Shown: piece after piece, positions 1 to 64,000 of the stretch
How the letters are laid out: every line of letters begins with the position of its first letter
Numbering within the stretch: the stretch's first letter is position 1
Source of the DNA: Fibrella aestuarina BUZ 2
GTDB taxonomy: Bacteria > Bacteroidota > Bacteroidia > Cytophagales > Spirosomataceae
Length of the DNA stretch: 64,000 nt
NCBI RefSeq assembly: GCF_000331105.1
Contig: NC_020054.1
Coordinates: forward strand, 5,176,555 to 5,240,554
Reading direction: 5' to 3'
Made by a program: the position numbers and the translations under genes
The notes under the pieces: generated by a model
Databases searched by the model: none
Told to the model about the DNA's origin: nothing
Seen by the model: the letters and a program-made list of their open reading frames with translations, nothing else

Positions 1-992
1 GCCGGGCCAATCAGTTCGATTACCAGCAGCACATTGTGTCGGGCTATGCGTCGTTTCGGATCAATACACCCCGCAAATGGACGTATACGCTCGGGAGTCG
101 CTATGAGCTGACCCGCATCACCGCCGATTTCGTGTCGACAAAAACCACCTTCGCCGACCGCTACACCAACCTATTGCCCAACGTCTCAGTATCGAAACGG
201 CTATCGGGCAATCAGCGCGTCCGGTTTAATTACAGCCAGCGGATTCAGCGTCCGTCGATCAACTTCCTCAACCCGTACATCAACTCGACCGACCCAAAAA
301 ACCTGTTCTTCGGCAACCCCTACCTCGACCCCGAACTGGCCCATTCGGCCGAAATCTCCTACAACACGTTTACCAAAAAAGGCCTGAACATCAACGCGAT
401 GGTCTTCGCCCGGCTGACTAACAACGCCATCGAGCGCGTCACGACCGTCGACACGGCCAATGTTTCCTATACGACCTACCAGAACATCGCCCGCAACGCC
501 ACCTACGGCCTCAACCTGTTTGGGTCGGGTCGCCCCTACCGCAACTGGCAACTGAACGGCTCGATCGGCGTCAACTACAACCTGCTAAATAGCGCGGCCT
601 TACAGGTGCAGAACAGCAACTGGAGCTACCGCGTGACGATCAACACGTCGGTGCCGTTGCCCAACGACATCAGTCTGCAGGCCAATGCCTCCTACAACTC
701 GGCCCGGATTCTGTTGCAGGGACGTACCTCGGGCTTTTACAACTACGCGTTTGCCGCCCGCAAGGAATTCAAAAAGCAACGCGTGGTGCTGACGCTGAAC
801 CTCGAAAACGCCTTCGCGCAGTACAACACCATCGTGAACCAGTTTCGTACGGCCACGTTCATCACAGACGGCGTCAACGAAAACGCTTACCGCAACATCC
901 GGCTGTCGGTCAACTGGCGTTTCGGGCAACTATCGGCCAAAGCACAGCGCCCCAAAAAGCGCATCACCAACGACGACGCGAAGACGGAATAA
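1..992 (+). CDS. Outer-membrane beta-barrel protein, C-terminal part (5' end outside window)
   Basis: The reading frame is open from the first bases of the window to TAA at 990-992, so only about the last 330 residues are present. The text alternates aromatic/polar beta strands, with motifs such as RPSINFLNPY and FFGNPYLDPELAHSAEISY, and ends in NWRFGQLSAKAQRPKKR. These are typical of the C-terminal barrel of Bacteroidota TonB-receptor-like proteins (outer membrane beta-barrel family, OMP_b-brl_3 type). It would sit in the outer membrane. The plug and carboxypeptidase-like N-terminal domains cannot be seen, so the substrate is unknown. A heptad-repeat hairpin follows the stop codon directly. 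Family assignment is good; function is not resolved. Confidence 0.8.
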   Translation, partial: RANQFDYQQHIVSGYASFRINTPRKWTYTLGSRYELTRITADFVSTKTTFADRYTNLLPNVSVSKRLSGNQRVRFNYSQRIQRPSINFLNPYINSTDPKNLFFGNPYLDPELAHSAEISYNTFTKKGLNINAMVFARLTNNAIERVTTVDTANVSYTTYQNIARNATYGLNLFGSGRPYRNWQLNGSIGVNYNLLNSAALQVQNSNWSYRVTINTSVPLPNDISLQANASYNSARILLQGRTSGFYNYAFAARKEFKKQRVVLTLNLENAFAQYNTIVNQFRTATFITDGVNENAYRNIRLSVNWRFGQLSAKAQRPKKRITNDDAKTE

Positions 993-995
993 ATG

Positions 996-1086
996 GAGTT
1001 TCTCCGGTTTGAGTTTTGGCGTTTTCCGCTGGCTGGCCCAAGCTTACTAGGGCGTCAGCCAACCGGAAACTCAAAAACGCTAAACT
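996..1086. repeat. Heptad-repeat hairpin element A
   Basis: Imperfect inverted repeat starting four bases after the barrel gene stop. The left arm carries GTTT/GAGTTT units at about 7-nt spacing (GAGTTTC, TGAGTTT, TGGCGTT), the right arm the complementary AAACTC units, and the tip is GGCTGGC...GTCAGCC. The tip resembles that of elements at 2711 and 35840. Probable role: 3' end hairpin or mobile REP-like element (inference). Confidence 0.65.
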
Positions 1087-1114
1087 CATTTTAGGTACGT
1101 ATCAGAAACTTACG

Positions 1115-1122
1115 TAGCTTTG
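1115..1122 (+). promoter_or_regulatory. Candidate -7 promoter box for the MATE gene
   Basis: TAGCTTTG matches the Bacteroidota -7 consensus TAnnTTTG exactly. It lies about 200 bases before the chosen ATG at 1323, so the leader would be long. The stretch 993-1322 otherwise holds hairpin A and no convincing gene; a pyrimidine-rich run precedes the start codon. Confidence 0.45.
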
Positions 1123-1322
1123 CCCTTCCAAAACACGCTTCGCCTTGCTGCGCTGCGTCTATGCCGATGAAGCTGATTGCGCTCGCTCGGGTTCGGTAAC
1201 GACAACGAGCTTTCTTTTCTGACCGCCCGCCCCACGCCAGCCGTGGCCGTTTGCGCTGTCTTCCTCTCTCCTTCTCTTCACATCGGTAGCCGTTTTTGAG
1301 CGGCCCTTTCTCCTTTTCTGTA

Positions 1323-2708
1323 ATGTCCCGATTTTTTCGGCTCTTGCTGGCTGCCTTGCGCGGCTCAGAAGCCAACCTGACGTCTGGTAGCATCAACCGG
1401 GCGATCTTCCTCCTATCCGTGCCCATGATTCTGGAAATGGTCATGGAGTCGCTCTTCGCGATCGTCGACGTGTTTTTCGTCGCCCGCGTGGGCACCGAAG
1501 CCGTCGCCACGGTGGGCCTGACCGAGTCGGTACTGACGCTGGTCTATTCCATCGCCATTGGCCTCAGCACGGCGGCTACGGCGCTGGTGGCTCGGCGCGT
1601 GGGCGAAAACAACACCGACGAAGCCAGCCGGGCCGTTGGGCAGGTGTTGTTTGTATCACTGACGGCGGCGATCGTGCTGGGTATTCCCGGCGTGGTGTTT
1701 GCGCCGGACCTGCTCCGGCTCATGGGCGGCGATCCGGGGCTGGTTGCCAGCGGGGCCGGGTACACCCGCGTCATCTTTGCTTCGGCACCGGCCATCATGT
1801 TGTTGCACACACTCAGCGGCTCGCTGCGGGGTGCGGGCGATGCCGCCACCGCCATGCGCTCCCTCTGGATCGCCAACGGCATTAACATCGTGCTCTGCCC
1901 GATCTTCATCTTCGGCTGGGGCCCCATCCCCGAGCTGGGCGTGATGGGCTCGGCGGTGGCTACCACCACGGGCCGCAGCCTGGGCGTACTGTACCAGCTT
2001 TACGCGCTGGCTGGTCCCAAAGGCCGGTTGCGTATCAGTTGGGCGTCGGTGGCGCCGGACGGGGGTGTTATTCGTAACCTGCTGAATCTCGCAGCGGGTG
2101 GTACCGGTCAGTTCCTGATCGGATCGGCCAGTTGGGTATTCCTGACGCGCATCGTCTCGACCTTCGGTAGCGACGTGGTGGCGGGCTATACCGTGGCGAT
2201 CCGCATTTTCATCTTCACGATTCTGCCGTCGTGGGGGATGGCCAATGCGGCGGCGACGCTCGTGGGGCAGAACCTGGGGGCCAACCAGCCCGACCGCGCC
2301 GAGACGTCGGTGTGGCGGGCGGCCTTGTGCAACCTGCTGTTTCTGTCGCCGGTGGGGCTGGCGCTGTATCTGGGCGCCGAATCGGTGGTCGGCATCTTTA
2401 GCCAACAGCCCGACGTGCTGGCCATCGGCGTGCAGAGCCTGCGGATTTTCTGCCTTGGGTACGTGTTCATGGCCTACGGCATGGTGGTGTCGCAGGCGCT
2501 CAACGGGGCGGGCGATACCCGGTCGCCCATGCTGATGAACATTTTGTGCTTCTGGGTTATTGAAATCCCGCTGGCCTGGCTGCTGGCCGAAGTGCTCCGC
2601 TGGGGGCCGTCGGGCGTGTTCTGGTCGGTGGCGATCGCCGAATCGCTGCTCGCGGTCGTCGCCGTGCTGATCTTCCGCCGGGGCCGCTGGCGAACTGTGA
2701 ACGTGTAA
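1323..2708 (+). CDS. MATE family efflux transporter
   Basis: 461 residues with about twelve hydrophobic segments. The N-terminal region TSGSINRAIFLLSVPMILEM and the following FAIVDVFFVARVGTEAVATVGL match the first helices of MATE (NorM/DinF-like) exporters, and the second half repeats the pattern (LVGQNLGANQPDRAE, FCLGYVFMAYGMVVSQALNGAGDT). The family exports cationic drugs or metabolites using a Na+ or H+ gradient across the inner membrane. An upstream in-frame TTG at 1296 is possible, but ATG at 1323 leaves a normal short basic N-terminus (MSRFFRLLLAALRG). It is followed at once by hairpin B and then hflX. The substrate cannot be told from sequence. Confidence 0.92.
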   Translation: MSRFFRLLLAALRGSEANLTSGSINRAIFLLSVPMILEMVMESLFAIVDVFFVARVGTEAVATVGLTESVLTLVYSIAIGLSTAATALVARRVGENNTDEASRAVGQVLFVSLTAAIVLGIPGVVFAPDLLRLMGGDPGLVASGAGYTRVIFASAPAIMLLHTLSGSLRGAGDAATAMRSLWIANGINIVLCPIFIFGWGPIPELGVMGSAVATTTGRSLGVLYQLYALAGPKGRLRISWASVAPDGGVIRNLLNLAAGGTGQFLIGSASWVFLTRIVSTFGSDVVAGYTVAIRIFIFTILPSWGMANAAATLVGQNLGANQPDRAETSVWRAALCNLLFLSPVGLALYLGAESVVGIFSQQPDVLAIGVQSLRIFCLGYVFMAYGMVVSQALNGAGDTRSPMLMNILCFWVIEIPLAWLLAEVLRWGPSGVFWSVAIAESLLAVVAVLIFRRGRWRTVNV

Positions 2709-2710
2709 AA

Positions 2711-2825
2711 CAGTTTTCAGTTTCGAGTTTTCAGTTTAGACTTAGCTGGCTCTCTAGAAGCCTGCATCAGCCAACGCTAAACCTTCGAAACTCGAAACCG
2801 AAAACTGGAACCTCTAAACTACTGT
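2711..2825. repeat. Heptad-repeat hairpin element B
   Basis: Begins two bases after the MATE stop. Left arm in exact 7-nt steps: CAGTTTT, CAGTTTC, GAGTTTT, CAGTTTA, GACTTAG. Right arm, also in 7-nt steps, carries CTAAACC, TTCGAAA, CTCGAAA, CCGAAAA, CTGGAAC, CTCTAAA. The arms pair imperfectly around a GCTGGCT...CAGCCAAC tip. Fills almost the whole gap to hflX. Confidence 0.75.
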
Positions 2826-2837
2826 TATCCATATAGT

Positions 2838-4124
2838 ATGATCGAAACGCATAAACAACCCGAAACCGCTGTGTTAGTGGCCGTTTCTACGCAGAAACAG
2901 ACCGCTTCGCAGACACAGGAATACCTGGACGAACTGGCCTTTCTGGCCGAAACGTCGGGGATTGTCACGAAGAAAACGTTTACCCAAAAGCTCGAACGGC
3001 CCGACGTGCGCACGTTTGTGGGCAAGGGGAAACTGGAAGAGATTCAGACGTATGTGATGGCCGAGCCCGTCGATACGATCATCTTCGACGACGACCTCAC
3101 GCCCGCGCAGGTACGTAACCTCGAAGCCGAGTTCAAAGACATCAAAGTGCTCGACCGGAGCCTGCTGATCCTGAACATCTTCTCGATGCGGGCGCAGACG
3201 GCGCAGTCGCGGGTGCAGGTCGAACTGGCGCAATACCAGTACATCTTCCCCCGTCTGACGCGCATGTGGACCCACTTGAGCCGCCAGAAAGGGGGCGCCG
3301 GGATGCGGGGGCCGGGTGAGAAAGAACTCGAAACCGACCGCCGGATCGTAAAAGACAGGATCGCCTTCCTGAAAGAAAAGCTGGAGAAGATCGACAAGCA
3401 AAGTCAGACGCGCCGCAAGGAGCGGGATCGCCTCGTGCGCGTGGCCCTGGTGGGGTACACCAACGTGGGCAAATCGACGCTGATGCGGACCGTGGCCAAG
3501 ACCGATGTCTTTGCCGAGAACAAGCTGTTTGCGACGGTCGATTCGACGGTGCGGAAAGTCACGCTGGGCAACATCCCGTTCCTGCTGACCGACACCGTTG
3601 GGTTTATCCGTAAGCTGCCCACGATGCTCATCGAGTCGTTTAAGTCGACGCTCGATGAGGTGCGCGAAGCCGATATTCTGCTGCACGTGGTCGATATCTC
3701 ACATCCCTCGTTTGAGGAGCATATCGACGTGGTGCACAAAACGTTGATCGAGCTGGGCGTAGCCGACAAGCCGGTGGTACTGGTGTTCAACAAAATGGAC
3801 GCCTTTGTACCGAAGGAAGAATGGGCGCCCGAGTTCGACGCCGAAACGGAGGGCGAAGTCCCCGCCGACGAACGGCGGCAGACGGCGCTAACGTACCTGA
3901 AACGGATGAACCTGGCGAAGCAGGCCGAGCACGTCGTATTCGTGTCGGCGCAAACGGGCGAGAACCTGTCGGAACTGCGCGAGCTGCTCTACGAGATGGT
4001 GAAGGAACGCCACTTCCAGATCTATCCCAACTGGCTGAACGTACCCCTGCTCGAAACGGCCACGCTGGGCGGCGACGGAGCCCGCCCCAGCGCGGAAGAA
4101 GTCACGCCAAAATTGGAGAACTAG
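2838..4124 (+). CDS. hflX: Ribosome-associated GTPase HflX
   Basis: 428 residues, normal for the family. The N-terminal HflX domain includes TIIFDDDLTPAQVRNLE and the diagnostic glycine-rich GGAGMRGPGEKELETDRR. The GTPase domain has P-loop GYTNVGKS (206-213), G3 DTVGF (from 252) and G4 NKMD (318-321). HflX binds the 50S subunit and splits stalled or hibernating 70S ribosomes. The ATG at 2838 gives a short disordered N-terminus followed by the conserved domain. No Shine-Dalgarno is visible. The C-terminus has about 20 residues beyond the G domain, with LNVPLLETA typical of the family. Confidence 0.97.
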   Translation: MIETHKQPETAVLVAVSTQKQTASQTQEYLDELAFLAETSGIVTKKTFTQKLERPDVRTFVGKGKLEEIQTYVMAEPVDTIIFDDDLTPAQVRNLEAEFKDIKVLDRSLLILNIFSMRAQTAQSRVQVELAQYQYIFPRLTRMWTHLSRQKGGAGMRGPGEKELETDRRIVKDRIAFLKEKLEKIDKQSQTRRKERDRLVRVALVGYTNVGKSTLMRTVAKTDVFAENKLFATVDSTVRKVTLGNIPFLLTDTVGFIRKLPTMLIESFKSTLDEVREADILLHVVDISHPSFEEHIDVVHKTLIELGVADKPVVLVFNKMDAFVPKEEWAPEFDAETEGEVPADERRQTALTYLKRMNLAKQAEHVVFVSAQTGENLSELRELLYEMVKERHFQIYPNWLNVPLLETATLGGDGARPSAEEVTPKLEN

Positions 4125-4143
4125 GCTGTTTTGCCCATTTTTG

Positions 4144-4233
4144 CAGTGAAATGCACAATGGATAATGAACGATGTACAATGAGTGATCGCATTGCCATTG
4201 TACATCGTTCATTATCCATTGTGCATTTCACTG
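4144..4233. repeat. Perfect 38-bp inverted repeat of heptads (element E) abutting the tRNA gene
   Basis: Left arm 4144-4181 and right arm 4196-4233 are perfect complements with a 14-nt loop. The left arm is built of 7-nt units TGCACAA, TGGATAA, TGAACGA, TGTACAA, TGAGTGA. The last base of the right arm is the first base of the tRNA. It lies 20 bases after the hflX stop. Same design as the other heptad hairpins but a different unit sequence. Confidence 0.85.
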
Positions 4234-4304
4234 GCACTGTAGTTCAACGGATAGAATAGGCGTTTCCTAAACGCTAGATGCGGGTTCGATTCCCGCCGGA
4301 GCCA
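4233..4304 (+). tRNA. tRNA-Arg (anticodon CCT)
   Basis: 72-nt cloverleaf. D-stem GTTC/GAAT (4242-4245, 4254-4257), anticodon stem GGCGT/ACGCT with loop TTCCTAA (4264-4270, anticodon CCT at 4266-4268), T-stem GCGGG/CCCGC with loop TTCGATT (4285-4291), discriminator A at 4304, no encoded CCA. It reads AGG codons. The 5' acceptor strand GGCACTG pairs poorly with CGGAGCC: one A-A mismatch at position 4 and one T-G wobble at position 6, where GGCTCCG would pair perfectly. The 5' end abuts the perfect inverted repeat. Confidence 0.9.
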
Positions 4305-4315
4305 CTTTATGGCCT

Positions 4316-4346
4316 CCTCAGTTGGCTCAAGCAGAGCCAACTGAGG
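4316..4346 (+). terminator. Hairpin downstream of tRNA-Arg
   Basis: 12-bp perfect stem (CCTCAGTTGGCT / AGCCAACTGAGG) with a 7-nt loop, 11 bases after the tRNA. No T-tract follows, so it may be a processing or weak termination structure. The rest of the gap to 4427 shows nothing more. Confidence 0.6.
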
Positions 4347-4427
4347 ATGACCACTTCCTGGCCAATCTCTCAAACAGATACGCCTACCTGGCACAGTGGC
4401 TGCTTTTGTCGGCAGGAACTGATGGCA

Positions 4428-5372
4428 TTATTGCGCGTAGAAGGTCGCCAATTGAGCCAGGCGCTGTTTAACCAGCGGGTTCTTCATGGGCTCAAATCTG
4501 GCTACCTCGACGTCGTCTTTCGTGACAGTCACATAAAAAGGCTGATTCAACCGGGTCGTGAGGTGGTAAATGGTTGCCAGCTCGGCAATATCCTCAAACC
4601 AGGCAGCCATGGCATACAACGAAGGAAACGGCGTCTTTGAGAGCGTTCTATACACGGCCGGCGCCGCACTGATCGGCACCGTCTTGCCGCTTCGGAAACG
4701 GGTTTGTTCCAGCAGCGAATCCAGGTACGTACCGGCGGGTACGTTCATCAAGCGCCATATACCCTTTGTAAACCGTGTCGGTTTAACCACTGATGTTGGC
4801 TCGTCGACGTGTGGGGTGATCTCCTTGACCGCGTCGACAATATGCGTGGCCTCGTGCATGAGCACGTAAACGATCGCGTCCATATTGCCCCCCTCAACGC
4901 GCACGTTGTAACGAGGCTCATCGGCCTGCTTAAAGCACGTGTTCTCTTTGGCCGAGGCCCAGTCAGCAATGGTTTCGTCCAGTAAACCGGCCCGAAACGT
5001 AATCGTAAACTGTCTGGACAGGCCGCTAGTATCAACGGGCGACGTCAATGCCGTGTTGGGCATGTTGTCCATAAAGCTGATGCTGTGCAAATGCTGTTTC
5101 AAAAGTTGCCGATGTAGTGGGGGCAGCAAGGCAAACGCACGGCTCACCTTCTCTTTCTGAGCGGGCGTCAGCTTATGGTCAACGGGATTCATGCCAGCCG
5201 CGCGGAATTTGTTGACGATCGCTTCGGAGGCTACCCGAATCCGTTCTGCGGGGTCATTTTCGTACGTCGCCGCCACCTTCTGCGCCAACATATGGCCCGA
5301 GACCAATAGCGTTAGCAAAGCCCAAGTCGCCCATCGAAAAACCGAGTTCTTAATCATCGCGTCATCAGTCAT
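4428..5372 (-). CDS. Secreted protein with HEATH zinc-peptidase motif
   Basis: 314 residues, family not recognised. An export signal is visible near the N-terminus (WATWALLTLLVSGHMLAQ). An alternative ATG at 5357 (MIKNSVFRW) would give a cleaner signal peptide than the acidic MTDDA start. The centre carries VLMHEATHIVD, an HExxH motif (H173, E174, H177 from the longer start), typical of zincin metallopeptidases. A plausible third ligand is E in WFEDIAELATIYH near residue 270. This suggests a periplasmic or outer-membrane zinc protease-like protein; activity is inferred only from the motif. Downstream gene of a minus-strand run with the NTF2-like gene, but separated from it by a strong hairpin. 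Confidence 0.75.
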   Translation of the reverse strand: MTDDAMIKNSVFRWATWALLTLLVSGHMLAQKVAATYENDPAERIRVASEAIVNKFRAAGMNPVDHKLTPAQKEKVSRAFALLPPLHRQLLKQHLHSISFMDNMPNTALTSPVDTSGLSRQFTITFRAGLLDETIADWASAKENTCFKQADEPRYNVRVEGGNMDAIVYVLMHEATHIVDAVKEITPHVDEPTSVVKPTRFTKGIWRLMNVPAGTYLDSLLEQTRFRSGKTVPISAAPAVYRTLSKTPFPSLYAMAAWFEDIAELATIYHLTTRLNQPFYVTVTKDDVEVARFEPMKNPLVKQRLAQLATFYAQ

Positions 5373-5377
5373 TTAGC

Positions 5378-5412
5378 GGATGCCCACTTGATCCGCTGTC
5401 AAGTGGGCATCC
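5378..5412 (-). terminator. Hairpin between NTF2-like gene and HEATH protein gene
   Basis: 14-bp perfect stem GGATGCCCACTTGA / TCAAGTGGGCATCC with a 7-nt loop. It lies after the stop of the NTF2-like gene and six bases before the next minus-strand start, so it may separate the two transcripts. No clear T-run. Confidence 0.6.
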
Positions 5413-5449
5413 TACTTGTGCAATTTGGGCAAATTTCGGCCGGGAGCGT

Positions 5450-5773
5450 CTACCCTGAAATGCGTAATGAGCGAATGAGTGGCCCATCCAGTTCGAGGTG
5501 GTAGTGCAGCACAGCCGGGCTTCCGGGAAACGTGCCGCTTACCTCGACGGTCAGCTCAGCCGTGGAGCCGGTTTGCTCGAAATCGAGTGGTTTTAGCTGC
5601 ATCCGGTACTTTTGGGTCGCCCCCTCTATCCATTGCTTAATTTCGGCTGAGCCCGCATAGGACGATCCTTCGTCGGAAACGGTAGCCGCTGTTGTAAAGT
5701 GCGCCGCAAATGCAGTGCTGTCCAGGTCATTCTGCGCCTTGACAAGGCCTTCTATATTGTCAGGGAGTTTCAT
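5450..5773 (-). CDS. NTF2-like (SnoaL/DUF4440-type) small protein
   Basis: 107 residues with the cone-fold pattern of the NTF2-like superfamily: helix with AQNDLDSTAFAAHFTTAATV, then DEGSSYAGSAEIKQWIEGA and beta strands KPLDFEQTGSTAELTVEVSG and AVLHYHLELDGPLIRSLRISG. No signal peptide, so cytoplasmic. Such proteins are small-ligand binders or isomerase-like enzymes; the ligand cannot be predicted. It lies 58 bases downstream of the SDR gene on the same strand and is probably cotranscribed with it under HxlR control (inference). Confidence 0.75.
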   Translation of the reverse strand: MKLPDNIEGLVKAQNDLDSTAFAAHFTTAATVSDEGSSYAGSAEIKQWIEGATQKYRMQLKPLDFEQTGSTAELTVEVSGTFPGSPAVLHYHLELDGPLIRSLRISG

Positions 5774-5831
5774 TAGTATACAGTTTATGGTTCAATAAAC
5801 GGGGTTTGTCGCCCGTCTGGAAACTACCGGT

Positions 5832-6620
5832 CTATACCGTGGGTATGGTGCCGCCGTCAATGACAAAGTCGGTGCCGGTCAGATAGGCCGCCCGGGGTGA
5901 AACCAGGAAGCCCACCAGTTCAGCCACTTCCTCAGGCCAGGCGGGCCGACCGAACGGAATACCGCCAAGGGCATCCATTACCCCCTCAGCGGCCTGTTCT
6001 ACGGTACTGCCTGAACGTTCGGCAATACGCTCCATCATTCGGCTCGATGCCGTGGTCATGATCCAGCCCGGCGATACGGTGAGCACACGTACCCCTTTTG
6101 GCGCCACCTCGTTCGACAGGCTTTTGCTGTAATTGACCAGCGCGGCTTTCGCCGCGGCATACGGCAGCGTGGCGTCGTATAAGGGCAACTTTGCCTGGAT
6201 GGACGCGATGTGGATGATGACCCCTGCCCCGCGCTTGATCATGCCGGGCAACAACCCGCGGTCTAAGCGCACGGGGGCCAGCAGATTCGTTTGAAACGAA
6301 GCCTCCCAATCTTCATCGGATAGCGTAGCGAACCCACCACCCGGCGTTTCTGAGCCACCCATGTTATTAACCAGGATATCCAGGTGACCGAATGTGCTAA
6401 GTATTTCGTCAATTACGTGCTGGGTGCCGGCCGGTTTGCTTAAGTCGGCGGCGATAAAATGGGTACCATGCGTCTCGTCTTCCGGCTTGTTTCTGGCCGT
6501 ACTAATCACCGTGGCACCCGCTCTCAACAGGCGATCGGCGATGGCCTTCCCGGCTCCTTTACTACCTCCGGTGACCAGTGCGATTTTGCCTGCCAATTCA
6601 TTGTCAAAGGGACTATCCAT
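5832..6620 (-). CDS. SDR family oxidoreductase
   Basis: 262 residues, standard classical SDR length. Cofactor motif TGGSKGAGKA near residue 17, NNMGG (in place of NNAG) near 87, catalytic Ser in IHIASIQAK, and YAAAK (Tyr/Lys pair) near 155. The C-terminus GTDFVIDGGTIPTV is typical of the family. It reduces a carbonyl or oxidises an alcohol with NAD(P)H; the substrate is unknown. Transcribed divergently from the HxlR regulator at 6749 with a shared 128-bp region carrying a palindromic operator, a common HxlR-oxidoreductase layout. Confidence 0.92.
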   Translation of the reverse strand: MDSPFDNELAGKIALVTGGSKGAGKAIADRLLRAGATVISTARNKPEDETHGTHFIAADLSKPAGTQHVIDEILSTFGHLDILVNNMGGSETPGGGFATLSDEDWEASFQTNLLAPVRLDRGLLPGMIKRGAGVIIHIASIQAKLPLYDATLPYAAAKAALVNYSKSLSNEVAPKGVRVLTVSPGWIMTTASSRMMERIAERSGSTVEQAAEGVMDALGGIPFGRPAWPEEVAELVGFLVSPRAAYLTGTDFVIDGGTIPTV

Positions 6621-6692
6621 AACGCTGTTGCTTTGTACAGGACAAATTTGGGGCGTATGACAGGCGCTGACAAGTACGGTCTTACGAATCAG

Positions 6693-6714
6693 ATAGGGAT
6701 AAATTTGTCCCTAT
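6693..6714. promoter_or_regulatory. 22-bp near-perfect palindrome, candidate HxlR operator
   Basis: ATAGGGATAAATTTGTCC plus CTAT reads almost the same on both strands, with one mismatched pair. A second partial copy, GGACAAATTTGGGG, lies at 6640-6653. The palindrome overlaps the expected -33 region of the HxlR promoter (TTG at 6714-6716), so autorepression and control of the divergent SDR are plausible. Confidence 0.6.
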
Positions 6715-6736
6715 TGAGCGGCCCGGTGCACCTGGT

Positions 6737-6744
6737 TATATTTG
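6737..6744 (+). promoter_or_regulatory. -7 promoter box of the HxlR gene
   Basis: TATATTTG matches TAnnTTTG exactly. A TTG at 6714-6716 is well placed as the -33 element. Only four bases (CCGT) separate the box from ATG at 6749, implying a leaderless transcript. Confidence 0.7.
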
Positions 6745-6748
6745 CCGT

Positions 6749-7117
6749 ATGTACGAACGAAAGACGTTGCCCGAGTTGACCTGTGGGCTCGACCTGATTG
6801 GCGAAGTACTTTACGGCAAATGGAAGATGCGGCTGTTGTGGTTTATCCACGAGGGTTTTCAACGCCCCAGCGAGCTGCAGCGAAAAATTCCGGGGGCTTC
6901 CCGGCGCGTGCTGAACGTACAGTTGAAGGAACTGGAAAGCCACGAACTGGTCGGAAAAGTGATTCACCCGGTTGTGCCGCCCAGGGTTGACTATTACCTC
7001 ACCGATTTGGGCCAATCACTCATTCCCGTTATTGGCGCTATCGGGCAATGGGGCGATCAGCATGATGAGCGCTTGCGGACCCTCATTCTGAAGAACATCA
7101 CACCCGAATCACAATGA
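6749..7117 (+). CDS. HxlR family transcriptional regulator
   Basis: 122 residues. The N-terminus MYERKTLPELTCGLDLIGEV then LYGKWKMRLLWFIHEG is the HxlR signature, followed by the winged helix (RPSELQRKIPGASRRVLNVQ, LKELESHELV) and the wing/strand HPVVPPRVDYYLTDLG. Cys12 is the conserved sensor cysteine position in redox- or aldehyde-sensing members. It likely binds the 22-bp palindrome between itself and the SDR gene. The start is fixed by the conserved MYERK and by the promoter box four bases upstream. Confidence 0.95.
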   Translation: MYERKTLPELTCGLDLIGEVLYGKWKMRLLWFIHEGFQRPSELQRKIPGASRRVLNVQLKELESHELVGKVIHPVVPPRVDYYLTDLGQSLIPVIGAIGQWGDQHDERLRTLILKNITPESQ

Positions 7118-7369
7118 TGGCTATCATGGCCAGTGTCTAATACTTTCTGAAGCCGTCGGGCATTTCACCACAATGGCTTCGGATTTTTAATTCGTTTAGG
7201 GGAGGTAGATATATTGGGGCTTCCTGGCCGTCACACAAAATCGGCCATTAACGCGTTCAGGTGGCTTATAGTACACGTATCTTCTGGCTCATTGTCAATG
7301 AAACGGACTATAGTAAATAGTGCTTATCGATCGACTAAGTTTATCCTATAACTCTTTTCATCTCTATTT

Positions 7370-8373
7370 ATGAAATCTAAGTTGCAACTATTCTTTTCCG
7401 CAGTATCAATCTTATATACCGTTCAATGTGTAGGGCAAGAGAACCTTGGTTCTATAAAGAAACGATACTTTTTTGTAGATGCAAAGTATACCAAAAAACT
7501 TATACTGTCAAATTCGACAACAGGTGGCTTACAACTAGAGGTTATTAATATGTTAGTTGATCATAACAAGGTAAAAGATTATGGAAGTAACACGAATCTA
7601 TCTTACGCAATCAGTATGATCGTATTACCGAAAGCTGGCTTTTCACACTATGCCTTTAATGACCGGTTTTGGCGAGAAGTGAATTATGATCATATTCGAG
7701 ATAGTGTTATCACGTTTAATGACGTCGTGAAGCTCGTCGATCAGTCCTTTAAGTCAATACGTGAGGAAAAAGACCAGGATTCTGATTTTGAGAAGTCAAA
7801 TGGTTTGTCAATGAAGACTAGAACATATAATTTGATTCCAATTATAGAAATCGACAGTGCTTTCTATATTCCGAACGAGGCTGAAACCATGACACAATGC
7901 TTTGCGATTGATAACACGACCGTGCCTAAGACAGTAAGGAACAGTACAATGGCTACTTGTATACGAAAGCCCATCCAAGTTTCAATGCCGATTCAGTGAG
8001 GATTATCGCTGATGAACTGATTGATAAACCCGAATTAGTTGTAGATAAAACCCCCAGAAGCACTGGGATTTACGACAAATTTATATTATTGCGCAAAGAA
8101 GAATATTCGGGCATATATAATTTTATCCATTTACAAATTAATAAATGGTTTATTGGACCTTTCTACCAAGACTATAGTTTAAAAAAATATTATGGGATAG
8201 GTGAATTCCTTTTTCATCCTTGTATAGGCATTGTAGGGGCTACTTATCCGTCATATCTGAAAAGTTTTTACAGCTGGATTCCCGGAGTTGAGAAGAAGCA
8301 AACTGTATTATTCAGAGCTATACAAGTTAACGGCACACCCTTAAATCATTATTTAAATTTGAATTGCAACTAA
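7370..8373 (+). pseudogene. AT-rich hypothetical gene interrupted by a frameshift
   Basis: Two overlapping frames form one protein. 7370-7999 begins with an export signal (MKSKLQLFFSAVSILYTVQC, a probable lipoprotein or secreted start) and closes at TGA 7997. The continuation runs in another frame from about 7945 (NGYLYTKAHPSFNADSVRI) to TAA at 8371. The shift lies near 7930-7957. The full product would be about 333 residues; no family is recognised. Base composition and codon use (AAA, ATA, TTA-rich) are clearly AT-richer than the neighbours, suggesting recent acquisition. It could be a decayed gene, a sequencing error, or rarely a programmed frameshift. Confidence 0.6.
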
Positions 8374-8809
8374 GCAGTCGTAAGAGTAAGTTCACGGCAT
8401 GACCACTTAGTATTATGGCAGCAAACGCCGTTGCCAATACACATTCATCAACGTTACCAATAACCTATTTTAAGAAGTAAACGTATGTTCAATATTTAGT
8501 CCACACGAAATTAAATAATGGGCAACCTAGGCTGGCTTATAAATACATATCAACATTGAGTAGAGACTTTTTTACGGTGTTTATTTAGTACTGCCTTTAC
8601 GTTGATCCTGACGTAGTCCGTAACGCCTTTTCACTTCTATCTGGCCACTAGGCTTGGCGATAGCATTGATCACCTTACCTGACTTTACAGACTTACTCAC
8701 GCATTAAGGGCCTTTTACTACTCCCGATAGCACTTCCTTTTGCCTTTAGCTTCACGTTCTTATTCATATGGCCTTCGGGATCTTACGGTTGCGTTTGCCT
8801 TCACCATAT
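8374..8809. other. AT-rich intergenic stretch without a supported gene
   Basis: No frame here has Bacteroidota-like codon use or a recognisable motif. An open frame reaches back from the iron-sulfur subunit to 8740, but its translated text is low quality and crosses a promoter, so it is not taken as coding. Confidence 0.5.
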
Positions 8810-8875
8810 CCGTAAAATTGGTAGTAACTTCCGTAATCTGTATACCCGTTTACCGGTCTATTCATGAGACTTTTG
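8810..8875 (+). promoter_or_regulatory. AraC-type direct-repeat operator and promoter of the molybdenum hydroxylase genes
   Basis: CCGTA half-sites begin at 8810 and 8831, exactly 21 bp apart; the proximal one reads CCGTAATCTGTATACCCGT. The -7 box GACTTTTG ends at 8875, its TTTG starting 41 bp after the proximal half-site. Sequence and spacing are nearly the same as at 28854-28919. The leader to GTG 8974 is about 95 bases. Confidence 0.7.
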
Positions 8876-8973
8876 TACCGGTCTCCTTTTGTCCCAAACG
8901 AAAGGCGGTTCCGATCAGCCAATCACCCTTGCTACAACTACGCATACATCATCACCTAGTAAACCCAACAACA

Positions 8974-9441
8974 GTGGCAACGTACAATCTAAAGGTTAAC
9001 GGAAAAATCAGGCGAGTGGATGTCGATCCAGCTACGCCCTTGCTGTGGGTGCTCCGCGATCATCTCGACTTATCCGGCACCAAATATGGCTGCGGAGTCG
9101 CGCAGTGCGGCGCCTGCACGGTGCATCTCGACGGCACGGCGGTCCGTTCCTGCCAGTTGCCGGTGTCGGTGGTTGGCAAAGGCGCCGTCACCACCATCGA
9201 AGGCCTCGCGGCAACGGCCGGTTCGGCTAGCCTCCACCCCGTGCAGAAAGCCTGGCTCGACCACGACGTAGCACAGTGCGGCTACTGCCAGGCGGGGCAG
9301 ATCATGAGCGCGGCATCCCTGCTCAACACCACGCCTAACCCTAGCGACGCCGACATCGAGGCCGCCATGAGTAGCAATATCTGCCGCTGTGGCACGTACC
9401 TGCGCATCAAAGACGCCATCAAATCAGCCGCCAAGAAGTAG
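8974..9441 (+). CDS. (2Fe-2S)-binding subunit of molybdenum hydroxylase (IorA-like)
   Basis: 155 residues from GTG at 8974, the position where the family's N-terminus ([19 protein letters not shown]) begins; text further upstream is not family-like. The plant-type ferredoxin cluster is bound by C40, C45, C48 and C60, and the second [2Fe-2S] domain by C102, C105, C137 and C139 ([17 protein letters not shown]). This is the small electron-transfer subunit of xanthine-oxidase-family aldehyde or N-heterocycle hydroxylases, of the isoquinoline 1-oxidoreductase alpha type. It passes electrons from the molybdenum subunit encoded 33 bases downstream. The two genes form an operon under the AraC-type promoter at 8810. 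Confidence 0.93.
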
Positions 9442-9474
9442 GTACGTCGTCAACCCGAAAACAACACCTCCACC

Positions 9475-11733
9475 ATGAAGACTAGCAACCCAGCCCTCAA
9501 CCGGCGCTCGTTCTTAAAAGCGTCGCTGCTTACCGGTGGCGGCCTGATGCTTAACGTCAGTTGGTTGACCAGCGCCAAAGCCGCCGACAAACTGGAGGCG
9601 CTGAACCTGCCGCCGCAGTGGACCCAACTGAACGGGTATATTCAGATCACGCCCGATAACGTGATCAAACTGCTGTGCCCTAACCCCGAGTTCGGGCAGA
9701 ACGTGATGACGTCGCTGCCGATGATGGTAGCCGAAGAACTGGACGCCGACTGGTCAGCCGTGGTCGTCGAGATGGGCCCGCACGACAACGCGAAACTGGG
9801 GCCTCAGTTTACGGGCGGTAGCAACTCGGTCCGGATGTACTGGAAACCCCTGCGCGAAGCCGGGGCCGCCGCCCGGCAGATGCTGTGCGAAGCTGCCGCC
9901 CAAACCTGGAACGTACCTGTCGGTGAGATCACGACCAAAGCGGGTGTGTTGTCGCACGCAAGCGGCAAATCGGCGAAATACGGCGAAATGGCCAGCAAAG
10001 CCGCTACGCTGCCCGTGCCCAAAGGTATGAAGCTGAAAGCGCCCAAGGACTTTTCGATCGTGCGGACGTCCAAGAAAAACGTGGAAGGGGAGAAAATCGT
10101 CACCGGCAAACCCCTCTTCGGACTCGACTACCGGGCCGAGGGGATGCTCATCGCCATGATTCAGCACCCGCCTGCATTCGGCATGAAGCTGAAATCGTTC
10201 GATGCCGCGCAGGCGCTCAAGATGCCGGGTATCAAAGACGTATTCAGCCTGAAATTGTACCCTGAGGGTTTCGAGCAGGGCGGTTTCGACACCCGCACGT
10301 TCAACGACCTGCTGGTTGTGGTGGGCAAAACCACCTGGGAGGTCATGCACGCCCGCAAAAAGCTGGTGGCGCAGTGGGAACCGGCCGGCGAGGTCAAAGA
10401 CACCATGATGGGCCGGGGTGGCAAACGGGAGGTTTCTGTACCCGGTGGCCTGGAAACGACCACGGCCCAACTCGAAAAGATGCAGGAACTGGCCGCCAAA
10501 CCGGCTCAGCAACTGCGGAAAGATGGCGACCCTGAAACCGCGTTCAAGACAGCAGCGCAGGTAATTGAACGTACCTACAATGCGCCCTTTCTGGCCCATA
10601 ACTGCATGGAGCCGATGAATTTCTTCGCCCACGTAACGCCCGAGAAAGCTCTGTTGGCGGGCCCCTTGCAGGCCCCGGGCTGGGCCGAGCCTACCCTATC
10701 GAAGCTGCTGAACCTGCCCGCCGACAAGATCGAAATTCAGATGACACGCATGGGCGGTGGATTTGGCCGTCGCGCCTATCCCCAATACCTCTACGAAGCC
10801 GCGTTGATCGCCAAGCAAGTCAAAGCCCCCGTCAAACTGATGTACACCCGCGAAGATGACATGACCTATGGCATCTACCGGCCCATGTACACGGCAACGT
10901 ACCGGGCGGCGCTGGATGCCAACAAAAACCTGATTGCCTTCCACGTGAAAGGCGGCGGCATCCCGGAGCATCCGGTACACGCCAACCGCTTCCCGGCCGG
11001 TGCCGTCGACAACTACCTGGCCGAAGGCTGGGAGATTCCTTCCAACATTACCATCGGGGCGTTCCGGGCACCACGCTCCAACTTCAACGCCGCCGCCGAG
11101 CAATCGTTTCTGGACGAAGTGGCCGAGGCGATGGGTAAAGACCCTATCGAGTTCCGGCTGGAGCTACTAAAACGGGCGAAGGAAAACCCGGTCGGCAAAA
11201 ACAACGAGTATGACGCCGATCGTTACGCTAGCGTGCTTACGCTGGTACGCGACAAGTCGGGCTGGAACAAACCCGGCAACGAGAAATACAACCGGGGCGT
11301 GGCGGCCTATTTCTGCCATAACTCCTACGCCGCGCACGTAGTCGACATGGTCACCCGCGATGGCGAGCCGTACGTAGAGCGGGTGTTCAGCGCCATGGAC
11401 TGCGGCATCGTGGTCAACCCCGATGCGGCCAAAAACATGGTGCAGGGCGCCGTGGTTGACGGCATCGGCAACGCCTTTTATGGGGCCCTGACGCACAAAA
11501 ACGGGGCCGCCGAGCAAAGCAACTTTCACAATTACCGGCTAATCCGGCACAACGAAGCGCCCAAACAGATTGAGGTGCATTTCGTTGAAAACGACCTCGA
11601 CCCAACGGGCCTGGGCGAACCGCCTTTCCCGCCGGTATTTGGTGCGGTCGCCAACGCCCTGTACAAAAACCGGGGCAAGCGATTCTACAACCAGCCCTTC
11701 AAGCCCGAACTCGACAAGAAGATTCAGGGGTAG
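9475..11733 (+). CDS. Molybdopterin-binding subunit of xanthine dehydrogenase family (IorB-like)
   Basis: 752 residues. A twin-arginine signal NRRSFLKASLLTGGG (residues 9-23) shows folded export by Tat with the molybdenum cofactor. The large domain has family motifs GGSNSVRMYW, NAPFLAHNCMEPMN, QMTRMGGGFGRR and FRAPRSNFNAAAEQSFLDE, and near the end the catalytic-glutamate region DPTGLGEPPFPPV. With the upstream ferredoxin-like subunit it forms a two-subunit periplasmic hydroxylase of the isoquinoline 1-oxidoreductase or aldehyde dehydrogenase kind, without a FAD subunit; electrons probably go to a membrane cytochrome (family knowledge). The substrate is unknown. A strong terminator follows 17 bases after the stop. 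Confidence 0.95.
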   Translation: MKTSNPALNRRSFLKASLLTGGGLMLNVSWLTSAKAADKLEALNLPPQWTQLNGYIQITPDNVIKLLCPNPEFGQNVMTSLPMMVAEELDADWSAVVVEMGPHDNAKLGPQFTGGSNSVRMYWKPLREAGAAARQMLCEAAAQTWNVPVGEITTKAGVLSHASGKSAKYGEMASKAATLPVPKGMKLKAPKDFSIVRTSKKNVEGEKIVTGKPLFGLDYRAEGMLIAMIQHPPAFGMKLKSFDAAQALKMPGIKDVFSLKLYPEGFEQGGFDTRTFNDLLVVVGKTTWEVMHARKKLVAQWEPAGEVKDTMMGRGGKREVSVPGGLETTTAQLEKMQELAAKPAQQLRKDGDPETAFKTAAQVIERTYNAPFLAHNCMEPMNFFAHVTPEKALLAGPLQAPGWAEPTLSKLLNLPADKIEIQMTRMGGGFGRRAYPQYLYEAALIAKQVKAPVKLMYTREDDMTYGIYRPMYTATYRAALDANKNLIAFHVKGGGIPEHPVHANRFPAGAVDNYLAEGWEIPSNITIGAFRAPRSNFNAAAEQSFLDEVAEAMGKDPIEFRLELLKRAKENPVGKNNEYDADRYASVLTLVRDKSGWNKPGNEKYNRGVAAYFCHNSYAAHVVDMVTRDGEPYVERVFSAMDCGIVVNPDAAKNMVQGAVVDGIGNAFYGALTHKNGAAEQSNFHNYRLIRHNEAPKQIEVHFVENDLDPTGLGEPPFPPVFGAVANALYKNRGKRFYNQPFKPELDKKIQG

Positions 11734-11750
11734 TAGTACCGTCACTTTGT

Positions 11751-11788
11751 GAGACCAGGGCACCGAAGTGCCCTGGTCTCGTTTTTTT
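11751..11788 (+). terminator. Intrinsic terminator of the molybdenum hydroxylase operon
   Basis: 13-bp perfect stem GAGACCAGGGCAC / GTGCCCTGGTCTC with loop CGAA, followed by G and seven T. Classic rho-independent terminator on the plus strand. Confidence 0.93.
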
Positions 11789-11813
11789 GGGATTCGGTTT
11801 TGTGGGGTGAACA

Positions 11814-14800
11814 TTACCGGGTGCGGGCAAAGTCGAGAGTGACGCTGATGCCCCGTACGGTGCCCTGTGTGATATCCTGCCGCAATTCGCCGTCGAGTTG
11901 CCGGGTGAGGAGAGCCACCAACTGCGTGCCGAAGCCAGTACCCAGCGACGCGGCCGTGGTTTTACCCACACCGTTATCGGCCACAACGAGCCGAAGGTGA
12001 TCTGCGCCGAGGTCGTTCAACTCGATACGTACCCAGCCCGGCTGCTGATCGGGAAAGGCGTATTTGAGCGCATTGCTCACCAACTCATTAACAATCAGAC
12101 CCAACGACAGAGCCGTATCGACGTCGAGGGCCAATTCGGGCATGGGGCACTCGATGCGAATACGCTGAGTGGCGTTGTAGGTATCGAGCAGGGTTTCGGC
12201 TAACCGGTGAAAGTACGACCGCATCTCGATGAGGGCTACGTGGCGATCCTGATAGAGCTGCTGATGTAAAATGCCCATGCTCTGCACCCTATTTTGGCTG
12301 GCGCGCAGCACATCCTGCACGGCGGGGTCGTTATGTTGGGCCGCCTGGAGTTCGAGCAGGCTCGACACGATCTCCAGATTATTCTTGACGCGGTGGTGAA
12401 TTTCTTTCAGCAGCAGTTCATTCTGGGCGTTTTTTAGCGCAATCTCATCGCGTTGCTGTTTACTGATCACGGCTTCTTGCAGGGCCAGCTTGCGGGCCTG
12501 CTCGCGGAGGCGGGCCTTCATCAGGAACCATAAACCAATTCCTGCCAACAACCCATATACCGAATAGGCCCAGGGAGTTTGCCACCAGGGCGGACGGATA
12601 CCAATACGGAGGGGCGCGGCCAGGGTGGTCCAAACGCCATCTGTGTTGCGGGCTTTCAGGTGGAACAGGTACGTTCCCGGCTTCAGTTGGGCAAAGTCGA
12701 CGGTATGTTTGGCGCCGATGTTGACCCACTGCGGCTTCTCATCAACTCCACTCAGGGCGTAGGCATACTCCCGACTGGCCGTGTTGCGGTAGTCGAGCAG
12801 CGCAAACCGGAGTTCAAGGGTGTTTTGCCGGTACGACAACGCCAGGTTGTTGGTTCGCCAGTGTTGTTGGGGCAGTGGCCTCATTGTCTGGGTTTCATCG
12901 GCATCAAAACACGAAACCGCCACTATCCGCAGGGGCGATGGTGTCTGGGTGGTGTTTTGACTTAGGGCTGGCCTGAACCGCCGCAGGTTGTTCTGGCAAC
13001 CGAAATAAATCTCGCCGGTGAGAGGCTGTGCGGCAATGGGGGTGGAATAGGGCGAGGTTCCCACAAACTGCGGAAACGTGGTTACCTGCCCGGAGATGGG
13101 GTCGATACAGGAGACCACCTGATTCTGATTGAACCAGATTTTGCCCGTTTCGTCTAGCGTGGAGTTGCCAAAGTAATCATCCGTAAACCCGCTGGAAAGA
13201 CCATACTTGTTGAACCGCCCCGTTTTGACCGACAATCGCTGTAATGGGGCCGTGTACCCACTCGTCACCCACACGTCGCCCTGCTTATCCACGAGGGGCG
13301 CGTAGGTGTAGTTGCTGGCTAATCCGTAAGGGTCGCCTTGCCGGAGCATGTACCGCCGCACCTGCCGGGTACGTTTGTTTACCCGGCACAACCCGTTGGT
13401 CGATCCGCACACCCAAATGGTGTTCTGCGCATCGACGGCAATTTTTTGCAGATGGTTCGAGGGCAGGCTGTTGGCGTTGGCCGGGTTCTTTTTCCATTGC
13501 TCATAGACGCTTACGAGCCCTGTTTCAAGCGACAAACTACCTGTCGGTATGCGGAAAAGGCCATCGCCCCAGGTCGAAATCCAGAGATCGCCGTCGTGAT
13601 CGAGGGCCGAGCAGATAGGGGTCTGGATGGGTTTGCCTTTCCCTGTCGGAAACCGGAGCGGGCGGGAAAAGCCCGTGTTTTTGTTGAAGATAAACAAGCC
13701 ATCATCTTCCGACATAACCAGCAGGTAGCCATCAGCCAGTACACTACAGGAAAGCACGTTGGGTCGTTTCAGCACAAACCGGGTGTCGCCCCGGTTCGAA
13801 TCGTAGCGAATCAGCCCGAGGGCCGTACTGATCCACAGCAGGCCGTTCGATTCGGGGAGGATGTCGGTAGCCAACGGCCTGACGCCGCCCAACATCGGCA
13901 ATTGAATGTTGGGGTAGCGTTCCTGACGGCCGTCGAAAAAGAGCGGATTTTTGTCGCTAAGCCGCTCCAGCCAGATCAGCCCCTGCCGATCTTCGTAGAG
14001 CGTCAGCAACCCGGATAACCGCTCCTGATTGTCGACGGCAACCGGCGTGCATTGCTCCACCACGGCCCGATCGGCCGATATGCGGAAAATGTCGTTCTCG
14101 CAACAGAGCCAAAGCCGCCCCAACCGGTCTTCCAGCATCACTTTGGGAAATGGAATCGCTTTTCCCCCGGCCGTCTGTTTGGTAAACGAGGTGAGTTGCC
14201 CGGTTTCTGGATTGAATACCCGTAGCCCGGTTTGGTCGGGAACGCCCATCCAGAGCAGACCCCGATGATCCTTACAGAGACCGCCGGAGGTATTTAGCCT
14301 ACCGGTTGAGCTAGAAGCCCCTCCCTGTTTATCGATTGGCAGGTAATGCCATCGACTACCGACAAGGTCATAATACTCAAACCCAGCCGTGGTGCTGACG
14401 TAAATTTGACTGGCCGTAACCACGATGGGCGACAGCGGGTTGCCCTGTAGCTCTCCGGTTTTACCGGGTTGGGGCAAAAAACGGACAGTACGGCCTGTTT
14501 TGGGATCGAACCGATTCATGCCCCAATCGCTCCCGATCCAGAGTTGTCCTGACGCATCACGTTGCAGAAACCGCAGGTTGTCGGACGACAGACTGGCCTT
14601 ATCGGTGGGTACGTGCCGAAAATGGGTGACTTTTCCGGTTTGTGGATTATACGCATTCAGGCCACCATCGCGGGTAGTGATCCAGAAGTTTCCCTGCTCA
14701 TCCTGGATCATATCGACCGCATGGGCTGACGATAACGAATTCAGATCGACCGGATTGGAGTGGACGGACTCAATTTCATGGCCGTCGTAGCGGCTTATAC

Positions 14801-14993
14801 CGTTCGAACTGACGAACCAGAGAAAATCGTCGCGATCGGTAAAGAATCGGTTGATGGTTAATTGATTTCGGTTGCGGCCCAGCGTCTCTTTGGGAGGTTC
14901 GTTGAAATAAAGCACCGTAGACTGTGCCTGCCCGGCAGATGCAGACAGGCACAGAAGCAGGAGGAACCACCCAAAAACAACGTACCCATTCAT
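11814..14993 (-). CDS. Two-component regulator propeller sensor histidine kinase (HisKA_2 type)
   Basis: 1059 residues. Signal peptide (FGWFLLLLCLSASAGQAQ), then about fourteen propeller repeats with recurrent F/W-STxxGL and DxxGxLWIGS motifs (residues 40-690), a Y_Y_Y domain (ALSGVDEKPQWVNIG, about 710-800), one membrane helix (WAYSVYGLLAGIGLWFLM), a short coiled coil, and the kinase core. Phosphoacceptor motif KEIHHRVKNNLE (His866/867) is HisKA_2; ATPase motifs are NELVSNALKYAF and DNGVG. It senses a periplasmic ligand and would phosphorylate a separate response regulator, as no receiver or AraC domain is fused. The nearest candidate partner is the LytTR regulator at 20683 (inference). Ends 26 bases from the convergent terminator. 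Confidence 0.95.
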   Translation of the reverse strand: MNGYVVFGWFLLLLCLSASAGQAQSTVLYFNEPPKETLGRNRNQLTINRFFTDRDDFLWFVSSNGISRYDGHEIESVHSNPVDLNSLSSAHAVDMIQDEQGNFWITTRDGGLNAYNPQTGKVTHFRHVPTDKASLSSDNLRFLQRDASGQLWIGSDWGMNRFDPKTGRTVRFLPQPGKTGELQGNPLSPIVVTASQIYVSTTAGFEYYDLVGSRWHYLPIDKQGGASSSTGRLNTSGGLCKDHRGLLWMGVPDQTGLRVFNPETGQLTSFTKQTAGGKAIPFPKVMLEDRLGRLWLCCENDIFRISADRAVVEQCTPVAVDNQERLSGLLTLYEDRQGLIWLERLSDKNPLFFDGRQERYPNIQLPMLGGVRPLATDILPESNGLLWISTALGLIRYDSNRGDTRFVLKRPNVLSCSVLADGYLLVMSEDDGLFIFNKNTGFSRPLRFPTGKGKPIQTPICSALDHDGDLWISTWGDGLFRIPTGSLSLETGLVSVYEQWKKNPANANSLPSNHLQKIAVDAQNTIWVCGSTNGLCRVNKRTRQVRRYMLRQGDPYGLASNYTYAPLVDKQGDVWVTSGYTAPLQRLSVKTGRFNKYGLSSGFTDDYFGNSTLDETGKIWFNQNQVVSCIDPISGQVTTFPQFVGTSPYSTPIAAQPLTGEIYFGCQNNLRRFRPALSQNTTQTPSPLRIVAVSCFDADETQTMRPLPQQHWRTNNLALSYRQNTLELRFALLDYRNTASREYAYALSGVDEKPQWVNIGAKHTVDFAQLKPGTYLFHLKARNTDGVWTTLAAPLRIGIRPPWWQTPWAYSVYGLLAGIGLWFLMKARLREQARKLALQEAVISKQQRDEIALKNAQNELLLKEIHHRVKNNLEIVSSLLELQAAQHNDPAVQDVLRASQNRVQSMGILHQQLYQDRHVALIEMRSYFHRLAETLLDTYNATQRIRIECPMPELALDVDTALSLGLIVNELVSNALKYAFPDQQPGWVRIELNDLGADHLRLVVADNGVGKTTAASLGTGFGTQLVALLTRQLDGELRQDITQGTVRGISVTLDFARTR

Positions 14994-15021
14994 GTTGCCC
15001 TGTTTAGTGGCCTAAGCTACT

Positions 15022-15555
15022 TCACTTGTCTTTCTGATCCTCGTTGTTGATATCGCGGATGCAGAGGAATTTTCCGTCGCGCTTTTCAAAAATGCCCATG
15101 TATTTGCCGGTACTCACTACGTTGCCTGCCGTGTCTTTGATCGTTGTCTTCCCAACTTCGGTCACTACGTTGCCATCGCCGTACACGTCCATCGTTTCAT
15201 AAGAAACCGTGGTCCCGGCCTTGCGCGCTTTCATACTTTTGAGCAACACCTGCCGGATAGCCGCCTTGCCCACACTCATGGGTTCGTCGTCGGCCATTTC
15301 TACGGCATCGTCTGCGTAGAGTGCCATTACTTTGTCGATGTCCCTGGCTGTTGTGGCGGTGGCCCATTCGGTTTCGATGGCCTGTATCTCCGTTTTGATG
15401 GCAGCCATGTCGGGTTTAGTTGCTACCTGCTCGGTGCTTGCTTCTGCTTTTTGGGCGGGGGCGTTACAACCGGTAACGCAAACAGTCGTGCTGGCAACAA
15501 CGGCCAGGAGTAGGGTAAATGGCGTGTTTTTCATAGTTTGTTTTTTAGTAATCAT
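15022..15555 (-). CDS. NTF2-like (DUF4440-type) lipoprotein
   Basis: 177 residues from ATG 15555. N-terminus MITKKQTMKNTPFTLLLAVV runs into a lipobox ending VTGC, so a lipidated periplasm-facing protein. The mature part is an NTF2-like fold: IQAIETEWATATTARDIDKV, ALYADDAVEMADDEP, GKAAIRQVLLKSMK and strands YETMDVYGDGNVVTEVGKT to GKYMGIFEKRDGKFLCIRD. This pattern is that of the SgcJ/EcaC/YybH group, whose ligands are mostly unknown. The start overlaps the stop of the upstream gene as ATGA, so translation is probably coupled. Member of a three-gene operon with 15552 and 16113. Confidence 0.85.
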   Translation of the reverse strand: MITKKQTMKNTPFTLLLAVVASTTVCVTGCNAPAQKAEASTEQVATKPDMAAIKTEIQAIETEWATATTARDIDKVMALYADDAVEMADDEPMSVGKAAIRQVLLKSMKARKAGTTVSYETMDVYGDGNVVTEVGKTTIKDTAGNVVSTGKYMGIFEKRDGKFLCIRDINNEDQKDK

Positions 15556-16094
15556 TGTTTTGTTGCGACAGGCGGAGCGGCAGACTCGTGGTAGAATGTC
15601 GCCTTCCATGCGCCGTTAATTTTCGCAAAGAGCATCGTTCCCGCTACGTGCTCAAACGTTAGCTTCTGGCCGGTTTTAAGCGTTGCCTTCTGTTCCATCG
15701 AGAACGTGTAAAGCACCAGTGAGTCAGTCAACACCCGAATCACTTCTTTGCTGGGCACGACGCTCAACGTCTTCATCTGGCTAAATCCGTCTGCGTTCAG
15801 TTTTTTTAGCGCGTCGTAATCGCCCAGGGTGCCATCGGGATTGACGGCCTGAAAATCAGGTGTATTTTTAAAGTAGGTCATACACGTTTCAATGTCCAGC
15901 TTTTCGACCTGTTGAAAAAAATCTTTGACAAGGGAAGAAATTTCCTGCTCAATGACTTGCTTCTTTTCGGCGGTCATCACGGGTACGTTAGCGGTGGTGG
16001 TTTCCTGTTTATTGGTATTGCATCCAGTGGTGCAAACAGACAGAGTCACTGCGACAAAAAGAATCAGAATGGAGACTAATAAAATGGTTTTCAT
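15552..16094 (-). CDS. NTF2-like lipoprotein
   Basis: 180 residues. Lipoprotein signal MKTILLVSILILFVAVTLSV with lipobox CTTGC. The mature region is an NTF2/SnoaL-like domain: ISSLVKDFFQQVEKLDIETC, FKNTPDFQAVNPDGTLGDYD, then strands KEVIRVLTDSLVLYTFSMEQ and GTMLFAKINGAWKATFYHES. Function unknown. It overlaps the downstream NTF2-like gene by four bases (ATGA) and follows the dimeric-barrel gene by 18 bases, so the three are read as one operon. The same three-domain set occurs as one fused protein at 19260-20366. Confidence 0.82.
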   Translation of the reverse strand: MKTILLVSILILFVAVTLSVCTTGCNTNKQETTTANVPVMTAEKKQVIEQEISSLVKDFFQQVEKLDIETCMTYFKNTPDFQAVNPDGTLGDYDALKKLNADGFSQMKTLSVVPSKEVIRVLTDSLVLYTFSMEQKATLKTGQKLTFEHVAGTMLFAKINGAWKATFYHESAAPPVATKQ

Positions 16095-16112
16095 GGTTTT
16101 GATTTAGACGAT

Positions 16113-16517
16113 TTAAGGTACTCTCACTAAGCGACGATAGAGTTCAACGGCTTTTATTTTCTCGTACACTGTACCCAATTTTTTATCGGCTTCCTGAAAC
16201 GATTTGTCATCGTGGATTTTCTGGTATGCTTCGGCATTGGGCCAATTACCCTCGAAGAAGTAGCTGTATTTGTCGGCTCCTTTTCTCTCTACTTTGTAGA
16301 GGGTGTACCCGGCGTTACTGTACCCCAGGCGTGTAATAACCGTGTTCAACTCGCTGATCAACGCCGATAGTTGGGCCTCCGTTACACCGGCTGGCATATC
16401 GAATAGGTGGATGCTTTTGAGTGAAGGCGTTGCCGTTTGCTGAGCCTGCACAGATGCCGACATGCCGAGGCTAACCAGCAACCAGAGAGCAGAAAGGGAA
16501 ATCAGGAACTGTTTCAT
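16113..16517 (-). CDS. Exported dimeric alpha/beta-barrel (ABM-like) protein
   Basis: 134 residues with a clear signal peptide (FLISLSALWLLVSLGMSASV, cleaved near VQAQQ). The mature part looks like a ferredoxin-like dimeric alpha/beta barrel as in antibiotic-biosynthesis-monooxygenase-type domains: IHLFDMPAGVTEAQLSALI, TLYKVERKGADKYSYFFEGN, WPNAEAYQKIHDDKSF, ELYRRLVRV. First gene of an operon with two NTF2-like lipoproteins. It probably binds or converts a small molecule outside the inner membrane; specificity is unknown. Fold assignment is by pattern only. Confidence 0.7.
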   Translation of the reverse strand: MKQFLISLSALWLLVSLGMSASVQAQQTATPSLKSIHLFDMPAGVTEAQLSALISELNTVITRLGYSNAGYTLYKVERKGADKYSYFFEGNWPNAEAYQKIHDDKSFQEADKKLGTVYEKIKAVELYRRLVRVP

Positions 16518-16587
16518 GATTTTGATTGATTTGTTTGATTGTTTTAATATCCATTGTTCAGGACTTCAAGCTAATAAGCACAGACAA

Positions 16588-16617
16588 ATCTATAGACCAG
16601 TACACTGATTTATAGAT
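16588..16617. promoter_or_regulatory. Inverted repeat upstream of the NTF2/ABM operon
   Basis: ATCTATAG at 16588-16595 and TATAGAT at 16611-16617 form an inverted repeat, about 70 bases upstream of the start at 16517. TATAGA also occurs as a 20-bp-spaced direct repeat. Candidate operator or promoter-proximal site in an AT-rich gap; no regulator can be named. Confidence 0.35.
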
Positions 16618-16669
16618 GTTTATACACTAAAACTCTTTAATTCATTCGCACTCAAATTCTCCTTTGACT

Positions 16670-17206
16670 TTATTTATTGTAGTCAATTAAATTCAATTCC
16701 ATAAACAACAAACAGTTTTTAAATGCCGCGGAAATTTCCATTTCTGGATAGGCGTCAATGTCACGAAATCCAAAACGTCTATATAAGGCGTGAGCTGCTT
16801 CCATAAACTTCGGACTATCAAGGCGAACTTTTTTATAACCGATTTTCCCGGCTTCAACTAAAAGTTGGTTAAGGATAGCTCGTCCAGCCCCAACGCGTCT
16901 GCTAGCTGGATGGACAAACATTCGTTTTATTTCACCGATATCGGAATTGATACGTTTTAGGCTTCCAAGTCCACATACTTCACCTTCGTAAATAGCTAGT
17001 ATTAGCTGTCCGTAAGGTGGTTGAAACTTGCCAATCTGTTGGATGTCCTGTTCAACAGTTTCTTCGGGATTATGGGGATGAACGCCGTAGAGCTCCTGCA
17101 TTTTGTCGTTACCCCAAACTAAATAATCAAACCATAATTTTTTAACGGCCTCCAGGTCGTCAGGAATGACAACGGTTCTTGTGCTTACTTTTTGATTTTC
17201 GTTCAT
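16670..17206 (-). CDS. GNAT family N-acetyltransferase
   Basis: 178 residues. The acetyl-CoA binding core is visible as GEIKRMFVHPASRRVGAGRA followed by ILNQLLVEAGKIGYKKVRLD and the C-terminal HALYRRFGFRDIDAYPE, the standard GNAT motif A/B pattern (R/Q-x-x-G-x-G/A seen as RRVGAG). It transfers an acetyl group to an amine of unknown identity; resistance-type or metabolite acetylation are both possible. Codon use is AT-richer than the flanking genes, suggesting acquisition. It stands alone on the minus strand. Confidence 0.92.
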   Translation of the reverse strand: MNENQKVSTRTVVIPDDLEAVKKLWFDYLVWGNDKMQELYGVHPHNPEETVEQDIQQIGKFQPPYGQLILAIYEGEVCGLGSLKRINSDIGEIKRMFVHPASRRVGAGRAILNQLLVEAGKIGYKKVRLDSPKFMEAAHALYRRFGFRDIDAYPEMEISAAFKNCLLFMELNLIDYNK

Positions 17207-17330
17207 TTCCTGAATAGGTTTTGGTTGTCTACTTTCTGTGGTAGCCTTGCCGCTAACTCGTCGATTTATATCATCTTAAATCGGTTCGAGTTTTACCCAC
17301 ATTCCCGTTCTTTTATTGCGAATTCATTGA

Positions 17331-18575
17331 TCACAGATAGCTCAGCCACCACTGCTCTTTGTGCGTTGTCTTGTAGTCATCAAACCAGCGACACAGGGGG
17401 TACAACGACGCGACAACGGCTATCCAGATGAAGTAAACCACCCCAAGATCATAGCCACCCTCACCGGGTAGCACAAACCGCATCGGTATGATTTTCAGCG
17501 ATTTATCGGCCTCCGTCATGGTATGGCCAGCGGCAAAAAAGACAAGCATGCGCAGGGTATGCAGGACGTACCAATGGATCGTGTAATAAAAAAAGGCCGT
17601 TCGTCCGTAGGTGCGCAACACGGCCGTAACGCGGTTGTGGATGTTCTCCAGCAACGCCAGGCCCAGCAGTGCCGGCCCGACCGTAATGCACATGTACAGC
17701 AGCGACGGGGGGTATTTGTGCACCTTCAGGAACGAAAACACCGTGGTGAGGCCATCTTTCTGGACGCTCCAGGGGAAGGGGTCACCGTATCCATTCAGCA
17801 AGCGCAGCCCCACGAATAACCCAATGGCGCCGGCACCGAAATAAACCAGCCATTGTTGACGCTTGCTGGCGGCAACCGTTGGCTCAAACAGCCGGCCCAG
17901 GCAGTAGCCCAGCATCATTAGCCCCAGCCAGGGAAGAAACGGGTACAGTACCACAATGACCCGACCGGGCGCGTAGTCAAACACACGGTGATCGCCACCA
18001 TGGAACAACGCCCACCAGAACCCCGATGTAAATCCTGGTGCCTGTTCCACCGCATCCAGCAGATTATGGCCTAAAACGATCGCTAAACCAATACTCAGTA
18101 TGGCCCGGAACGGCAGCCACGTCAGCCCGGCCATAAACACCATGCTGATGCCCAGCGACCAGAAAACGACCAGCGTGATGGAAGTAAACAGGGTAAAAGT
18201 ATCCCCCGGCACAATCAGGAGTACCTCGGCGACAATGAGCCACAGGCCCCGTTTCAGCAGGAATAGACTCAACTCGCTACGCGATTTTCGTAAACCCTGG
18301 AGGTAAATGGACGTACCCGATAGCAAGGCAAACGTAGGGGCGCAGAAGTGGGTAATCCAGCGGGTGACGTACAGGACCGGCGTGGTGGTATCGAGATTGA
18401 GCGGGTCGTCGGTATAGGCCTGGCCGTGGAAGAAATCACGCGTATGGTCCAGCGCCATAATGACCATAATCAGGCCCCGCAGTACGTCGATGGACTCGAT
18501 GCGGCTTTTGATTGATGAAGGCACTGGATTGAGGGCGCTTGCGGTTACCGATGTATGGGGGAGCGGAAAGGTCAT
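17331..18575 (-). CDS. DUF1624 / HGSNAT-like membrane protein
   Basis: 414 residues with about ten membrane helices. N-terminal RIESIDVLRGLIMVIMALDH then TRDFFHG and RWITHFCAPTFALLSGTSI are the hallmark of the DUF1624 family, related to heparan-alpha-glucosaminide N-acetyltransferase, in which the His of ALDHTRD is the proposed acetyl-carrying residue. C-terminal helices include YGRTAFFYYTIHWYVLH. It probably transfers acyl groups across the inner membrane to a periplasmic glycan (family inference). No operon partner is evident; the gap to the RidA gene is about 110 bases. Confidence 0.88.
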   Translation of the reverse strand: MTFPLPHTSVTASALNPVPSSIKSRIESIDVLRGLIMVIMALDHTRDFFHGQAYTDDPLNLDTTTPVLYVTRWITHFCAPTFALLSGTSIYLQGLRKSRSELSLFLLKRGLWLIVAEVLLIVPGDTFTLFTSITLVVFWSLGISMVFMAGLTWLPFRAILSIGLAIVLGHNLLDAVEQAPGFTSGFWWALFHGGDHRVFDYAPGRVIVVLYPFLPWLGLMMLGYCLGRLFEPTVAASKRQQWLVYFGAGAIGLFVGLRLLNGYGDPFPWSVQKDGLTTVFSFLKVHKYPPSLLYMCITVGPALLGLALLENIHNRVTAVLRTYGRTAFFYYTIHWYVLHTLRMLVFFAAGHTMTEADKSLKIIPMRFVLPGEGGYDLGVVYFIWIAVVASLYPLCRWFDDYKTTHKEQWWLSYL

Positions 18576-18684
18576 GTCGGTATAGCGACTAACTCTCGTT
18601 TATGTGTCATGGGAGATTTGGGCTAACCCCAGGCAGGAATCTGTGAAAACCGATGAGGCTCAACATTGAATCCGCTTAACTGAA

Positions 18685-19188
18685 TCAGCGCACTTTATAG
18701 GCTTCTAACTCAATCTCGATCAACTGGCCGGGCAAGGCTAATTCCTTCACGCCAAACCACGACCCGGTCGGAAACTGCTTTTTGTAGATCGTATTTCGGT
18801 AAGCCGACTGTGCCACAAATTCGGACATGTTCGTGGTCAGAATATTCTCCACCACAACGTCGTCCCAGTTGTAGCCATAGTGCTTCAGAACTTTGTCCAG
18901 ATCGGCGTAGCAATTTTTCATCTGTTGCCCCAGATCACCCTTAGCCGTCAGGTTTCCTTTCTCGTCCATACTGACCGCACCCGATATTTTCAGTTCGTTG
19001 CCAATCCGAACGGCATGGGAATAGCCATACGCTTTCTCGACGTCGGGCCGTAACAAGAAGTATTCCGGTACATCGGACTGAGCCGCTGGTTTCTCATCTG
19101 CTTTTTGGGGAGCGGTAGTGCAACTGGCGGCAAACAAGATTAGGGCGGCAAAAAGGGCCAGAATGGGAACGAATGGGTTGGTTTTCAT
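18685..19188 (-). CDS. RidA family lipoprotein
   Basis: 167 residues from ATG 19188. A lipoprotein signal MKTNPFVPILALFAALIL with lipobox AASC precedes a RidA/YjgF domain: GNELKISGAVSMDEKGNLT, DLGQQMKNCYADLDKVLKHY, VVVENILTTNMSEF and C-terminal LPGQLIEIELEAYKVR. The catalytic Arg used by enamine/imine deaminases (C-terminal IEIEAIA region with preceding R) is not clearly present, so it may be one of the non-deaminase RidA subgroups. Export of a RidA protein is less common than a cytoplasmic location. It follows the 368-residue NTF2/barrel protein on the same strand, 71 bases away. Confidence 0.85.
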   Translation of the reverse strand: MKTNPFVPILALFAALILFAASCTTAPQKADEKPAAQSDVPEYFLLRPDVEKAYGYSHAVRIGNELKISGAVSMDEKGNLTAKGDLGQQMKNCYADLDKVLKHYGYNWDDVVVENILTTNMSEFVAQSAYRNTIYKKQFPTGSWFGVKELALPGQLIEIELEAYKVR

Positions 19189-19259
19189 TGACTTGGCTTG
19201 GTTGTTTCGCCCGGCATGCAACGCTGCCAACTGGGCGAATATGGTGTGGATAGATTCGG

Positions 19260-20366
19260 TTATTTCTTGCTCATAATCAGCATTATAGGCTTGTCAATGA
19301 CCCCATCTTTTTGCATCCTTTCCGCCAAATCCGGGCGGGCAAAAAAAGCCTTCGGTGCATCGGGCGAGGCCCACTCGCTGATGATACAAACCGTGTTGGG
19401 ATCGTCGGCCAGTGTACTGACTTCGGCACTTAGTTCGCCCGCCAGCATTCGTTCGTTATAAAACAGATCGAAGCCTTTTTTCCAGGCGGCATAGTCGGCC
19501 ACTTTGTGATAGACCATCGCTTTGACGAGTTTGACTTGTGTGTTGCGGCTGATCTTCCACTGCCCGTTCTCTTTGACCGCAGTGTTGCTGTAAGCTCCCT
19601 CTCTCACGATCCGCTCTCCTGTTGCCGACCGCCCCGTTAGGTGATAGGTTCCTGTAAAAATCACGCTGCCATCGAACTGCGGGCTAACATTGGCCAGCGA
19701 AACGACGTTGGTCACGTCGGCATCGACAAACCCCTGCGTGTAAAAGTCACCTATCGCAGCCCCTTTTATGGTGGTGCCGTCTGTAGCCGTCCGCACGGCA
19801 TCGGCGGTGAACATCGTTTTCAGGGTCGCTGCCTCCTCGCGGTTAAAGGCATCCTGAAACCGCTTCATCAGGTCGCGCATCTCAAGCGCAACCTGGTTCA
19901 TACTCCACTTGACCTGACTGATTTTCCACTGTCCGCCGACCTTGCCGATCATCATCTCATAGGTACCTGCCGTGGGGTTGAGCTTCGCGCCGGTTTTCCG
20001 CACGAAATCGTAGCCGCTGACAGTCGTGCCGACTTTTACTTTGCCATCAGGCTGAGCCTCGGTGCTGACCACCGTGAGGTCCATATACGACCCGGCCGTT
20101 TCGCCGAAATCGCGTACGTAGTCGGCTTCAACATCGGCTTTAGAACCGGGCGTTACACTGCCATCGGGGTTTACCCAGCCCACATTGTCGGCAAAAAGGG
20201 TCATCAGCGTGGGCCGGTCGCCTTTGTTATAGGCTGTCTGGTAGGTTTTGACAAAGGCAACCACTTCGGGGTTGAGGCTCTGAGCGAGGGTGGTGGCCGT
20301 GAAAGCCGGGAGGAGCAGCAGCGTCAACAGCCGGGCCATGACGAAAGACAGGTTACTGGTTTTCAT
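19260..20366 (-). CDS. Exported NTF2-like x2 plus dimeric-barrel fusion protein
   Basis: 368 residues. Signal peptide (MARLLTLLLLPAFTATTLAQ). Three domains: an NTF2-like domain (about 30-150; FVKTYQTAYNKGDRPTLMTL, GGQWKISQVKW), a second NTF2-like domain (about 155-270; MKRFQDAFNREEAATLKTMF, NGQWKISRNTQVK) and a C-terminal ABM-like barrel (275-368; KAMVYHKVADYAAWKKGFDL, VCIISEWASPDAPKAFF). This is the same set of domains encoded by three separate genes at 15022-16517. It is probably a periplasmic small-molecule binding or converting protein; the exact role is unknown. Confidence 0.78.
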   Translation of the reverse strand: MKTSNLSFVMARLLTLLLLPAFTATTLAQSLNPEVVAFVKTYQTAYNKGDRPTLMTLFADNVGWVNPDGSVTPGSKADVEADYVRDFGETAGSYMDLTVVSTEAQPDGKVKVGTTVSGYDFVRKTGAKLNPTAGTYEMMIGKVGGQWKISQVKWSMNQVALEMRDLMKRFQDAFNREEAATLKTMFTADAVRTATDGTTIKGAAIGDFYTQGFVDADVTNVVSLANVSPQFDGSVIFTGTYHLTGRSATGERIVREGAYSNTAVKENGQWKISRNTQVKLVKAMVYHKVADYAAWKKGFDLFYNERMLAGELSAEVSTLADDPNTVCIISEWASPDAPKAFFARPDLAERMQKDGVIDKPIMLIMSKK

Positions 20367-20682
20367 GGGTGTGTATGGTTATTTGGATCGATTGGGAGAA
20401 GCAAGGCTGCATGGCCAGCTGTAGCGTTTCCAGCGCCAGCCTGAACGCTACGCCGAGGTCATTGGCCGCTAGGGTGTTGCTATATACAAGTGCGGCTGCG
20501 GGCGGGGGCTGGTTCAGCATGAGCGACAGGATAGGCATGGCGGGATCGGAATAAAAAAAGGCTACTCCAGCGGAGCAGCCCTGTAAACCAACCTTATAGA
20601 CATCTGGCAGGCAACCCCGCCGGGACGAACGCCCCCTTTTGTTATCCCAGACCCGCTCCGATTAGTACGAGTAACTGAGCGG

Positions 20683-21474
20683 TCACACCATTCGGATACG
20701 GCGCAGCAGTTCGTCGCGGTAGATGTGGCCCAACGGCACGGTTTTTCCCCCTACCGTGAGGCGGTTTTCAGCGACCTCGTCTACCCGCAGCAGGTTGACC
20801 ATATACGACCGGTGCACCCGAAGAAACTGCTGCGTGGGGAGGGTTGCTACCAGTAGTTTGAGTGGCGTAGTAAGGGTATACTGCTGCCCGGCCGTAAACA
20901 GATGGCAGTAGTTTCGATCGGCTTCCAGGTAGAGAATGTCGGCCAGTGCGATACGCACCATGCGATCGATGTGGCGCACAAAAATCCGGTCATTCAGTAC
21001 ATAAGGTGCCTCGCTCGGTTCCAGTGACGCCGAAACGTCGGCCTTGGGCGGCTGGGTACGTTCAGGCAGTAAACTCAATGTAAGTTCAATGGCCCGTTGT
21101 AGATCGAGGTTATTGATGGGCTTGCCGATAAACGCATAGGGGTGAGTGGCTTTTGCCCGGTTGAAAGTCGCTTCGTCGGTGTTAGCCGTCACAAAGATGA
21201 CCGGAATGGCACCCCGCTCATGCAACGCCTGCGCCGTTTCGATGCCATCGGTCGTGCCCCGCAACTGCACGTCAAGCAGTACGATATCGGGGCGGTTGGT
21301 TTCGGCATGGTGCAGGGCCTCTTCGCCCCGCGCCACTACCCCTGTTACCTCATAGCCGAGGCTGGTCAACAGCAGGGCGATTTTGGCCCCGATAAGCATA
21401 TCATCCTCCACGACGAGTAGTCTTACGGGCAACCCATCGGGGCTGGACGGCTGAAAGGGCATAACCTGGGGCAT
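20683..21474 (-). CDS. LytTR family response regulator
   Basis: 263 residues. Receiver domain 17-135 with acidic pair ED at 23-24, phosphoacceptor D68 (DIVLLDVQLRG), T in VIFVTANTD and K in FIGKPIN. The C-terminal LytTR DNA-binding domain (160-263) has RIFVRHIDRMVRIALADILY, LEADRNYCHLFT and FLRVHRSYMVN. Pairs in Bacteroidota with propeller or HisKA_2 kinases, so the kinase at 11814 is a possible partner, though not adjacent. A second ATG at 21462 (MPFQPSS) is equally usable. About 144 bases upstream of the NTF2 fusion gene without a gene between. Confidence 0.95.
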   Translation of the reverse strand: MPQVMPFQPSSPDGLPVRLLVVEDDMLIGAKIALLLTSLGYEVTGVVARGEEALHHAETNRPDIVLLDVQLRGTTDGIETAQALHERGAIPVIFVTANTDEATFNRAKATHPYAFIGKPINNLDLQRAIELTLSLLPERTQPPKADVSASLEPSEAPYVLNDRIFVRHIDRMVRIALADILYLEADRNYCHLFTAGQQYTLTTPLKLLVATLPTQQFLRVHRSYMVNLLRVDEVAENRLTVGGKTVPLGHIYRDELLRRIRMV

Positions 21475-21678
21475 CGGTGGCGAATCGGTTCGTCAATATA
21501 GCGCCATTTAGGCAACTATAGTCGCACACACTGCTGTGTATTCATCAGCAGGCCAGCCTGCTACAATTCCTCATTTCTATGCCATCAGTCGAGCGCGCCG
21601 GCAAGACCTGAACGGCAAATTAAGTGGGCATACATGTTGGCTCAAGAACGGCTCCTGAAGTACTGCACCCGTTTCTAG

Positions 21679-21903
21679 TCAAATCTGTCGGTCAATTATT
21701 TTGGGGATCTGATTAAGAAAGAAACCGGCAAAACGGCGCAGAAGTATATGCAGACGAAACTCATCGACGGTACCAAAGAACGCATCTTCAACCAGAGCAG
21801 GCCGGTCAGCCAGATCGCCTATGAAATGGGTGATAAATCCCCCATTAGTTCACCCGGTTATTCGAGCAGAAAGTGGCGGTTTGAACTGATTTTGGTGAGG
21901 TAG
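21679..21903 (+). pseudogene. Remnant of an AraC family regulator (C-terminal HTH)
   Basis: Plus-strand text from 21679 reads SNLSVNYFGDLIKKETGKTA then QKYMQTKLIDGTKERIFNQS and PVSQIAYEMG, almost the same as the DNA-binding domain of the intact regulator at 27873 (LSANYFGDLIKKETGKTAQE). It begins just after an in-frame TAG and loses frame after residue ~50, where TRLFEQKV is found in another frame. There is no N-terminal sensor domain. A decayed duplicate, convergent with the intact AraC gene at 21940. The rest of 21475-21678 shows nothing coding. Confidence 0.8.
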
Positions 21904-21939
21904 GGTAACGTAAAGCAGGACGGACTACTAACAACTGAT

Positions 21940-22860
21940 TTAATTAAACGATCGTCTGAATTCGAGGGGCGAAAGATTGGTCTTCGTTTTGAACAGTTTG
22001 CTGAACGATTGCGAGTGCTCGAACCCCAGCTCGTAGGCCACTTCGCTTACGGATAATGTAGTGGTCGAGAGCTTCTCTTTGGCGGCGGCAATCAACTTAT
22101 CGTGAATGTACTGCTGGGCGTTTTGCCCGATCAGCGACCGGAGCATATCACTCAAATAACTGGGCGACAGGTTCAGGTGCGCCGCGAGGTAGCTGACCGT
22201 TGGCAACCCCTGACGCAGGGAGGTCTCATCGGCAAAGTAGCGATCCAGTACATCCTCCAGTTTTTGCAACAGATCGTGGTTTACGGCTTTGCGAGTGATG
22301 AACTGGCGTTTGTAAAACCGATCAGCGTAGCTCATCAGTAACTCAATCTGAGCAATAAGCACGCTCTGGCTGAAATCGTCGATCCGGCTGTCCAACTCCT
22401 TCTCGATCATGTTGAAGAGGCCAATGATCGTCCCTTTTTCCTCTTCCGACAGGTGCAGCGTCTCGTTGGTCGAGTACGAAAAAAAGCCGTAGTGCTTTAT
22501 GGTCTTCGCCAGTGGGTAGCCCAAAAAGAAATCGGGATGAATCAGCAGCGTATACTGCGAACAGATGCTGCCGTCGTCCTGACTGCTGCCGATGACCTGA
22601 CCCGGCGACGCGAACAACAAACCACCTTCATCGAAATCATAATAACTCTGGCCGTACTTCAATTTGCCGCCCAGTTTTGGTTTGTACGAAATCTTGTAGA
22701 AACCCAGCACATGCGAGCCGGGTAACGCATGCATGGCCACGGGGTTATTGGCGCCATTGATGAGGCTGATCAGCGGATGCCTGGGATTCGGTAGCCCAAA
22801 AGCCCGATGGGCATCGGCCAGCGATTCGATTTTATACGGGCCGTTTTCCTCTTTTTTCAT
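21940..22860 (-). CDS. AraC family transcriptional regulator
   Basis: 306 residues. N-terminal cupin-like sensor (about 20-180; SHVLGFYKISYKPKLGGKLK, YDFDEGGLLFASPGQVIGSS) and C-terminal pair of helix-turn-helix motifs (about 205-306): LPTVSYLAAHLNLSPSYLSD then TTTLSVSEVAYELGFEHSQS and FSKLFKTKTNLSPLEFR. The SDR gene 91 bases upstream on the same strand has 21-bp spaced direct repeats in its promoter and is the likely target (inference). A strong hairpin lies between the two genes. The ligand is unknown; oxidoreductase partners suggest aldehydes or electrophiles. Confidence 0.94.
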   Translation of the reverse strand: MKKEENGPYKIESLADAHRAFGLPNPRHPLISLINGANNPVAMHALPGSHVLGFYKISYKPKLGGKLKYGQSYYDFDEGGLLFASPGQVIGSSQDDGSICSQYTLLIHPDFFLGYPLAKTIKHYGFFSYSTNETLHLSEEEKGTIIGLFNMIEKELDSRIDDFSQSVLIAQIELLMSYADRFYKRQFITRKAVNHDLLQKLEDVLDRYFADETSLRQGLPTVSYLAAHLNLSPSYLSDMLRSLIGQNAQQYIHDKLIAAAKEKLSTTTLSVSEVAYELGFEHSQSFSKLFKTKTNLSPLEFRRSFN

Positions 22861-22875
22861 AAACCATCACGTAAA

Positions 22876-22914
22876 CCAGATTAACCGATAGCAGTTTACT
22901 ATCGGTTAATCTGG
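22876..22914 (-). terminator. Hairpin between SDR and AraC genes
   Basis: 16-bp perfect stem (CCAGATTAACCGATAG / CTATCGGTTAATCTGG) with loop of 7. It lies after the SDR stop and before the AraC start on the minus strand, and probably terminates the SDR transcript or attenuates readthrough. Confidence 0.8.
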
Positions 22915-22950
22915 CTGTTTTAGCTACAATTTGTCTGATCTCGGGGTTCG

Positions 22951-23814
22951 TTATGCCACTGCCCCCTGCGCGGCGTTGGAAACCGATTCCCAGGCTTCCC
23001 AGGTCGCCATTCGTTCCGCATAGGCAGCACGTACCGAGGGCAGGTTATGGCTACCCAGAAAGAACCGGAGCGGTGGATTTTCAGCGTCAACGGCGGCAAA
23101 CAGCGCGTCGGGAGTGGCCTCCGGGTTGCCCCTTTCCATAGTGCGGAGGTTTCCGAAGAACTGATTTTTGAAGTCCGTGTAGACGTCGAGTCCTTTGGCA
23201 AACTTCAGGGATTCCTGACTGCCAAACTCAGTAGCATAGGCTCCGGGTTCAATAATGGTCACGTTGATACCAAACGGCTTTACTTCCGCAGCCAGGCTTT
23301 CATGAATGGCTTCGAACGCCCATTTCGACGAACAGTAGTAGCCGATCACCGGCAGCGTTACATGCCCCAGGTTACTCGACGTACCCACGATGTGACCGCT
23401 CCCCTGCGCTCTCAACAACGGCAACGCCGCCTGAATCACCGAAACCGGCCCAATGACGTTGGTTTCGTAAAGGGCGCGAATGTCATCCGCGCTGGCTTCT
23501 TCGATGGTACCAACCAGCGAATACCCGGCATTATTGAACACGATATCGAGCCGGCCAAAATGCGCGTGGGCTTGCTCAACGGCGGCTTTTACCTGCTCAG
23601 GTTGCGTTACGTCGAGCGCCAGCGTCAGCACGTTGTCGCCGTAGGTTGTGGTCAGGTCGGCAATACTATCCAGGTTGCGGGCGGTAGCGGCCACTTTATC
23701 GCCCCGTTTGAGGGCCGCCTCAGCCCAAACGCGCCCAAACCCCCGGGACGTACCTGTGATGAACCAGACTTTTGATGCTACAGGCTCACTGCCTGCTTTT
23801 TCTTGCGGTATCAT
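22951..23814 (-). CDS. SDR family oxidoreductase
   Basis: 287 residues. Cofactor motif TGTSRGFGRVWAEAAL near residue 20, DVTQPEQ at the adenine-binding strand, NNAGYSLVG near 91, catalytic Ser in GTSSNLGHV and YCSSKWAFE for Tyr/Lys near 158. The long C-terminal part after VTIIEPGAYATEF is typical of the retinol-dehydrogenase-like or oxidoreductase DltE-like SDR group in bacteria. It reduces or oxidises an unknown carbonyl compound. The promoter carries 21-bp spaced direct repeats; the AraC gene immediately downstream is the probable regulator. Confidence 0.93.
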   Translation of the reverse strand: MIPQEKAGSEPVASKVWFITGTSRGFGRVWAEAALKRGDKVAATARNLDSIADLTTTYGDNVLTLALDVTQPEQVKAAVEQAHAHFGRLDIVFNNAGYSLVGTIEEASADDIRALYETNVIGPVSVIQAALPLLRAQGSGHIVGTSSNLGHVTLPVIGYYCSSKWAFEAIHESLAAEVKPFGINVTIIEPGAYATEFGSQESLKFAKGLDVYTDFKNQFFGNLRTMERGNPEATPDALFAAVDAENPPLRFFLGSHNLPSVRAAYAERMATWEAWESVSNAAQGAVA

Positions 23815-23843
23815 AGCGTATTAGCTAGCGTTAAATGATACCA

Positions 23844-23902
23844 CAAAGGTCGGGTGACCCGATTCGCCACCTGTAGCCGAATTGAGGGGGTTTGTAGTCA
23901 AA
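23844..23902 (-). promoter_or_regulatory. Direct-repeat operator and -7 box upstream of the SDR gene
   Basis: On the minus strand TTTGACTACA (23902-23893) and TTCGGCTACA (23881-23872) are direct repeats exactly 21 bp apart, followed by GACCTTTG (23851-23844). The geometry matches the CCGTA operators at 8810, 28854 and 31067, but the half-site sequence differs, suggesting a related but distinct AraC specificity. Confidence 0.55.
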
Positions 23903-23937
23903 ACGAGTACCGCTCCAATCAGACGCCGCCGCCCACT

Positions 23938-25956
23938 CTACCAGACGGTGATCCGGTCTTGTTCGGGTTTGTACATCTTGTCGCCGGGCTGCACGTTGAA
24001 GGCGTTGTAGAACGGCGTGAAGTTCATCAGTGGGCCATTGACGCGCCACTTGGCCGGTGAGTGCGGGTTCGTGTTGACGTACATGCCCATATAGGCGTTC
24101 CGGGTTTTCACGCGCCAGATCCGGGCAATCGAGATAAAGAACCGCTGATCAGGCGTGAAACCATCCAGCTTCGCGGTGCTTTTGCCCTGCTCGGTCAGTT
24201 TGAAGGCGTCGTAGGCGATGGCCACCCCCGCAATGTCGGCGGTGTTTTCGCCCACCGTGAGTGCCCCTTTCACATGCACCGAATCCAGCACCGTAAACTG
24301 ATTGTACTGATCGATCACCTGCTGGGTACGTGTTTTGAACTTGGCGTAATCGGCTTTGGTCCACCAGTTGGTCACATTGCCGACTTTATCGAACTGCGCG
24401 CCCTGATCGTCGAACGAGTGGGTGATTTCGTGGCCGATCACCATACCGATGCCGCCGTAATTCAGCGCGTCGTCGGCGTTCACGTCGAAGTAGGGCGGTT
24501 GCAGGATGCCCGCCGGGAAAACGATCTCGTTGAGCGGCGGGTTGTTGTAGGCCGTTACCGTGGGCGGTGTCGTGTGCCACTCTGTCCGGTCGACGGCTTT
24601 ACCTACTTTAGCCAGACTTTGCACGTAATCGTTTTTGTTGGCCGACAGCCGGTTTTCGAAATAGGCGTTCCGTTTCACGTCCACCTTCGAGTAATCGCGC
24701 CACTTGTCGGGGTAGCCGATTTTCTGCGAGAAGGCATACAGCTTTTCTTTTGCCCGGTTCTTGGTCGAATCGCTCATCCAGTCCAGTTTCGTAATCCGGG
24801 CTTCGAAGGCTTTTTTGAGGTTATCGACCAGCACCGCCATCCGTTTTTTGGCGGCTTCGGGAAAGTATTTTTTCACATATAACTGCGCCAACGCCTCCCC
24901 CAGCGACCCATCGACGGCCTGCGTCATGTCTTCGGCCCGCGTCTTCTTCACCGCCTGTCCGGTCAGCATTTTGCCATATGCAAACGAGGCATCCACAAAG
25001 GGTTGGCTTAGGTACGTGGCGTAGTTAGTGAGGGCGTGGGCCTTCAGGTAAACTTTCCACTCGTCGATGGGAACCGACGTTAGCATCGCGTTCAGCTTGT
25101 CATAATACGCCAGTTGGGCCACGTTGACCGAATCGGCGGTTACGCCCAGTTGGTTCATCAGGGTTGGCCAGCGCAGGGCGGGCTGTTTTTGCGCCAGCTC
25201 CGCCACGGCCAGTTTGTTGTAATTGGCTTTCACGTCGCGGCGCTCGATGTTCGTTTTGTGGGACGCGGCCAGTTGCTTTTCAACGGCATACACAACGTCG
25301 GCATCTTTCTGGGCGATGGCGGCCTCGGTGCCGGTCAGTTCAAACAGGCGGGTGAGGTAGGCGCGGTACGCTTTCTGGATGGCGGCAGTCGACGAATCGG
25401 TTTTGAAGTAATACTCCCGTTCGGGCAGGCCGATGCCGGTTTGGGAAAACTGGGCGATGTTGACCGAACTGCGCCGGTTGTCGGGTCCAACGTAGAAGCC
25501 AAGGATCGACCGATCGCCCACTTTCTGTTCGTCAGCGACCAACGTCAGCAGCGACGCTACATCCGTTACGGCGTCGATGCGGGCGAGCAGCGGTTTAAGG
25601 GGTTCGTAGCCGCGTTGGTTGATCGCGACCGTGTCCATCCCCGAGGCGTAAAAATCACCTACCTTCTGTTCGATGCTCCCGGCTGGGTACGTCCCCGCCG
25701 ACACGCTATCCAGGATGGCCTGTAGCCGGATGCGCTGCGGGTAATTCATGAACGAATAGGCTCCAACGCCTGCCTGGCTGGCGGGAATCTGGGCGGTGTC
25801 GGTCCAGATGCCGTTGGCGTACTTGAAAAAGTCATCGCCGGGTTTCTTAGATGCATCGATGCCCGTGATGACAACGCGTTGTTTGGTTGGTACTGCCGCT
25901 CGCTGGCAGGCCCCCGCCAACAGGAGCATCAGCGCGCAATAGACAAGGTTTTTCAT
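23938..25956 (-). CDS. M13 family metallopeptidase (PepO/neprilysin-like) lipoprotein
   Basis: 672 residues from ATG 25956, the Met that begins the lipoprotein signal MKNLVYCALMLLLAGAC. An upstream TTG-type extension is unlikely. Zinc site VIGHEITHSFDDQG (H509, E510, H513) and the third ligand in GENTADIAG (E570), plus NAYFENRLSANKND and the family substrate motif NPPLNEIVFPAGILQPPYF. M13 enzymes cleave oligopeptides outside the cytoplasm. The C-terminus ends PEQDRITVW, the conserved M13 end. Stand-alone gene, divergent to nothing close. Confidence 0.96.
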   Translation of the reverse strand: MKNLVYCALMLLLAGACQRAAVPTKQRVVITGIDASKKPGDDFFKYANGIWTDTAQIPASQAGVGAYSFMNYPQRIRLQAILDSVSAGTYPAGSIEQKVGDFYASGMDTVAINQRGYEPLKPLLARIDAVTDVASLLTLVADEQKVGDRSILGFYVGPDNRRSSVNIAQFSQTGIGLPEREYYFKTDSSTAAIQKAYRAYLTRLFELTGTEAAIAQKDADVVYAVEKQLAASHKTNIERRDVKANYNKLAVAELAQKQPALRWPTLMNQLGVTADSVNVAQLAYYDKLNAMLTSVPIDEWKVYLKAHALTNYATYLSQPFVDASFAYGKMLTGQAVKKTRAEDMTQAVDGSLGEALAQLYVKKYFPEAAKKRMAVLVDNLKKAFEARITKLDWMSDSTKNRAKEKLYAFSQKIGYPDKWRDYSKVDVKRNAYFENRLSANKNDYVQSLAKVGKAVDRTEWHTTPPTVTAYNNPPLNEIVFPAGILQPPYFDVNADDALNYGGIGMVIGHEITHSFDDQGAQFDKVGNVTNWWTKADYAKFKTRTQQVIDQYNQFTVLDSVHVKGALTVGENTADIAGVAIAYDAFKLTEQGKSTAKLDGFTPDQRFFISIARIWRVKTRNAYMGMYVNTNPHSPAKWRVNGPLMNFTPFYNAFNVQPGDKMYKPEQDRITVW

Positions 25957-26044
25957 GGTGTATAGTGCTAACGAGCGAAGATACTCCAGAAAAGTCAAGG
26001 CAAAATAAAAACGAACAGCGTTTCGTTAGCAATTTCACTCAATA

Positions 26045-27688
26045 CTACCTATCTATTTTCTTTGCTACAATCTTCATATGGAGTTTTACGTCGTCCGAAA
26101 TTGTTCCATCACCATACTGATAAAAGTACTTTTCTGATCCAGAATTGACGCCCCAATCGGTTCGATCAATGACCAGCGTGCCATTCATCTCGACAGTCCC
26201 ATCCATTCCATCGTTAAAATTCAGTTTGGCCGGAAAAGTAACTGTCTTCGTAATGCCTTCCATGGTCAGAGTTCCCGTAATTTTTATATTCCCTTCTGTT
26301 CTGCTTCGTATGCTTCCATCAGTTGGAATTTTTGTCTTTCCATCATTTCCTGTTTCGACTTTTGTCATTACGAATGTTGAAACAGGAAATTTTTTAACAT
26401 CGAAAAATGGTGGCATTTTATTGCGTGGGCGTTGATCATCAACCTTTTGTTCGATTGTAGTCATATCGACGTCGACTGTACCGCCCGTTAACTGACGATT
26501 TTCGATCAGCAATTCACCTTTTAACAGATCGACGTCGCCTGTTGTTGACCCATCACCACGAAACGTAGACCCTTCCCATCCACCAAGAAGCATAGAGACT
26601 TTCCAGATGATGACACTTTGCTTCGTGTCTACGCGGTATTTCTTCTGACCTTTTTTGTTATAAAAGTCCGTGATGGTCTTTCCATCATAGCGATAGACGC
26701 CGGTTGCATCGCCAAACCAAATACTGCCATCGCTTGCCTCCGAAATCCCAAAAAAAGCCTTTCCAGACCTAATTTCGGTTACAGTGGTCTTATCACCATC
26801 CAGAGAATTGGCGTCATACCGGGAAACGGCCTGAACCGTCGAATTAGCAGGATTTACCGGGCCGGTAGTCCAGATGTTTCCTTGTTTATCCTGGATTATC
26901 GCAGTAGCACCTCTCTCCGATACCTTCGTAAACGTATGGCCGTTATAACGCCAAAGGCCACCGGTCCGGCTTACGTTAAAGCCATTGTTACCGCTGAACC
27001 AGATGGTCCCTTTTCGATCTTCCAGTATAGCCGAAACGTGGAGAAAGGGCTCGCCTTTGTGGGTTAACGTGGTAAATTTCTTCCCGTCATACACAAAGGC
27101 GTCGCCTCTTGTGCCAACCCACAATCTTCCTGTTTTATCGGCAATGATGGTATTAATATCATTATTCAGTTTTTCATCTTTATAAAAAAGCGGGACGTTC
27201 GGAGACGTAAACGTCTGAAACGATTTTCCGTCGTAACGACTTAGGCCACTTGCAGTACCAAACCAGATAACACCGGCTTTATCTTCATAAATAGCTGTAA
27301 CCCGATTATCGGCAAGACCTTCCGTAGTTGTAAAATGTTGAACGGACTTTCCGTTGTCATAATAAACGCCTGAATCAGTAGAAATAAACCAACTATTCCC
27401 CTGACGATCTTCCAGAACATCCCAGAATTTATGCTGCCCTAGTTTAGCGGTCAGGTTAGTAAACAATTTTCCATCGTATTGAAAAACATCACCAAATGAT
27501 TCGTTATTCGGGCCAGCCATTAAAAGGCCATCATTCCTACCTTTTTTTATACTACGAACTAATATGTTTGGTCCTATGTCTTTGATTTCGGTCTTGATAG
27601 TATCGTTTGATTCATCTGTTTGGTTTTGTTTGCAGGAAGCGCAAAAAGTAGACAGGAAAAGTAAAGCATATACGAGGGCGTAGTTCAT
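26045..27688 (-). CDS. Propeller lipoprotein fused to a YceI domain
   Basis: 547 residues. Lipoprotein signal with lipobox CASC. Residues about 40-340 form a two-component-regulator-type propeller: repeated DKxGxxWFGT and YDGK-x-F units (e.g. AGVIWFGTASGLSRYDGKSF, RLWVGTRGDAFVYDGKKF). From about 350 (YRVDTKQSVIIWKV) to the end it is a YceI-like lipocalin fold: LLGGWEGSTF, LLIENRQLTGGTVDVDM, MPPFFDVKKFPVSTFVMTK, TITGTLTMEGITK-type strand and WGVNSGSEKYF. YceI proteins bind isoprenoid or other lipids in the periplasm. No kinase, membrane helix or effector follows, so the propeller is not a normal two-component sensor. AT-richer than its neighbours. Confidence 0.88.
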   Translation of the reverse strand: MNYALVYALLFLSTFCASCKQNQTDESNDTIKTEIKDIGPNILVRSIKKGRNDGLLMAGPNNESFGDVFQYDGKLFTNLTAKLGQHKFWDVLEDRQGNSWFISTDSGVYYDNGKSVQHFTTTEGLADNRVTAIYEDKAGVIWFGTASGLSRYDGKSFQTFTSPNVPLFYKDEKLNNDINTIIADKTGRLWVGTRGDAFVYDGKKFTTLTHKGEPFLHVSAILEDRKGTIWFSGNNGFNVSRTGGLWRYNGHTFTKVSERGATAIIQDKQGNIWTTGPVNPANSTVQAVSRYDANSLDGDKTTVTEIRSGKAFFGISEASDGSIWFGDATGVYRYDGKTITDFYNKKGQKKYRVDTKQSVIIWKVSMLLGGWEGSTFRGDGSTTGDVDLLKGELLIENRQLTGGTVDVDMTTIEQKVDDQRPRNKMPPFFDVKKFPVSTFVMTKVETGNDGKTKIPTDGSIRSRTEGNIKITGTLTMEGITKTVTFPAKLNFNDGMDGTVEMNGTLVIDRTDWGVNSGSEKYFYQYGDGTISDDVKLHMKIVAKKIDR

Positions 27689-27872
27689 TCTTTTTCTTTT
27701 TTAATGCCAACGAATGTCAACCGCAACGGCGGGCTGTAAACCTAGCCGTCTTTATGCTGAGATGTGTTGGAGCGCTAGTAAAAGAATGTGAATGAAACGT
27801 AAAAGCCGCTTTTACGGATTGTGGCAAACTCCTGCCCCTAACTCGTTATACGTATTGACAAGCGGTTAATGC

Positions 27873-28784
27873 TCAGGCAACGTCTGCATCGGCGGCCCGG
27901 CGGTATTCATTGGGCGATTGGCCGACTCGCTGTTTGAATACGCGGATAAAGTGCTGAGGGTATTTAAAGCCCAGATCGTAGGCGATCTGGCTGACCGACT
28001 TGCTCTGGTCGAAGATGCGTTCTTTGGCTACGTCAATTAGCTTAGCCTGAATGTATTCCTGCGCGGTTTTGCCGGTTTCTTTCTTGATCAGATCGCCGAA
28101 ATAATTGGCCGACAAGTTCAGTTCACCCGCGCAATACGCCACCGAGGGCAGGCCAATTGTCTGTGGTTTATCAGTCTGGAAATACGCGTTCAGCACCTTC
28201 TCGAACCGCTCCAAAACGCCCTGATGCGCGTGATTGCGGGTGATAAACTGCCGGTCGTAGAAACGGACGCAATAATTCAAAAACAGCTCTACACTATTGA
28301 CAATCAACTTCTTGCTGTGCTTGTCGATGGTCTGCTGTAGTTCGTATTCGATTTTCGCGAAGAAATCCAGCACCAATTCCCGCTCCCGTTTCGACACGTG
28401 CAGGGCTTCGTTGGACTGGTAACTAAAGAAGGTGTAGTCCTGTATGTGCCGCCCCAGCGCGGTGCCGTGGATCAGATCGGCGTGGAAAACCAGTGCATAG
28501 CCTTTGGGCTGATACACGTCGCCGTTGCTGTTCATCCCGACTACCTGACCCGGCGCCAGAAACACCAGGGTGCCCTCCTGATAATCGTATGTGTGGCGGC
28601 CATACACCAGATCGCCGCACTTAACATCTTTCAGCAGGATGGCGTAAAAGCCAAAATACATACCCGATCCGGCTCGAGGCGCTGCTTTCGAGAAGTCGAT
28701 GACACTGATGAGTGGGTGTAACGTTTCGTGCTTATTGAATACGTTGTAATCCGTGACCGTTTCGAATCGTAGCAGGGTGTCCAT
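27873..28784 (-). CDS. AraC family transcriptional regulator
   Basis: 303 residues. Cupin-like N-terminal sensor (FYAILLKDVKCGDLVYGRHT, EGTLVFLAPGQVVGMNSNGD) and C-terminal AraC DNA-binding domain with HTH1 GLPSVAYCAGELNLSANYFG and HTH2 SKSVSQIAYDLGFKYPQHF, IRVFKQRVGQSPNEYRR. Divergent from the aldo/keto reductase at 28995; the intergenic region holds a 21-bp direct-repeat operator and this gene's own promoter, so it probably controls both. The almost identical operator at 8810 makes it a candidate regulator of the molybdenum hydroxylase as well. The AraC remnant at 21679 is its closest relative in the window. Confidence 0.95.
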   Translation of the reverse strand: MDTLLRFETVTDYNVFNKHETLHPLISVIDFSKAAPRAGSGMYFGFYAILLKDVKCGDLVYGRHTYDYQEGTLVFLAPGQVVGMNSNGDVYQPKGYALVFHADLIHGTALGRHIQDYTFFSYQSNEALHVSKRERELVLDFFAKIEYELQQTIDKHSKKLIVNSVELFLNYCVRFYDRQFITRNHAHQGVLERFEKVLNAYFQTDKPQTIGLPSVAYCAGELNLSANYFGDLIKKETGKTAQEYIQAKLIDVAKERIFDQSKSVSQIAYDLGFKYPQHFIRVFKQRVGQSPNEYRRAADADVA

Positions 28785-28806
28785 AGCCTTGTTGGTTGAC
28801 CTATCT

Positions 28807-28814
28807 CAAAAATA
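28807..28814 (-). promoter_or_regulatory. -7 box of the AraC gene (minus strand)
   Basis: TATTTTTG on the minus strand matches TAnnTTTG and lies 22 bases before the ATG at 28784. The direct-repeat operator begins about 40 bases further upstream. Confidence 0.6.
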
Positions 28815-28853
28815 GCACTTTCCAAACGGGCGGCCGGATGCCTTTTTGCGCAT

Positions 28854-28919
28854 CCGTAATAGTGGTAGTAACTCCCGTAATCTATATACCCGTCGGGCGT
28901 CGAATGACTCTGACCTTTG
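28854..28919 (+). promoter_or_regulatory. AraC-type direct-repeat operator and promoter of the aldo/keto reductase
   Basis: CCGTA half-sites begin at 28854 and 28875 (21 bp apart); the proximal reads CCGTAATCTATATACCCGT. The -7 box GACCTTTG ends at 28919, with TTTG starting 41 bp after the proximal half-site. About 35 bases are nearly identical to 8810-8850. Confidence 0.75.
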
Positions 28920-28949
28920 TGCTGTAAACAGACCGGCAGTGGCTGCTAG

Positions 28950-29978
<1,029 letters not shown>

Positions 29979-30082
29979 GCCACCGAGATCGGCAATGGCT
30001 CCCACTCCTGAAACGCCTCGCCGCTTTTTGCCCACCGTAGCCTATTCGGTACCCGTCATCCCGATTCGGTATCTGTTTGTGC

Positions 30083-30121
30083 CTGGCCCGAACCGCCTGC
30101 GTCAGTTGCGGTTCGGGCCAG
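30083..30121 (+). terminator. GC-rich hairpin after the aldo/keto reductase
   Basis: 14-bp perfect stem CTGGCCCGAACCGC / GCGGTTCGGGCCAG with an 11-nt loop, followed by TTGATTACT. No long T-run, so termination is plausible but not certain. Confidence 0.65.
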
Positions 30122-30203
30122 TTGATTACTGATATGAACTGTATCGTAACCAGGCCCGGTTGTAGGATACGAGCACCCGTGCGCTCCCGCAGCGCTTTAC
30201 TCC

Positions 30204-31085
30204 ATGCACGTAGCTAGCCCTCCCATACCGGTTTATCCGCTCCAGCCCGACGAAACCGGCAACACCCAGTTTCGTCTCTATACGTATCAGGGGAACCTCC
30301 CCGATCAGGCGGATCTGCTGATTCCACACCGCAAGGATCATTACTTACTGGTGTTTATCCGGCGGGCGGGCAGTCGCCAATGGATCGACACCACGCCCTA
30401 CGTACTCAGGGACAACACGATCTACTTTAGCGGCCCCAACCAGGTCATCGTCAAGGAAGGTATGCACCAGTTGTGGAGTACGGGCATTGCCTTTACGAAT
30501 GAATTTCTGTCGTTGCAGGAAAACGCGTTCCTCAGCCAGCTCTCGTTGCTCCAAAACCCACAGAACGGCCATGAACTACCTCTTGCCGAGGCCGATGTGC
30601 GCTTTGTCGAAGCGCAGTTGGCCAACATTACAGCGGAGTATCACCGCCCCGGCGACTGGCAGCAACGGATGCTCTCGGCTCACCTCACGGTGCTGCTAAC
30701 GTACCTGAGCCGCCTCTACACCGCGCAGTTCAGGGATACGCCTCCCTCGGCTGACAAGCTGCTGCTGAAAACGTTTCAGGCCACGATTGACGCGTGTTTC
30801 CGCGAGCGGCATGAGGTAAGCGACTATGCCTCGCTGCTCAACCTGTCGGCGGGCTATTTGGGCGAAGTGGTGAAACAGCAAAGTGGCAAGCCCGCCATCA
30901 AGCACATCCATGAACGGATCGTGCTGGAAGCCCGACGCCTGCTGTTTCACACCAACGATTCGTTGAAAGAAATTGCTTTTGACCTCGGCTTTTCCGATGC
31001 GTCGTACTTCAGCCGCTTCTTCAAACGCGAAACCGGCCTGACGCCGGCTGACTACCGCCACAACAGCCGTAAAATGTACCAGTGA
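30204..31085 (+). CDS. AraC family transcriptional regulator
   Basis: 293 residues. N-terminal sensor with FRLYTYQGNLPDQADLLIPH, KDHYLLVFIRRAGSRQWID and NTIYFSGPNQVIVKE; C-terminal DNA-binding domain with HTH1 EVSDYASLLNLSAGYLGEVV and HTH2 TNDSLKEIAFDLGFSDASYF, FSRFFKRETGLTPADYR. It lies 66 bases before an SDR gene on the same strand. The distal operator half-site of that SDR promoter is embedded in this gene's last codons (31067 onward, SRKMYQ then TGA), so the regulator's own 3' end is part of its probable target. Confidence 0.95.
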   Translation: MHVASPPIPVYPLQPDETGNTQFRLYTYQGNLPDQADLLIPHRKDHYLLVFIRRAGSRQWIDTTPYVLRDNTIYFSGPNQVIVKEGMHQLWSTGIAFTNEFLSLQENAFLSQLSLLQNPQNGHELPLAEADVRFVEAQLANITAEYHRPGDWQQRMLSAHLTVLLTYLSRLYTAQFRDTPPSADKLLLKTFQATIDACFRERHEVSDYASLLNLSAGYLGEVVKQQSGKPAIKHIHERIVLEARRLLFHTNDSLKEIAFDLGFSDASYFSRFFKRETGLTPADYRHNSRKMYQ

Positions 31086-31132
31086 TGCCGTAGAATGTGT
31101 ACCAGCTGGGCGCCCGGCCTTCCCTAGCTTTG
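31067..31132 (+). promoter_or_regulatory. AraC-type direct-repeat operator and promoter of the SDR gene
   Basis: CCGTAAAATGTACCAG at 31067 and CCGTAGAATGTGTACCAG at 31088 are direct repeats 21 bp apart. The -7 box TAGCTTTG (31125-31132) is a perfect TAnnTTTG, its TTTG starting 41 bp after the proximal half-site, the same spacing as at 8810 and 28854. ATG follows 19 bases later. Confidence 0.8.
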
Positions 31133-31151
31133 TCCCGTTAATCACGCAAGG

Positions 31152-31889
31152 ATGAAGACAGTATTGATAACAGGCGCCAACAAAAGTATTGGCTTTGAAA
31201 CCGCCCGGCAGTTGCTACAGCAGGGCTATTACGTGTATTTGGGCAGTCGCGACGCGCAGAAAGGGCAGCAGGCCGCCGATCAGCTACGGGCCGACGGCCT
31301 CGATCAGGTGGAGCCCGTTGTGATCGACGTCGATGACCCGTCGTCGATCAACGCCGCCCGGGCCGCAATCGGCCAGAAAACACCGGTACTGGATGTGCTC
31401 ATCAACAATGCCGGTATCCACGGTTCCATGCCGCAGACGTCGCTGGAAACGGATAGCCGCGCCTTCAGGCAGGTGTTCGACACCAACTTCTTCGGCGTCA
31501 TCGACGTAACCCAGGCGTTCATCGATCTGCTGCGGCAGTCGCCGGCACCACGCATCGTCAATGTTACCTCGGGGCTGGGTTCGCTTACGCTGCACAGCGA
31601 CCCGACCTGGAAATACCATGCCGTTAAGCCCACCAGCTACGTCGCGTCGAAAGCCGCCCTGAATGCCTATACCATCGTGCTGGCCCACGACCTGCGCGAT
31701 ACGGCTTTCAAAGTCAACGCCGTTGACCCGGGCTATACCGCCACCGATTTCAACAATCATTCGGGCCCCGGCACTGTTCCCGATGCAGCGGCGCGCGTTG
31801 TGAAAGCCGCCACCTTGGACGCCGATGGCCCCACGGGTCAGTTCTATAGCGACGACAATAGCCCCGAAACAGGCATCAGCCCCTGGTAA
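31152..31889 (+). CDS. SDR family oxidoreductase
   Basis: 245 residues, carbonyl-reductase-like SDR. Cofactor motif TGANKSIGFETARQLLQQGY (residues 7 on), NNAGIHGSM near 84, catalytic Ser in NVTSGLGSL near 135 and the YVASKAALN Tyr/Lys near 164, then VNAVDPGYTATDFN. The C-terminus VKAATLDADGPTGQFYSDDN is typical of this group. It reduces an unidentified carbonyl with NADPH. Directly downstream of an AraC gene and preceded by the direct-repeat operator; GCAAGG just before the ATG could act as a weak ribosome site. Confidence 0.94.
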   Translation: MKTVLITGANKSIGFETARQLLQQGYYVYLGSRDAQKGQQAADQLRADGLDQVEPVVIDVDDPSSINAARAAIGQKTPVLDVLINNAGIHGSMPQTSLETDSRAFRQVFDTNFFGVIDVTQAFIDLLRQSPAPRIVNVTSGLGSLTLHSDPTWKYHAVKPTSYVASKAALNAYTIVLAHDLRDTAFKVNAVDPGYTATDFNNHSGPGTVPDAAARVVKAATLDADGPTGQFYSDDNSPETGISPW

Positions 31890-31898
31890 TCCCTTTCG

Positions 31899-31946
31899 CT
31901 GGCTGGCAACGTACCTGGAACGTACCCAGCGTTGGTTGCCAGCCAG
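31899..31946. terminator. Hairpin between convergent SDR and LuxR genes
   Basis: Outer 12-bp stem CTGGCTGGCAAC / GTTGCCAGCCAG, with an inner CTGG/CCAG pairing. It lies ten bases after the SDR stop and could serve both convergent genes. The loop contains two AACGTACC words. Confidence 0.65.
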
Positions 31947-31988
31947 TGATTTGTGTCATCAGCCACGGCTGGTGCGCAGGGCGCAGGC

Positions 31989-32633
31989 CTATCCCCTCCC
32001 CACCGGGTCTTTTTGCCGCATCCATTGCCGCAACTCCCCCATCGACCGGAGGTTCAGCTTTTGCAGCACGTTGAATTTGTGGGTCTCGACGGTCTTGACG
32101 CTGATGAACAGCCGCTCGGCAATTTCCTTGTTGGTGTAGCCCCGCGCAATCTGTTCCACCACTTCATACTCCCGGCTCGTTAATTTTCCCTCGCTCAGCA
32201 CCGGGTGGCTCGTAGTCGTTCTGTTGCGGTCACCGAAGTGCGGCGACAAGAAGCGGTACCCGGCGGCTACCTTGCTCAGGCAGCTCACCAGTTCGTCGTT
32301 TACGTGGTCGGCGCATACTTTGCCGCTGATATCAAGCTCGTCGAAGGCATTGAGCCAACTCACCCCACTCGGCAACAGCACCACGCACTTGACCGGCAAC
32401 TTGGGCCAGGTCCGAATGCGCTTCACCAGTTCAATGCTCGATTCGTGGCAGCCAGGATCGGGTTCCACCAGCACGAAGTTGGGCAGTAGCTGGCACAGGG
32501 TCTGCAAAATGTCGTCGCCATAATCAGCCGCGTTGATGAAGGTGTAAAAGTCGGGCGGGTTGGTAAAGCAGTTGACTAACGCACTCTGGTCGGGTAGCCA
32601 GTAAGCCACCGTTTGCGGAATTCCTTTTTTCAT
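31989..32633 (-). CDS. LuxR-type response regulator with divergent receiver
   Basis: 214 residues from ATG 32633; the nine upstream bases with TTG are not needed. The C-terminal LuxR/FixJ HTH is clear: LTSREYEVVEQIARGYTNKE, IAERLFISVKTVETHKFNVL. The N-terminal 130 residues have receiver-like alternation, but the usual DD pair is absent (VAYWLPDQSAL), and the phosphoacceptor region reads FVLVEPDPGCHESS, so phosphorylation is doubtful. It may be regulated by expression or by an unusual input. No kinase is adjacent. Confidence 0.88.
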   Translation of the reverse strand: MKKGIPQTVAYWLPDQSALVNCFTNPPDFYTFINAADYGDDILQTLCQLLPNFVLVEPDPGCHESSIELVKRIRTWPKLPVKCVVLLPSGVSWLNAFDELDISGKVCADHVNDELVSCLSKVAAGYRFLSPHFGDRNRTTTSHPVLSEGKLTSREYEVVEQIARGYTNKEIAERLFISVKTVETHKFNVLQKLNLRSMGELRQWMRQKDPVGRG

Positions 32634-32976
32634 AACGTGCAATTGATAGTAAAGCTATTTGTGCCGAATGAATGTATTTCTTCGTGAGTGTGGAGGCGGC
32701 TGCGCCAGCAAGAGGTGCGCTACTACGACTACGCTGTTGGTTAACTACGGTTGATCTACTTTTCAGTCTAATATATGTTTGTAAGATCATAATTATATAG
32801 AATAGTTATCGGTAGGTAGGTATCTTACCAGGCGGGCAGTACGGCTGCTCGGTGGGCGTATGATCTGCGTAAGCAGCTAAACAAGCGGTCAACCTGTATT
32901 GGGTGGCTGACTTCGTGGGGGTCTCGTCCAACTCGTCTATTTTGCCGTTACCTTAGCGGTTTATCTGCAAACACCG
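32634..32976. other. Intergenic region between divergent LuxR and sugar dehydrogenase genes
   Basis: 343 bases without a supported gene. On the minus side TAGCTTTA at about 32650-32657 is a one-mismatch -7 box for the LuxR gene. On the plus side CTATTTTG near 32937-32944 is a weak box for the dehydrogenase. No repeat or RNA structure stands out. Confidence 0.4.
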
Positions 32977-34194
32977 ATGAAAAATCGACTTTTTATGATC
33001 CTGGCTGGCTCGTCGCTGGCCTTTACTGCCTGTGGCCAAACCGCGTCGACCCAAACTGGTAGCGGGCTGGCTCCGGTCGAAACCAAAGAACCCAACTCCG
33101 CTTACAAACCCGCCTTCGCTGGCCAAACGCGCGTGGCTGGCGTTAAATCCAGCACCAATTACCAGCGCACCGTTCTGACCGAGGCTCTCAAGAGCCCCTG
33201 GGGCATCACAAGCCTGCCCGACGGCCGCCTGCTGGTTACCGAAAAAGAAGGCACCCTCCGCCTTGTCACCACCGACGGCAAAGTAAGCGAGGCGATTACG
33301 GGTATTCCGAAAGTCAACCCGGCCGGACAGGGTGGCCTGTTGGGCATTCGGGTCGACCCCGATTTTGCGAAAAACCGCATGGTTTACTGGGTCTTTTCAG
33401 ACGCCACGCCCGAGGGTAACCTGACGGCCGTAGCCAAGGGCAAACTGGCCGCCAACGATAAAACCATCGAAGGCGCCACGGTGATTTACCGCGCCACACC
33501 CGGCTACAAGGGCACGCTCCACTACGGTGGCCGGATTCTGGTGGCACCCGATGGTAACCTGCTGATCAGCACCGGCGAACGGTCGGATAAGGTAACCCGC
33601 CCGCAGGCGCAGCAGCTCAATTCAGGGCTGGGTAAGGTAATCCGGATCACCAAAGAGGGCCAACCCGCTCCGGGCAACCCGTTTGCGGGGCAGGCCGACG
33701 CCCGTCCCGAACTGTATTCGTATGGCCACCGGAACGTGCAGGGCCTGGCGCTGCACCCAGTTACGGGCGAGTTGTGGGAAAATGAGTTTGGCCCCCGCGG
33801 CGGCGACGAACTGAACCTGATCAAACCCGGCAAAAACTACGGCTGGCCCACCATCACCTACGGCATCGAATACAGCGGCGACAAAGTCGGCGAGGCCATC
33901 CAGCAAAAAGACGGGCTGGAGCAGCCGGTTTATTACTGGGACCCGAGTGTATCGCCCAGCGGCATGACCTTCTACACGGGCGACGCGATCCCCGAGTGGA
34001 AAAACAACCTGTTCATCGGCTCGCTGAGCGGGATGCACGTGGTTCGGCTGGTGATCGAGAACAACAAGGTGGTTGGCGAAGAACGCCTGCTGGCCGACGA
34101 ACTTCAGCGCTTCCGCGACATCACCCAGGGCAAAGACGGTGCCCTCTACGCCATCACGGACCAGGGCCGCCTGTACCGTATCAGCAAAAAATAA
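32977..34194 (+). CDS. PQQ-dependent sugar dehydrogenase (Gdh/sorbosone dehydrogenase type)
   Basis: 405 residues. Lipoprotein signal MKNRLFMILAGSSLAFTAC. The six-bladed propeller of the soluble glucose dehydrogenase/aldose sugar dehydrogenase family is shown by LKSPWGITSLPDGRLLVTEK, GQGGLLGIRVDPDF, HYGGRILVAPDGNLLISTGE, YSYGHRNVQGLALHPVTGEL and WENEFGPRGGDELNLI. The final motif is FRDITQGKDGALYAITDQGR. Such enzymes oxidise aldose sugars in the periplasm with PQQ and Ca2+. No PQQ biosynthesis genes are in the window. A 24-bp perfect hairpin follows the stop. Confidence 0.94.
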   Translation: MKNRLFMILAGSSLAFTACGQTASTQTGSGLAPVETKEPNSAYKPAFAGQTRVAGVKSSTNYQRTVLTEALKSPWGITSLPDGRLLVTEKEGTLRLVTTDGKVSEAITGIPKVNPAGQGGLLGIRVDPDFAKNRMVYWVFSDATPEGNLTAVAKGKLAANDKTIEGATVIYRATPGYKGTLHYGGRILVAPDGNLLISTGERSDKVTRPQAQQLNSGLGKVIRITKEGQPAPGNPFAGQADARPELYSYGHRNVQGLALHPVTGELWENEFGPRGGDELNLIKPGKNYGWPTITYGIEYSGDKVGEAIQQKDGLEQPVYYWDPSVSPSGMTFYTGDAIPEWKNNLFIGSLSGMHVVRLVIENNKVVGEERLLADELQRFRDITQGKDGALYAITDQGRLYRISKK

Positions 34195-34208
34195 GATCAG
34201 TCTAGAAC

Positions 34209-34267
34209 AACGCAACGGGGTTCGGCAAAAGGCGCACTAGCTACCTTTTGCCGAACCCCGTTGCGTT
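34209..34267. terminator. Bidirectional terminator between convergent genes
   Basis: A perfect 24-bp stem (34209-34232 with 34244-34267) and 11-nt loop separate the sugar dehydrogenase and the alcohol dehydrogenase. The core AAAAGG...CCTTTT lies near the loop; the outer ends are AACGCAACGGGG and its complement. Confidence 0.88.
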
Positions 34268-34310
34268 TATCGGGTGATGTGTACGTCAGTCACGCACGCT
34301 GTCGTATCCC

Positions 34311-35330
34311 CTATTCATACGCCACGACGGCCTTGATCACCTGCTGATCAGGGTCGTAGAGCGACGTAAAGTCGTCGGTTAGCGTGGCGAAGGTTAGCCG
34401 GTGAGTAACGTACCCATCGACCGACAACAGACCCGCTCGGAGCAGCCGGATGATTTTGGTAAAGTCGGTGGGGTAGGCATTGCGTGACGTTCGGATCGTT
34501 AGCTCTTTCATCTGGATGTAGGGGTCGTGGAACGTTAGGTCGCCGATAAACAGGCCCACGTAGACCACCGTTCCGCCCGGCGCTACGTACTCCACGCACC
34601 GCTCCATCGACTGCTTGTTGCCCGTGGCGTCGATCACCACCGTGGGCAGTTTACCACCCAGCAGCGCCTGTAACTCCTCGACCACCGTCTCGCTGACGGT
34701 CAGCGTATCGACGCCGGGCAGCGTTTGCCGGACGAAGTCAAGCCGCGTCTGATTCACGTCGAGGGCCACGATCCGGGCGGCGGTCAACTGCCCCATCATC
34801 ATGGCGGCAATGCCAATGGGCCCCGCGCCTACCACCAGCACAATATCGTTGGGCTGCACCATGCCCCGGTCGATGGCGTGGCTGCCGATAGCCAGGGGTT
34901 CGATCACGGCGATCTGCTCCAGCGCCAACCCGTTGGCCGGAAACACCTGACTGGCCTGGTAGATCATGTACTCCTGCATGGCGCCGTCTTCGTGCACGCC
35001 CAGCACCCGCACGTTGGGGCCGCAATGGGTTTTGCCCAGTTGCACCGCCTGATCAGTCGAGATGTTGCGATACGGCATCACGGCGCACCGATCGCCCACG
35101 GCCAGGTGGGTTACGCCCCCGCCCAGTTCGACTACCTCGGCAGCAATCTCGTGGCCCAGAATCCGGGGATATGAGAAAAAGGGCTGGCGTCCTTTGTAGG
35201 CGTGCAGGTCGGTCCCGCACACACCCAACGCCTTAATTTTCAGCAGTACTTCACCGGCACCAGGCTGGCCGGGGTGTTCTTTTTCGATGCGCCTGAACGC
35301 ACCGGGTTCGTCGAGAATAATGGCATTCAT
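34311..35330 (-). CDS. Zinc-binding alcohol dehydrogenase family protein
   Basis: 339 residues of the MDR superfamily. Catalytic zinc site C38 (LGVCGTDLH), H60-E61 (LGHEIAAEV) and a later acidic ligand; cofactor motif VVGAGPIGIAAMMM near 165. The structural-zinc lobe, normally four cysteines after GDRC, is absent apart from one Cys (PYRNISTDQAVQLGKTHCGP). This places it near galactitol/L-iditol or threonine-dehydrogenase-like members that lack that zinc. It oxidises a polyol or sugar alcohol with NAD(P), substrate unknown. Convergent with the sugar dehydrogenase; upstream are the two-component genes. Confidence 0.93.
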   Translation of the reverse strand: MNAIILDEPGAFRRIEKEHPGQPGAGEVLLKIKALGVCGTDLHAYKGRQPFFSYPRILGHEIAAEVVELGGGVTHLAVGDRCAVMPYRNISTDQAVQLGKTHCGPNVRVLGVHEDGAMQEYMIYQASQVFPANGLALEQIAVIEPLAIGSHAIDRGMVQPNDIVLVVGAGPIGIAAMMMGQLTAARIVALDVNQTRLDFVRQTLPGVDTLTVSETVVEELQALLGGKLPTVVIDATGNKQSMERCVEYVAPGGTVVYVGLFIGDLTFHDPYIQMKELTIRTSRNAYPTDFTKIIRLLRAGLLSVDGYVTHRLTFATLTDDFTSLYDPDQQVIKAVVAYE

Positions 35331-35451
35331 AAGAGGTAAATCCTGAAAGCGCCCACAGCGCTACGGTAGAAAGCGGACCAGTAGGCCTGATTTACCCCGC
35401 CGGCCCGCCCGACGCACCCGCCTTTTCGAGCCGACGCCCTACAGGCGCTTC

Positions 35452-35832
35452 TCAGACAGCGAGTTGCGTCAGTTTTTCTTTGAGCGAAACAAAATCGAGG
35501 GGCTTGGCCAGGAAATCGTCGGCACCCAGCGTCATCGCCTGTTCTTTGCTTTCTTCGTCGCCATAGGCCGTAATCATCATCACCACGGGGGGGCGGTCGG
35601 GCTTCACCTGCCGGATGTGCCGCAGCAGTTCCAGCCCACTCATGCCCGGCATATTAATGTCGGAAAGGATCAGGACGGCTTCGTGGGGGCGTTCGTTGAA
35701 AATGGTCAGTGCTTCTTCGCCCGACGAGGCAAAGGTCATGTGCACCGCACCGCTCCGGATTTCGCGCCGGAAACGCTGCTCAAATAGCGGCTGAACATCC
35801 GCTTCGTCGTCAACAACAAGGATATGCGTCAT
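35452..35832 (-). CDS. CheY-like single-domain response regulator
   Basis: 126 residues, a lone receiver domain. Acidic residues D8-D9 (VVDDEAD), phosphoacceptor D58 (ILSDINMPGMSGLE), T in MMITAYGD and K in FLAKPLDF. No output domain, so it would act by protein contact or as a phosphotransfer step. It lies 90 bases downstream of the first of two histidine kinases on the same strand, with hairpin element C between them; the three genes form one signalling cluster. Confidence 0.95.
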   Translation of the reverse strand: MTHILVVDDEADVQPLFEQRFRREIRSGAVHMTFASSGEEALTIFNERPHEAVLILSDINMPGMSGLELLRHIRQVKPDRPPVVMMITAYGDEESKEQAMTLGADDFLAKPLDFVSLKEKLTQLAV

Positions 35833-35839
35833 GGGGTAT

Positions 35840-35928
35840 CGTTTAACGGGTGGCGTTTCGAGTTTTCAGCTGGCGGGTACGGTCTTACTCTGGCGTCAGC
35901 CAACTCGAAACTAAAAACTCATTCAAAC
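35840..35928. repeat. Heptad-repeat hairpin element C
   Basis: Imperfect inverted repeat between the CheY gene and the kinase. The left arm has CGTTTAA, CGGGTGG, CGTTTCG, AGTTTTC, the right arm CAACTCG, AAACTAA, AAACTCA. The tip AGCTGGC...GTCAGCC matches element A. The kinase stop codon at 35923 lies inside the right arm. Confidence 0.65.
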
Positions 35929-37335
35929 CGCTGGCAGCAGAATGGTAAAGGTAGTGCCTTTGCCTTCGATGCTATCGACCTGCATGGTGCCATTGTGGCC
36001 TTTGGTGATAATCTCGTAGCTCAGGCTCAGGCCCAGCCCCGTGCCGCTGCCGCTGGGTTTGGTGGTAAAAAAGGGTTGAAAAATCTTCTGTTGCAGTTCG
36101 TCGGGCACGCCGGTGCCGTTGTCGGCTACTATGATCTCGACGCCAATGGGAGTTTGCCGGGTCGTTACCTTCACAAACGGCCGGTAGGCCAGCCCCACCA
36201 GCGTGTCTTTTTCGCGTTCGGCCTGCTGGCGCTGCTGGACGGCGTAGAAGGCGTTGTTGAACAGATTCAGCAGCACCCGGCCGATGTCCTGACCCACCAC
36301 CGACACCGGCGGCAGGCTCGGGTCCAGCTCCGCCTCGAAGCTGGCGTTGAAGCTCTTGTCCTTGGCCCGCAAGCCGTGGTAGCTCAGCCGCAGGTACTCC
36401 TCGGCTAGCGCGTTGAGGTCGGTGGGCTCCCGCTGCCCCGTCGAGCTGCGCGAGTGCTGCAACATCGAGCGCACGATGCCCGAGGCCCGCTGGCCGTGGT
36501 GCTGGATCTTGCTCAGGTTCTGCACCAGATCGCTCAGCAGTTCCTCTTCCAGCTCGGCGTCGCGCTGGGGGGCGGGGCGGGTGCGTTCCTCGCGCAGCTC
36601 CTCGAGCAGGTCCACCGAGACCTCCGAGAAGTTGTTGACGAAGTTCAAGGGGTTCTGGATCTCGTGGGCGATGCCCGCCGTCAGCTCACCCAGCGACGCC
36701 AGCTTTTCGCGCTGCACGAGTTGGTCCTGCGCGGCGCGAAGCTCGTTCAGGGCCATCTGGAGTTCTTCTTTCTGGCGGCTCAGTTCCGCCTTTTGCTGGG
36801 TCAGCTCCTGGGTACGTTCCTGCACCAGCTCTTCCAGCAAATGCCGTTCGCGGCGCTCCTGTTCTTCTTTTTCCTTCCGCTCCTCAACTTCTTTGCGATA
36901 CGTCTTTCGCTGTCTGGACGCGAAGAAGAAAATCGAGAACACCCACACGTACCCAAACCCCACGGCGCTTTCGAAGAAGTTGCTGTAGGGGTTGAAAACC
37001 GAGGTTGGCAGCACCAGTTTTACCAGCGATGAGGTCACCAGCACCAGCCAGAACGGCACCATCGCCAGCAGCAGGGTGCGGGCGGGCGGGTACCGGCGCG
37101 AGCCGATGTAGGTCAGGTAAATGACGATGGCAATGACGACATACGCCACCCAGGTAGCCCGAATTTCAAACTTACCGTTTGCCTCCCCAATCTGATCCAG
37201 CACAAACAGGCCAATCAGCCCGTAGGCCGACCAGGTTAGCCAGCGGTCCCAGGTCGGTTTACGCTCCCTGGTATTGAGGAACGTACGTACCTGAAACAGC
37301 AAAAATAACGTAACGCCAAGGACGGGAAAGTTCAT
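35923..37335 (-). CDS. Membrane sensor histidine kinase
   Basis: 470 residues. Five to six N-terminal membrane helices (residues 1-145), a long Glu/Lys-rich coiled coil (150-210), then the HisKA domain with H224 (AGIAHEIQNPLNFVNNFSE) and HATPase motifs NLFNNAFYAV, DNGTGVPDELQQKIFQPFFT and GSGTGLGLSLSYEI. This resembles the large Bacteroidota kinases whose cognate receiver is encoded separately; here the CheY gene follows directly. Nucleotides 36229-36701, covering the phosphoacceptor region, are identical to the neighbouring kinase, indicating recent gene conversion. Confidence 0.95.
   Translation of the reverse strand: MNFPVLGVTLFLLFQVRTFLNTRERKPTWDRWLTWSAYGLIGLFVLDQIGEANGKFEIRATWVAYVVIAIVIYLTYIGSRRYPPARTLLLAMVPFWLVLVTSSLVKLVLPTSVFNPYSNFFESAVGFGYVWVFSIFFFASRQRKTYRKEVEERKEKEEQERRERHLLEELVQERTQELTQQKAELSRQKEELQMALNELRAAQDQLVQREKLASLGELTAGIAHEIQNPLNFVNNFSEVSVDLLEELREERTRPAPQRDAELEEELLSDLVQNLSKIQHHGQRASGIVRSMLQHSRSSTGQREPTDLNALAEEYLRLSYHGLRAKDKSFNASFEAELDPSLPPVSVVGQDIGRVLLNLFNNAFYAVQQRQQAEREKDTLVGLAYRPFVKVTTRQTPIGVEIIVADNGTGVPDELQQKIFQPFFTTKPSGSGTGLGLSLSYEIITKGHNGTMQVDSIEGKGTTFTILLPAV
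36229..36701 (-). repeat. 473-bp block identical to 37746-38218 (copy 1)
   Basis: Every base of this segment matches 37746-38218 when read line by line (offset 1517). It encodes the phosphoacceptor helix through to the start of the ATP-binding domain. The sequences diverge sharply on both sides (for instance EKLASLGE against EKMASLGE), the picture left by gene conversion. Confidence 0.9.
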
Positions 37336-37350
37336 GAACCAATGGGTTTG

Positions 37351-37447
37351 CTGTACACAGTCTTCTGTTCACTGTTTACTGTCTTCTGTTGCCTAACGCC
37401 GGATCAACTTGCGCCAGCCAACAGAAGACAATGAACACATACTATGA
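37351..37447. repeat. Heptad-repeat hairpin element D
   Basis: Left arm in exact 7-nt steps: CTGTACA, CAGTCTT, CTGTTCA, CTGTTTA, CTGTCTT, CTGTTGC. Right arm: CAACAGA, AGACAAT, GAACACA. It fills the gap between the two kinases, starting ten bases after the stop of the upstream kinase (minus strand). Confidence 0.75.
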
Positions 37448-37454
37448 GGACTCC

Positions 37455-39629
37455 TTAAATCGGTAACGTAATCACAAATTCGGTAAAGGCATCGGGGCGT
37501 TGGTCGCTGGACTCCACGCGCAACGTACCGGCATGGGCTTTGGTAATAATATCATAGCTCAGACTCAGGCCCAGCCCCGTGCCACTGCCGGTTGGCTTGG
37601 TCGTGAAAAAGGGTTGAAAAATCTTGCGTTGCAGGTCTTCAGGAATACCGGTGCCGTTGTCGCGCACCCGAATCTCCACCGACGACCCGACCCGCTGGGT
37701 ACGTACCCGAACGGCCGGCTGGTAACCGGGTTCATCCTGCTGCTTGCGCTGCTGGACGGCGTAGAAGGCGTTGTTGAACAGATTCAGCAGCACCCGGCCG
37801 ATGTCCTGACCCACCACCGACACCGGCGGCAGGCTCGGGTCCAGCTCCGCCTCGAAGCTGGCGTTGAAGCTCTTGTCCTTGGCCCGCAAGCCGTGGTAGC
37901 TCAGCCGCAGGTACTCCTCGGCTAGCGCGTTGAGGTCGGTGGGCTCCCGCTGCCCCGTCGAGCTGCGCGAGTGCTGCAACATCGAGCGCACGATGCCCGA
38001 GGCCCGCTGGCCGTGGTGCTGGATCTTGCTCAGGTTCTGCACCAGATCGCTCAGCAGTTCCTCTTCCAGCTCGGCGTCGCGCTGGGGGGCGGGGCGGGTG
38101 CGTTCCTCGCGCAGCTCCTCGAGCAGGTCCACCGAGACCTCCGAGAAGTTGTTGACGAAGTTCAAGGGGTTCTGGATCTCGTGGGCGATGCCCGCCGTCA
38201 GCTCACCCAGCGACGCCATTTTCTCTTTCTGCACCAGCTGATTCTGGGTCGTGCGCAGTTCATCGAGCGACTGTTGCAGCTGGGCGGTGCGCTCAGCGAC
38301 CTGTTGCTCGAGGCGTTGTTTCTGGCTCGCCAGCAGTTGCTGCCGTTCTTTTTCCTGCTCGAAGGACTGCTTCGACAGACGCTGCACTTCCAGCAACTGC
38401 CCGGCCATCCGCCGTTGGGTGTAAATAAACGACCGCGCCACGTAGAGCGAAATCGACAGCGGAATGCACAACACGGCGGTATTGTAGATAATTTGTACCT
38501 GAAAGCGGGTCAGCGCAACGGGCCGGATAAACGCCAGTTCGTCGACGCTGTAGAGGCAGTAGACAAAGAACAGCACCAGAGCCGCCACCATACCTGCCGT
38601 GATGAACTCGCCCCCCCACTGCCGCCGCGCCTTGAGCATCACCCGGCTGCACTCAGCCGTTACCAGCAGCGCCGGTCCGAACTCGATCCAGAGCAGATCG
38701 GTGTCACGCCGCACGAAAAAGAAAACCACGCACAAGCCCACCAGCCCCACTACAATGCCGTAGTTAAGCCCCATTTTCTTCTCGAAAATCGCGTAGATGG
38801 CCGTCAGCAGGGCAACGTACCCAACCGGGTAGGCCAACGTACCCAGCAAGGTCCAGCGGGCGTAGGCCGTTTGCGTATCGACCAGCGTAAACAGCTGAGC
38901 GATAGCCAGAAACGCAACCCCAAAGCAAAAGCAGGCCAGCGCCGTGGAGCCGTTGGTGCGGTCGGCAGTGTTGTAAAACCGGAATACCGTGTGCAGCAGA
39001 AACAGCACGAAAAACAAGCCCGCCGTAAACGCCCCCGCAATGGGTTGCCAGCGAATCATGAACGAGTCGGTGAGGTCGGCGTCGGCGGGGTAGAGAGTTG
39101 CCAGAAATAGGTGACTATCGGGGGCCGTATACTGCCCTACACTCAGGCCATCGTCCTGCACGGCAAACCGCAGCGCCAGCGTCAATGTCCCGGTTGAATC
39201 AGGCCTGACGACCAGCGTATGCCGCCGAAACGGGTTCGTAGCCTGGATGGGCTGCCCATCGGTGGGGAACACGCCGGTTCGTCGCCGCAGTTGCCCATTG
39301 ACAAACAGGTCAGACGCCGCCGTTTGTTGCCAACGCAGGGTAAAAGCCTGGGTTCGCAGCGCCTTCGGGATCGTCACGCGCAGCCGAAGCCAGCCAAGCC
39401 GGTCGGGCAGTTGAGGCAGCAGGTCGGCCACCAATTGGGTGGGGTCAATCGGTTTCCAGTCGCGATCAGCCAGGTTGGGTTGGCTCCAGGTCGGGTCATC
39501 GCCCGCCCGAAACGCCCAGGTCGTTCGCAGCGATATCCCCGAATCGGCCAGGCTTTCGACCGTCACGGTCTGCGCAACAGCCAACCGACAAAGTAGCCAG
39601 CCAATCAAAACAAAACAGATACGGGGCAT
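37455..39629 (-). CDS. 7TM sensor histidine kinase with extracellular jelly-roll domain
   Basis: 724 residues from ATG 39629 (signal PRICFVLIGWLLCRLAVAQ). The exported domain (25-200) resembles a carbohydrate-binding jelly roll: WSQPNLADRDWKPID, LGWLRLRVTIPKALRTQAFT and LFVNGQLRRRTGVFPTDGQP. Seven membrane helices follow (about 205-420), then a Gln-rich coiled coil (425-470), HisKA with H483 (AGIAHEIQNPLNF) and HATPase motifs NLFNNAFYAVQQRK, DNGTGIPEDLQRKIFQPFF. The layout is that of 7TMR-DISM kinases. First gene of the kinase-kinase-CheY cluster; shares an identical 473-bp block with its neighbour. Confidence 0.93.
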   Translation of the reverse strand: MPRICFVLIGWLLCRLAVAQTVTVESLADSGISLRTTWAFRAGDDPTWSQPNLADRDWKPIDPTQLVADLLPQLPDRLGWLRLRVTIPKALRTQAFTLRWQQTAASDLFVNGQLRRRTGVFPTDGQPIQATNPFRRHTLVVRPDSTGTLTLALRFAVQDDGLSVGQYTAPDSHLFLATLYPADADLTDSFMIRWQPIAGAFTAGLFFVLFLLHTVFRFYNTADRTNGSTALACFCFGVAFLAIAQLFTLVDTQTAYARWTLLGTLAYPVGYVALLTAIYAIFEKKMGLNYGIVVGLVGLCVVFFFVRRDTDLLWIEFGPALLVTAECSRVMLKARRQWGGEFITAGMVAALVLFFVYCLYSVDELAFIRPVALTRFQVQIIYNTAVLCIPLSISLYVARSFIYTQRRMAGQLLEVQRLSKQSFEQEKERQQLLASQKQRLEQQVAERTAQLQQSLDELRTTQNQLVQKEKMASLGELTAGIAHEIQNPLNFVNNFSEVSVDLLEELREERTRPAPQRDAELEEELLSDLVQNLSKIQHHGQRASGIVRSMLQHSRSSTGQREPTDLNALAEEYLRLSYHGLRAKDKSFNASFEAELDPSLPPVSVVGQDIGRVLLNLFNNAFYAVQQRKQQDEPGYQPAVRVRTQRVGSSVEIRVRDNGTGIPEDLQRKIFQPFFTTKPTGSGTGLGLSLSYDIITKAHAGTLRVESSDQRPDAFTEFVITLPI
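37746..38218 (-). repeat. 473-bp block identical to 36229-36701 (copy 2)
   Basis: Second copy of the converted kinase segment, in the same orientation inside the 7TM kinase gene. See 36229 for the comparison. Confidence 0.9.
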
Positions 39630-39714
39630 AGGTGGCAAGGGGATCAATGGCTAAAGAAACGCCATTCGGCCCAAAGCCGCAAGCCGATGGGGCTGGATGG
39701 TCACTATAGCCCAT

Positions 39715-39756
39715 AAACAGTGGTGCCATTCCGTCGACGGAATGGCACCACTGTTT
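39715..39756. terminator. 42-bp perfect palindrome, probable terminator
   Basis: Two 21-bp arms (AAACAGTGGTGCCATTCCGT and one more base, then the exact complement) with no spacer, centred on GTCGAC. It lies 22 bases after the lipoprotein stop (minus strand) and before the kinase start. A hairpin would need to open four central bases. Termination on the minus strand is the simplest reading. Confidence 0.7.
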
Positions 39757-39778
39757 CGCTTGGTATGGGTAAGCAGGC

Positions 39779-40588
39779 TCAGGGTTTCCGCTCGTAGGTG
39801 AACTCCTCTACGTTGCCGTTGGTGTACTCGATGCGCATCACCAGGCCATCGGCATTGTAGGTGATCTGCTTGGTATTGTTGGTGATGTTATTCCGGTTAA
39901 ACAGCTTCACCTGCGTATCGCTGAAATAAGCCGAATTGTCGAACGGAGCAGTATTGAATGGATTAGCACTTGAAACTAATGAATTGCCATAATACAGCGC
40001 CTGTAAGTTAAACCCCACTAGCCCTCGATACGGGTTAGGCTTGTCATCGTAGGCATATGTAGTTCCATTTATAGCGACGGCATTTTCTCCATTGAAAACA
40101 TAGGTTTCGTCAGGGACGGTAGTCGACCCATCGAGCCGACTGACCGGTAGCAGAGAGGAACCGGAATAGGTGAACTCAACGCCCAATAGTCGAATGAACA
40201 GTCCATATGGGCTAAAAGAATCAAAACCGACCCGATTTGTGGTTAGCCTCCCCGCCGCATCATATTCATACCGCCCATACACGAAAGGCTTAAAATCCGG
40301 AACCTGATCGTTAACGACTTTACTGAACTGGAGTACCCTGTCAGAGTCGTACCGAACGGCCCGGTACGTGTCGTTCACTGTTGTAAAACCCGAAAACCGC
40401 CCTGTTGCATCGTACGTCAAGGTATACGTTGTTGCCGGATAGGTATTGTTGCCCACGGTACGGGCATTGTAATTAACCGACTTCAAGCGAAACGCACCCA
40501 GCGGATTGGGATCGTCGAGGCGGTGGTCGCAGCTTAGCAGCAACGAGGCGGGCAGTAGGACGGCCCAAAGCAAACGGAGTGTTTTCAT
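39779..40588 (-). CDS. YD-repeat-like lipoprotein, tandem paralogue 1
   Basis: 269 residues. Lipoprotein signal MKTLRLLWAVLLPASLLLSC. Repeated strand pairs such as LTYDATGRFSGFTTVND, GRYEYDAAGRLTTNR and YNADGLVMRIEYTNGNVEEF resemble YD/RHS-like beta repeats found in Bacteroidota DUF4595-type lipoproteins. Exported, presumably outer-membrane associated; function unknown. Paralogue of the next gene, with near-identical C-terminal 45 residues and DNA and a shared signal region; the middle parts differ in length and sequence. A 42-bp palindrome follows the stop. Confidence 0.75.
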   Translation of the reverse strand: MKTLRLLWAVLLPASLLLSCDHRLDDPNPLGAFRLKSVNYNARTVGNNTYPATTYTLTYDATGRFSGFTTVNDTYRAVRYDSDRVLQFSKVVNDQVPDFKPFVYGRYEYDAAGRLTTNRVGFDSFSPYGLFIRLLGVEFTYSGSSLLPVSRLDGSTTVPDETYVFNGENAVAINGTTYAYDDKPNPYRGLVGFNLQALYYGNSLVSSANPFNTAPFDNSAYFSDTQVKLFNRNNITNNTKQITYNADGLVMRIEYTNGNVEEFTYERKP

Positions 40589-40697
40589 AATCGATGTTGT
40601 ATACCACGCACAATGAGCAGATGTATTTCTCAGCGTAGTAAATCAAGATATTACTTACTGATTATTAATCCCTTCAACTTTATGAAACGAAGGGTGT

Positions 40698-41543
40698 TTA
40701 CGGTTTTCGTTCATAGATAAACTCCTCTACGTTGCCGTTGGTGTACTCGATGCGGGTTACCAGACCATCGGCATTGTAGGTGATCTGCTTGGTATTGTTG
40801 GTGATGTTATTCCGGTTAAACAGCTTCACTTGTATATCGGCAAAGTAGTCGCTGTTATCGAATGGCGTGTTGGCCGGGCGGGCCAGTTGTGGGTTTTCAG
40901 AGAACGTAGTAAATCCATTGAAGCCCAGCAGTCCATAATACGGGTTAGGCTTATCGTCGTAGGTGTACGGCGTTCCGTTGATGGTGACGGCATTGCCATT
41001 GACAAACGTGTAGTCTTCCTGGGCATTGTTGATGGTGAGTTGCGACTCCAGATACCCCCGACGTACGGGCTGCGGCACCAGCACACCCTGCTGCGCGGTA
41101 TACACGTACCCATAGCGACGCAGCACCTGATCGGTTCTTTTGGTGGGATCGGTGGGGTCTATCCCGCGGTTCCAGGTTGTGATCTGACTAACCGGCGCAT
41201 CGGGCGAATGCGTGTACGTCATAAACTCGCCCAAAAACGAGTTTGATAAATCCGTTACCACCTGCACGGGCCGATCCTGCGCATCCCGCTCTACACGGTA
41301 TTGCTGGAAGAACAACCCGTTCCCCTGCGTATAACTGAACGTATAACTGATCACTGACCCCTTCGAATTGTATGTCAGCTGATAGCCCCGTTGCTGGCGG
41401 GGTATGCCGTTCACGGTACGCGCATTGTAACTAACCGATTTCAGCCGGAACTGCCCCAGCGGACTGGGGTCGAGGCGATGATCGCAGCTTAGCAGCAACG
41501 AGAGGGGCAGTAAGGCTACCCAAAACAGGCGTATTGTTTTCAT
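40698..41543 (-). CDS. YD-repeat-like lipoprotein, tandem paralogue 2
   Basis: 281 residues. Signal MKTIRLFWVALLPLSLLLSC. Beta-repeat text similar to its neighbour: FRLKSVSYNARTVNGIPRQQ, YQLTYNSKGSVISYTFSYTQ and the shared C-terminus LFNRNNITNNTKQITYNADG. Function unknown. The 109-bp gap to paralogue 1 holds no hairpin, and both genes share CATAATCGATGT around the start, so the pair arose by tandem duplication and may be cotranscribed. Confidence 0.75.
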   Translation of the reverse strand: MKTIRLFWVALLPLSLLLSCDHRLDPSPLGQFRLKSVSYNARTVNGIPRQQRGYQLTYNSKGSVISYTFSYTQGNGLFFQQYRVERDAQDRPVQVVTDLSNSFLGEFMTYTHSPDAPVSQITTWNRGIDPTDPTKRTDQVLRRYGYVYTAQQGVLVPQPVRRGYLESQLTINNAQEDYTFVNGNAVTINGTPYTYDDKPNPYYGLLGFNGFTTFSENPQLARPANTPFDNSDYFADIQVKLFNRNNITNNTKQITYNADGLVTRIEYTNGNVEEFIYERKP

Positions 41544-41646
41544 AATCGATGTGTTGTGGTTGCGCGTTCTATTTGGGAGTAAAAAAAAGGTAAGTCACCC
41601 CGTTATTACCAATTGATGAAACGGCCCAGAATCGGCTGGTTTTGGT

Positions 41647-41654
41647 TTTCTTTG
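41647..41654 (+). promoter_or_regulatory. -7-like box four bases before the transporter start
   Basis: TTTCTTTG differs from TAnnTTTG by one base. Four bases (CCCT) separate it from ATG 41659, the same geometry as at 6737 and 63051, suggesting a leaderless message. Confidence 0.5.
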
Positions 41655-41658
41655 CCCT

Positions 41659-44600
41659 ATGGTGACGACACGCGCCCGGAACCGGGTCAATCAGTCGTTG
41701 GGCATTCGCGCCGACGAAGGGACGACCGTCCGGCTGTTTTTTGGACATAATTTTCTGCTGGGCATTGGCACCGTGCTGGTTTACGTAACCGCCACGCTGT
41801 TACTGCTCGAAAACCACCCCGAAACCAACCTGCCCCTTGCCTACATCGCCTCCGGGCTGGGCATGATGGCTGTGGGCAAAATCTACGCGCATTTCGAGCA
41901 CCACCTGGCCCTGCGGCAACTGGTCACGCGGGTGCTGTGGTCGGTCATTATCCTGACGGGCGTCATCGGGGTGCTGGTGGCCTTCGGGCACTCGGTCGTG
42001 ACGGCCATCGCCATTATGGTGGGCTACCGGTCCATCTACTTGCTGACCAATCTGGAATTCTGGGCTGTATCGGCGCTGGTATTCGATGTACGTCAGAGCA
42101 AGCGGCTGTTTGGCGTCATCAGTTCGGGCGATATGCCCGCCAAAGCGATCGGGGCCATCTTGGCGGCGCTCATTCACGGGCATGGTCCACTGCTGTGGCT
42201 GCTGCTGCTGGCCTTTGCCTGTTACGGGGCCGCCCTGCTGATCACCAACCAGACCTTGCGCCTGCACGACGTGGAAGCCACCGCCCGCCCCGCTCGCGCC
42301 ACGCAGCGGCCCATCAAGGCACTCGTCAACCAGCTGTTTGGCGGTAGTGACCTGATCTTCGCCGTCTGCCTCACGCTCGTGCCCGTAGCGATGCTAGCGG
42401 CGGGCATCGAATACGAATTCTTCGTCAACGTAAAGCATAAATTTCACGATCAGGGCGACGTGATGGGCGCGCTGGGGCGGGTGCTGGCCGCCACGTACCT
42501 GTTGGCCATGGGCGTAAAAGCCCTGTTTTCGCGCCGGGCGCTGGATCGGTTCGGCATCCCCGCCACCCTGACACTGCTCCCCGCCGTGGCGGGTCTGGGG
42601 CTACTGGCCTACGGGCTGCTGGCCGGGCAGGCCAACAACGACCAGGCTCAGCTGGTCTATTACAGCTTGTTGTATGTGGGGTTTGAAGTGGTTCGCCGGG
42701 CCATTTTCGATCCGGTCTTGCTGGTCTTGTTTCAACCGCTGCCGCCGCAGCAACGGCTCAAGGGTCACACCTTGGGCAAAGGCTTCTACGAACCGCTGGG
42801 CATGACCCTCGCCGGGGTGGCCCTCTACCTGGTGGCGCTGCTGGGCGAACGTACCTACGGCTGGCTTCTGCTGGGCGGTGGCCTGCTGGCGCTGGCCCTG
42901 CTGCTGCTGACCCGCCGCACCTACCGCCGGTATGTACTGACCTTGCAGGATGCGCTGAGTCACCGGTTTGTTGCCCCCGACTCGCTGGCCATGCCACAGG
43001 CCGCTACGGCCTTTATCGAAACCGCACTGGCCAGCCCCAATGCCCTCGACGTACTGAATGCGATCGACTACATCCCCACGCTGCCACCCGAGGAACAGCA
43101 GCGCCACATAGGTACGTTGCTGCGCCACCCCGACGCGCAAGTCCGGCAACAGGCTATGGCGCTCACCGACACCACCGCCGAACACCTGCCCACGTTGGCT
43201 GAACTGGCACAACAGGACCCCGACCCTGACCTTCGCCGGTACGCCGCCGAGCAACTCGCGCAGCAGGCAACCACCGCTGACGGGGCGGCATGGGTCACCA
43301 CGCGGGAAGCGGTACAGCGACTCCTCACCACCGCCGATCAGGCTGGGCGTGAAGGTGCCATCATCGGCGCGTTGCGAAGCCAGCCCGCCGACAAAGCCGC
43401 CGTCGACAGCCTTGTCCAACTGATCAACAGCCCCGACTCAGCCGACCAGATCACGGCGCTCCATTGTTTGGCCACCACCCCGCTGGCCCGCCAGGAGGCG
43501 TTCGTTCAACGCGCACTGACCGACGCGACACTGGTCGAAGCGGCCTTACCCGCCGCGGCCCAGTACGACGCCATTCGCCCTGCGCTGACCACGTTTCTAA
43601 CCAACCGGCACTACTGGCGATCCGCCAGTGAAGCCCTGATTGCGCTGGGCGACGAGGCTTTGCCGCTGCTACCCAGGCCATCGCTGTCGGCAGCCGATGC
43701 GGCGTTGGTGCGCCGCCTGGCGGTTGTGGCGGGGCGGGTCGGTACCGAAGCGGGCCGCCAGTGGCTGCTAACGTACCTGGCCGACGCCCCCTTTGCTCTG
43801 CGGGGCCCCTTGTTAACGGCGTTGAAAGAATATGACCCCGACGCTGCTAACGCGCCGCTTTATCACCGCCTCATGGCCGACGAAGCCCATTTGGCGCAAC
43901 GGTTGTTGCAGGGACTCGCCAGCACGGCCAACCCCGCTCTGGCCAGCGCGCTCACTTACGAAACCACCGTAGTCACCGACCGGCTGCTGCTGCTGCTGAT
44001 GGGCCTCACCGACCGGCAAACGGTGCAAAACGCCCGTCAGAGCCTGTATCACCAGACGACCGAACGCCGCGCTAACTCGCTCGAACTGCTCGAAAACCTC
44101 ATTCTGTCGGCCAAGAGCCCCCGGTCGGTCTATGCTGCGTTGCTGGCCCTGACCGACACCGCCCTGCCCCTCCCCGACCGGCTCAGGCTGCTGGCCCCCC
44201 ATGTAGACGCCAGCCCGACGCCCATCCTCGACGATATCCTCACCGAACGTACCCAGACTTTTACGAACTGGACCGTACTGATGGCGCAGGCCGCCACCCC
44301 GCCCGACTCGTACCACCCAACGCCAACCTCCATGCACCACGCGACCGACACCGCCACTGTTTCGACCATCGAACGGGTTTTTCTGCTTAAAAACAGCCGC
44401 CTGTTTGCCGACACTCCCGCCAACGTGCTGGCCAGCATCGCCCCGATCATGAAAGAAGTCACCTTCAGCGAGGGGGAGGCAATTGTGCGGCAGGGCGACA
44501 TTGGCACCAGCCTGTTCGTGCTCTTCGACGGGCAGGTAGGCGTCTATACCGGCGATACGCTGCTGGCCCAACTGGGCCGGGGCGATGTCTTTGGGGAACT

Positions 44601-44775
44601 GGCCCTGCTGGATGCCGAACCCCGTTCGGCCACGGTAACGGCGCAGGGCGACGTGCTGGCCTTCCGCATCGACCAGGACGATTTCTACGACCTGATGGAA
44701 GAACGGCCCGAAGTTCTCCGCAACATCATCAGCCTCCTCAGCCGCCGCATCCGTACGCTGAATCAGGGAAAATGA
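41659..44775 (+). CDS. Membrane transporter-like protein fused to HEAT repeats and a cyclic-nucleotide-binding domain
   Basis: 1038 residues in three parts. (1) About 1-425: twelve membrane helices resembling MFS or ADP/ATP-type (NTT-like) carriers (LFFGHNFLLGIGTVLVYVTA, GYRSIYLLTNLEFWAVSALV, FDVRQSKRLFGVISSGDMPA). (2) About 430-880: HEAT-like helical repeats (HIGTLLRHPDAQVRQQAMAL, AQQDPDPDLRRYAAEQLAQQ). (3) About 890-1038: a cNMP-binding domain with KEVTFSEGEAIVRQGDIGTS and the phosphate-binding cassette FGELALLDAEPRSATVTA. Ligand binding probably gates or reports on the membrane part; the solute is unknown. It ends seven bases from the convergent acyltransferase stop. Confidence 0.85.
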   Translation: MVTTRARNRVNQSLGIRADEGTTVRLFFGHNFLLGIGTVLVYVTATLLLLENHPETNLPLAYIASGLGMMAVGKIYAHFEHHLALRQLVTRVLWSVIILTGVIGVLVAFGHSVVTAIAIMVGYRSIYLLTNLEFWAVSALVFDVRQSKRLFGVISSGDMPAKAIGAILAALIHGHGPLLWLLLLAFACYGAALLITNQTLRLHDVEATARPARATQRPIKALVNQLFGGSDLIFAVCLTLVPVAMLAAGIEYEFFVNVKHKFHDQGDVMGALGRVLAATYLLAMGVKALFSRRALDRFGIPATLTLLPAVAGLGLLAYGLLAGQANNDQAQLVYYSLLYVGFEVVRRAIFDPVLLVLFQPLPPQQRLKGHTLGKGFYEPLGMTLAGVALYLVALLGERTYGWLLLGGGLLALALLLLTRRTYRRYVLTLQDALSHRFVAPDSLAMPQAATAFIETALASPNALDVLNAIDYIPTLPPEEQQRHIGTLLRHPDAQVRQQAMALTDTTAEHLPTLAELAQQDPDPDLRRYAAEQLAQQATTADGAAWVTTREAVQRLLTTADQAGREGAIIGALRSQPADKAAVDSLVQLINSPDSADQITALHCLATTPLARQEAFVQRALTDATLVEAALPAAAQYDAIRPALTTFLTNRHYWRSASEALIALGDEALPLLPRPSLSAADAALVRRLAVVAGRVGTEAGRQWLLTYLADAPFALRGPLLTALKEYDPDAANAPLYHRLMADEAHLAQRLLQGLASTANPALASALTYETTVVTDRLLLLLMGLTDRQTVQNARQSLYHQTTERRANSLELLENLILSAKSPRSVYAALLALTDTALPLPDRLRLLAPHVDASPTPILDDILTERTQTFTNWTVLMAQAATPPDSYHPTPTSMHHATDTATVSTIERVFLLKNSRLFADTPANVLASIAPIMKEVTFSEGEAIVRQGDIGTSLFVLFDGQVGVYTGDTLLAQLGRGDVFGELALLDAEPRSATVTAQGDVLAFRIDQDDFYDLMEERPEVLRNIISLLSRRIRTLNQGK

Positions 44776-44782
44776 GTTGAAC

Positions 44783-45976
44783 TCACTTCAGCCCAAACAC
44801 GACGCGCAGGGGTTTCAGCGGGCGGATCAGCGCGACATAAAGCAATACGCAAAGGGCCAGCGACGACAGACTGATAAACCAGAAACCGCCCCAAACGCCT
44901 AGCTTCAGCTTGTTCAGGGCCCAGTAGCCGATGACGACGATGACGGTCTGGTGCAGGATGTAGAACGGGTAAACGGCCTCGGTCAGGTGGGGCAGAATTG
45001 GCTTGTTCACATTCAGATAGCGGTAGCCATAGCCCACCGTCGCCAGTACCGAAAACCACGTCAGTCCAATGCTGTTGAAGCTGTAAAGGGTGCGCAGTAC
45101 CGCCGACGCTTCTGTAGTCTCATCGCTGATCGTGGCTCGCCAGCCATAGAGTATAACCGTACAGACCACCGTTGCGGCCAGAAAAATACGCCGTTGGTCG
45201 GTCAGGAGTTGCCAGAAGGCCACACGGCTTACCAGCACGTAGCCGTACCAGAACAGCAGCAGGTTTTTCATGAAATACGCCCAATCATCAATGAGCGCGT
45301 GCGTTTCGTTGGGGAAGAAGCCGCCCAGAACGAGGTCGTTCAGCCAGAGCGGCACCACCAGCGCCAGTGCGCCACCGGGGCGGTCAAGGAGGTGGGCCAG
45401 CCGGTCGATGGTGCGCTGACCACGGTCGCTTTTTAGCCAGCGGAAGACTGGAATGCTGAGAAGCGAATAGAAAAACAGGTAGCAGATGAACCACAGATGA
45501 TGCCAGCTGAAGGCGCCACCCTGCCCACCATCCCGATACGACTGAAACCGGAAGACCTCCGGGTAAAAATCGAGATAGCTGCCCGCAAACCGTTCCCGAA
45601 AGAGCCATTCGATGTAAATCTGCGGCGGCACCACCACAAACATGCCAAACACCAGCGGCACGAATAACCGCCGAAATCGCTCACCCGCATAGCGGCCGTA
45701 AGTGCGTTTGCGCAGGGCAAACCAGGTGCCACCGCCCGAAATAAAGAATAGCAGCGGCATCCGCCAGCGGTGCAGCCACCGCATGACCTCTTCCATGGGC
45801 TGGCTATGCTCGGTGCTTTTGATGTGCCAGCCCCACGAGACGTAGATCATGCCCGTGTGGTAGAACAGCAGGATCAGAATGGCACCGATGCGCAGCCAGT
45901 CGAGGTCGTAGCGGCGGGCGGTACCGGTCAAGAGAACATCAGGCGAAACAGCGGGTTGGGCCGGAGAAGGCGTCAT
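44783..45976 (-). CDS. Acyltransferase family 3 membrane protein
   Basis: 397 residues from ATG 45976; the longer frame would need TTG. About ten membrane helices. N-terminal RRYDLDWLRIGAILILLFYH then TGMIYVSWGWHIKS and MPLLFFISGGGTWFALRKRT are the acyltransferase-3 signature (catalytic His in LFYHTGM), with FRRLFVPLVFGMFVVVPPQI after it. C-terminal TEAVYPFYILHQTVIVVIGY matches the family's late helix. Such proteins acylate periplasmic glycans or lipids; the acceptor is unknown. Stands between the transporter fusion (convergent) and the membrane AraC regulator (same strand, 102 bases). Confidence 0.92.
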   Translation of the reverse strand: MTPSPAQPAVSPDVLLTGTARRYDLDWLRIGAILILLFYHTGMIYVSWGWHIKSTEHSQPMEEVMRWLHRWRMPLLFFISGGGTWFALRKRTYGRYAGERFRRLFVPLVFGMFVVVPPQIYIEWLFRERFAGSYLDFYPEVFRFQSYRDGGQGGAFSWHHLWFICYLFFYSLLSIPVFRWLKSDRGQRTIDRLAHLLDRPGGALALVVPLWLNDLVLGGFFPNETHALIDDWAYFMKNLLLFWYGYVLVSRVAFWQLLTDQRRIFLAATVVCTVILYGWRATISDETTEASAVLRTLYSFNSIGLTWFSVLATVGYGYRYLNVNKPILPHLTEAVYPFYILHQTVIVVIGYWALNKLKLGVWGGFWFISLSSLALCVLLYVALIRPLKPLRVVFGLK

Positions 45977-46078
45977 GGTCGTTGGCGTTGATTGATGCTC
46001 CAAAACACGCTTCCAGCGCCTGTTTTGCCCTGTCTGCCGACGATTTCGCAGTTCGTCCCGGTCGGCACGCAGTTTCTG

Positions 46079-47293
46079 CTACCGATCCGACGACGTTTCG
46101 GCACCGGGTAGCGCCTCCCTGAATTGCGCGGGCGTCTGGTTGGTCAGCCGTTTGAAAGCGGTATGAAAGGCCGAGGGCGAATTATACCCCACCCGCTCGG
46201 CAATCTCGTCGATTTTGAGCCGGGACGTGGCGGGGTCGGCCAGCAGGCGCTGGGCTTCGGCCACCCGATGCTGCGCCAGCCAGTCGAAAAACGAAACGCC
46301 CAGCCGGTTATTCAGCACCTGCGACAGGTGGTGCGGGCTGGTGTTGAGCCGCCGCGCCAGCGCCGACAGCGACACATCGGCCAGCAGGTGGGTGCGTTCG
46401 GTGGTGGTTAGCTGCTCCAGCCGGGACAGCAGAGCGGTTTCCTGCTCGGCACTCAACGCCGACTTTTCGTATTTCCGTCGAACGGGTGGTTCGTCGGGCG
46501 GCACAGGCAATTCGGCAGGTACAGTCACGGCCTCCGGGCGCGTCGAGGGGCTGACCAGCGCCCAGAACGTCGTGCAGTAAATAATTACGGTGAGGTAACA
46601 GGCCAGCAGGTAATCGCCCAGATCGTCGGGAAACAGCCGTTTGGTGCAGATAATCAGGAAGGGAAACAGCAGCAGCAGGATCACCAGAAAACGCAGCGAC
46701 GAGAGCGGGTCGGGCGCCGTTGCCCAAAACCCCACGCCTTTTGCGCGAAACGCCCGCCGTACCGCCCTCAGCGACAGCAGGCTGTAAACGAGTAAGCTCA
46801 GTACCGTCAGCTCATTGATCCAGTCACGCAGCCAATCGTAGTCGACCAGAGCATTGTAATTGGCTTTGATCCGGGGGAGTTCGGGGTGAAATGAGCCGAG
46901 GTAAGCATTGTACTGGTAGGCCTCGGGCTGGGTGAGCCAGGTGAGCGAATAGAGAGCCCACGCCACCGCCGGCAGCGTATGCCACCCAACGTTAGCCAGG
47001 GGCCGATTGGTCAATCGGCTAACAACGTACCCATAAAAAAGCGGCGACAGCAGCAGGTTGATGGGCTCGGTGCTGTCGTTGAGGGCCAGTACCCGAAACA
47101 TATAATTCGTATAGCCCAGCAACACATCGCCAGTAAGCAGCACCAGGCCCAGCATAAGCCAGCCCAGGTAGCGGTTGGCCGGGTGCTGCCGCCGCGACCC
47201 GGTCAGGAAAAAGAAGCCCAGCAACCCTGCCTGCACAATCCCCAGCAGCATCACCAGGGCAAACACATCAAACCGAAGGGGTAATGCCGTCAT
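46079..47293 (-). CDS. Membrane-bound AraC family regulator
   Basis: 404 residues. Seven N-terminal membrane helices (residues 10-240; VMLLGIVQAGLLGFFFLTGS, YLGWLMLGLVLLTGDVLLGY) followed by a cytoplasmic AraC DNA-binding domain (300-395): LLADVSLSALARRLNTSPHH, LSQVLNNRLGVSFFDWLAQH and LKIDEIAERVGYNSPSAFHT, FKRLTNQTPAQFREAL. This layout, 7TM plus AraC HTH, is widespread in Bacteroidota and implies signal detection within the membrane. The likely target is the acyltransferase just downstream (inference from position). A perfect -7 box is 22 bases before the start. Confidence 0.94.
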   Translation of the reverse strand: MTALPLRFDVFALVMLLGIVQAGLLGFFFLTGSRRQHPANRYLGWLMLGLVLLTGDVLLGYTNYMFRVLALNDSTEPINLLLSPLFYGYVVSRLTNRPLANVGWHTLPAVAWALYSLTWLTQPEAYQYNAYLGSFHPELPRIKANYNALVDYDWLRDWINELTVLSLLVYSLLSLRAVRRAFRAKGVGFWATAPDPLSSLRFLVILLLLFPFLIICTKRLFPDDLGDYLLACYLTVIIYCTTFWALVSPSTRPEAVTVPAELPVPPDEPPVRRKYEKSALSAEQETALLSRLEQLTTTERTHLLADVSLSALARRLNTSPHHLSQVLNNRLGVSFFDWLAQHRVAEAQRLLADPATSRLKIDEIAERVGYNSPSAFHTAFKRLTNQTPAQFREALPGAETSSDR

Positions 47294-47315
47294 AACGGGC
47301 GCAAAATGATCTGCA

Positions 47316-47323
47316 CAAAGCTA
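47316..47323 (-). promoter_or_regulatory. -7 box of the membrane AraC gene
   Basis: TAGCTTTG on the minus strand, an exact TAnnTTTG, 22 bases before ATG 47293. Confidence 0.65.
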
Positions 47324-47366
47324 CGGGGAAAGTGGGGAGTTGCCCAGCACTCGCCGCAGCCTATAC

Positions 47367-47888
47367 TCACCACTTCCGCACGGAGCCCACCACCGATTGC
47401 GTGTCTGACGCTGGCCGACCCGACAACGAGTTCGGGGCGTTCAGGTTGGCGTGTTCATCGACGCCCACGCCCAACCGGTCGACCAGCTCGCCGCCCAGCC
47501 AGCCCGTCAGGCCCGCTAGCAGAAAGCCCGCCCCCGACACCAGCAGCGCCAGCGTATCGGGAACGTACCCGGGCTCGTTGCGCCGTAGCAGCCAGCTCAG
47601 GGCAAACAACAGCAGCACCCCCACGTTGCCCAGCCCGTGCACCAGCCCGACCCGACGGGCGCGGGTACCGGCGGGAATGGCAAACCAGTCGATCCAGCCG
47701 GGGACGGCCGCCACGATACCACCCAGCAGCCCCCCGACGATCGCCCAGAACGACACAATCGTAAACTCCCGCGTATCGCTGACCAGATACGCCCCATCAA
47801 ATAACACCGAAGCCGCCAGTAAGCCCAGCGGAAACACAATCAGAATGGGGTGGAGCGGATGCCCCAACGCTTTAGCCCGACTTTCCAT
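47367..47888 (-). CDS. DUF2231 family membrane protein
   Basis: 173 residues with four membrane helices. The N-terminal MESRAKALGHPLHPILIVFP then LGLLAASVLFDGAYL is the DUF2231 signature (His pair in GHPLHP). The family is an integral membrane protein with suggested heme or quinone link, not proven. C-terminus TGWLGGELVDRLGVGVDEHA is also typical. Single gene; its 5' region faces the DUF2306 gene divergently across 142 bases, where CAATTGATT occurs twice. Confidence 0.9.
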   Translation of the reverse strand: MESRAKALGHPLHPILIVFPLGLLAASVLFDGAYLVSDTREFTIVSFWAIVGGLLGGIVAAVPGWIDWFAIPAGTRARRVGLVHGLGNVGVLLLFALSWLLRRNEPGYVPDTLALLVSGAGFLLAGLTGWLGGELVDRLGVGVDEHANLNAPNSLSGRPASDTQSVVGSVRKW

Positions 47889-48030
47889 GACCGTTTACAG
47901 CAATTGATTACCCCTCCGCAACGCCCGGCTTTGGCATTTGTTAGCGGCCACAGCCTAAAAATCTACTAAAAAACTATACTAATGAGCCACCGGTGTCAAC
48001 AATTGATTGGGACTGCGCGATGTATGGAGT

Positions 48031-48531
48031 ATGAGGTCCTGGTTTATCGCACTGTCGCCGGTTAGCTGGCTACACATTGGGTTTGCGCTGCTGGCCCTGC
48101 TGACGGGTAGCTACATCCTGTGGGCGCCAAAAGGCACCACCCGGCACCGGCAGGTCGGCTACCTGTATGTGGGCAGCATGCTGGTGGTCCTGACAACCGC
48201 ATTCGGCATTTATCACCTGTTTGGCCACTTTGGCATCGTGCACTGGGGGGCGGTGGCCTGCTGGCTCGCGCTGAGCGGGGGGATGGCCGCCGTCTGGCTA
48301 CGAACGTACCTGCGCGACTGGCTACGCTGGCATTACTTCGGCCTGAGTGCCTCGGTGGCGGGCCTCTACACGACGTTTATCGTCGAAGCCACCTACCGGC
48401 TGTTTCCGGCCGCGTATTTCTGGTGGACGACCATGGGCACCGCCACGCTGGTGCTGACGCTGGCCGGGGGACTGATCTACCTCAACCGGGCGGTGCAGCC
48501 CGCCGCTTCCGACAGCGGTACCGGTCGCTAA
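48031..48531 (+). CDS. DUF2306 family membrane protein
   Basis: 166 residues from ATG 48031, with four membrane helices (LHIGFALLALLTGSYILWAP, GTTRHRQVGYLYVGSMLVVL, TTAFGIYHLFGHFGIVHWGA). The HRQVGYLYV and LRWHYFGLSASVAGLYTTF strings match DUF2306 (YozB-like) membrane proteins. Histidines in the helices suggest heme or metal binding, but nothing is established. It is divergent from DUF2231, and both families often occur alone or near cytochrome-type genes. Confidence 0.85.
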   Translation: MRSWFIALSPVSWLHIGFALLALLTGSYILWAPKGTTRHRQVGYLYVGSMLVVLTTAFGIYHLFGHFGIVHWGAVACWLALSGGMAAVWLRTYLRDWLRWHYFGLSASVAGLYTTFIVEATYRLFPAAYFWWTTMGTATLVLTLAGGLIYLNRAVQPAASDSGTGR

Positions 48532-48685
48532 AGACGCGCGCCGACGCCTAAAAACAACGACCACTTACTACGTTGATTACCAGTTAACTAAATCAGGTAG
48601 TTGCACGTACTACCGCTTAATCAGGGGGGTACTTATGCGCTCGTGAAGGCGTAGTTCAGCGGTTTTCCGGTGGCTGGCGTTTGGC

Positions 48686-48693
48686 TAGGTTTG
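48686..48693 (+). promoter_or_regulatory. -7 box upstream of the M6/ATP-grasp unit
   Basis: TAGGTTTG matches TAnnTTTG. The leader to ATG 48743 is about 45 bases. The 211-bp gap holds no gene. Confidence 0.6.
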
Positions 48694-48742
48694 CCCTTGA
48701 CCAACAGGCATCCCGCCTGTTCATAACCATCCCTATAATACC

Positions 48743-50602
48743 ATGAAAGGCGTACAGAAAACCAGTACATCGGGCCAGCCAATTTTGCCGGCTGCGGCCC
48801 AGACCGACCCAACCTGCCTGCCCGTTCCGCCCTCGCCCGAGTTGCGGGATAAACTCGTCAAGGAACTGGAGAAACTGCGTAAGCGCGAAACACCGCTGGC
48901 CGCACACCTGAATTTTCAGGAGCAAAACGTCGTTGGGCGCGATGATGGCCTCATCTACCCCGGCACCCTGTATCCGCTGGGAACAACGGCTTCCATTGCC
49001 CAGAATGGCGCTGCCGAACGCGCCCCGCTCCAGGGCACCGTCCGGGTGGCGATTGTGCTGGTCAATTTCAGCGACAGGGCCATCACGCAGCCCGCCAGCC
49101 ACTACAACCAGTTGTTTTTCTCGCTGGGTGCGATGCCAACGGGCAGCGTGCGGGAGTACTACCGCGAGGTATCAAACAACCGGGTCGATATCCAGGGCGA
49201 AATCGTGGGGCCGGTTACGCTCTCGCACCCGATGGCCTACTACGCCAACGGCCAGTCGGGACGCGGCAACGCCCTACCTAATTCGCGCACGATGGCGCAG
49301 GAAGCCGCCCAACTCGCCAACCCGCTCCTCAATTTTGGCAATTATGACAACGACGGCGACGGCTACATCGATGCGTTCATCGTCATTCACGCGGGCACGG
49401 GCGCCGAGCAGAGCGGCTCGGCCTCCGACATCTGGTCGGTGAAGTGGGTGCTGCCCAGTCCTTTCGCCGCCGATGGCAAAACCATCTATGCGTTCCTGAC
49501 AGTGCCCGAAAACTGCCGGACCGGCGTGTGTGCGCACGAACTGGGGCACCTGCTGTTTGGCTTCCCCGATCTGTACGACGGCGTGGGCATGGGCGAAGGC
49601 ATTGGCAACTGGTGCCTGATGGGCGGCGGTAGCTGGAACGGCGCTACCCCCGGCGACCGACCGGCGCACCCCTCGGCCTGGTGCAAGCTCCAGCAGGGCT
49701 GGGTGACGGTGGTGAACCAGACGGCCAACGCCAACGTGAGCCTGCCCGACGTAAAGAGCAGTTTCAAAGTGCACCGGCTCTGGAAAGATGGCGCGGCAGG
49801 CTCGGAATACTTCCTGGTCGAGAACCGGCAGAAGACGGGTTTCGACGACCACCTGCCTAACAGCGGCCTGCTGGTGTGGCACATCGACGACGCCGTGGGC
49901 AGCAATACCAACGAAGCCCATTACAAAGTAGCGCTGATGCAGGCCGACGGGCTGCGCGATCTGGAACAGAGCCACAACCGGGGCGACGCGGGCGACCCTT
50001 TCCCAGGCAGCAGCAACAAACGCACCTTCAGCGCGTCGAGCACGCCCAATTCCAATTCCTACGCGGGGGCAGCTACCTGCGTGACGATCAGCAACATTGG
50101 CGACCCGGCCGCCACTATGACGGCCCGCTTCCAGGTACGTTGTAAAGTGATCAAGGAATTCAAGGAGATCAAAGAGGTTCGTAAAGACGTCATCAAAGAC
50201 AAGGAGATTCACAAAGACCTCATCAAGGACAAGGAGATTCGTAAGGAATTCATCAAAGAGAAAGACTTCCTCAAAGATGTTCAGCCCGACAAGCGCATCA
50301 AGGAGAAAGACAAGGATAAGGACATCTTCGAGAAACCGGGCGATGGCAAGCTCGCCGACGGTCGCCCCGGCGAACTGGGCGGTGGCGGACTCGGCGCAGA
50401 TGCGGGCGGGACTGATCCGATGGCCCGCCTGACGGCGATTGAAGGGCGGCTCAATGCGCTGGAGCCCTTTATCAGTCAGTCGCTCCGGCCCGATCTGGTG
50501 GCGGGTGCTTACCGGCAGGAAGCCGACCAGGGGGGTGAGGCGCACGAACTCGACGCCGAGAGCAAGCGGAGTTTCGACACCAAAGTACCCGATACTATGT
50601 AA
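48743..50602 (+). CDS. M6 family metalloprotease with Lys/Glu/Asp decapeptide-repeat tail
   Basis: 619 residues. N-terminal 110 residues carry a short coiled coil (ELRDKLVKELEKLRKRETPL). M6 (immune-inhibitor-A-like) protease domain about 110-460: AIVLVNFSDRAITQP, GSVREYYREVSNNRVDI, a Ca2+-loop-like DNDGDGYIDAFIVIHAG, and HELGHLLFGFPDLYD with zinc ligands H265, H269 and a catalytic E266. Residues 471-520 are five decapeptide repeats of pattern K-[DE]-x-I-K-[DE]-K-[DE]-[IF]-x. Then come a Gly-rich linker and a short helix. No signal peptide is visible, unusual for M6. Head gene of a unit with the two ATP-grasp-type genes. Start: ATG after the -7 box at 48686. Confidence 0.9.
   Translation: MKGVQKTSTSGQPILPAAAQTDPTCLPVPPSPELRDKLVKELEKLRKRETPLAAHLNFQEQNVVGRDDGLIYPGTLYPLGTTASIAQNGAAERAPLQGTVRVAIVLVNFSDRAITQPASHYNQLFFSLGAMPTGSVREYYREVSNNRVDIQGEIVGPVTLSHPMAYYANGQSGRGNALPNSRTMAQEAAQLANPLLNFGNYDNDGDGYIDAFIVIHAGTGAEQSGSASDIWSVKWVLPSPFAADGKTIYAFLTVPENCRTGVCAHELGHLLFGFPDLYDGVGMGEGIGNWCLMGGGSWNGATPGDRPAHPSAWCKLQQGWVTVVNQTANANVSLPDVKSSFKVHRLWKDGAAGSEYFLVENRQKTGFDDHLPNSGLLVWHIDDAVGSNTNEAHYKVALMQADGLRDLEQSHNRGDAGDPFPGSSNKRTFSASSTPNSNSYAGAATCVTISNIGDPAATMTARFQVRCKVIKEFKEIKEVRKDVIKDKEIHKDLIKDKEIRKEFIKEKDFLKDVQPDKRIKEKDKDKDIFEKPGDGKLADGRPGELGGGGLGADAGGTDPMARLTAIEGRLNALEPFISQSLRPDLVAGAYRQEADQGGEAHELDAESKRSFDTKVPDTM
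50153..50302 (+). repeat. Five 30-bp coding repeats (decapeptide array)
   Basis: Units KEFKEIKEVR, KDVIKDKEIH, KDLIKDKEIR, KEFIKEKDFL, KDVQPDKRIK follow without gaps. Lys and Asp/Glu alternate, with a hydrophobic residue at fixed places. The DNA units are similar but not identical, so the repeat is old or under coding selection. Confidence 0.85.
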
Positions 50603-50615
50603 CTGGCGGGCGCAG

Positions 50616-50646
50616 TCCGTTGGTGGGCTAACCCCTCACCAACGGA
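50616..50646 (+). terminator. Intercistronic hairpin after the M6 gene
   Basis: 10-bp perfect stem TCCGTTGGTG / CACCAACGGA with an 11-nt loop, between the M6 stop and the next ATG (68-bp gap). No T-run; it may attenuate or process the message so the ligase genes are made at a lower level than the M6 protein. Confidence 0.5.
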
Positions 50647-50670
50647 TCGCCGCCTGAACCTGCCGAAACC

Positions 50671-51465
50671 ATGAAAACACTCCTGATCCTGGGGCATCTG
50701 CACGACGCCACCCTGCCCGCGCTGGCCCGCCTGCTGCGCGAGCGGGGAGCGGTGCGGGTCGAGTGCCTGACCGACGCCGATCTGATTGCCGCCCCCGACT
50801 GGCGGGTACAGCTTACCAACGACACCACCGACTGGCAGCTAACCCTGGCCGATGGGCGCCATTTTTCGGCCCAGACTACCGACGCCCTCTACAACCGGCT
50901 GGGGTATCTGACGCCATTGCCCTTTGCCAGCGCTACCGACACCGCCTACGCCCAGGCCGAATGGCACGCGCTGCTGGCCGGCTGGCTGCAAAACCTGGGC
51001 CCGACCCGGCGGCTGGGTACGTTGTTCCCGACCACCCTGGCCGTTGGCACCGCCAATCCGCTGCTGCGCGTACGTCAACTGGCGCTGGCGGGGCTGCCCG
51101 TCGCCGATCTGTGGGTAACGGCAACGCCACCCAAACAGGGGTTTACAGCCCCGGCCGCCTCCACAGCCGGCCAGTGGCGGCAGGAGACCCTCAATCACCA
51201 GTACAACTCCGTACTGGCCACGCGCCAAACCCTCACGGGCGCATTGGCCCGCGTGTTCCGCACGGGTATCCGCCAGCTACAGGCTCAGCTCGACTGCGAA
51301 CTGCTTCAGGTTCATTTCTGCCAGAGCGTTAGCGGCCACTGGAAAGCCACCAACTACCAGACGCTGGTGCAGCCCGGTTCGGAAGCTGAACTCGCCGCCC
51401 TGGCCACGTACCTGATCGAACGTACCCACGCCCCCGCCACTCACCTCACTCCTGCCCTGCCATGA
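50671..51465 (+). CDS. Degenerate ATP-grasp-like partner protein
   Basis: 264 residues; no named family recognised. The N-terminal third (MKTLLILGHLHDATLPALAR, TTDALYNRLGYLTPLPFAS) is like the pre-ATP-grasp domain of the neighbour at 51462 (TLDGLYARLMPPETFPD). The end (LQAQLDCELLQVHFCQSVSG, WKATNYQTLVQPGSE) aligns with that neighbour's LSKRLMLPLCGIDLFKTERD and CFEVNPSPGYTYFQ, but without the metal-binding E and N. The central ATP-binding part is much shortened. It is therefore probably a non-catalytic partner of the ligase. Its stop overlaps the ligase start (ATGA), which suggests coupled translation and a complex. Confidence 0.6.
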   Translation: MKTLLILGHLHDATLPALARLLRERGAVRVECLTDADLIAAPDWRVQLTNDTTDWQLTLADGRHFSAQTTDALYNRLGYLTPLPFASATDTAYAQAEWHALLAGWLQNLGPTRRLGTLFPTTLAVGTANPLLRVRQLALAGLPVADLWVTATPPKQGFTAPAASTAGQWRQETLNHQYNSVLATRQTLTGALARVFRTGIRQLQAQLDCELLQVHFCQSVSGHWKATNYQTLVQPGSEAELAALATYLIERTHAPATHLTPALP

Positions 51466-52418
51466 TCCTGATTGCTGGTATTGCCTCCGAAGAACCCACC
51501 GCCCAGGTGATTGAGAGCGCCGACGCACTGGGCATCGACTACCTGGTCTTCAATCAGCGCGACGCGGGCCACTACGACCTGCGTACGTCGCTGACGGCCA
51601 ACGGCCTGCGGGCCGAGTTGTGCATCGGCGGTCAATGGATCGACCTGACCACGCTCGATGGCCTGTATGCCCGCCTGATGCCCCCCGAAACGTTTCCCGA
51701 CGTGCAGGTGAAAGGCATGGCGCTACGCCTGCCACCGGCGCTGCACCAACGGCGGCAGTTCATCAATACCCTGTTTGCCCAACTGGTCGATCTGCTGCCG
51801 ATTCGGGTCATCAACCGCCACGAGGCGATGGAATCAAACTTCTCGAAGCCCTATCAACTGGCGGCGATCCGCGCCGTTGGCCTGGGTATCCCGGCTACGC
51901 TGCTGACCAACCAGGCCGGGGCCGTGGCCGACTTTGACACCGAACGAGGCCCACTTATTTTCAAATCCATCAGTTCGACGCGCTCGATCGTGAAGGTGCT
52001 GACCGATGAATACCGCGATCGGCTCCCGAACCTGACGGCGCTGCCTACGCAGTTTCAGGAACAGTTACGGGGTCACAACATCCGCGTACACGTGGTGAGC
52101 GACGCTCTGTTTGCCGCCGCGATCGACAGCACCGACGTGGATTATCGCTACGCCAGTTCGGGCGGTGGCCACACCACCATGCAGCCCGTTCTGCTGCCTG
52201 CGGCCATCGAAACGGCCTGCTTTGCCCTATCTAAACGCTTGATGCTGCCGTTATGCGGGATCGATCTGTTCAAAACTGAGCGGGATGCGTACTATTGTTT
52301 CGAGGTCAACCCATCGCCGGGGTACACCTATTTTCAGCACGAAGCCGGGTTACCGATTTCCGACGCCATTGCCCGTTACCTGGCGACGGGCTCGGCCGTT
52401 CGTCAGCCCGTTCAGTAA
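51462..52418 (+). CDS. ATP-grasp ligase (RimK/MvdD-like)
   Basis: 318 residues. N-terminal pre-ATP-grasp domain (1-110), then ATP-grasp motifs: Lys in GPLIFKSISSTRSIVK, QEQLRGHNIRVHVVSD with the nucleotide- and substrate-binding Arg, LCGIDLF with the metal-binding Asp and CFEVNPSPGYTYFQ with Glu/Asn. This is the group containing RimK, the graspetide ligases MvdC/MvdD and related peptide-modifying enzymes that join a carboxylate to an amine or hydroxyl. It overlaps the upstream partner gene by four bases. The substrate is not known; the repeat tail of the M6 protein in the same unit is a candidate (inference). Confidence 0.85.
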   Translation: MILIAGIASEEPTAQVIESADALGIDYLVFNQRDAGHYDLRTSLTANGLRAELCIGGQWIDLTTLDGLYARLMPPETFPDVQVKGMALRLPPALHQRRQFINTLFAQLVDLLPIRVINRHEAMESNFSKPYQLAAIRAVGLGIPATLLTNQAGAVADFDTERGPLIFKSISSTRSIVKVLTDEYRDRLPNLTALPTQFQEQLRGHNIRVHVVSDALFAAAIDSTDVDYRYASSGGGHTTMQPVLLPAAIETACFALSKRLMLPLCGIDLFKTERDAYYCFEVNPSPGYTYFQHEAGLPISDAIARYLATGSAVRQPVQ

Positions 52419-52432
52419 CCCGTTATCAGCCT

Positions 52433-52726
52433 ATGCAGATCATCGAAAATCGGACGCAGGTTCGGGGCGTGGTGCAGCACGTTTCTGCCCAAAGCGACGT
52501 AGCCCAGTTTGGGACCCTTCACCTGCTCGTGCAGCAATTGGCCGCCGTTGCCAACGTCGCCGACCTGCTTTCCTCCCGCGAGCCCATCAGCCTCGCGGTG
52601 CTGGTGCCCCTCGCTGAACTAACCAACGCCGATCTGACCGAGGGCCAGACGGTTGAGGTCGAGGTACGCCTCGCCACGCCTGACCGCCTTTTTGCCTACG
52701 CAGGTACGCTCCATCGCCTTCGTTAA
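52433..52726 (+). CDS. Small hypothetical protein of the M6/ATP-grasp unit
   Basis: 97 residues from ATG 52433, fourteen bases after the ligase stop, so in the same transcript. No family recognised. The text (MQIIENRTQVRGVVQHVS, ISLAVLVPLAELTNADLTEG, QTVEVEVRLATPDRLFAYAG) suggests a mostly beta, soluble protein without signal peptide or cysteine. It could be an accessory or recognition protein for the ligase. An in-frame extension reaching back into the ligase gene is not credible as a start. Confidence 0.65.
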   Translation: MQIIENRTQVRGVVQHVSAQSDVAQFGTLHLLVQQLAAVANVADLLSSREPISLAVLVPLAELTNADLTEGQTVEVEVRLATPDRLFAYAGTLHRLR

Positions 52727-52780
52727 GGTGGGGCAAACTTTTTTTCGCACAGTCATTGACTATTCCGTTTTTTGCTCATT

Positions 52781-52799
52781 TACTTTGCAAAACAAAGTA
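52781..52799. promoter_or_regulatory. 19-bp palindrome upstream of creD
   Basis: TACTTTG-CAAAA-CAAAGTA, perfect 7-bp arms with a 5-nt spacer, 17 bases before the ATG of creD. It overlaps a -7-like TTACTTTG, so a repressor bound here would block transcription. No regulator gene is adjacent. Confidence 0.55.
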
Positions 52800-52816
52800 C
52801 TTTCAATAAAACCATC

Positions 52817-54199
52817 ATGAACCCTCTTTCTTCGCCTCAGCCCTCGTTATTCGACCGGCTCAATCAGTGGTTACGCACGTCTACGCTCATCAAGCTGGCG
52901 ACGATTGGCATCCTTATTCTGGTATTGCTTATCCCAACCACCATGCTGCAAACCCTGATTTCGGAGCGGGAAAGCACCCGAAACACGGCCGTTGCGGAAG
53001 TGAGCGGGAAATGGGGCGGCGTCCAGACCATCAGCGGGCCGATTCTGTCGGTGCCGTATACGGTGGTGGAGAAGGACGAAAAAGGAAAAGAATCGCGCTA
53101 CACGGCCTACGCGCACGTTTTGCCCGACGACCTGCGTATTACCGGTACGTTGCAGCCCGAACAGCGCAACCGGGGCCTGTTTCAGGTGATGCTCTACAAC
53201 ACCCGCCTGCTCCTGCGGGGTACGTTGCCCCGCCCCGACATGGAGCGGCTCGGCATCGACCCGGCCGCCGTTCAGTGGAACCGGGCTTTTGTGTCGGTGG
53301 GCATCAGCGATATGAAAGGCATTAAAGACGAGGTACAACTGCGCGTGAGCAGCGGGGGCGGCGCGTTGCAACCCCTGACGGTCGAGCCGGGCGTACCTAC
53401 CGACGACGTGCTGGCCTCGGGCATCAACGCCCGCGTGCCGCTGGGCGACTCGCTGCGATTCGACTGCGAACTGAACCTGAACGGCAGTACGGATCTGTAT
53501 TTCATGCCGTTTGGCAAGCAAACGACCGTATCACTGACTTCGCCCTGGGCCACACCGAGTTTTGTGGGGGCGTCGCTGCCCGATCAGCGCACGGTGAGCG
53601 CGTCGGGTTTTGGGGCGCAGTGGAAGGTGCTGCAATACAACCGTAACTACCCGCAGCAGGGCCTCGGTGCCTTTCTGACGCACCGCTCGCCATCAGAGGA
53701 AGGCGTGACGGTATCGGCGGCGGTGGGTACCGAATTTGGGGTTCGGCTGCTGACGCCCGTCGACGAATACCAGAAAACGATGCGCTCGGCCAAGTACGCC
53801 GTTATGTTCATCCTGATCACGTTTACGGCCTTTTTCTTCGTGGAAGTGCTCGACAAGCGGCGCATCCACCCCATCCAATACCTGCTGGTCGGGTTTGCCA
53901 TCTGCCTGTTTTACCTCTTGCTGCTGGCCATCTCCGAGCATATGTCGTTCAATCTGGCTTACTTCATCAGCGCGGCGACGGTGCTGGCCATGATCACGTT
54001 CTACGTACGCTATGTCTTTGAAAATACCCGGCTCACGGCGCTGTTCAGCGGCATACTGGCCTTGCTCTACGGCTTCTACTTTTCGCTGCTGCAACTGGAA
54101 GACTATTCCCTGCTGCTTGGCACGCTCGGCCTCGCGCTGATCCTCGGTACGATCATGTACCTGACCCGCCGCATCAACTGGTACCAGGCCTACGCGTAG
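52817..54199 (+). CDS. creD: CreD family inner-membrane protein
   Basis: 460 residues from ATG 52817 (MNPLSSPQPSLFDRLNQWLR). One N-terminal helix (IGILILVLLIPTTML), a large periplasmic beta region containing the family motifs GGVQTISGPILSVPYTVVEK and HVLPDDLRITGTLQPEQRNR, and five or six C-terminal helices (VMFILITFTAFFFVEVLDKR, HPIQYLLVGFAICLFYLLLL). CreD maintains envelope integrity and is linked to beta-lactam or colicin response in enterobacteria; in Bacteroidota the role is less clear. A palindromic operator overlaps its promoter. The stop codon lies at the first base of heptad hairpin F. Confidence 0.95.
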   Translation: MNPLSSPQPSLFDRLNQWLRTSTLIKLATIGILILVLLIPTTMLQTLISERESTRNTAVAEVSGKWGGVQTISGPILSVPYTVVEKDEKGKESRYTAYAHVLPDDLRITGTLQPEQRNRGLFQVMLYNTRLLLRGTLPRPDMERLGIDPAAVQWNRAFVSVGISDMKGIKDEVQLRVSSGGGALQPLTVEPGVPTDDVLASGINARVPLGDSLRFDCELNLNGSTDLYFMPFGKQTTVSLTSPWATPSFVGASLPDQRTVSASGFGAQWKVLQYNRNYPQQGLGAFLTHRSPSEEGVTVSAAVGTEFGVRLLTPVDEYQKTMRSAKYAVMFILITFTAFFFVEVLDKRRIHPIQYLLVGFAICLFYLLLLAISEHMSFNLAYFISAATVLAMITFYVRYVFENTRLTALFSGILALLYGFYFSLLQLEDYSLLLGTLGLALILGTIMYLTRRINWYQAYA

Positions 54200-54268
54200 A
54201 CAGTTTACGGTAGACAGTGTGCGCTATAGCTACCTATAGACTGTTCATTACCTACTGTCCACTGTCAG
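54199..54268. repeat. Heptad-repeat hairpin element F
   Basis: Ten consecutive 7-nt units without interruption: GACAGTT, TACGGTA, GACAGTG, TGCGCTA, TAGCTAC, CTATAGA, CTGTTCA, TTACCTA, CTGTCCA, CTGTCAG. The first half pairs with the second. Stops of both convergent genes (creD at 54197-54199, GH140 at 54248-54250) touch or lie inside the element, so the last GH140 codons are read from it. Confidence 0.8.
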
Positions 54269-55630
54269 CACCCAATCCTGGCCGTAACCACTGGTGGGCG
54301 GCGAAAACCGTTGCTCACCCGTGTTTGGGTACGTACCGATGGGCGTCGACTGGCCTGTGCGGGGGTCAAACCAGGCGGCGGTAATCTGTTTGCCCTCGGT
54401 TTTGCCCAGCAGCAGCGTAAAGGGTCGGCCCGCCGACGAGTAGACAAAGGCGTAGGTGCGTCCCCGCGTGGCCTGAATGCGCTCGGCGGGCGGGTAGTTG
54501 TTTTCCCGAATCAGCGACTGATCGGGTATCCGTTCGAGTAGTGGGCGGCTGGTGAGCAGTTGCCGCACAAAGCGCATCTGGCGGGCAGCGGGCAGGTCAA
54601 GGGCTTCTTTCCAACTTAGGTGCGGCCCGTTGACCGGCGTGCGACCGGGCGCAAACAGTTGCCAAACATCGTGGCACCCGTAGGTCTGGCCGTGCGCCCC
54701 GGCAAACAAGGCTAGATACACCGACTTGCGCACGTCGAGCGCATTGGACGTACCCAGCGCCTTCGCATTGAAGCAAACAGGATGGTCTTCGTAGATCGGC
54801 TCGGCGTCCATTGTGGGTTTGGTGGGCTGCCGGTTGTAGCTGGTTGTGAGGTAGTCGTAAACGGGGGTATCGCGGCAGTGGCCCGTCTGGTGCATGTTAA
54901 AATCAAACCAGGCGTCGGCCTGAAACCAGCGCCCCGCGCCGCCATCGGTCACCGAATTAGGTTGGGGGTGGAACGTCATCAGGGCTTTATCAGCCCCACC
55001 CACACCCTGCTGAATACCGTCGGCCATCGCCCGCCACACCGCCACGTCGGGCGACCCCTCGCGGGGGGTACGGTCGCCGCCCAGCACCCAGATGATGTTG
55101 TCGCGGGTTTTATAACGGTCACCGATCCAGCGGCCATAGGTATGGGCATTGTCGACGTTGAAAATCTCCGGCCCTTCGCCCCACTTGTCTTTAAAGAGCT
55201 TATCGCCCCAGGTAGGTAGCAGCGCCACCGCGATACCCAGCGACCGCGCCTTGTCGATAATCCAGTCGACGTGCTCAAAATAGGCAGGATTGGGCGTAGT
55301 GGGGTCGTTGTTGAGCAGCGGTTTCTGGCCGTAGGGGTTGGGGTCGTTGAGGCCATTGAGTTCGGCTAGCGCCACCGCCTGCACGACCGTAAAGCCCTGT
55401 TCGGCCCGGCGGCGCAGGTAGTAGTCGGCTTCGTCGCGGTTGAGGCGGTGAAACAGTTCCCAGGCGGTATCGCCCAGGTAGAAGAAGGGTCGACCATCGG
55501 CGTGAACCAGGTACCGTTGGTTGGCCGATACCCGCAAGGGACCGCCTGTCCAGGGAGTGGGTGTCAGTTGGGCCTGCGTGGGCGATGCATACAGCCAACC
55601 AAGCGTCAGCAGTAGAAACAGTCGTTTCAT
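54248..55630 (-). CDS. Glycoside hydrolase family 140-like protein (DUF4038)
   Basis: 460 residues from ATG 55630 with signal MKRLFLLLTLGWLYASPTQA; a longer frame to 55714 lacks signal character. DUF4038 (beta/alpha)8 barrel: RVSANQRYLVHADGRPFFYL, GDTAWELFHRLNRDEADYYL, WGDKLFKDKWGEGP, NIIWVLGGDRTPR and the Glu motif MDAEPIYEDHPV. The C-terminal beta domain is GRTYAFVYSSAGRPFTLLL. The Asp of GGDR and Glu of AEPIYE are the expected catalytic pair; GH140 members cleave apiose in pectin (family knowledge). Secreted or periplasmic. Its last codons lie in hairpin F. Confidence 0.9.
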   Translation of the reverse strand: MKRLFLLLTLGWLYASPTQAQLTPTPWTGGPLRVSANQRYLVHADGRPFFYLGDTAWELFHRLNRDEADYYLRRRAEQGFTVVQAVALAELNGLNDPNPYGQKPLLNNDPTTPNPAYFEHVDWIIDKARSLGIAVALLPTWGDKLFKDKWGEGPEIFNVDNAHTYGRWIGDRYKTRDNIIWVLGGDRTPREGSPDVAVWRAMADGIQQGVGGADKALMTFHPQPNSVTDGGAGRWFQADAWFDFNMHQTGHCRDTPVYDYLTTSYNRQPTKPTMDAEPIYEDHPVCFNAKALGTSNALDVRKSVYLALFAGAHGQTYGCHDVWQLFAPGRTPVNGPHLSWKEALDLPAARQMRFVRQLLTSRPLLERIPDQSLIRENNYPPAERIQATRGRTYAFVYSSAGRPFTLLLGKTEGKQITAAWFDPRTGQSTPIGTYPNTGEQRFSPPTSGYGQDWVLTVDSR

Positions 55631-55692
55631 ATCGGAAGGATTTAGCCATAAAGGGCAAATCCCTGCCCCCTTTACTACCGAGGTGACGACGG

Positions 55693-56199
55693 CTATTTCC
55701 CCAGCCGTTCCCACCAGCGGACGCGCTCGTCCTGCTCGAACGGCCGAAACCCGTTGTTGAGCAACACCGTTTGCGAAGCGGTATTGTCCAAGGCCGTTTC
55801 GGCCACCACCCGGTGGGTATTGGGCTGGCTCAGCGCCCAGGCCGTCATGGCTCCTACGATTTCGGTCATGTAGCCCCGCCGCTGAAAGGCCGGGTACGTG
55901 CCATAGCCAATTTCGACGGTCTGTTCTTCATCGGGCATACCTTTAAACTTCGCGTCGGCCACAAACTGGTTCAGGGTAGTGTCGAGCGCAATCCAGAGGG
56001 TGTCGTAGATCGACTGGCGACCCGGATTTTGCAGAAAGGGAATCGTAAAATGCCGCAGGATGCTCAACAACGGCTCGGTCACTTCCCGATGGCCCGGCCG
56101 AACGCCCATCGCTTCTTCGAGCCGGGTACCGCCCGCAATGTGCAGCCGCACCTGCTCCAGCGACAGCGGTAGCAACATGAGCCGGGGTGTTTCAATCAT
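55693..56199 (-). CDS. GNAT family N-acetyltransferase (RimJ/RimL-like)
   Basis: 168 residues from ATG 56199 (MIETPRLMLLPLSLEQVRLH). Acetyl-CoA site: VEIGYGTYPAFQRRGYMTEI then VGAMTAWALSQPNTHRVVAE, and the C-terminal NTASQTVLLNNGFRPFEQDE. This is the ribosomal-protein-alanine or small-molecule acetyltransferase group. Its start lies 14 bases after the stop of the phosphatase-like gene, so the two are cotranscribed. Confidence 0.93.
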   Translation of the reverse strand: MIETPRLMLLPLSLEQVRLHIAGGTRLEEAMGVRPGHREVTEPLLSILRHFTIPFLQNPGRQSIYDTLWIALDTTLNQFVADAKFKGMPDEEQTVEIGYGTYPAFQRRGYMTEIVGAMTAWALSQPNTHRVVAETALDNTASQTVLLNNGFRPFEQDERVRWWERLGK

Positions 56200-56212
56200 A
56201 GTCGGCGGTTGG

Positions 56213-56554
56213 TTAGTCGCCCGCAAGATAAGCGGCTACGCGATTGGTCAGTATGTCGACGAGTTCATCATCCATGTAGCCATACTCATCGGGAATGAGC
56301 AGCGTCACGATCGGCTTACCGGTGACCAGATCGGCGTAATGAGCCAGTATCCAGTCGCGGTGTTTGCGTTCCATTACAAACACAATATCGGCCCAGCCGA
56401 GCAGGCCGGGCGTTAGTTTGGTGCGAGCACCGGGCGCGGTCCCTGCCGAACGTACCTGATAGCCAGGCTCCGACTCAAAAATGCGTTCGGCGGTCAGGCT
56501 GCGTTGCCGATTTCGGCTACAGACAAACAATAGCTTTTCCAAAAAGTGATTCAA
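56213..56554 (-). CDS. Small low-molecular-weight-phosphatase-like protein
   Basis: 113 residues, or 109 from a second TTG at 56542 (LEKLLFVCSRNRQRSLTAER). The signature FVCSRNRQRS is the Cys-x5-Arg-Ser P-loop of low-molecular-weight tyrosine phosphatases. VRSAGTAPGARTKLT and DIVFVMERKHRDWI match the same family, but the protein is about 40 residues shorter than typical members and lacks the usual DP motif near the end, so it may be a reduced version. No ATG is available; both starts are TTG. First gene of a pair with the GNAT. Confidence 0.8.
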   Translation of the reverse strand: MNHFLEKLLFVCSRNRQRSLTAERIFESEPGYQVRSAGTAPGARTKLTPGLLGWADIVFVMERKHRDWILAHYADLVTGKPIVTLLIPDEYGYMDDELVDILTNRVAAYLAGD

Positions 56555-56680
56555 CGAGGGCGTTCTGTCAACGCTCGCTCAATTTATACTGGCTGGGCTT
56601 CACCGTATCAGGATTAGCCCGATAATCGTAGTTCGAAACGGTTCGGAGCTCACCCTCCTAGCCTGTAACCCCCTCACTCG

Positions 56681-57703
56681 ATGCCGATCATTTCCCGCAA
56701 GAAACAGGTGTATCCGATCCGGCAACCGCTGCGGCATTACCTGACGCACTACAACCGCGAGCACGACCTGCCCATCCAATACGCCGATCTGCTTCGGTTC
56801 GACAATTCGGTGACGCTGTTCGACAACCGCAACCGCGACACGCTCTGGGAGACGGTCTACTACCCCGCTACGGAATCGAACGATATGTTGCAGGCGCTCA
56901 AGCAGATTTACGCCATCCTGAAAGCCGACGGCGACATGTCGGTAACGGGGCATCTGGCCATCGACCGGGTCGATCTGTGTATGTATGGCAACACCGCGCC
57001 GTTTCGGGTCCGTATCCGCAACCAGGTCAACGATAATTTCGATTATTTCTACCTCAAAAAGGCCGATGCCTCGCGCATTTATGGCCTCGAACTAGAGCAC
57101 ATTCTGTCGCCCAACCGCATCAGCTACCTCACGAGCGGGCAAACGCTGATTGAAGAGCACATTGCGGGCATTCCGGGGGATATGTTTTTCGAGCAGCGCA
57201 TCAACGAGGACGATCTCAACCCGGTGCGGTTGTGCAAGGAGTTTGTCAAGTTCAACGAGCGCTGTTTCATCCGGCTGCTGGGCGACATGCATTCGAGCAA
57301 TTTCGTGGTCGACCTCACGCCCGACTTCGACGAGGTCTATTACCGCATCCGCGCCATCGACTTCGATCAGCAGTCGTACGAGGGGCGCAAGTCAGTCTAT
57401 ATGCCGCAGTATTACCGGCAAAATCAGCCTATTATCGACCTGGGCACGAAGACGCTGACGCCCGAAAGCGTTCGGCAATACCAGATTGAAGAACGGTCGC
57501 TGATGGCGGGTCGGCTACGGGTGGAACAAACCCGGATTGGCGATCTGATGGCGGCCATGCGTCACGACGAGATTGCGCCACCGTCGCATGTTCGGCAGCT
57601 CGCTGAGTCGCTCAACCGCCATTACCAGACCACCCGCTTTAGCCCCGCCCGCACCATGGGCGACCTCGTCTGGCAAAGCCTCGAAATCTTGGCCATGCAT
57701 TAA
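56681..57703 (+). CDS. Protein with kinase-like (aminoglycoside-phosphotransferase-like) catalytic motifs
   Basis: 340 residues, no named family recognised. An internal pattern resembles the protein-kinase-like fold: a Lys strand (DYFYLKKAD near 125), a hinge-like TLIEEHIAGIPGDMF (near 163), a catalytic loop GDMHSSNFVV (G201, D202, H204, N207) and a metal-binding IDFDQ (D227, D229). These match the GDxHxxN and DFD of APH/CotH-like kinases. The N-terminal 110 residues (YPIRQPLRHYLTHYNREHDL) are a unique helical part. Cytoplasmic, no signal. It could phosphorylate a protein or small molecule; this is inference from motifs alone. Confidence 0.7.
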   Translation: MPIISRKKQVYPIRQPLRHYLTHYNREHDLPIQYADLLRFDNSVTLFDNRNRDTLWETVYYPATESNDMLQALKQIYAILKADGDMSVTGHLAIDRVDLCMYGNTAPFRVRIRNQVNDNFDYFYLKKADASRIYGLELEHILSPNRISYLTSGQTLIEEHIAGIPGDMFFEQRINEDDLNPVRLCKEFVKFNERCFIRLLGDMHSSNFVVDLTPDFDEVYYRIRAIDFDQQSYEGRKSVYMPQYYRQNQPIIDLGTKTLTPESVRQYQIEERSLMAGRLRVEQTRIGDLMAAMRHDEIAPPSHVRQLAESLNRHYQTTRFSPARTMGDLVWQSLEILAMH

Positions 57704-57782
57704 AGATGGAAACGCAGATGACGTGGATCATAGGGATGATCGCGGACTGTCGTAATTCCAATGGATGGGATACAGTGGCTTA

Positions 57783-58148
57783 TCAGTTACGGTAGATCTT
57801 GCGTTTGATTTCGGATTTCCGGCCAAAATTGAGTAGTAGCCCAACTTCGATCGTCGTCGCTTTCAGGTAATTCAGCAATTGATATTCGTGTTCTGGCCTA
57901 ATCTGGTCCACGGCTTTCAGCTCAACAATAACTAACTCGTCCACGATGAGATCAGCAAAGTAATTACCGACTTCTACGCCTTGGTAATACACTTTAACTG
58001 GTTGTTGCGTCAGACATTGAAGGCCCCTGCTTTGCAATTCAAGGCACAACGCGTTTTCATAAACACGCTCCAAAAAGCCGTAGCCAAGCTCATTGTATAC
58101 AGTGTAGAAGGCACTAATGATCTGATTGGTTAAGTCGTCGTGTAGCAT
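57783..58148 (-). CDS. GxxExxY protein
   Basis: 121 residues. The namesake motif is GYGFLERVYENAL (G-x-x-E-x-x-Y), followed by LQSRGLQCLTQQPVKVYYQG and YFADLIVDELVIVELKAVDQ. The second string contains the D...E-x-K pattern of PD-(D/E)xK nuclease-like folds, and DUF/GxxExxY proteins are suggested to be of that superfamily. Biological role unproven; they are common single genes in Bacteroidota and Planctomycetes. No associated genes. Confidence 0.93.
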   Translation of the reverse strand: MLHDDLTNQIISAFYTVYNELGYGFLERVYENALCLELQSRGLQCLTQQPVKVYYQGVEVGNYFADLIVDELVIVELKAVDQIRPEHEYQLLNYLKATTIEVGLLLNFGRKSEIKRKIYRN

Positions 58149-58274
58149 CGGTTTTGGTGAGATAGGTGTAATAGAGCTTTAGAATCCGGGCAAATCTGAG
58201 GAAACAGACTTCATCAGCGAAAATCCTTTAAATCCGGTTCATCCGCGTTCCAATCTATTCCCCAACTTGCGGCC

Positions 58275-60524
58275 ATGCAACATCGATACGTACTCACCTA
58301 TGTCTTCCTGGTTTGGGCTGCCCTGGCAACGGCCCAAACACCCCCTACCTCGTCAACGGCCCGATCGGGGAAAATTCTTGTTACCGATCTCACCCGAATC
58401 AAACAGCTTGGCGAGATCCGGCTGTCACCCAACGGCACGCAGGCGCTCTACACCCTAACCAGCATCGAAGCCGCCGACCAGCCGTTTGAGTTCGACTACC
58501 GCACCCACGTTTACCTCACCAGCACCACGCCCGGCAGCGCCCCCAAAGCCCTGACGCGGGGCACCGAAAGCGCCCGGCAACCCGTATGGTCGCCCGATGG
58601 GCAATCGGTCGTGTTTTCGCGGACCGTGAAGGGCAAACCCCAACTGTTTGTGATGCCCCTCGGGGGGGGCGAGGCCTACCAGCTCACCAGCCTCCCCTAC
58701 GGCGCCAGCAACCCGCAGGTGTCGCCTGATGGCAAACGCATCCTGTTTTCGAGTACGGCTTCGTTTACCGAACTGCAAACCGACACGCTGCTGAACCCGA
58801 CGCGGCAGGCACCGAAGTGGTCGCTCGAAAAACCGGGACTCGCCGGGTACGTACCCAATCCTAAAGAGACTGTTAAGCCCAACCCCGACGGCTCGCTGAC
58901 GGAGGTGTGGGCGTACCTGGCCAAAGATGTCGACGACAAAAAGGCGAAGGTGATTAACCGGCTCAATTTTCAGGGTGAGTCCACTACCGAGCCGATGATG
59001 AGTTTCCAGCATCTGTACGTGGTCGATTTCCGCACCGATGGCCCTATGCCGACGCCCAAAGCCATCACGCGCGGCTTCGCGTCGTATCAGGCGGCGGTCT
59101 GGCACCCCAACGGGCAGGTGATTCTGGCCGTTACCGACCGCGACCCGGCCCAGCACCCCGACCGCGAAGTGGACAATGCCATCGTGGCCATTGCCGCCGA
59201 TGGGTCAGGCACGGTGACGCCGGTGGTGAGCGAAGCGGGGAAATCGTTTGCCAATCCTACCCCCTCGCCTGATGGCAAACGGCTGGCGTACCTCGGCGGC
59301 AACTCGCGCGGCGTAGATTTTGCGCCCCTGATGGTAGCCGACCTGACTGGCACCACGATCAGCAACGCCAAAGAAATCGTCTTCGACCGGGCGGCGGGCA
59401 ACCTGCGCTGGGCCAACGTACCTGCCCCCACAACCGGCAAACGGAAATCGGCTGGCGCAGCGGGTTATACGACGTTGTACTTCACGGCCCCATCCGACGG
59501 CGGTTTCCCCATCTACCGACTCAATCAGCAGGGCGTTACTGAGCGACTCAGCCCCTTCGAGTTGGGCCTCACCAGCTTCGATGTAGCCAATGGCCGGATG
59601 GTCTACAGCCAGACGAGCATCGACGACCCGGCCGCCCTCTACACCGCCACGCCCGACTTCACGACCCCGGCCCTGCTCAACGCGCCCAATGCCGACTGGC
59701 TCGCGGGCAAAACACTGAGCCGACCCGAGAAGCACGTCTACACCAACTCGAAAGGACAGGCGGTCGACTACTGGATCATGAAACCGGCCAACTACGTCGC
59801 GGGCCGAACGTACCCGCTGATCCTGAATATGCACGGCGGCCCAACGGCCATGTGGGGACCGGGCGAGCAATCAATGTGGCATGAGTTTCAGTACCTGTGC
59901 GCGCAGGGCTACGGCATCGTCTACGCCAATCCCCGCGGGTCAGGTGGCTACGGGCAGGCATTTCAGCGGGCCAACTACCGCGACTGGGGCACCGGCCCCA
60001 CCGAAGATGTGCTGGCCGCTGCCACCGCCGCCGCCCGCGAAGCCTGGGTCGACACGTCGCGGCAGGTGATTACGGGGGGCTCGTACGCGGGTTACCTCAC
60101 GGCCTGGATCGTGGCGCACGACAACCGGTTCAAGGCGGCGTTCGCGCAACGGGGCGTCTACGACTTGACGACCTTTATGGGCGAAGGCAACGCCTGGGCG
60201 CTGGTGCCCAACTACTTCGGCCTACCGTGGGAGCCGGGCGCGCAGGCCGTGCTCGACGCCAATTCGCCGTACTCGTTCGTGCAGAACATCAAAACGCCGC
60301 TGCTGATCAAACATGGCGAAAACGACCTGCGCACAGGCGTTATCCAGTCGGAGATGCTGTACAAAAGCCTGAAAATCCTGAACCGCCCCGTCGAATACGT
60401 CCGCATGCCGGGGGCTACGCACGAACTGAGCCGCACGGGCAACGTCCGCCAGCGCATCGACCGGCTGCTGCGCATCTACGAATTCTTCGAACGCTTCGTC
60501 GGCGATACGGGCAAAGCGAAATAG
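58275..60524 (+). CDS. S9 family prolyl oligopeptidase/dipeptidyl aminopeptidase
   Basis: 749 residues with signal peptide (YVFLVWAALATAQTPP). N-terminal propeller (40-480; DGQSVVFSRTVKGKPQLFVM, SPDGKRILFSSTASF) and alpha/beta hydrolase domain (500-749). Catalytic triad: S603 in GGSYAGYLTAW, D684 in ENDLRTG and H716 in GATHELSRTG. Also LILNMHGGPTAMWGPGEQ and PRGSGGYGQAFQRANYRDWG, the DPP-IV/acylaminoacyl-peptidase strings. A periplasmic exo- or oligopeptidase for nutrition or peptide turnover. A textbook terminator follows 16 bases after the stop. Confidence 0.96.
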   Translation: MQHRYVLTYVFLVWAALATAQTPPTSSTARSGKILVTDLTRIKQLGEIRLSPNGTQALYTLTSIEAADQPFEFDYRTHVYLTSTTPGSAPKALTRGTESARQPVWSPDGQSVVFSRTVKGKPQLFVMPLGGGEAYQLTSLPYGASNPQVSPDGKRILFSSTASFTELQTDTLLNPTRQAPKWSLEKPGLAGYVPNPKETVKPNPDGSLTEVWAYLAKDVDDKKAKVINRLNFQGESTTEPMMSFQHLYVVDFRTDGPMPTPKAITRGFASYQAAVWHPNGQVILAVTDRDPAQHPDREVDNAIVAIAADGSGTVTPVVSEAGKSFANPTPSPDGKRLAYLGGNSRGVDFAPLMVADLTGTTISNAKEIVFDRAAGNLRWANVPAPTTGKRKSAGAAGYTTLYFTAPSDGGFPIYRLNQQGVTERLSPFELGLTSFDVANGRMVYSQTSIDDPAALYTATPDFTTPALLNAPNADWLAGKTLSRPEKHVYTNSKGQAVDYWIMKPANYVAGRTYPLILNMHGGPTAMWGPGEQSMWHEFQYLCAQGYGIVYANPRGSGGYGQAFQRANYRDWGTGPTEDVLAAATAAAREAWVDTSRQVITGGSYAGYLTAWIVAHDNRFKAAFAQRGVYDLTTFMGEGNAWALVPNYFGLPWEPGAQAVLDANSPYSFVQNIKTPLLIKHGENDLRTGVIQSEMLYKSLKILNRPVEYVRMPGATHELSRTGNVRQRIDRLLRIYEFFERFVGDTGKAK

Positions 60525-60540
60525 TAGATTACGGGGCTAC

Positions 60541-60581
60541 AGACCTATAAGGTTTTTGAAACCTTATAGGTCTTCTTTTTT
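60541..60581 (+). terminator. Intrinsic terminator of the S9 peptidase gene
   Basis: 15-bp perfect stem AGACCTATAAGGTTT / AAACCTTATAGGTCT with a 3-nt loop, followed by TCTTCTTTTTT. Strong rho-independent terminator. Confidence 0.9.
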
Positions 60582-60837
60582 ATAGGAAGTTCAGGTACGT
60601 CAGTTGGCAATGTTCATGCTCAAAAGCGTGGCTCTATGCTGACGCTGGGTGCTACTGCATTGCTGTCGCTGTTCTGGCACACCCAGCGCCCATAAGTGTT
60701 GATGAAGAGGAGACAACTTCATTGAACACAAGACACTGAATCTTTACACATTCGTCAGATTAGGCTGCAAACTCGCCTTTGGGACGTGCTCATCGTCCTA
60801 GGGAATCAGCCCTGCGTGTAGAAAACTCGACTTGGCT
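60582..60837. other. Non-coding stretch downstream of the S9 terminator
   Basis: About 255 bases, AT-richer than the flanks, no supported frame, no hairpin beyond the terminator. Seems to be the left edge of an AT-richer orphan-gene region running to about 62.9 kb. Confidence 0.4.
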
Positions 60838-61260
60838 TTACTTCTGGTTTAATCGCTTAATTAGGTGTTCGATACTCTGCCGCCAAGCAGGATAGTCGGA
60901 CTCATTCTCTGCCCACAATTCATTCAATTTCGAATCGTCATCTAAAACTCGATTTAATGCTTTAACTACCTTCTCCTTTAAGTCAGAGAAGTCTACGTTT
61001 GAATGGCGTTCTGGGAAGGTATCGACAGCTAAAGGCTCATCTTGGTTAACCTTAGAAAACATGGTTCCATTTAGTTGTCTGTCCACATAAGCGGCAGCGA
61101 CTATAACGGCATTGCCTTCGTCAGCTTCCAAATAATCTGCTTTAACGGCATTCTCAAACGCGTTCTTAATCAGCTTTTTAGGATTTTTAGCATCCTCAAT
61201 ATCTGCCATAAAATCCAGTGCTGAATCATCTTCAAAGTATCCGTGTCCCCAAGCTCCCAT
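60838..61260 (-). CDS. DUF4259 domain-containing protein
   Basis: 140 residues from ATG 61260; the frame continues upstream to 61314, but MGAWGHGYFEDD is the conserved start of DUF4259. Other visible parts: SALDFMADIEDAKNPKKL, ADEGNAVIVAAAYVDRQLNG and the C-terminal LWAENESDYPAWRQSIEHLI. DUF4259 proteins are small, cytoplasmic and of unknown function, often near polymorphic-toxin immunity-like orphan genes. AT-rich codon use points to acquisition. Confidence 0.88.
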   Translation of the reverse strand: MGAWGHGYFEDDSALDFMADIEDAKNPKKLIKNAFENAVKADYLEADEGNAVIVAAAYVDRQLNGTMFSKVNQDEPLAVDTFPERHSNVDFSDLKEKVVKALNRVLDDDSKLNELWAENESDYPAWRQSIEHLIKRLNQK

Positions 61261-61558
61261 CACTAATCTTTTGATAAACAAGTTGTTAATTCTCAAACAT
61301 AGTCTGCCGAACAAAACCCGCCCAACGTGCCAAAAAGCCTAACTGCTGTGGCCTGCCATCTGTTGCCGGTGACACACCTTGCACTCAAATTTTGGCTGGT
61401 TCACCCAACTCCCCTGAGGGCTAATGGTTTTGCCGCTACCTGCGCAAGTGAAGCCCTGACCCGGCTAACCTTTTCACCCTCAGCAATGTTGGGCGCAGGA
61501 TGGTCGTGTATGTAGGAGGATTCCTGTCGCCTGAAAATGCCGAGTAGCGGAGCTAAAA
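61261..61558. other. Non-coding gap between DUF4259 and the next orphan gene
   Basis: About 300 bases. Short open frames exist on the plus strand, but none shows a motif or coherent codon use. Nothing else seen. Confidence 0.35.
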
Positions 61559-62008
61559 TTAAGCTTCGAGTATCTGCTGCCAGTATACAACTCGATGAGG
61601 TGCGGTGTGAGCTATATCAGATAAGAAGGCTGTTTTCAATTGATTGTAAGCGGCCACTAGATCGGCCATCTTGAACTCAATGCGCTGCCAGTCCTTGTCG
61701 CCTTCAGCTTCGGTAATGGACTCCACAATAGAAAGGTAGCCGACTCCATCCTGGAAATCAAACTGAAACGCTGGTTGGCCTTGCTCACATTCATCAATGG
61801 TGTAGGTATCCTCGCCCTGACGATAGGCTAGTATGAGTTTTGAGAGTTCAGCTAGCCAAATATTAAGGCAAACATCAGAAACGCCGAAATACCCCATGTA
61901 AGGCACAACAGCCTGATTGATTTTAAACTCCAGGCTGCCATGCAGATGATGATACTCAGGGGTATCATGCAGTAATTGGCCTAACTGGTGTTTGAAAGAA
62001 ACGCTCAT
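61559..62008 (-). CDS. Orphan hypothetical protein (acidic, cytoplasmic)
   Basis: 149 residues, unrecognised. The text SVSFKHQLGQLLHDTPEYHH, PYMGYFGVSDVCLNIWLAEL, YTIDECEQGQPAFQFDFQDG and the end HRVVYWQQILEA suggest a mixed alpha/beta, acidic soluble protein with no signal. Size, charge and orphan placement are like immunity proteins of contact-dependent toxins, but no toxin is adjacent. Lower GC than the chromosome average. Start at ATG 62008. Confidence 0.6.
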   Translation of the reverse strand: MSVSFKHQLGQLLHDTPEYHHLHGSLEFKINQAVVPYMGYFGVSDVCLNIWLAELSKLILAYRQGEDTYTIDECEQGQPAFQFDFQDGVGYLSIVESITEAEGDKDWQRIEFKMADLVAAYNQLKTAFLSDIAHTAPHRVVYWQQILEA

Positions 62009-62259
62009 TGATCACGTAGTTGTGACTGCAAGTTAGGTTTGTCAGCGGTTGGTTGGCGTTGATACAAGTACGTACTGTCGGCGGAAGTTGGGCCTGTCGG
62101 ACGCGATCCACGAATACGCTTTCTTTTTTGGCTTCTAGTGATAGAGCGGCAAGCAAGTATACAGAAGCAGTTTCCTCTACATCCTCGTCTGGTTTGATAC
62201 TCTAACACTCTTTCGGCAAGTAACCCCTGCGGTCCATTCATCGCCACCTGCAACGCTAC

Positions 62260-62784
62260 TTATTTTCGTGGCCGGTTATACCATCGGTACTCTTCCCACC
62301 GCTTCAGCTTACGCCAAGCAGGGTCATAATCTTGGTCGGAACCACCTGTTTCGCCACGCCCACCTAACTCGAACAGTGTGCTTCTCAATGAGTCGATGCC
62401 ATACTCATTTGTCGTTGTTGATGTAAAGCTCAAGGTGTTGTCATGAATGCCTATCGGCACAGTATAAAATTTGACGATGTCGAATTGTAGCTCACTGACA
62501 TGCGTTAAATGTTGAAGCCGTTGAAGCTGCTCGTTCCGCAAAAGAGTTGCCTCTTGGTATTTGTGCTGTTGAAGAAAGACGTTTAGTTCTTGACTCAGTT
62601 GAGTAACCTTGTCGGCATCGCAACCAAGGACATGGTTAACTTCCTCTAAAGAGCACAAAACAGGCAGATGGACAATCGCTTTTAGGTCAAGCGTTAGTCC
62701 TGTTTGTCGCTCAAACTGCTGCTTGATACTCTTAAAGGTTGGTAAACCTTGAGCAAACTCGAATGAGTGATAGATAAAGCCCAT
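62260..62784 (-). CDS. Orphan hypothetical protein
   Basis: 174 residues, unrecognised. N-terminal MGFIYHSFEFAQGLPTFKSI, a helical middle (KVTQLSQELNVFLQQHKYQE, LRNEQLQRLQHLTHVSELQF) and a strand-rich end with IHDNTLSFTSTTTNEYGIDS, then an arginine- and tryptophan-rich tail (WRKLKRWEEYRWYNRP). Soluble, no signal. It shares the AT-rich region with DUF4259 and the 149-residue orphan. Function cannot be assigned. The 250 bases between the two orphans hold no gene. Confidence 0.6.
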   Translation of the reverse strand: MGFIYHSFEFAQGLPTFKSIKQQFERQTGLTLDLKAIVHLPVLCSLEEVNHVLGCDADKVTQLSQELNVFLQQHKYQEATLLRNEQLQRLQHLTHVSELQFDIVKFYTVPIGIHDNTLSFTSTTTNEYGIDSLRSTLFELGGRGETGGSDQDYDPAWRKLKRWEEYRWYNRPRK

Positions 62785-63050
62785 TGGTCGATTTTCCCAG
62801 ATAGAGGTATTACGTCAAATTTGGTGTATCAGCGGAATGGTGCCGCGCCACAGCCACGTTTGTCAACAAGAATAAGAATTACCGCCAACTAAATTATCAT
62901 TGAGTGTACGTCGACGTACTGTTTATGGACCTTTGCCAGCCCTACGCTTCGCAACCATAACCAATACTATATCGTTTTGCAACGGCTTTTGCCTAAGCCA
63001 ACGCTACAATCCTGTTAGCCTTATACGCCGGCTGAACGTGCGTATCGCCT

Positions 63051-63058
63051 TATCTTTG
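63051..63058 (+). promoter_or_regulatory. -7 box directly before dnaG
   Basis: TATCTTTG is an exact TAnnTTTG. Four bases (TTCT) separate it from ATG 63063, so the transcript would start at or very near the start codon. The gap 62785-63050 holds no gene; a 14-bp perfect palindrome GTACGTCGACGTAC lies at 62906-62919. Confidence 0.7.
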
Positions 63059-63062
63059 TTCT

Positions 63063-64000
63063 ATGCGTATCCCGGAGGAAACAGTTGAGCAGATTCGGCA
63101 GGCGGCCGATATTGTGGAGGTAGTGGGCGAGTTTGTGTCGTTGAAGCGACGCGGCAGCAATTACATTGCCTGTTGCCCGTTCCACAACGAGAAAACGCCT
63201 TCCTTCAACGTCAATCCGGCGCGGCAGATTTACAAGTGCTTCGGCTGCGGCAAAGCCGGTGACCCCGTCCGTTTTGTGATGGACGTAGAGAACCTTGGCT
63301 ATGGCGAGGCGCTGCGCTACCTGGCCAAGAAGTACAACATCGAGATTGAGGAACAGGAGGTTACGCCCGAAGAACAAAATCGCCAGACCGAGCGCGAAAG
63401 CCTCTATATCGCCCTCAACTACGCCAAAACGTTTTTCCAGGACCACCTGCTCAAAACCGACGAAGGGCGCGGCATTGGCCTCAGCTATTTCCGCGAACGG
63501 GGTTTTTCGGACCCCACCATCGCCGCCTTCGACCTCGGCTACAGCCCCGATAGCTGGGACGCGCTGCTCACCGATGCGCAGGCGAAAGGCTACAACCCCG
63601 ATGTGCTTGCCAAAGCGGGGCTTACCGTCACGCGGGAGGACTCTAAAAAAGTGTTCGATCGGTTCCGGGGGCGGGTCATGTTCCCGATCCACAACGTGTC
63701 GGGGCGGGTGATCGCCTTTGGGGCGCGGATTCTGAAAGCCGATCCCAAAGCGCCCAAGTACCTCAACTCACCAGAGACGGATGTCTACCACAAGAGTCAG
63801 GTGCTGTACGGCATTTTTCAGGCCAAGCAAACCATCCGGCAGGAAGACATCTGCTACCTCACCGAGGGCTACACCGATGTGATTTCGCTGCATCAGGCGG
63901 GGATCAAAAACGTGGTAGCCTCATCGGGTACGTCGCTCACCATCGAACAGATCCGGCTCATCAGCCGCTTCACGCAGAATGTAACCATCCTCTACGACGG
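63063..64000 (+). CDS. dnaG: DNA primase DnaG (3' end outside window)
   Basis: About 312 residues are present; the frame is still open at the window end. The CHC2 zinc finger has C38, H41, C59 and C62 (CCPFHNEKTPSFNVNP, YKCFGCGKAGDP). It is followed by the catalytic core with FDRFRGRVMFPIHNVSGRVI, AFGARILKADPKAPKYLNSP and the TOPRIM start YLTEGYTDVISLHQAGIKNV, ending in TILYD. It makes RNA primers at the replication fork with the DnaB helicase. Start: ATG at 63063 matches the family's MRIPEETVEQIRQAADIVEV and lies four bases after the -7 box. An open frame on the opposite strand across it is a GC shadow. Confidence 0.97.
   Translation, partial: MRIPEETVEQIRQAADIVEVVGEFVSLKRRGSNYIACCPFHNEKTPSFNVNPARQIYKCFGCGKAGDPVRFVMDVENLGYGEALRYLAKKYNIEIEEQEVTPEEQNRQTERESLYIALNYAKTFFQDHLLKTDEGRGIGLSYFRERGFSDPTIAAFDLGYSPDSWDALLTDAQAKGYNPDVLAKAGLTVTREDSKKVFDRFRGRVMFPIHNVSGRVIAFGARILKADPKAPKYLNSPETDVYHKSQVLYGIFQAKQTIRQEDICYLTEGYTDVISLHQAGIKNVVASSGTSLTIEQIRLISRFTQNVTILYD

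Follow-up and report, generated by a model that had tools for sequence, protein, structure and literature searches.

Organization of the M6 protease unit

The window, the whole stretch of 64,000 nucleotides from Fibrella aestuarina analysed here, carries four consecutive plus-strand genes encoding an M6-family metalloprotease of 619 amino acids (gene 1, 48743..50602), a 264-residue pseudo-ATP-grasp protein (gene 2, 50671..51465), a 318-residue ATP-grasp ligase of the graspetide-synthetase type (gene 3, 51462..52418) and a 97-residue protein (gene 4, 52433..52726). All four lie where the original prediction had placed them, and the coordinates confirmed both the 4-base overlap of genes 2 and 3 and the start of gene 4 (ATG at 52433) 14 bases past the ligase end. 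The promoter box assigned to gene 1 was not supported: the hexamer, TATAAT at 48734-48739, is separated from the ATG by just 3 nt, and no promoter is listed there by a sigma-70 consensus scan.

Gene 1 matched TIGR03296 (E = 5e-68) and Pfam Peptidase_M6 (5e-26), and its residues 265-276 (HELGHLLFGFPD) contain HELGH, the HExxH of the M6 domain, which is kept in 13/13 M6 carriers among the best 80 related ligase loci. Its tail begins with a K/E/D repeat of 61 residues (471-531; 50153..50335, plus strand), the probable cross-linked core, which contains 19 lysines, 9 glutamates and 10 aspartates; 17 of the lysines are directly followed by E or D. A Gly-rich linker, recognized from the sequence, comes next (residues 532-559; 50336..50419, plus strand), and then a putative C-terminal recognition segment, or follower, delimited by alignment of tails (residues 560-590; 50420..50512, plus strand), with FISQSLRPDL at residues 576-585. 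This segment occurs once in the whole genome, as a search of F. aestuarina revealed (E = 2.3e-17). The recognition element is probably this conserved motif, which lies C-terminal to the K/D/E stretch and of which the original prediction made no mention. At the N-terminus of the window's M6 protein no Sec signal is evident. In the M6 proteases the tail system takes the place held in relatives by a Sec signal and, as judged by eye, a C-terminal sorting domain.

Gene 4 gave no match to Pfam or NCBIfam. The unit of M6 tail and ATP-grasp genes recurs in relatives; among the four Bacteroidota M6 loci read, a gene 4 homologue follows the ligase in G056 and G142, and none was seen in G192. Of the four-gene unit originally proposed, the consecutive arrangement stands, whereas gene 4 is a co-linear accessory that the system does not generally include. 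A guess by eye that it is a protease inhibitor of the emfourin kind was dropped, as the window's protein, that of G142 and two S8-type small proteins had no Pfam match over the cut-off.

The ligase and its degenerate partner

Gene 3 matched Pfam RimK at 2.9e-10, and its best NCBIfam model was TIGR04187 (5e-31), with 108 bits against a curated cut-off of 350; the scores for TIGR04185 (78 versus 425 bits) and TIGR04184 (72 versus 475 bits) were also below the cut-off, and gene 3 is therefore no member, at cut-off, of any of these three named graspetide models. In profile comparison, the protein hit MdnC at 1.6e-46, five more graspetide synthetases at 3e-32 or better and RimK at 8e-16, and its predicted fold was closest to solved graspetide synthetases. 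The residues K129, K168, D268, E281 and N283 are conserved in 82/82, 81/82, 81/81, 81/81 and 80/81 sequences of the ligase alignment, respectively, and D227-Y-R is conserved in 80/80 aligned ligases having letters there. ATP-binding residues together with a D-x-R ("DFR") motif are given as a graspetide synthetase feature in PMC13097080, and D227-Y-R was equated with that motif by eye. These data indicated that, by profile and predicted fold, gene 3 belongs with the graspetide synthetases and, judged from its residues, is an intact ATP-grasp ligase of that type.

With the known synthetases (MdnC/MdnB, PsnB, CdnC, PruB and ThfB; TIGR04184/04185/04187), gene 3 shares the fold, the layout of a pre-ATP-grasp plus an ATP-grasp domain, the ATP-binding residues, the D-x-R motif and a position beside a repeat-bearing substrate candidate. 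It differs from them in falling below all three NCBIfam cut-offs and in having a pseudo-ligase neighbour.

That neighbour, gene 2, gave no match to Pfam or NCBIfam. Its ATP-grasp ancestry was detected with a probability of 84 (E = 7e-6), and the long gene 2 of locus L122 matched a ligase at 3e-11; the equivalents of K129, K168, D-Y-R, D268, E281 and N283 are all absent from the window's protein. Gene 2, which is present in 79/80 of the best related ligase loci, is by these comparisons a catalytically degenerate relative of gene 3, a pseudo-ligase and no second ligase. The "ligase pair" of the original prediction was thus half right: gene 3 is the intact ligase and gene 2 its homologue without catalytic residues.

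Recurrence and composition of the tail

We took the best 80 related ligase loci as the comparison set, in which 7 Okeania, 5 Variovorax and several Streptomyces loci are related and not independent of one another. The motif FI-x(2-4)-RP was found at the C-terminus of the upstream gene in 65/80 loci, standing behind a K-[E/D] repeat in most of these; the remaining 15 comprised 3 loci cut at a contig end, 8 of one clade of another type and 4 (L083, L100, L124 and L127) with no tail found though upstream sequence was present. At least 14 kinds of carrier bear the tail in the 65 loci, M6 being one among them, and they include S8, astacin, C13 and trypsin-like proteases, a tyrosinase, and Kelch, Ig-like and DUF6519 proteins; in four loci the carrier is little but tail. 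On the ligase tree, the motif type changes once and the carrier type 20 times, and motif and ligase clade co-vary. A search by the tail alone uncovered two new loci, both with gene 2 and the ligase downstream. Throughout the genomes searched, tail and ligase were paired one to one, a single tail per genome being located at the ligase, and the system loci span bacteria and archaea. The astacin loci G105 and G130 had neither the follower motif nor gene 2. A universal extra gene, such as a transporter or a leader protease, was not seen when ORFs around the loci were clustered; in GC-rich loci many of these ORFs were shadow frames.

These patterns supported the view that the ligase's constant partner is the tail and that the protease is exchangeable. 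The association of the M6 tail with the ligase, as first proposed, accordingly needed recasting: the tail stays with the ligase across loci, and M6 is only one of its carriers. The ligase is widespread without an M6 neighbour, which the original prediction had counted against itself along with the loss of a repeat-tail neighbour, and that neighbour is there in the 65 loci.

The composition of the repeat was evaluated on the tails in which it reached at least 20 residues (53/67; the 14 shorter ones were left out), and 21 charged segments out of 649 control ORFs served as controls. K-[E/D] was enriched in the repeats and [E/D]-K was not, and lysine was preferred over arginine even at high GC; [E/D]-K outnumbered K-[E/D] in 6/53 repeats, and the tails of L052, L068 and L098 had almost no K-[E/D]. 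The control segments showed no such bias (23 K-[E/D] versus 28 [E/D]-K; K:R 76:125). The arrangement is more than chance: the unit is found again in relatives and, joined to other carriers, in different phyla, and the control segments lack the K-[E/D] bias. The low Ser/Thr share of the tails (2.4%) was dropped as evidence for lactams, since that of the control segments was similar (3.3%) and the measure is uninformative. An acid stood at position +4 of lysine at a frequency of 0.49 over all repeats versus 0.32 in shuffles, an excess that stems from the spacing of three residues; in the window's M6 tail it is weak (4/19 K). No connectivity can therefore be read from it, and i to i+4 lactam stapling in the corallotide style was abandoned as the stated connectivity.

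A proposed tail-stapling system and its alternatives

The K/D/E repeat of the M6 protein is probably the target of cross-linking by the neighbouring ligase. The central idea of the original prediction, with this tail as the ligase substrate, thus has strong, though indirect, support. In the model that we favor, with a probability of about 70%, the carrier would be made with a C-terminal tail of K-[E/D] dipeptide repeat, flexible linker and a helix-plus-FI-x-x-x-x-RP-x-L follower, and the follower would be bound by a complex of the active ligase and its degenerate partner. The ligase would then use ATP to phosphorylate Asp/Glu side chains in the repeat, and attack by Lys side chains would form Lys-Asp/Glu isopeptide (lactam) links, so that the tail would be stapled with the folded carrier still attached. 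Here we infer the complex, the binding site, the product and the residue pairing.

Graspetide precursors are short peptides with an N-terminal leader and a C-terminal core, a format unlike that of the M6 protein, a full-size enzyme with the repeat and then the recognition motif at its C-terminal end; what its tail does share with them is a repeat structure supplying donors (Lys/Ser/Thr) as well as acceptors (Asp/Glu). Similar in product, according to PMC13097080, is corallotide (graspetide group 15, Corallococcus), whose large precursor carries several Lys-Asp isopeptides in repeats; this system differs in its ordinary N-terminal leader domain, its extra oxygenase and its restriction to one genus, and no enzyme domain is described there for the precursor. 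The same source reports that the rosaritide synthetase requires a second protein, MirC, which is SurA-like, whereas gene 2 is an ATP-grasp homologue. C-terminal recognition works for the fuscimiditide synthetase ThfB when its leader is moved to the C-terminus, and its recognition tetrapeptide RPFG contains RP (PMC13003496), a likeness judged by eye; that arrangement was engineered, while the one here is natural. No description of a graspetide tail on a carrier protein was found in the literature searched.

Group 32 of Carter et al. 2026, likened here by description and possibly overlapping these loci, has synthetases with "diverse families of neighboring proteases", which are read there as maturation or resistance genes (PMC13097080). 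By extension, the protease in our loci would process a small graspetide precursor and its tail would be incidental. We regard this as very improbable: non-proteases occupy the same position with the same tail, some carriers are little but tail, it is the tail that goes with the ligase as the protease varies, and no small K/E-rich ORF lies beside the window unit. Another reading makes the tail no more than a charged linker or coil and places the ligase target elsewhere. It gains something from how common charged low-complexity segments are and from the three tails nearly without repeat; given the directional K-[E/D] order, the lysine preference that the controls lack, and the one tail per genome located at the ligase, it is extremely improbable.

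RimK-like tagging, in which the ligase would add amino acids or another amine or acid to tail side chains with no Lys-Asp/Glu cross-link, appears unlikely, as the gene 3 profile favors graspetide synthetases over RimK by 30 orders of magnitude, and tagging of a single kind of residue gives no reason for both Lys and acids to be enriched in a fixed order. The links might also be intermolecular, joining tails with one another or with a different polymer for assembly or surface anchoring. Many-unit repeats would lend themselves to multivalent linking, ThfB is able to cross-link protein chains once assembled (PMC12291112), and many carriers (M6, S8, tyrosinase, Ig-like, Kelch) are of kinds acting outside cells, yet by a crude rule none of the 57 of 65 carriers examined had a strongly hydrophobic N-terminal stretch. 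Characterised graspetide synthetases make intramolecular links (PMC13097080), and no partner-substrate gene recurs in the loci, which renders this reading quite unlikely.

If the stapling model is true, graspetide chemistry is not confined to small peptides and serves, in different phyla, to modify whole proteins such as proteases, propellers, Ig-like proteins and a tyrosinase. It would then offer a natural C-terminal-tag way of stapling proteins with a ready set of carriers, and would account for protease-plus-ATP-grasp neighbourhoods so far read as peptide maturation. As a guess, the stapled tail could act as a spacer or anchor that is rigid and resists proteases, or could substitute for the usual export signals. 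The broader proposal, that a widespread and so far unrecognised bacterial and archaeal system of graspetide synthetase and pseudo-ligase staples the C-terminal tails of many folded full-size proteins via a natural follower, and that the M6 tail, from its placement, may serve localisation or delivery, is tentative, and we put it at slightly under even odds.

A contractile injection particle was considered as a delivery route. A baseplate-like ORF was found in 7/80 loci, in L092 by TIGR02243 (208 bits, cut-off 155.8) and in six others by BLASTP to L092. Such a route is not general, because a baseplate-type match over the cut-off was obtained in 8/20 genomes and in F. aestuarina itself there was none. 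A defence-system reading was likewise dropped, as no PADLOC anti-phage model matched among 9 proteins. A scan of a viral collection yielded 2 relatives, one of which (L198) has a tailed carrier and gene 2.

The protease-ligase unit and its closest relatives

At 48743..52726 of the window, four plus-strand genes encode, in order, an M6 metalloprotease (619 aa), a 264-aa protein (gene 2) whose frame overlaps that of the ligase by four bases, an ATP-grasp ligase of the graspetide-synthetase type (318 aa) and, 14 bases after the latter, a 97-aa accessory protein. The original prediction had taken the two middle genes for a ligase pair; one of them is a ligase, and gene 2 is a pseudo-ligase.

Using gene 2 as the query in 150 genomes of the family, we found six units, three with an M6 protease and three with an S8 subtilase, and in all six, M6 and S8 alike, the K/E-rich tail ends with LE-x-FIS-x-x-RPDL. 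The same locus is present in G056, a genome of the same genus, and in Fibrella aquatilis (L048:4275-7004, the L008 locus) the tailed protein, or carrier, is fused with gene 2 in a single 909-aa reading frame. In Spirosoma luteum (L011 and L094), an in-frame stop interrupts the ligase frame, carrier and gene 2 being open. Downstream of the unit, window positions 52814-54199 encode a CreD-like inner membrane protein (7e-156), a homologue of which likewise follows the unit in G056.

Association of the tail with the ligase

Among the best 80 of 119 ligase relatives from a scan of named genomes, the upstream gene carries the C-terminal motif at 65 loci (61 by an automatic rule, with two picks corrected, and four by hand from profile matches), and the background rate of the motif within the last 100 residues was 7 in 1920 other ORFs of at least 150 aa. 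The remaining 15 of these 80 comprise three loci ending at contig edges (L095, L113 and L118), four where a tail was looked for and none found (L083, L100, L124 and L127), and eight forming a single clade of another type (L096, L103, L104, L116, L117 and L121-L123). This clade (SH-aLRT 99) has the same ligase and a longer gene 2, without a tailed carrier. L096, L116, L121 and L122 (by eye also L123) encode a short peptide bearing a YxxPLLxxHG motif that resembles a lasso leader; L122 also has a PqqD protein (5.7e-19), and both L122 and L116 have an HPr-kinase-like protein below the cut-off.

The tail profile (A5) consists mostly of RPDL-type tails, so RPxVG-type tails in trans would escape it. 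It matched once in the own genome, at the ligase (another hit there, with an E of 0.69, is attributable to chance), and exactly once in each of 19 other genomes (L101 left out), always within the tail gene by coordinates. Drawn genomes yielded tails in 7 of 150 from the family and 3 of 395 from the phylum, nine being distinct and seven already known; in the two new ones, G067 and G684, found by the tail alone, gene 2 and the ligase lie directly downstream of the tail gene. On a tree of 79 ligases, built by a quick method and with 27 open forks, motif type (37 RP[DNE]L and 28 RPxVG, two left out) changes once, compared with a mean of 21 and a minimum of 16 in 200 shuffles; for carrier type, scored as 17 states, the tree requires 20 changes or more.

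The repeat as a putative cross-linking substrate

Repeat statistics were taken from the 53 of 67 tails with a charged segment of at least 20 residues, the 14 shorter ones being excluded. These repeats contain 30% K, 21% E and 10.5% D; E or D directly follows 619 of 870 K, while the reverse dipeptide (259 occurrences) matches shuffle expectation. K-[E/D] is preferred in 43 of the 53 repeats and the reverse order in six, and successive K-[E/D] are three residues apart in 253 of 566 cases (shuffles, 11.5%). At the 15 loci above 60% GC, K:R is 246:53 in the repeat versus 120:282 in carrier bodies. Four related genomes supplied 800 kb of control sequence with 649 ORFs, whose 21 charged segments gave 23 K-[E/D] versus 28 [E/D]-K, a K:R of 76:125 and no three-residue step among 11. 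Low Ser/Thr was dismissed as evidence, since the control segments are equally low.

The original prediction, that the K/D/E tail is the ligase substrate, is probably right; its side chains would then become cross-linked. Corallotide has Lys-Asp links, one graspetide synthetase is partner-dependent, and a synthetase group has diverse neighbouring proteases, interpreted as maturation or resistance genes (Carter 2026, PMC13097080); a leader functions when placed at the C-terminus (Johnson 2026, PMC13003496); and ThfB cyclises a protein (Choi 2025, PMC12291112). Graspetide-associated genes are listed by Makarova 2022 (PMC8939145), and no tailed carrier of this type was seen in the accessible part of those lists; nor was the arrangement of carrier, tail and ligase found described in the literature covered, most subscription papers falling outside it.

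Carriers and export signals

Carriers at the 65 tailed loci were classified by Pfam (30 loci), NCBIfam (some) and BLASTP clusters (the rest), with L052 and L089 assigned by eye. M6 proteases, the predicted carrier, account for 13 loci, with HELGH intact in all 13, and the system extends beyond them: an unnamed cyanobacterial protein (11), S8 and DUF6519 (six each), trypsin-like (four, mostly below Pfam cut-offs), astacin (four), Kelch and Ig-like Big_2 (three each), C13 (two), and tyrosinase, TIG, a PQQ-like propeller and a cysteine-peptidase-like protein (one each, the last two below cut-off). Four carriers are little but tail, three have no assigned kind (L077, L098 and L110) and two have a cut N-terminus (L062 and L073). 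A Rho_N protein in G684 is a further carrier outside this set. G105 and G130 represent a second lineage, in which an astacin (5.6e-48) with four TIKEVxKDPI-like repeats lies directly upstream of a single, more distant ligase, gene 2 and the FI-RP motif both being absent.

In 281 genomes of the order, 22 M6 relatives were matched, three of them tailed (G000, G056 and G192); among the other 19, none of the nine readable to the C-terminus has a tail, 14 have a Sec-type N-terminal signal by eye, and L203 has neither. None of 57 tailed carriers examined (of 65) passed a crude hydrophobicity rule for the N-terminus. These two observations together indicate that in tailed M6 proteases the tail and ligase occupy the place of the export signals that relatives have, as read by eye.

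Five S8-type loci (L084, L088, L094, L105 and L125) share a 90-aa protein just after the ligase, at the position that gene 4 has in the window; the two members tested gave no Pfam match above cut-off. A baseplate-assembly-like ORF occurs near seven tailed loci (L085, L092, L106, L109, L112, L115 and L119), at the upstream edge ahead of the DUF6519 carrier in five from Variovorax and several kb downstream in two from Streptomyces. A viral-classed contig (L198) carries a tailed carrier, DUF6519-like by eye, with gene 2 and the ligase.
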